Part shown: positions 1 to 10,749 of the stretch, in pieces | How positions within the stretch are numbered: the stretch's first letter is position 1 | Layout: each line of letters opens with the position of its first letter | From: Nitrososphaerales archaeon TH5894 | Lineage (GTDB): Archaea; Thermoproteota; Nitrososphaeria; Nitrososphaerales; Nitrososphaeraceae | DNA: 10,749 nucleotides | Assembly (NCBI GenBank): GCA_014523485.1 | Contig: JAATVK010000093.1 | Coordinates: 1-10,749 of the forward strand | Direction: 5' to 3' | The notes under the pieces: model-generated | Database searches by the model: none | What the model was told of the DNA's origin: nothing | What the model saw: only the letters and a program-made list of their open reading frames with translations | Made by a program: the position numbers and the translations under genes

Positions 1-1255
1 GATGAAAACTTTAAAAGCAGAAAGACCCATTGCAGGAAACTCTATACAAGTTACTGGTGGGGAACCAATGCTTAGGGACGATATTGTTGAAGTTATTAAA
101 ATAATGAAAGAAGAGGGAGTAGATCACGTTCAATTAAATACTAATGGTATCAAACTAGCACTTTCTCCCGAAACAATGCGCGAAGTCCGAAATGCTGGTG
201 TAAGTAATCTTTATTTATCTTTTGATGGTGTAACCCCGCGTACTAACCCTAAAAATCACTGGGAAATTCCTTATACTCTAGAATCTGCTAGAAAATGTGG
301 AATGACTGTTGTTTTTGTTCCGACAGTTATTAAATCAATAAACGATCATGAATTAGGTGGAATAATTAGATTTGCTCAAAAGAATATGGATGTAGTACAC
401 GCTGTCAACTTTCAACCTGTTTCGCTCACAGGAAGAATGGGCAAAAAAGAACGAGAAAAATATAGAATTACTATTCCTGATTGTATTGAAAGAATTGAAG
501 AGCAAAGTAACGGCGAAATTTCTACTGATTCTTGGTTCCCTGTTCCCTCTTGTATGCCAATGACAGATGTAATTGAAGCATTTAGCAAAAAACCAAAATA
601 TGAATTATCGATTCACTTTGCATGTGGAGCAGGCACTTATGTTTTTGAAGACGTCCAAACTAAGAAATTGATTCCACTTACATCATTTGTGGATATTAAA
701 GGATTATTAGAATATTTCGAAGAAAAAGCCGATGAATTGCGTTCAGGTGCAAACCGATATTGGGCTATGCTAGACGTAATGAGAAAATTAAATCAATTTG
801 TAGATAGAAGCAAACAGCCTCATGGGCTAAATCTAGCAAAGATGTTTTCCAGTATTCTGCTAAAACGTAATTTTGATGCAGTAGGTTCTTGGCATGTTAG
901 ATCATTATTTTTAGGAATGATGCATTTTCAAGATAAATATAATGAAGATCTTGAAAGATTACAACGATGTGATATACATTATTTAACGCCTGATCTTAGA
1001 GTTATTCCATTCTGTGCTTTTAATGTTATACCTGAATGGTATCGTGATAGAATACAAAAGAAATATAGTATTCCAGTAGAAGAATGGGAAAAAGCACATG
1101 GACAGACTTTAGAGGCTGGATTATACCGTGGATTAATGAGACGTGGAAAACCAGAAGCACAAATGGGTTGTGCTGTTTCAGAGATGCATAAAGCAGCCGC
1201 TGAAAGCGAAGATCATCGAGCAGTAGATTTAAGAACTGGCATGGCTGGAGCTTAA
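1..1255 (+). CDS. tes: Tetraether lipid synthase (Tes)-type radical SAM protein, 5' truncated by window edge
   Basis: Tes enzymes are radical SAM proteins that join the ends of two isoprenoid chains to make the membrane-spanning tetraether (GDGT) lipids of archaea. The visible 417 residues start just before the family segment 'GNSIQVTGGEP' (GGEP at 19-22, a SAM-contacting motif) and 'HVQLNTNGI' (42-50). The C-terminal half keeps the Tes hallmark 'RCDIHYLTPD...IPFCAFN' (322-341), plus Cys184 and Cys208, consistent with auxiliary iron-sulfur ligands. The CxxxCxxC cluster motif that must precede GGEP is absent, so roughly the first 100 or more residues lie left of the window; the ATG at base 2 is an internal methionine, not the start. 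The tail after residue 370 is polar and of unknown role. Assignment rests on remembered family motifs; another Tes-like radical SAM paralogue acting on a different lipid is possible. Confidence 0.8.
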   Translation, partial: MKTLKAERPIAGNSIQVTGGEPMLRDDIVEVIKIMKEEGVDHVQLNTNGIKLALSPETMREVRNAGVSNLYLSFDGVTPRTNPKNHWEIPYTLESARKCGMTVVFVPTVIKSINDHELGGIIRFAQKNMDVVHAVNFQPVSLTGRMGKKEREKYRITIPDCIERIEEQSNGEISTDSWFPVPSCMPMTDVIEAFSKKPKYELSIHFACGAGTYVFEDVQTKKLIPLTSFVDIKGLLEYFEEKADELRSGANRYWAMLDVMRKLNQFVDRSKQPHGLNLAKMFSSILLKRNFDAVGSWHVRSLFLGMMHFQDKYNEDLERLQRCDIHYLTPDLRVIPFCAFNVIPEWYRDRIQKKYSIPVEEWEKAHGQTLEAGLYRGLMRRGKPEAQMGCAVSEMHKAAAESEDHRAVDLRTGMAGA

Positions 1256-1311
1256 TCTTCAACTTTATTTCAGATTAGTAATATTAATTACTTTAAGTAT
1301 TTCTACAAAAA

Positions 1312-1344
1312 TTATTTTTTTAACAATATTTATACTATTTTTTT
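1312..1344 (+). terminator. T-rich transcription termination region after the Tes gene
   Basis: Two runs of seven T (1315-1321 and 1338-1344) lie 60-90 bases after the Tes stop. Archaeal RNA polymerase commonly terminates at such U-tracts without a strong hairpin, and no clear hairpin precedes these. They also sit just upstream of the putative promoter of the next gene. Inference only. Confidence 0.35.
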
Positions 1345-1348
1345 AATA

Positions 1349-1358
1349 AAGTTTAATT
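1349..1358 (+). promoter_or_regulatory. TATA-like box of the crotonase gene
   Basis: The stretch aagtttaatt is centred about 29 bases before the ATG at 1383. That matches an archaeal promoter giving a leaderless or nearly leaderless transcript. No Shine-Dalgarno sequence precedes the ATG. Confidence 0.3.
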
Positions 1359-1382
1359 GATGTTAGTTATTGGAATAAGAAT

Positions 1383-2243
1383 ATGTCTTCAATGAAATAT
1401 GTTCTCTTAGAACCTATAGGTAATATAGCAATTATTAAGATCAACAGACCTGAGGCGTTGAATGCAATGAATGTAGATGTAATTTGGGAGTTATCTAAAA
1501 CAATTGATATTGTGGGAGTAGATGATAGTATAAAAGCTGTTATAATAACTGGCGTTGGAGATAGATCATTTTGTGCAGGTGCAGATATATCTTATATGGT
1601 TAACATCACACCTAGTGATGCGGAAAAATATGCTTCCTCTGCTCAATCAGTCTTAAATAAAATTGAAAAATTGGAAAAACCAGTAATAGCTGCAATTAAT
1701 GGTTTTGCATTAGGTGGAGGATGTGAACTGGCACTAGTATGTGACATTAGACTATGTTCAACAAATGCAAAAATTGGTCAACCAGAAGTTACAATAGGAA
1801 TCCCACCAGGATGGGGAGGAACACAAAGATTGCTACGTATTGTAGGCCCAGCTAAAGCAAAAGAAATGATTTTTACTGGAAAAATGATAAATGCAGAAGA
1901 AGCATATAAAATAGGATTAGTTAACGATGTTATTAATTTAACACAAGAAGAATTACCTGAGGCACCTCCTGAGGGAGAAGAAGTAAAACGTAAAGAATAC
2001 CAGAAGGAATTGGCAAAACTTTTAAATAAAAAGTTAATTGAAAAGTCTGTTTCTATGGCACAAGAAATTACAAACAATAGTTATAATGCTATTAAAGCAA
2101 GTAAATATTTGATTAATAAAGGCATGGACATGGATATAGATTCCGGTCTCAGAATGGAAATATATGGATGGGCTCTTTGCTTTGCTCATGAAGATAGAAA
2201 AAATCTAATGTCTGCATTTCTTAGTAAAGGTAAAAAGAAATGA
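1383..2243 (+). CDS. Enoyl-CoA hydratase family protein; probable 3-hydroxypropionyl-CoA dehydratase/crotonyl-CoA hydratase
   Basis: This is a 286-residue crotonase. In Nitrososphaeria a protein of this type (Nmar_1308 in Nitrosopumilus maritimus) acts as 3-hydroxypropionyl-CoA dehydratase and crotonyl-CoA hydratase, serving both halves of the 3-hydroxypropionate/4-hydroxybutyrate CO2-fixation cycle. Visible motifs are 'FCAGAD' (63-68, CoA/oxyanion-hole loop), 'ALGGGCELALVCD' (109-121) with Glu115, and 'GQPEVTIGIPPGWGGTQRL' (132-150) with Glu135. Both glutamates align with the two catalytic acids of rat enoyl-CoA hydratase (Glu144/Glu164), so hydratase chemistry is expected. A highly charged, Pro/Glu/Lys-rich segment (about 187-220) lengthens it beyond the usual 255-260 residues, just before the C-terminal helical trimerisation region. 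The ATG at 1383 is chosen; Met4 is an alternative. The specific cycle role is inferred from lineage; a generic beta-oxidation hydratase cannot be excluded. Confidence 0.87.
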   Translation: MSSMKYVLLEPIGNIAIIKINRPEALNAMNVDVIWELSKTIDIVGVDDSIKAVIITGVGDRSFCAGADISYMVNITPSDAEKYASSAQSVLNKIEKLEKPVIAAINGFALGGGCELALVCDIRLCSTNAKIGQPEVTIGIPPGWGGTQRLLRIVGPAKAKEMIFTGKMINAEEAYKIGLVNDVINLTQEELPEAPPEGEEVKRKEYQKELAKLLNKKLIEKSVSMAQEITNNSYNAIKASKYLINKGMDMDIDSGLRMEIYGWALCFAHEDRKNLMSAFLSKGKKK

Positions 2244-2244
2244 G

Positions 2245-3204
2245 TTAATAAGAAGATATTTTATCTTGATTTTTAGCCCCTTTACTTGGTTTACATAAGT
2301 AAACCTTGCTTTCAATATTTGCAGCTGCAAATCCTCCTTTAACTGCTTCCATAACTTTGTGAGCATGTCTTTCTGTATTCAAGATTGAAATAACTGAAGG
2401 ACCAGCACCACTAATAGTGAGGGCTAATGCACCTGAATTAATAGCATTTTCCTTTACCTTATCATAGCCTGGAATTGTTCTTTTCCTAACAGGTTCTACA
2501 ATTTTATCATCAAGTCCCTTTGCTATCATATTCACATCTTTATAGGCAAACCCTGCCACAATGGTACTTGCATTAGAAATATTAGTTATGACGTTATTCA
2601 AAGGTGAACTCCCAGGTAGTATACTTCTAGCAACTTCTGTTTTCTTATTTGGAACTGGTATGTTGGGAATTCCAACTACAAGATAAAGATCTTCAGGTGG
2701 CTCAAATTTGATAAATTCAAGTGATGGGAAATTTCTCACTATTATAAATCCTCCCAACATAGAACTAGCAACGTTATCATAATGTTTAACTCCTGCTGAA
2801 GCTTTTTCGCCTTCTGCAGAATAACTAATTAAATCAATTAAATTTGTTTCTAGGTGAAATAACTTGTCAAAAGCATACGCTGTGGCGACTGATGAAGCCG
2901 CACTACTTCCTAGACCATAACCTGGAGGAACTCCTTTATTGATTTGAATATCAATGTTATCTTTTATACTATAATCTTTCATCATCTTCTTAACTACCAA
3001 TGCTGCAGAATTGTTTTCGTTATCATAAGGAATTTTCATAGAGTCGTTTTGTTTTATTGTAGATATAGTGATTCTTCCGTTTTGTTCTTGTTTCCTAGTT
3101 ATTATTATTTCATCTACAAAGAGATCTAAAGCAAGACCAAATATATCGAAACCAGGTCCTAAATTAGCTGTGGATGAAGGCGCAAGTGCTCTAAATGAAT
3201 TCAT
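2245..3204 (-). CDS. thrB: Homoserine kinase (GHMP kinase family)
   Basis: Homoserine kinase phosphorylates L-homoserine with ATP to O-phosphohomoserine, the step before threonine synthase. The 319-residue protein has all three GHMP-kinase motifs: the N-terminal 'APSSTANLGPGFDIFGLAL' (8-26), the ATP-binding 'PPGYGLGSSAASS' (93-105), and the C-terminal 'TISGAGPS' (263-270). The 'HYDNVASSMLGG' segment (141-152) is typical of ThrB rather than of mevalonate or shikimate kinases. Length is normal for the family. It lies 11 bases downstream of the GPN-loop GTPase gene on the same strand, so the two are probably co-transcribed. Its 3' end is one base from the stop of the convergent crotonase. No Shine-Dalgarno sequence precedes the ATG. 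Confidence 0.92.
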   Translation of the reverse strand: MNSFRALAPSSTANLGPGFDIFGLALDLFVDEIIITRKQEQNGRITISTIKQNDSMKIPYDNENNSAALVVKKMMKDYSIKDNIDIQINKGVPPGYGLGSSAASSVATAYAFDKLFHLETNLIDLISYSAEGEKASAGVKHYDNVASSMLGGFIIVRNFPSLEFIKFEPPEDLYLVVGIPNIPVPNKKTEVARSILPGSSPLNNVITNISNASTIVAGFAYKDVNMIAKGLDDKIVEPVRKRTIPGYDKVKENAINSGALALTISGAGPSVISILNTERHAHKVMEAVKGGFAAANIESKVYLCKPSKGAKNQDKISSY

Positions 3205-3215
3205 TTCTTATATAT

Positions 3216-3974
3216 TTAATATTCAATTTCTTCTCCTTGATTAAGTATTCTTGATAAAACTGAAGTTAATTCTATTAAACCATTCAGAGTCAGATTAGAT
3301 ATAGCTAGCAATTCTTGATTTAGTCCATTTTGCGAAATAATTTTTATGATATCTTTGCTTAATAAAGAAAATTCTTGATTATTTTCTTTATCTAAAGCTT
3401 TCAATAAAGCTGTATCAGAATGAGCCCAATCTAAGATATTTTCTAAATTATCTAGTATTAAATCCCGTTTTGATAATACGTTTATCTGTGAGGTTTTTAA
3501 TCTAAGATTAATCGAAGCAGAAAGTAATGATAAGGAAACAAAGTTAATTGGGCTTGAAACTAGTACACCATCCATTATAAAAATACTAGCTTTATCATCT
3601 GCTTGAAAATTTGAAATAAAATAATTACCACTAGATCTATAAGCAAACAATTCAATTTGTCCGGGAGTATCAATTAAGATATAATCTGGATTTAATTCAT
3701 TAACTTCTAATTGAATATCTTGAATCTTTGTGCCAATTAAATCATACGACATTATTATAGAACCATTCGGCCCTAAACCATAAGTGTCTATAATATTATT
3801 AATGTCTATATGGTCTCGTATATCTACGTCAGGGAGATAAGGTAATTCAGATACAGCGGGGTCCAAATTAAGGGCAATAGGAAAATTATCATGGTCAATA
3901 TACCATTGTAAAAGGTTAGAAGTAAGTAAGGATTTTCCTGAACCAGCGGTTCCTGTTATATAAATGGCTTTCAT
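3216..3974 (-). CDS. GPN-loop GTPase (ATP/GTP-binding protein family)
   Basis: GPN-loop GTPases are dimeric SIMIBI-class GTPases. Archaea carry one, the ancestor of eukaryotic Gpn1-3, which help assemble RNA polymerase II; the archaeal role is not settled. The 252 residues show the P-loop 'GTAGSGKS' (8-15), 'LNLDPAVSELPYLPDVDIRD' (35-54), the signature Gly-Pro-Asn (68-70), the G3 motif 'DTPGQIE' (102-108), and a G4-like 'SKRD' (168-171) that confers guanine specificity. Length and order match the archaeal prototype PAB0955. It is the first gene of a likely two-gene unit with homoserine kinase and is divergent from the membrane protein gene at 4099. A promoter is presumably in the 124-base divergent gap, but its TATA box is not distinct. 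Confidence 0.92.
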   Translation of the reverse strand: MKAIYITGTAGSGKSLLTSNLLQWYIDHDNFPIALNLDPAVSELPYLPDVDIRDHIDINNIIDTYGLGPNGSIIMSYDLIGTKIQDIQLEVNELNPDYILIDTPGQIELFAYRSSGNYFISNFQADDKASIFIMDGVLVSSPINFVSLSLLSASINLRLKTSQINVLSKRDLILDNLENILDWAHSDTALLKALDKENNQEFSLLSKDIIKIISQNGLNQELLAISNLTLNGLIELTSVLSRILNQGEEIEY

Positions 3975-4064
3975 TTATTGTTGTATTTAAATAATAATTA
4001 TTAATATTTTATACTTTATAATAGCAGTGTAACGGTTTTATTAATTTATTAAATTGATTGATTA

Positions 4065-4072
4065 TTATATAA
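4065..4072 (+). promoter_or_regulatory. TATA-like box of the LPG-synthase-TM family gene
   Basis: ttatataa is centred about 30 bases before the TTG start at 4099. It is the clearest TATA element in the 124-base gap between the two divergent genes. Its position predicts a transcript starting within a few bases of the TTG, which supports that unusual start. Confidence 0.4.
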
Positions 4073-4098
4073 CTGTATTAGTTTAGTAATCAGATAAA

Positions 4099-5133
4099 TT
4101 GAATTGGAGACTCATTGCAGTATTAGTAAGTTTTTTACCAGTTATTCTTTTATTTATTTTCTCTCCAATATCTATTACTGATATCTTCAGTGTTGGAATT
4201 GCTCCGTTTATTACAGCTGTTTTATTTAGTCTTGCGAAAGTCTTTCTTCAGGCATATCGTTTTAAATATTTTGTAGATCAATTTTTAGGGTACAAAATAG
4301 CATCGTCCTTTAAATTAATTTCTGTAAGAATAGGAAGCGAATTTGTTACTAATACTACTCCCTCTTATATTGGAGGAGAAATTGTTCGAATTGCCTGGTT
4401 AACTAAAAACAAAGTTCCAGCTGGAATTGCAGCATGGATTACAACAATGGAAATTATTGCAGATGTTTTTGTAGGAACAATTCTTGCATTATTTGCAGGA
4501 ATAATTGCACTTGCTAATGGCGCAATTCTTATTGGTACTATAATTATTCTTATTTCTTCATTTATTTTTGGGTTTTGGTTGATAGTTGTTATTCTTTCAG
4601 CGTATTATAATATTCAGCTTCCTAAAGTTGTAACAAAATTAGTAAGACGATTTTTGTCACAGGCACGTTCTGACAAAATTATTAACTACACCAATTCCGC
4701 AATTAGTGATTTATGTACCATGAGTAGAGAAAACTTCAATTCAACACGAACAATCAAAATATTCTTTGTTGGAATGGTTCTTACATTTATTGCATTTGCC
4801 TGTCTAGGAGCATCCTTTCTTGTACTTGGAGGCCTTATAGAATCTGATCTAGGATTATATGACTCTATCTTGGCTACTGCAGCTTCAACTGAATTAGGTA
4901 GTCTACCTATAACAGTCGGAGGATCCGGCTTAACTGAAATTGGGTTGTGGGCATACGTCTCTGGTCTTAATAAATTGCCTTCACTTAATGAGGTGATGAA
5001 TGACTCACATTTAGATGTAATTATTTCTTGGCGAATTGCATCTTATCATATTCCTCTTATTATAATGTGGCTTGTGTTAATGAGACTTACGGGGATTAAA
5101 AAATTTACGTCTAGAACTAATCAAAAGTCTTGA
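4099..5133 (+). CDS. Flippase-like integral membrane protein, LPG-synthase TM / UPF0104 family (TTG start)
   Basis: A 344-residue polytopic membrane protein with about seven or eight hydrophobic segments (near 5-22, 34-51, 110-137, 141-168, 220-246, 258-290 and 308-330). The 'ISVRIGSEFVTNTTPSYIGGE' stretch (74-94) and 'LGSLPITVGGSGLTEIGLW' (267-285) match the conserved blocks of the family containing the transmembrane part of lysylphosphatidylglycerol synthase and many archaeal proteins proposed to move or modify lipid-linked intermediates. Substrate is unknown, and there is no soluble aminoacyl-transfer domain. The start is TTG: in-frame stops at 4084-4086 and 4087-4089 leave only four codons upstream, none ATG, and the next in-frame ATG (4447) would remove several conserved segments. 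The TATA box at 4065 supports the TTG. The role in lipid or glycan export is inferred from the family. Confidence 0.8.
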   Translation: MNWRLIAVLVSFLPVILLFIFSPISITDIFSVGIAPFITAVLFSLAKVFLQAYRFKYFVDQFLGYKIASSFKLISVRIGSEFVTNTTPSYIGGEIVRIAWLTKNKVPAGIAAWITTMEIIADVFVGTILALFAGIIALANGAILIGTIIILISSFIFGFWLIVVILSAYYNIQLPKVVTKLVRRFLSQARSDKIINYTNSAISDLCTMSRENFNSTRTIKIFFVGMVLTFIAFACLGASFLVLGGLIESDLGLYDSILATAASTELGSLPITVGGSGLTEIGLWAYVSGLNKLPSLNEVMNDSHLDVIISWRIASYHIPLIIMWLVLMRLTGIKKFTSRTNQKS

Positions 5134-5144
5134 CCAATAATCCA

Positions 5145-5156
5145 TTCTTATAAGAA
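5145..5156. other. Perfect 12-base palindrome between convergent genes
   Basis: ttcttataagaa lies in the 49-base gap between the stop of the membrane protein gene and that of the convergent small gene. It could form a short weak hairpin near both 3' ends. Its A/T richness makes chance occurrence plausible. Confidence 0.25.
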
Positions 5157-5182
5157 AAATACATTTTCCAATGTCTATGTTA

Positions 5183-5620
5183 TTACAGGTCTTCTGTATC
5201 GTCAAGTGATTGTTGTGAACTTCCTTCAGATTCTACATCCATCAAGTGCAATTCAATTAACTCAAATTGATATATAGAATCCATTTCTAACAAGAATTGT
5301 GATTTGAGAAATTCTATAGTTTTATCGCTAAGCTTTCCTCGCGACATTTTAATTTTGAATTCATAAACGAAACCCTTCATAAATTTTGATGTGTCTTGTG
5401 AAGATGGTACGTTTATGCCTTCTACTATAGTCCTTCCATCAGGTAATGCTTCATAAAGTTGTATGTCTAGTTTGTAGTCATCCAAATAAATTTCCAAAAT
5501 ATAGCCTGTTCGATTTATTATTTCAGATTCTGTAAACTGTATTGATTTAATCTCTTCTTCTATCCATTGTGGAATCCCTACCTTTTCTGAAGATTTTTCT
5601 GAACTCTTTGTTCTGGGCAT
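5183..5620 (-). CDS. Conserved-looking hypothetical protein with acidic C-terminal tail
   Basis: I do not recognise this 145-residue protein. It begins with a Ser/Lys-rich, probably disordered stretch (1-14). A compact core (about 16-128) follows, with alternating hydrophobic residues suggesting beta strands ('YILEIYLDDYKLDIQLYEAL', 40-59; 'FVYEFKIKM', 84-92; 'YQFELIELHLMDV', 117-129). It ends in an acidic, Ser/Gln-rich tail (129-145). There is no signal peptide, membrane segment or cysteine. A basic front and acidic tail resemble small archaeal nucleic-acid-associated or chaperone-like proteins, but that is only an impression. It follows RNase H on the same strand with a 62-base gap that holds its own TATA-like box, so it is probably transcribed separately. 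Codon use matches its neighbours. Confidence 0.72.
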   Translation of the reverse strand: MPRTKSSEKSSEKVGIPQWIEEEIKSIQFTESEIINRTGYILEIYLDDYKLDIQLYEALPDGRTIVEGINVPSSQDTSKFMKGFVYEFKIKMSRGKLSDKTIEFLKSQFLLEMDSIYQFELIELHLMDVESEGSSQQSLDDTEDL

Positions 5621-5643
5621 TCAAAATATACAATAAACAAACT

Positions 5644-5653
5644 AGATAAAAGC
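5644..5653 (-). promoter_or_regulatory. TATA-like box of the 145-residue hypothetical gene
   Basis: On the minus strand this reads gcttttatct, centred 28 bases before the ATG. No Shine-Dalgarno sequence lies between it and the start, suggesting a leaderless message. Confidence 0.35.
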
Positions 5654-5682
5654 TTTGCATAAATTGAATTGAATAAAAAGTA

Positions 5683-6294
5683 TCATTTTTGATTATATTT
5701 CTTAAGATATCTATTTGCCTCAATTCTACTCAAGTATTTAGAAGGCGTGATTTTTAAATGTTTTAAAAGGGTAATTTGTTGATCCGTCGCAAAATATGGT
5801 TTTAATTTGTTGTGTAACCTTGCATAATTATTATCTATAAAATTGATATATGCTTTATTTGCTAAGGCGTCGGCCTCATTATTATTTTCTCTAGTTATCC
5901 ATTCTATTTGTATATTTTCAAACTTTTTTATTAATATTTTTGTTTTCTCATAGTAGATCTTTAATTTTTCTGACTTTACTTTATATTTACCTGAGAGTTG
6001 GTTAATAATTAATTGTGAATCACCTTGTATGAGTACACTAAATTTGTTGTAGCCTTTGGAAAGTAACCATTCTAATAACTTTATTAATGCTACATACTCT
6101 GCAACGTTATTACTTGATTCCTTTGAAAAAGGTTTAAAGGCAATACCACCCTCTTCATAAATTTGATAAATTTTCTTATTTTTTTTTCCCAGAATGGTAA
6201 AACCATAACATGCTACTCCTCCTGGATTTACAGGTTGACACATTCCATCAAACGTACAAGTTAATTTTTTTCTATGAATTTCATCAGCATACAT
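5683..6294 (-). CDS. rnhA: Ribonuclease HI family protein with C-terminal helical extension
   Basis: RNase HI cleaves the RNA strand of RNA/DNA hybrids, for example primers and R-loops. The fold starts at 'CTFDGMCQPVNPGG' (13-26), and the four carboxylates expected of the DEDD active site are present: Asp16, Glu66 ('NNVAEY'), Asp92 ('QGDSQL') and Asp142 ('NNEADALAN'). The 'NPGGVACYGF' pattern and lack of a basic protrusion are typical of archaeal and Bacillus-type RNase HI rather than E. coli RnhA. After the catalytic domain (to about 150) comes an extension (about 151-203) containing 'ATDQQITLLKHLKI...LSRIEANRYL'. It resembles a small helical motif (AT-x-x-Q...L...EA) found at the ends of unrelated proteins, whose role I do not know. 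It lies between UDG and the small hypothetical gene, each with separate promoter-like boxes. Confidence 0.88.
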   Translation of the reverse strand: MYADEIHRKKLTCTFDGMCQPVNPGGVACYGFTILGKKNKKIYQIYEEGGIAFKPFSKESSNNVAEYVALIKLLEWLLSKGYNKFSVLIQGDSQLIINQLSGKYKVKSEKLKIYYEKTKILIKKFENIQIEWITRENNNEADALANKAYINFIDNNYARLHNKLKPYFATDQQITLLKHLKITPSKYLSRIEANRYLKKYNQK

Positions 6295-6320
6295 CCAGTT
6301 GATATTATTTATTAGTTATT

Positions 6321-6330
6321 ATTAAATATC
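6321..6330 (-). promoter_or_regulatory. TATA-like box of the RNase H gene
   Basis: The minus strand reads gatatttaat, centred about 30 bases before the ATG at 6294. It lies in the 81-base gap after the UDG gene, so RNase H may be transcribed independently. Confidence 0.3.
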
Positions 6331-6375
6331 AATCACGAAGGATCTTATTGACTAGAGTTAAATAATTTTTCAAAA

Positions 6376-6936
6376 TCAATTATTAAGAGATATGTATTCT
6401 GCAAGTTTTTTAATATCTTGTTCAAATATTTTCAAAAGATTTCTATTATATATTGTAGCGGCTGGATGATAAGTAACAAAATATTTTAATTCATTCTTTT
6501 GAAGGATTTCACCTCTTTCATTTGTAATTGATTTGACACCTAGGATATAGGAACTAACTACATTTCCCAGTAAGCATATTATTTTGGGTCGGAGTAGCAA
6601 GATTTGTCTCTCTAAATATTGGATGCATATTTTTTTTTCATTAATGTATGGTGGTCTGTTATTTGGAGGTCTACATTTTATTATATTTGTAATGAATACA
6701 TCTTTGATATGTATGTCATTCTTTGATAATGTATTTCTTAATATTTTTCCAGCTGCCCCGATAAAAGGTCTTCCTGATATGTCCTCATGATAACCTGGAG
6801 CCTCACCTATTATTAACAATTTTTTAAGAAAACCTCCTTCACCAGGAACAGTGAGTTTCCTAGTACTACATAATAAACATAATTTACAATTTTTTATATC
6901 TAAAGCTATCTTATCAAGTGTATCATTTTCTATCAT
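6376..6936 (-). CDS. udg: Uracil-DNA glycosylase, family 4 (iron-sulfur type)
   Basis: Family 4 UDGs remove uracil from DNA, starting base-excision repair of deaminated cytosine; they are common in archaea and thermophiles. The 186-residue protein has 'CKLCLLCSTR' (17-26), motif 1 'GEAPGYHED' (44-52), 'GRPFIGAAGKIL' (55-66), 'ITNIIKCRPPNNR' (82-94) and motif 2 'YHPAATIYN' (156-164). Cys17, Cys20, Cys88 and Cys104 fit the four [4Fe-4S] ligands (CxxC plus two cysteines about 16 apart); Cys23 is the extra cysteine often seen after the CxxC. Length is normal for family 4. It is first of three minus-strand genes and borders the large gap on its 5' side. The ATG at 6936 places the protein start at the usual distance before the first cysteine. 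Confidence 0.93.
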   Translation of the reverse strand: MIENDTLDKIALDIKNCKLCLLCSTRKLTVPGEGGFLKKLLIIGEAPGYHEDISGRPFIGAAGKILRNTLSKNDIHIKDVFITNIIKCRPPNNRPPYINEKKICIQYLERQILLLRPKIICLLGNVVSSYILGVKSITNERGEILQKNELKYFVTYHPAATIYNRNLLKIFEQDIKKLAEYISLNN

Positions 6937-6957
6937 ATAAATATCAAATAATCATTC

Positions 6958-6968
6958 TTATTTATTTA
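6958..6968 (-). promoter_or_regulatory. TATA-like box of the UDG gene
   Basis: The minus strand reads taaataaataa, about 27 bases before the ATG at 6936. The whole surrounding region is AT-rich, so this call is weak apart from its spacing, which matches the other genes here. Confidence 0.28.
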
Positions 6969-6986
6969 GATTCAAAAATTAGAAAT

Positions 6987-7002
6987 ATTAATAATTATTA
7001 AT
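6987..7002. repeat. 16-base perfect palindrome
   Basis: attaataattattaat is identical to its reverse complement. It lies 51-66 bases upstream of the UDG ATG. A very similar core (taataattatta) occurs at 3992-4003, upstream of the GPN GTPase. It contains only A and T, so chance is a serious alternative to an operator site. Confidence 0.35.
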
Positions 7003-7290
7003 AATTTAAATTTCAGTTTATAAATAATAAATAATGTTTATTGTACTAAATCTTTATGATATCACAACATCTTCATTTGAACCTAATATTTATTCGATAT
7101 GTTTCATGAAATTATGACTAATACAATATTATAGGGTTCTTCTTTTTAGTCTTTCCATATTATAGTAAATAATTTCCCTCTAACTTGTAAATTGATTAAA
7201 AGTTTCTTTTACATGCTGTTAATTAAAAAGCAAGTATTAAGTCTGTTTTAATTTTATTAGTTTTCACTTCCCATGTTAAATCATAAAGGT

Positions 7291-7310
7291 ATCTATAAAT
7301 ATCTATAATT
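7291..7310. repeat. Short tandem direct repeat (2 x 10 bases, one mismatch)
   Basis: atctataaat is followed immediately by atctataatt, in the long intergenic gap about 260 bases before the lipoyl/TusA-like gene. Too short to call a regulatory array. Confidence 0.3.
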
Positions 7311-7535
7311 GTATACAATAAAAAATTTTTTGTTCTGAAAATGTAATTAGTAAATAAATTTAATTCAAATAGATTACTTTTATTATTAATGAAGTTCCAT
7401 AAATTAGTATGATATTTTAGGTAGAGATAAATTATGTTAGAAATAATTAGATTTGTTATCTTTATTAATAGTAAATACTTTAGATCTTACATAAATCCAT
7501 ATTAAGATTACTAAATGAACTGGGATAAAGTAAAG

Positions 7536-7544
7536 AATATAATT
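7536..7544 (+). promoter_or_regulatory. TATA-like box of the lipoyl/TusA-like gene
   Basis: aatataatt is centred 27 bases before the ATG at 7567, the same spacing as other genes here. This favours 7567 over the upstream ATG at 7549 or the TTG at 7543 as the true start. Confidence 0.3.
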
Positions 7545-7566
7545 GGTTATGGAATGTTTCAAATTT

Positions 7567-8238
7567 ATGATTATCGATAATTGTAATTTTCCTGATAACT
7601 TATTATATGATCCTGATAGTTTTGTATGGGCAGATGTTTCTAATGAAAACTCCATAAAGATAGGAATAATACCTATCTTAACATCAATTTCAGGTAAACT
7701 AAAATCAATTAAACTCAAAAAAGGAGGTACCAATATTGAGAGAGGTAAAAGCTTAGGTTCGATAGAAAGCCCAAAATATTTCGGAATAGTACGATCTCCC
7801 CTTACTGGAAAGGTAAAAGAAATAAATGAATCGATACTATCTAAACCAAAACAAGTTAATGATAGTCCATATGAATTGGGGTGGTTGTCAACAATTGTAC
7901 CCTCTAATTTGGATAAAGATCTGAATGATTTAAAAAAAATAGGTGGGTGCTCTATTCAGTTTAAATCCCTTATAGATGAATTTCACGTGCGTTGTTTCAA
8001 GGCCTATCCAGACTATGAAATGTATGAACTTGGTACGGAATGTGCTGCAACCCTTACAAAATTGGACGAGCTATTGACTAAAATTGATATAGGCGAAATT
8101 GTTTATTTGGCATCGGATGATATAACTGCAGATCTAGAATTGATGAGATGGTCCAAAGAAAGATCTCAATCAATATTAGAGATGAGAAAAGAAGGTCTCA
8201 TATTTCACTTTTTAGTCAAAAAAGAAAGAAATAATTGA
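7567..8238 (+). CDS. GcvH-like lipoyl carrier fused to a TusA-like sulfur-carrier domain
   Basis: Residues are numbered from the ATG at 7567 (223 residues); in-frame upstream starts at 7549 (ATG) and 7543 (TTG) would add 6 or 8. Residues 6-120 follow the H-protein pattern: 'NFPDNLLYDPDSFVWADV', 'VGI'-like 'KIGIIP', 'SIESPKYFGIVRSPLTGKV' and 'VNDSPYELGWL'. Lys70, in the Glu-Ser-x-Lys turn before 'SPLTGKV', is where GcvH and LbpA are lipoylated. Residues about 153-219 look like TusA: 'GTECAATLTKLDELL' puts Cys159 at the sulfur-carrying position, followed by 'IDIGEIVYLASDD' and a terminal 'IFHFLVKK' strand. The proline after the TusA cysteine (CPxP) is missing, so this half is remote. A tandem rhodanese gene faces it three bases away. 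Context suggests sulfur transfer onto bound lipoate rather than, or besides, glycine cleavage. Lipoyl assignment is strong; TusA assignment moderate. Confidence 0.8.
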   Translation: MIIDNCNFPDNLLYDPDSFVWADVSNENSIKIGIIPILTSISGKLKSIKLKKGGTNIERGKSLGSIESPKYFGIVRSPLTGKVKEINESILSKPKQVNDSPYELGWLSTIVPSNLDKDLNDLKKIGGCSIQFKSLIDEFHVRCFKAYPDYEMYELGTECAATLTKLDELLTKIDIGEIVYLASDDITADLELMRWSKERSQSILEMRKEGLIFHFLVKKERNN

Positions 8239-8241
8239 ATT

Positions 8242-9084
8242 TTATTTTTCAATTGGATTGTCAATCATATTTCCCCATTCTGTCCAAGAACCATCATAAT
8301 TTTTTACATCTGGATATCCAAGGAGATGTCTCAAAACAAACCAGGTATGCGAAGAACGCTCCCCTATTCTACAATATGTAATTATTTCCTTATCTGGTGT
8401 GATACCAACAGTCTGATATAATTTTGTAAGTTCATCAGCCGATTTGAATGTACCGTCATCATTTACTGCTTTAGCCCATGGTATGTTTATCGCTCCTGGA
8501 ATGTGTCCTCCTCTTTGGGCATGTTCTGTAGGGTATTCAGGAGGTGCAGTTATTTCTCCACTAAATTCTGGTGGACTTCTAACATCGATCCTCTTTATTT
8601 GGTCAGAGTTTAACGATTCTCTTACTTGATTAAGGAATGCTCTTAGAGCTGGATTAGGTTCAGAAACTTTAAAATTTCCCATAGGAAAATTGGGAATATC
8701 TTTTGAAATGGGTCTATCTTCTTCAAGCCATTTTTTTCTTCCTCCGTTCATGATTTTTACATTTGTCATACCATAATATTCGAAAACCCAAAAAGCAAAA
8801 GCAGCAAACCAATTATTAAAATCACCATATAATACAAGAATAGTGTCATTATTTATTCCAGATTTTTGTAATAAAGTTGAACAACCATCTTTTGAAATGA
8901 TATTTCTGTTAAGAGGGTCATTTATGTCCTTTCTCCAATCAAATAAAACTGCATTAGGTATATGACCAAGATTATAATTTGCTTTTGGATCATAGTCAAC
9001 TTCGGCTATCCGAACATTATTGTCATTTACATGATCTTCCACCCATTGTGTATCTACTAAAACATTTTGATTTGCATATTCCAT
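8242..9084 (-). CDS. Thiosulfate sulfurtransferase (tandem rhodanese, CysA/SseA type)
   Basis: Rhodaneses carry sulfane sulfur as a cysteine persulfide, taken from thiosulfate or another donor. Two rhodanese domains are visible in 280 residues. The N-terminal one (about 8-125) has 'HIPNAVLFDW' (41-50) and 'VKIMNGGRKKWL' (109-120), but 'LYGDFNNWFA' (85-94) in place of the active-site loop, so it lacks the cysteine and is structural. The C-terminal one (about 145-275) has 'RIDVRSPPEFSGE' (165-177), 'GGHIPGAINIPW' (192-203) and the active loop 'CRIGERSS' (238-245) with Cys238, then 'NYDGSWTEWGN' (262-272). The CRIGERS loop matches mycobacterial CysA/SseA proteins and bovine-type thiosulfate sulfurtransferases (CRxGxx). 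It is cytoplasmic, with no signal peptide. The convergent gene three bases away encodes a lipoyl/TusA-like protein, a plausible acceptor. Confidence 0.93.
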   Translation of the reverse strand: MEYANQNVLVDTQWVEDHVNDNNVRIAEVDYDPKANYNLGHIPNAVLFDWRKDINDPLNRNIISKDGCSTLLQKSGINNDTILVLYGDFNNWFAAFAFWVFEYYGMTNVKIMNGGRKKWLEEDRPISKDIPNFPMGNFKVSEPNPALRAFLNQVRESLNSDQIKRIDVRSPPEFSGEITAPPEYPTEHAQRGGHIPGAINIPWAKAVNDDGTFKSADELTKLYQTVGITPDKEIITYCRIGERSSHTWFVLRHLLGYPDVKNYDGSWTEWGNMIDNPIEK

Positions 9085-9106
9085 AGATTTAAAAAAACAA
9101 ACTCTG

Positions 9107-9116
9107 TTATAAATTT
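9107..9116 (-). promoter_or_regulatory. TATA-like box of the rhodanese gene
   Basis: The minus strand reads aaatttataa, centred about 27 bases before the ATG at 9084, with no Shine-Dalgarno sequence in between. One of the clearer promoter candidates in the window. Confidence 0.4.
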
Positions 9117-9120
9117 TTTA

Positions 9121-9140
9121 TAAAAAGCAAGAAATGCTTT
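9121..9140 (-). terminator. Hairpin followed by U-tract, possible terminator of the MtrA-like gene
   Basis: A six-base-pair stem (9124-9129 with 9135-9140, AAAGCA/TGCTTT) with a five-base loop is followed on the minus strand by five T. It lies about 107 bases after the MtrA-like stop and directly before the rhodanese promoter, so it would insulate the two genes. Confidence 0.3.
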
Positions 9141-9201
9141 ATTTACGAAGAAAATTTATAACATGAAACATACTTAAATAATAGATAAAAAATTTTGTAA
9201 G

Positions 9202-9218
9202 ATTTTTGTTTTTTTTTT
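9202..9218. other. Homopolymer T tract (T10) in the rhodanese-MtrA gap
   Basis: Five T, one G and then ten T occur on the plus strand about 30 bases beyond the MtrA-like stop. On the minus strand this is an A-run, so it is not a U-tract terminator for the annotated gene. It would only terminate an unseen plus-strand transcript. Also a likely sequencing or replication-slippage site. Confidence 0.3.
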
Positions 9219-9246
9219 GGGTGGTACATATTCCTGTTCAATTATC

Positions 9247-9759
9247 TTAATAAAATGAAACCTGAATATCAAAAACTATATCTTTAATTCTATCTATATC
9301 TTTTAATCCAGTCTTATAAATTATGTTTATATGGTGTCTAAAATATTCAATTTCATCATATGAACATGCTAAAAATGGATATGGAGCAATAGCATTTATA
9401 ACTTTTTTGTCATGATCAATTCCATTTTTTTGTAATGCAATTAATGTTTGCCCAGACAAATGACCTTTAACTTCTTCTCCGCAGAGTAAAAGATATCTCA
9501 AACTTTTATTATTTGTAGTAAATTTGATAATTTCATCTATTCCTTTATTTTCTGAAAGTAATCTTCCTACAATAAAAATTTTATCCATAATCTCTTGGTT
9601 ATTTTTGATCTCTTTGAGTAAATCTAAACTTGATAAAGTACAAATTGCTATTGTTCTTCCTTTTCCAATATAATACTCTGGCTTAAGGGGAAATAAATGA
9701 TAACAACAAATTCCAAAAATATTATCTATTCGTGCTTTGAGTTTAATTCTATCTCCCAT
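9247..9759 (-). CDS. MtrA-like corrinoid protein (tetrahydromethanopterin S-methyltransferase subunit A family), soluble
   Basis: MtrA is the subunit of the methanogen Mtr complex that carries the methyl group on a cobalamin between methyl-tetrahydromethanopterin and coenzyme M. This 170-residue protein follows the MtrA pattern: 'YIGKGRTIAICTLSS' (30-44), 'IFIVGRLLSENKGIDEII' (61-78), 'SLRYLLLCGEEVKGHLSGQ' (86-104), 'LIALQKNGIDHDKKVINAIA' (106-125) and 'EIEYFRHHI' (136-144). His100, in the G-H-x-x-G-Q turn, corresponds to His84 of Methanothermobacter MtrA, the cobalt-binding histidine. The C-terminal membrane anchor of methanogen MtrA is absent, so the protein is cytoplasmic. No other mtr gene is visible. 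A role as a corrinoid methyl carrier, or a repurposed pterin/cobalamin-binding protein, is inferred. A 28-base gap separates it from the gene upstream, but a TATA-like box lies there. Confidence 0.85.
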   Translation of the reverse strand: MGDRIKLKARIDNIFGICCYHLFPLKPEYYIGKGRTIAICTLSSLDLLKEIKNNQEIMDKIFIVGRLLSENKGIDEIIKFTTNNKSLRYLLLCGEEVKGHLSGQTLIALQKNGIDHDKKVINAIAPYPFLACSYDEIEYFRHHINIIYKTGLKDIDRIKDIVFDIQVSFY

Positions 9760-9778
9760 TGACTTGATGTACCATTTC

Positions 9779-9788
9779 TATAAATATT
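9779..9788 (-). promoter_or_regulatory. TATA-like box of the MtrA-like gene
   Basis: The minus strand reads aaatatttata, centred about 25 bases before the ATG at 9759 and touching the stop codon of the gene upstream. The MtrA-like gene could thus be transcribed alone as well as by read-through. Confidence 0.3.
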
Positions 9789-10749
9789 TAATTAATTTTT
9801 GAAGTATTATTATCAATAACAATTTTTCTTCTTTTTGACTGAATAATTCCCATTAATTGATAACCATATTCAAGATTGTGTTTGATATGATTGATTCCAT
9901 GTTTCCCTTTTGGCACAAAAGAACCGTCCAAAATACTCTCCAAATATGTTTTTGTTTTTTTGATTGAGTTTGCTGCATGTTGTAGCTGACTTCCAGACAA
10001 TTTTCTCCCAGCTTCTTTCTCTATAAGCTTACTAAATCCTTCTGTGGACATAAATTGACTATATTCCTGAAGTTTATGATAATTTCTACAAATATTTTCT
10101 ATTTTTTGTTTATCAGGTTCTATTAAACTTCGAAATGCATTTTGTATTTCTTTTTCGTTTCTTCCAGTAAGTTTTACTAATATTTCAAAAGTTTCATTAT
10201 TTTGAATATCTTGTAAACTATTGCTTTCTATTTTAATTGACAATATTTTTTTTAATTCATCTTCGAAATTGAGTTTTGAATTTTGATAATAACCGTTAAT
10301 GGCAAACAGATTTACAGAATTGCCTACAATATCTTCCCCATATTTTATTATATACATCAAATTTACAATTATAACCGGAAAAATAAGCTTTAGGTTTTCG
10401 TTTAATTTATTATAATTTTCCATTATATCTTTATATATATTAAATGTAATTGTATTAACTACATCTTTTTTCCTTTCATCTATAATTCTAGACATTATTG
10501 TTAAAAGATCAAATAGTTGAGATTGAGAAAAAAACTCCTTATTTTTTACAGAATAAATAGCTATTATCTTTAATGCATATAACCATTTTTCTGAAGGATT
10601 TTTATGGAGAGTATTTCTTGAAATCTCTTTAACATTTTTTTTCATTTCACTATTATCTAGATTAATAAGATCAAAAATATTATCGATTATTTCGTTTATA
10701 GATATTTTCTCATTACTCCAATTTTGTAATATTTTATGTTTGTTTTGCA
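9788..10749 (-). CDS. Unrecognised helical protein, 5' end beyond the window
   Basis: The stop is at 9788-9790. The first in-frame ATG inside the window is at 10645 (285 residues), but the same frame stays open for 34 more codons to the right edge with protein-like content, so the true start probably lies outside. I do not recognise the family. The protein looks almost entirely alpha-helical and Lys/Asn/Ile-rich, with no signal peptide or cysteine cluster; one hydrophobic stretch (94-107 from that ATG) is more likely a buried helix than a membrane span. The C-terminal part, 'GRKLSGSQLQHAANSIKKTK' (213-232) followed by 'SFVPKGKHGINHIKHNLEYG' (242-261), is rich in Gly, His and basic residues and appears the most constrained segment. 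It is 28 bases upstream of the MtrA-like gene on the same strand and might share a transcript with it. Confidence 0.7.
   Translation of the reverse strand, partial: QNKHKILQNWSNEKISINEIIDNIFDLINLDNSEMKKNVKEISRNTLHKNPSEKWLYALKIIAIYSVKNKEFFSQSQLFDLLTIMSRIIDERKKDVVNTITFNIYKDIMENYNKLNENLKLIFPVIIVNLMYIIKYGEDIVGNSVNLFAINGYYQNSKLNFEDELKKILSIKIESNSLQDIQNNETFEILVKLTGRNEKEIQNAFRSLIEPDKQKIENICRNYHKLQEYSQFMSTEGFSKLIEKEAGRKLSGSQLQHAANSIKKTKTYLESILDGSFVPKGKHGINHIKHNLEYGYQLMGIIQSKRRKIVIDNNTSKIN

Follow-up and report, generated by a model that had tools for sequence, protein, structure and literature searches.

A rhodanese-linked LbpA-TusA fusion protein of Thermoproteota with three invariant cysteines: a candidate lipoate-independent sulfane-sulfur relay

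A gene encoding an LbpA-type domain fused to a TusA-type domain was identified beside a two-domain rhodanese gene in a 10,749-nucleotide stretch of DNA (the window) from Nitrososphaerales archaeon TH5894. Three cysteines of the fusion are invariant among its homologues and the lysine of its lipoyl position is not; at a little better than an even chance, the protein is a lipoate-independent relay or carrier of sulfane sulfur in which protein cysteines replace the lipoyl arm. Tentatively, and somewhat short of an even chance, we extend this to a lipoate-free, rhodanese-linked relay outside the sHdr system, with a three-cysteine chain in one polypeptide in place of the lipoyl arm, which would operate in soil and hot-spring ammonia-oxidising archaea and in other families of Thermoproteota and would provide ammonia oxidisers with a dedicated thiosulfate/sulfane-sulfur pathway. 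The features concerned are given below by window position. Handles beginning with G, L and f denote genomes, loci and families, and G000 is the window's own genome.

7567..8238, + strand: LbpA-TusA fusion gene, 223 aa, ATG start (open reading frame, translation, Pfam, homologues)
7567..7998, + strand: LbpA/GcvH-type N-domain including the C-terminal Cys tail, residues 1-144 (GCV_H match, alignment with standalone LbpA-type proteins of f42, tree)
7582..7584, + strand: Cys6 codon, aligning with the LbpA N-terminal hallmark Cys (Cys 89/90, gap 1)
7774..7776, + strand: Lys70 codon, lipoyl-lysine position (Lys 24/90, Arg 49, other 17)
7948..7950, + strand: Cys128 codon, partly conserved (Cys 43/90)
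7993..7995, + strand: Cys143 codon, aligning with the LbpA C-terminal hallmark Cys (90/90)
8005..8226, + strand: TusA-type C-domain, about residues 147-220 (PF01206 in 69/69 members, profile matches to TusA-family PDB chains, Foldseek)
8041..8043, + strand: Cys159 codon, TusA Cys position, CAAT in place of CPxP (Cys 90/90)
8242..9084, - strand: two-domain rhodanese of the thiosulfate/3-mercaptopyruvate sulfurtransferase type (PF00581 E=9.6e-36, two stretches; PRK11493-like)
8371..8373, - strand: rhodanese Cys238 codon, CRIGERS loop (Cys in 65/65 aligned rhodaneses)

The window protein matched the Pfam family GCV_H above the cut-off (E=1.5e-22, residues 20-122) and the TusA family PF01206 below it (E=4.9e-5, residues 156-219, 23.5 bits against a curated 28.6). 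Both families were matched by all 69 aligned homologues from the class at E<=0.01 (best TusA match 1.2e-10), so that chance is excluded for the domain make-up and the fusion of an LbpA-type with a TusA-type domain is confirmed. The preliminary description had claimed a single protein with a lipoyl (GcvH/LbpA-like) and a TusA-like domain and had named Lys70 (7774-7776) and Cys159 (8041-8043); the domains and both codons were found as claimed, and the TusA assignment held in the profile comparison.

Structure prediction gave a divided result. The AlphaFold model of the whole protein, built on 5 alignment rows, was poor overall (mean pLDDT 43.8), with block means of 64-84 from residue 161 onward, and a model of the C-domain alone was little better (mean pLDDT 53.7); neither model reliably placed the three cysteines near each other. 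The elements of the C-domain in the first model were a strand (151-154), a helix (159-170), a strand (178-183), a helix (188-199) and two strands (202-209 and 212-218), the strand and helix order of TusA, and Cys159 lies at the start of helix 1, where the active cysteine of TusA is expected. A Foldseek search of the PDB with the part from residue 161 onward placed entries of YeeE-YeeD and of TusA/YhhP from E. coli at ranks 1 to 6, with C-terminal domains of IF3 next; chain 3lvj_C was matched at E=2.7e-4 with a TM-score by target of 0.83, the query model being of modest confidence. TusA-family PDB chains were also matched by the family profile (E=0.0003-0.007). Thus the TusA fold was recovered by PF01206 in 69/69 homologues and by Foldseek. 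The proline of the CPxP motif, reported missing in the preliminary description, is missing throughout: CPxP occurs in 0/90 fusions and CP in 1/90, mostly with C-[AS]-x-x instead. In the available text of PMC11073785, CPxP is linked to helix capping and reactivity, and YeeD, a member of the TusA family, decomposes thiosulfate through its conserved cysteine, which TusA itself could not. The fusion differs from TusA and YeeD (TsuB) in this replaced motif, in its position behind an LbpA-type domain and in the score of the window protein below the PF01206 cut-off. It is the sole PF01206 match at E<=0.001 in G484, G549, G584 and G695; the tested f1/f3 genomes carry an additional, separate PF01206 protein (canonical TusA family) that is a stronger match than the fusion.

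The fusion is a family of the Thermoproteota. Matches at E<=1e-30 were found in 75 of 400 genomes of the class (families f1, f3, f4, f7, f12 and f20), one of them, in G277, covering residues 2-103 only, and among the f2 genomes listed in that search the matches were weak or partial. When 398 genomes of the phylum were searched with a profile, full-length matches were obtained in 24 genomes outside the class (f37, f52, f68 and f79). Loci were read for 70 of the 75 class genomes (all except G163, G201, G277, G302 and G331); the 75 loci gave 69 proteins, the window protein included, after removal of L012 (stop-broken frame) and L035 (which has only a GcvH) and collapsing of identical proteins. 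The set of 90 proteins comprises these 69 and 21 of the 25 full-length places from outside the class, namely those with a locus. Beyond the Thermoproteota, the search consisted of one scan of genome contigs for peptide patterns taken from the window protein, which returned four fusion loci (Nitrososphaeraceae/Nitrososphaerales) and one GcvH-type protein (Sunxiuqinia). The nearest named loci to the window fusion are in Nitrososphaeraceae or Nitrososphaerales MAGs, with a protein identity of 88-91%. amoA was not found in G000 (87.5% complete) and is present in both tested genomes of its genus. It is absent from the one or two genomes tested in each of f4, f7, f12, f20, f37, f52, f68 and f79, so that the fusion family is not tied to ammonia oxidation.

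Across the 90 fusions Cys143, Cys159, Trp106, Trp195 and Pro148 were each present in all 90, and Cys6 in 89 with one gap. Exactly three cysteines occur in 24 of the 90 rows, and Cys128 is a cysteine in 43. The preliminary description had singled out Cys159, which is indeed invariant throughout, and had overlooked the invariant Cys6 and Cys143 as well as the adjoining rhodanese. In the available part of PMC6067878, two hallmark cysteines, one N-terminal and one C-terminal, are present in LbpA and missing in GcvH. Cys6 and Cys143 of the fusion align with the N- and C-terminal cysteines of standalone LbpA-type proteins from f42 genomes (L126-L130), f42 being probably the Sulfolobaceae. A second kind of f42 protein is without either cysteine (L127:3990-4415, L128:4614-5069, L131 and L132). 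The surroundings of L127 include a pair of LplA-type genes and one for TusA, a gene set that is as expected for the sHdr/LbpA setting.

A quick N-domain tree without bootstrap was built from 72 rows (46 fusions from the set of 90 plus 26 standalone proteins, after removal of a single TusA match). The LbpA-type proteins and the fusions were split from the proteins with a GcvH motif (SH-aLRT 99), which we take to be GcvH from their ESVKA-type motif and not from a tool label. All fusions fell in one group (support 79), and this group joined the cysteine-less f42 proteins (SH-aLRT 88) rather than the cysteine-bearing ones; the shared descent of the two cysteines therefore rests on the alignment. 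The fusion shares the Pfam family GCV_H with GcvH, and its best PDB sequence matches are H proteins; it differs in its separate branch and in the two cysteines that GcvH does not have in the available text of PMC6067878. A GcvH function of the N-domain was rejected on account of these LbpA-type cysteines and the LbpA side of the tree. We classify the N-domain, from alignment and tree, as LbpA-type, and the whole protein would most plainly be read as an LbpA, cysteine tail included, with a TusA domain immediately behind it. Separate LbpA-type, LplA-type and TusA genes stand side by side at L133:402-1864 in G554, which also carries a fusion.

The rhodanese gene is convergent with the fusion gene in the window, the two ends being separated by 3 bases. 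It has two rhodanese domains with the active cysteine in the second, and Cys238 is present in all 65 aligned rhodaneses (those >250 aa, repeats included), within CRIGERS in 59 and CRIGERA in 6. In its two PF00581 stretches, its likeness to PRK11493 and its Cys238 loop it resembles rhodaneses of the TST/MST, SseA type; what sets it apart is that it is the type that accompanies the fusion. Rhodanese was the only widely shared neighbour by clustering of open reading frames (55/69 loci). In GC-rich loci the chosen frames could overlap true genes of the opposite strand (cluster 46 lay over the rhodanese in L065, and the fusion was missed in L053 and L059), and rhodanese was therefore recounted by tblastn. 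A two-domain rhodanese was found near the fusion in 79 of 94 loci, or 76 of 91 when the three repeated places (L031/L002, L032/L003 and L034/L025, all with rhodanese) were counted once. It was convergent downstream in 64 of the 79, upstream in the same direction in 14 and downstream in the same direction in 1, mostly within 250 bases and at about 4.35 kb in four f3 loci. The pair is kept while its order and outer neighbours vary. In its commonest, convergent order, the fusion and the rhodanese would have no shared transcript.

No rhodanese was found within the flank examined in the other 15 of the 94 loci. This flank was about 1.5 kb or less per side in L005, L007, L016, L017 and L027, and a contig end was close on one side in L029, L045 and L111. 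At L038 the downstream side reached 3.8 kb, less than the 4.35 kb distance seen in relatives; at L060 the upstream side spanned 4.9 kb and the downstream side 1.8 kb, and at L068 they spanned 3.0 and 6.1 kb. In L112, L113, L116 and L119 the roughly 8 kb examined on each side contained no rhodanese. The rhodanese-less f52 fusions of L113, L116 and L119 are followed in the same direction by a gene named ABC-ATPase-like from its sequence, not from a profile (cluster N2), and by gene N6. At genome level, the closest rhodanese type (E<=1e-123) was found in 68 of the 75 genomes with a fusion and in 3 of the remaining 325, counts that come from hand-entered lists, are uncorrected for ancestry and depend on a threshold chosen after viewing the list, which has no clean gap (the fusion-less G112 stands at 5.0e-123). 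The three exceptions, G185, G189 and G381, have the close type and no fusion in the stretches examined. A second two-domain rhodanese-type match in the window's genome (G000:C3:17028-17882) is 68% identical to the neighbour of the fusion.

The lipoyl-lysine position tells a different story from the cysteines. The residue is Lys in 24 of the 90 fusions, the window protein among them, Arg in 49 and Asn, Ser, Thr, Ile, Val or Leu in 17; it changed between Lys and not-Lys 17 times on a quick tree built without this column, and a Lys at position 68, 69, 71 or 72 was found in only 1 of the 66 fusions without Lys70. A conserved lipoyl lysine, a feature of LbpA and GcvH, is thus not kept across the fusion family, and according to the available part of PMC6067878 it is strictly conserved in 95 LbpA proteins. 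The preliminary description had treated Lys70 lipoylation as the chemistry of the family and had staked this in advance on conservation of the lysine; its proposed survey of Nitrososphaeria upheld the occurrence of the fusion (75/400 genomes) and the invariance of Cys159, but the lysine was not conserved and the lipoylation claim is not supported. The more general claim of a role in sulfur trafficking is supported as likely. Six of the seven tested f1/f3 fusion genomes (G000, G067, G070, G093, G100 and G077) gave no match to PF21948, the catalytic domain of LplA/LipB, and in the seventh, G082, a single weak match fell under the cut-off and overlapped the PF03099 match of that genome; hence none of the seven has a clear lipoate ligase. 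Each has one PF03099 protein, and that of G000 carries a biotin-ligase C domain and is predicted to be a biotin ligase. Likewise, five Thaumarchaeota surveyed in the available text of PMC3904984 were without lipoylation genes.

It is very improbable, in light of these counts, that Lys70 bears lipoate and that the TusA domain loads sulfur onto a lipoyl arm in the same chain. The window protein and 23 further homologues do have the residue, LplA/LipB-type proteins occur in fusion genomes of other families (G166, G004, G414, G484, G549, G584, G695 and G554), and the standalone LbpA2 of Hyphomicrobium requires its lipoate ligase to function (PMC10332631, available part). However, most fusions have neither this lysine nor one nearby, the window's own genome, at 87.5% completeness, offers only the predicted biotin ligase, and Lys70 does not track the presence of a lipoate ligase: among 14 genomes, Lys was found in 2 of 7 without LplA and 2 of 7 with it (G414 unscored). 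The three invariant cysteines, none of them within a CPxP motif, could instead bind a metal or act as a disulfide switch, in which case the protein would sense sulfide or redox state, or serve the rhodanese as a scaffold, and would be no carrier. The invariant Trp106, Trp195 and Pro148 suggest a fixed structure, yet two of the cysteines align with those of a sulfur-carrier family, the third occupies the carrier position of TusA, and no DNA-binding or signalling domain was found in the window protein above the Pfam cut-off; we consider this reading unlikely.

Other neighbours bear on a further alternative. After rhodanese, the next neighbour clusters are each found largely in one lineage: SIS/glutamine-amidotransferase (cluster 2, 14 loci), Elp3-like (cluster 9, 8 loci) and hydrolase and CoA-ligase types (clusters 16 and 17, 6 loci each). 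The Elp3-like gene, which we take as such by name from its radical SAM and GNAT domains (representative L052:6653-8044), was seen at 8 of the 69 loci; at 7 of these it precedes the fusion on the same strand, an arrangement that would suit delivery of sulfur to tRNA (s2U34-type thiolation) together with Elp3. Among these loci are L048, L051, L052, L054 and L067, with a small open reading frame between the two genes in L054. TusA takes part in the thiomodification of tRNA (PMC11073785, available text), but the Elp3-like neighbour was seen in the single family f4, and the f1/f3 genomes also encode a separate canonical TusA-family protein; delivery to tRNA is accordingly quite unlikely, more so than a metal site or switch.

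The known partner of LbpA was also considered. LbpA genes accompany shdr and lipoate-assembly genes, and no fusion to TusA is described, in the available parts of PMC6067878 and PMC10332631. The fusion shares with LbpA the GcvH-type domain, both hallmark cysteine positions and the tree side away from GcvH, whereas it lacks the strict lysine and is nearest to the cysteine-less f42 proteins. PF02754 (HdrB-type) was not found in G000, G082, G070, G093, G100, G077, G584 and G695; G067 had one match (4.3e-5) above the cut-off, and clear matches were present in G166, G004, G414, G484, G549 and two f42 genomes. Judged by PF02754 and PF21948, the setting of shdr genes with a dedicated lipoate-assembly set was not found in the tested f1/f3 genomes, and both occur in the genome in other families. 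With almost no HdrB-type protein (the one match in G067), an sHdr partner was rejected for the tested f1/f3 genomes, where such a partnership is unlikely. Elsewhere, Arg replaces the lipoyl Lys in GcvH/LbpA-like proteins at L138:4026-4475, L145:1020-1517 and L145:1517-1894 (0, 0 and 1 cysteines, respectively), in loci shared with CCG (HdrB-type) genes; these proteins appear to form a further lysine-less LbpA-like lineage.

For the preferred reading, a lipoate-independent relay, we infer the individual transfers, their order and the acceptor as follows. The adjoining rhodanese would accept sulfane sulfur, from thiosulfate or 3-mercaptopyruvate, on Cys238 and would hand it to Cys159 of the TusA domain. 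The next recipient would be Cys143, which lies in the tail of the LbpA domain immediately ahead of the TusA domain, or Cys6, or both, with a persulfide retained or a disulfide closed. The LbpA domain might then present the sulfur to an acceptor other than sHdr, at least in the tested genomes of ammonia oxidisers. The invariance of Cys6, Cys143 and Cys159, the alignment with the LbpA hallmarks, the split in the tree, the drift of Lys70, the lack of PF21948 and of PF02754 in six each of the seven tested f1/f3 genomes, and the rhodanese linkage at locus and genome level were counted for such a relay. Counted against it were the missing CPxP, the cysteine-less tree neighbours, the convergent gene order, the 15 rhodanese-less loci, the three fusion-less genomes with the close rhodanese type, the limits of the genome-level count, the LplA-type and CCG proteins in fusion genomes of other families and the PF02754 match of G067.

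The retention of the LbpA cysteines and the TusA domain while the lipoyl lysine drifts suggests that the cysteines themselves are functional in the LbpA fold, which is testable in LbpA. The rhodanese and the fusion make a concrete two-gene candidate module for the handling of sulfane sulfur in ammonia-oxidising archaea. No description of the fusion was found in the titles and abstract openings of the literature searched, with subscription papers and preprints mostly outside this search, and none of a rhodanese and fusion module in ammonia-oxidising archaea was found in the same literature.

Three further open frames of the window were annotated. A 319-aa frame (9788-10747, - strand) runs off the window, and its best Pfam match (E=0.087) is unconvincing. 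The protein at 9247-9759 (- strand) has an MtrA domain (PF04208, E=2.9e-23), of the family of methanogen methyltransferase subunit A, in a Nitrososphaeraceae-type genome. At the other end, a radical SAM protein cut by the window start (2-1255, + strand) matched the model of the tetraether lipid synthase Tes with 502 bits against a cut-off of 450.
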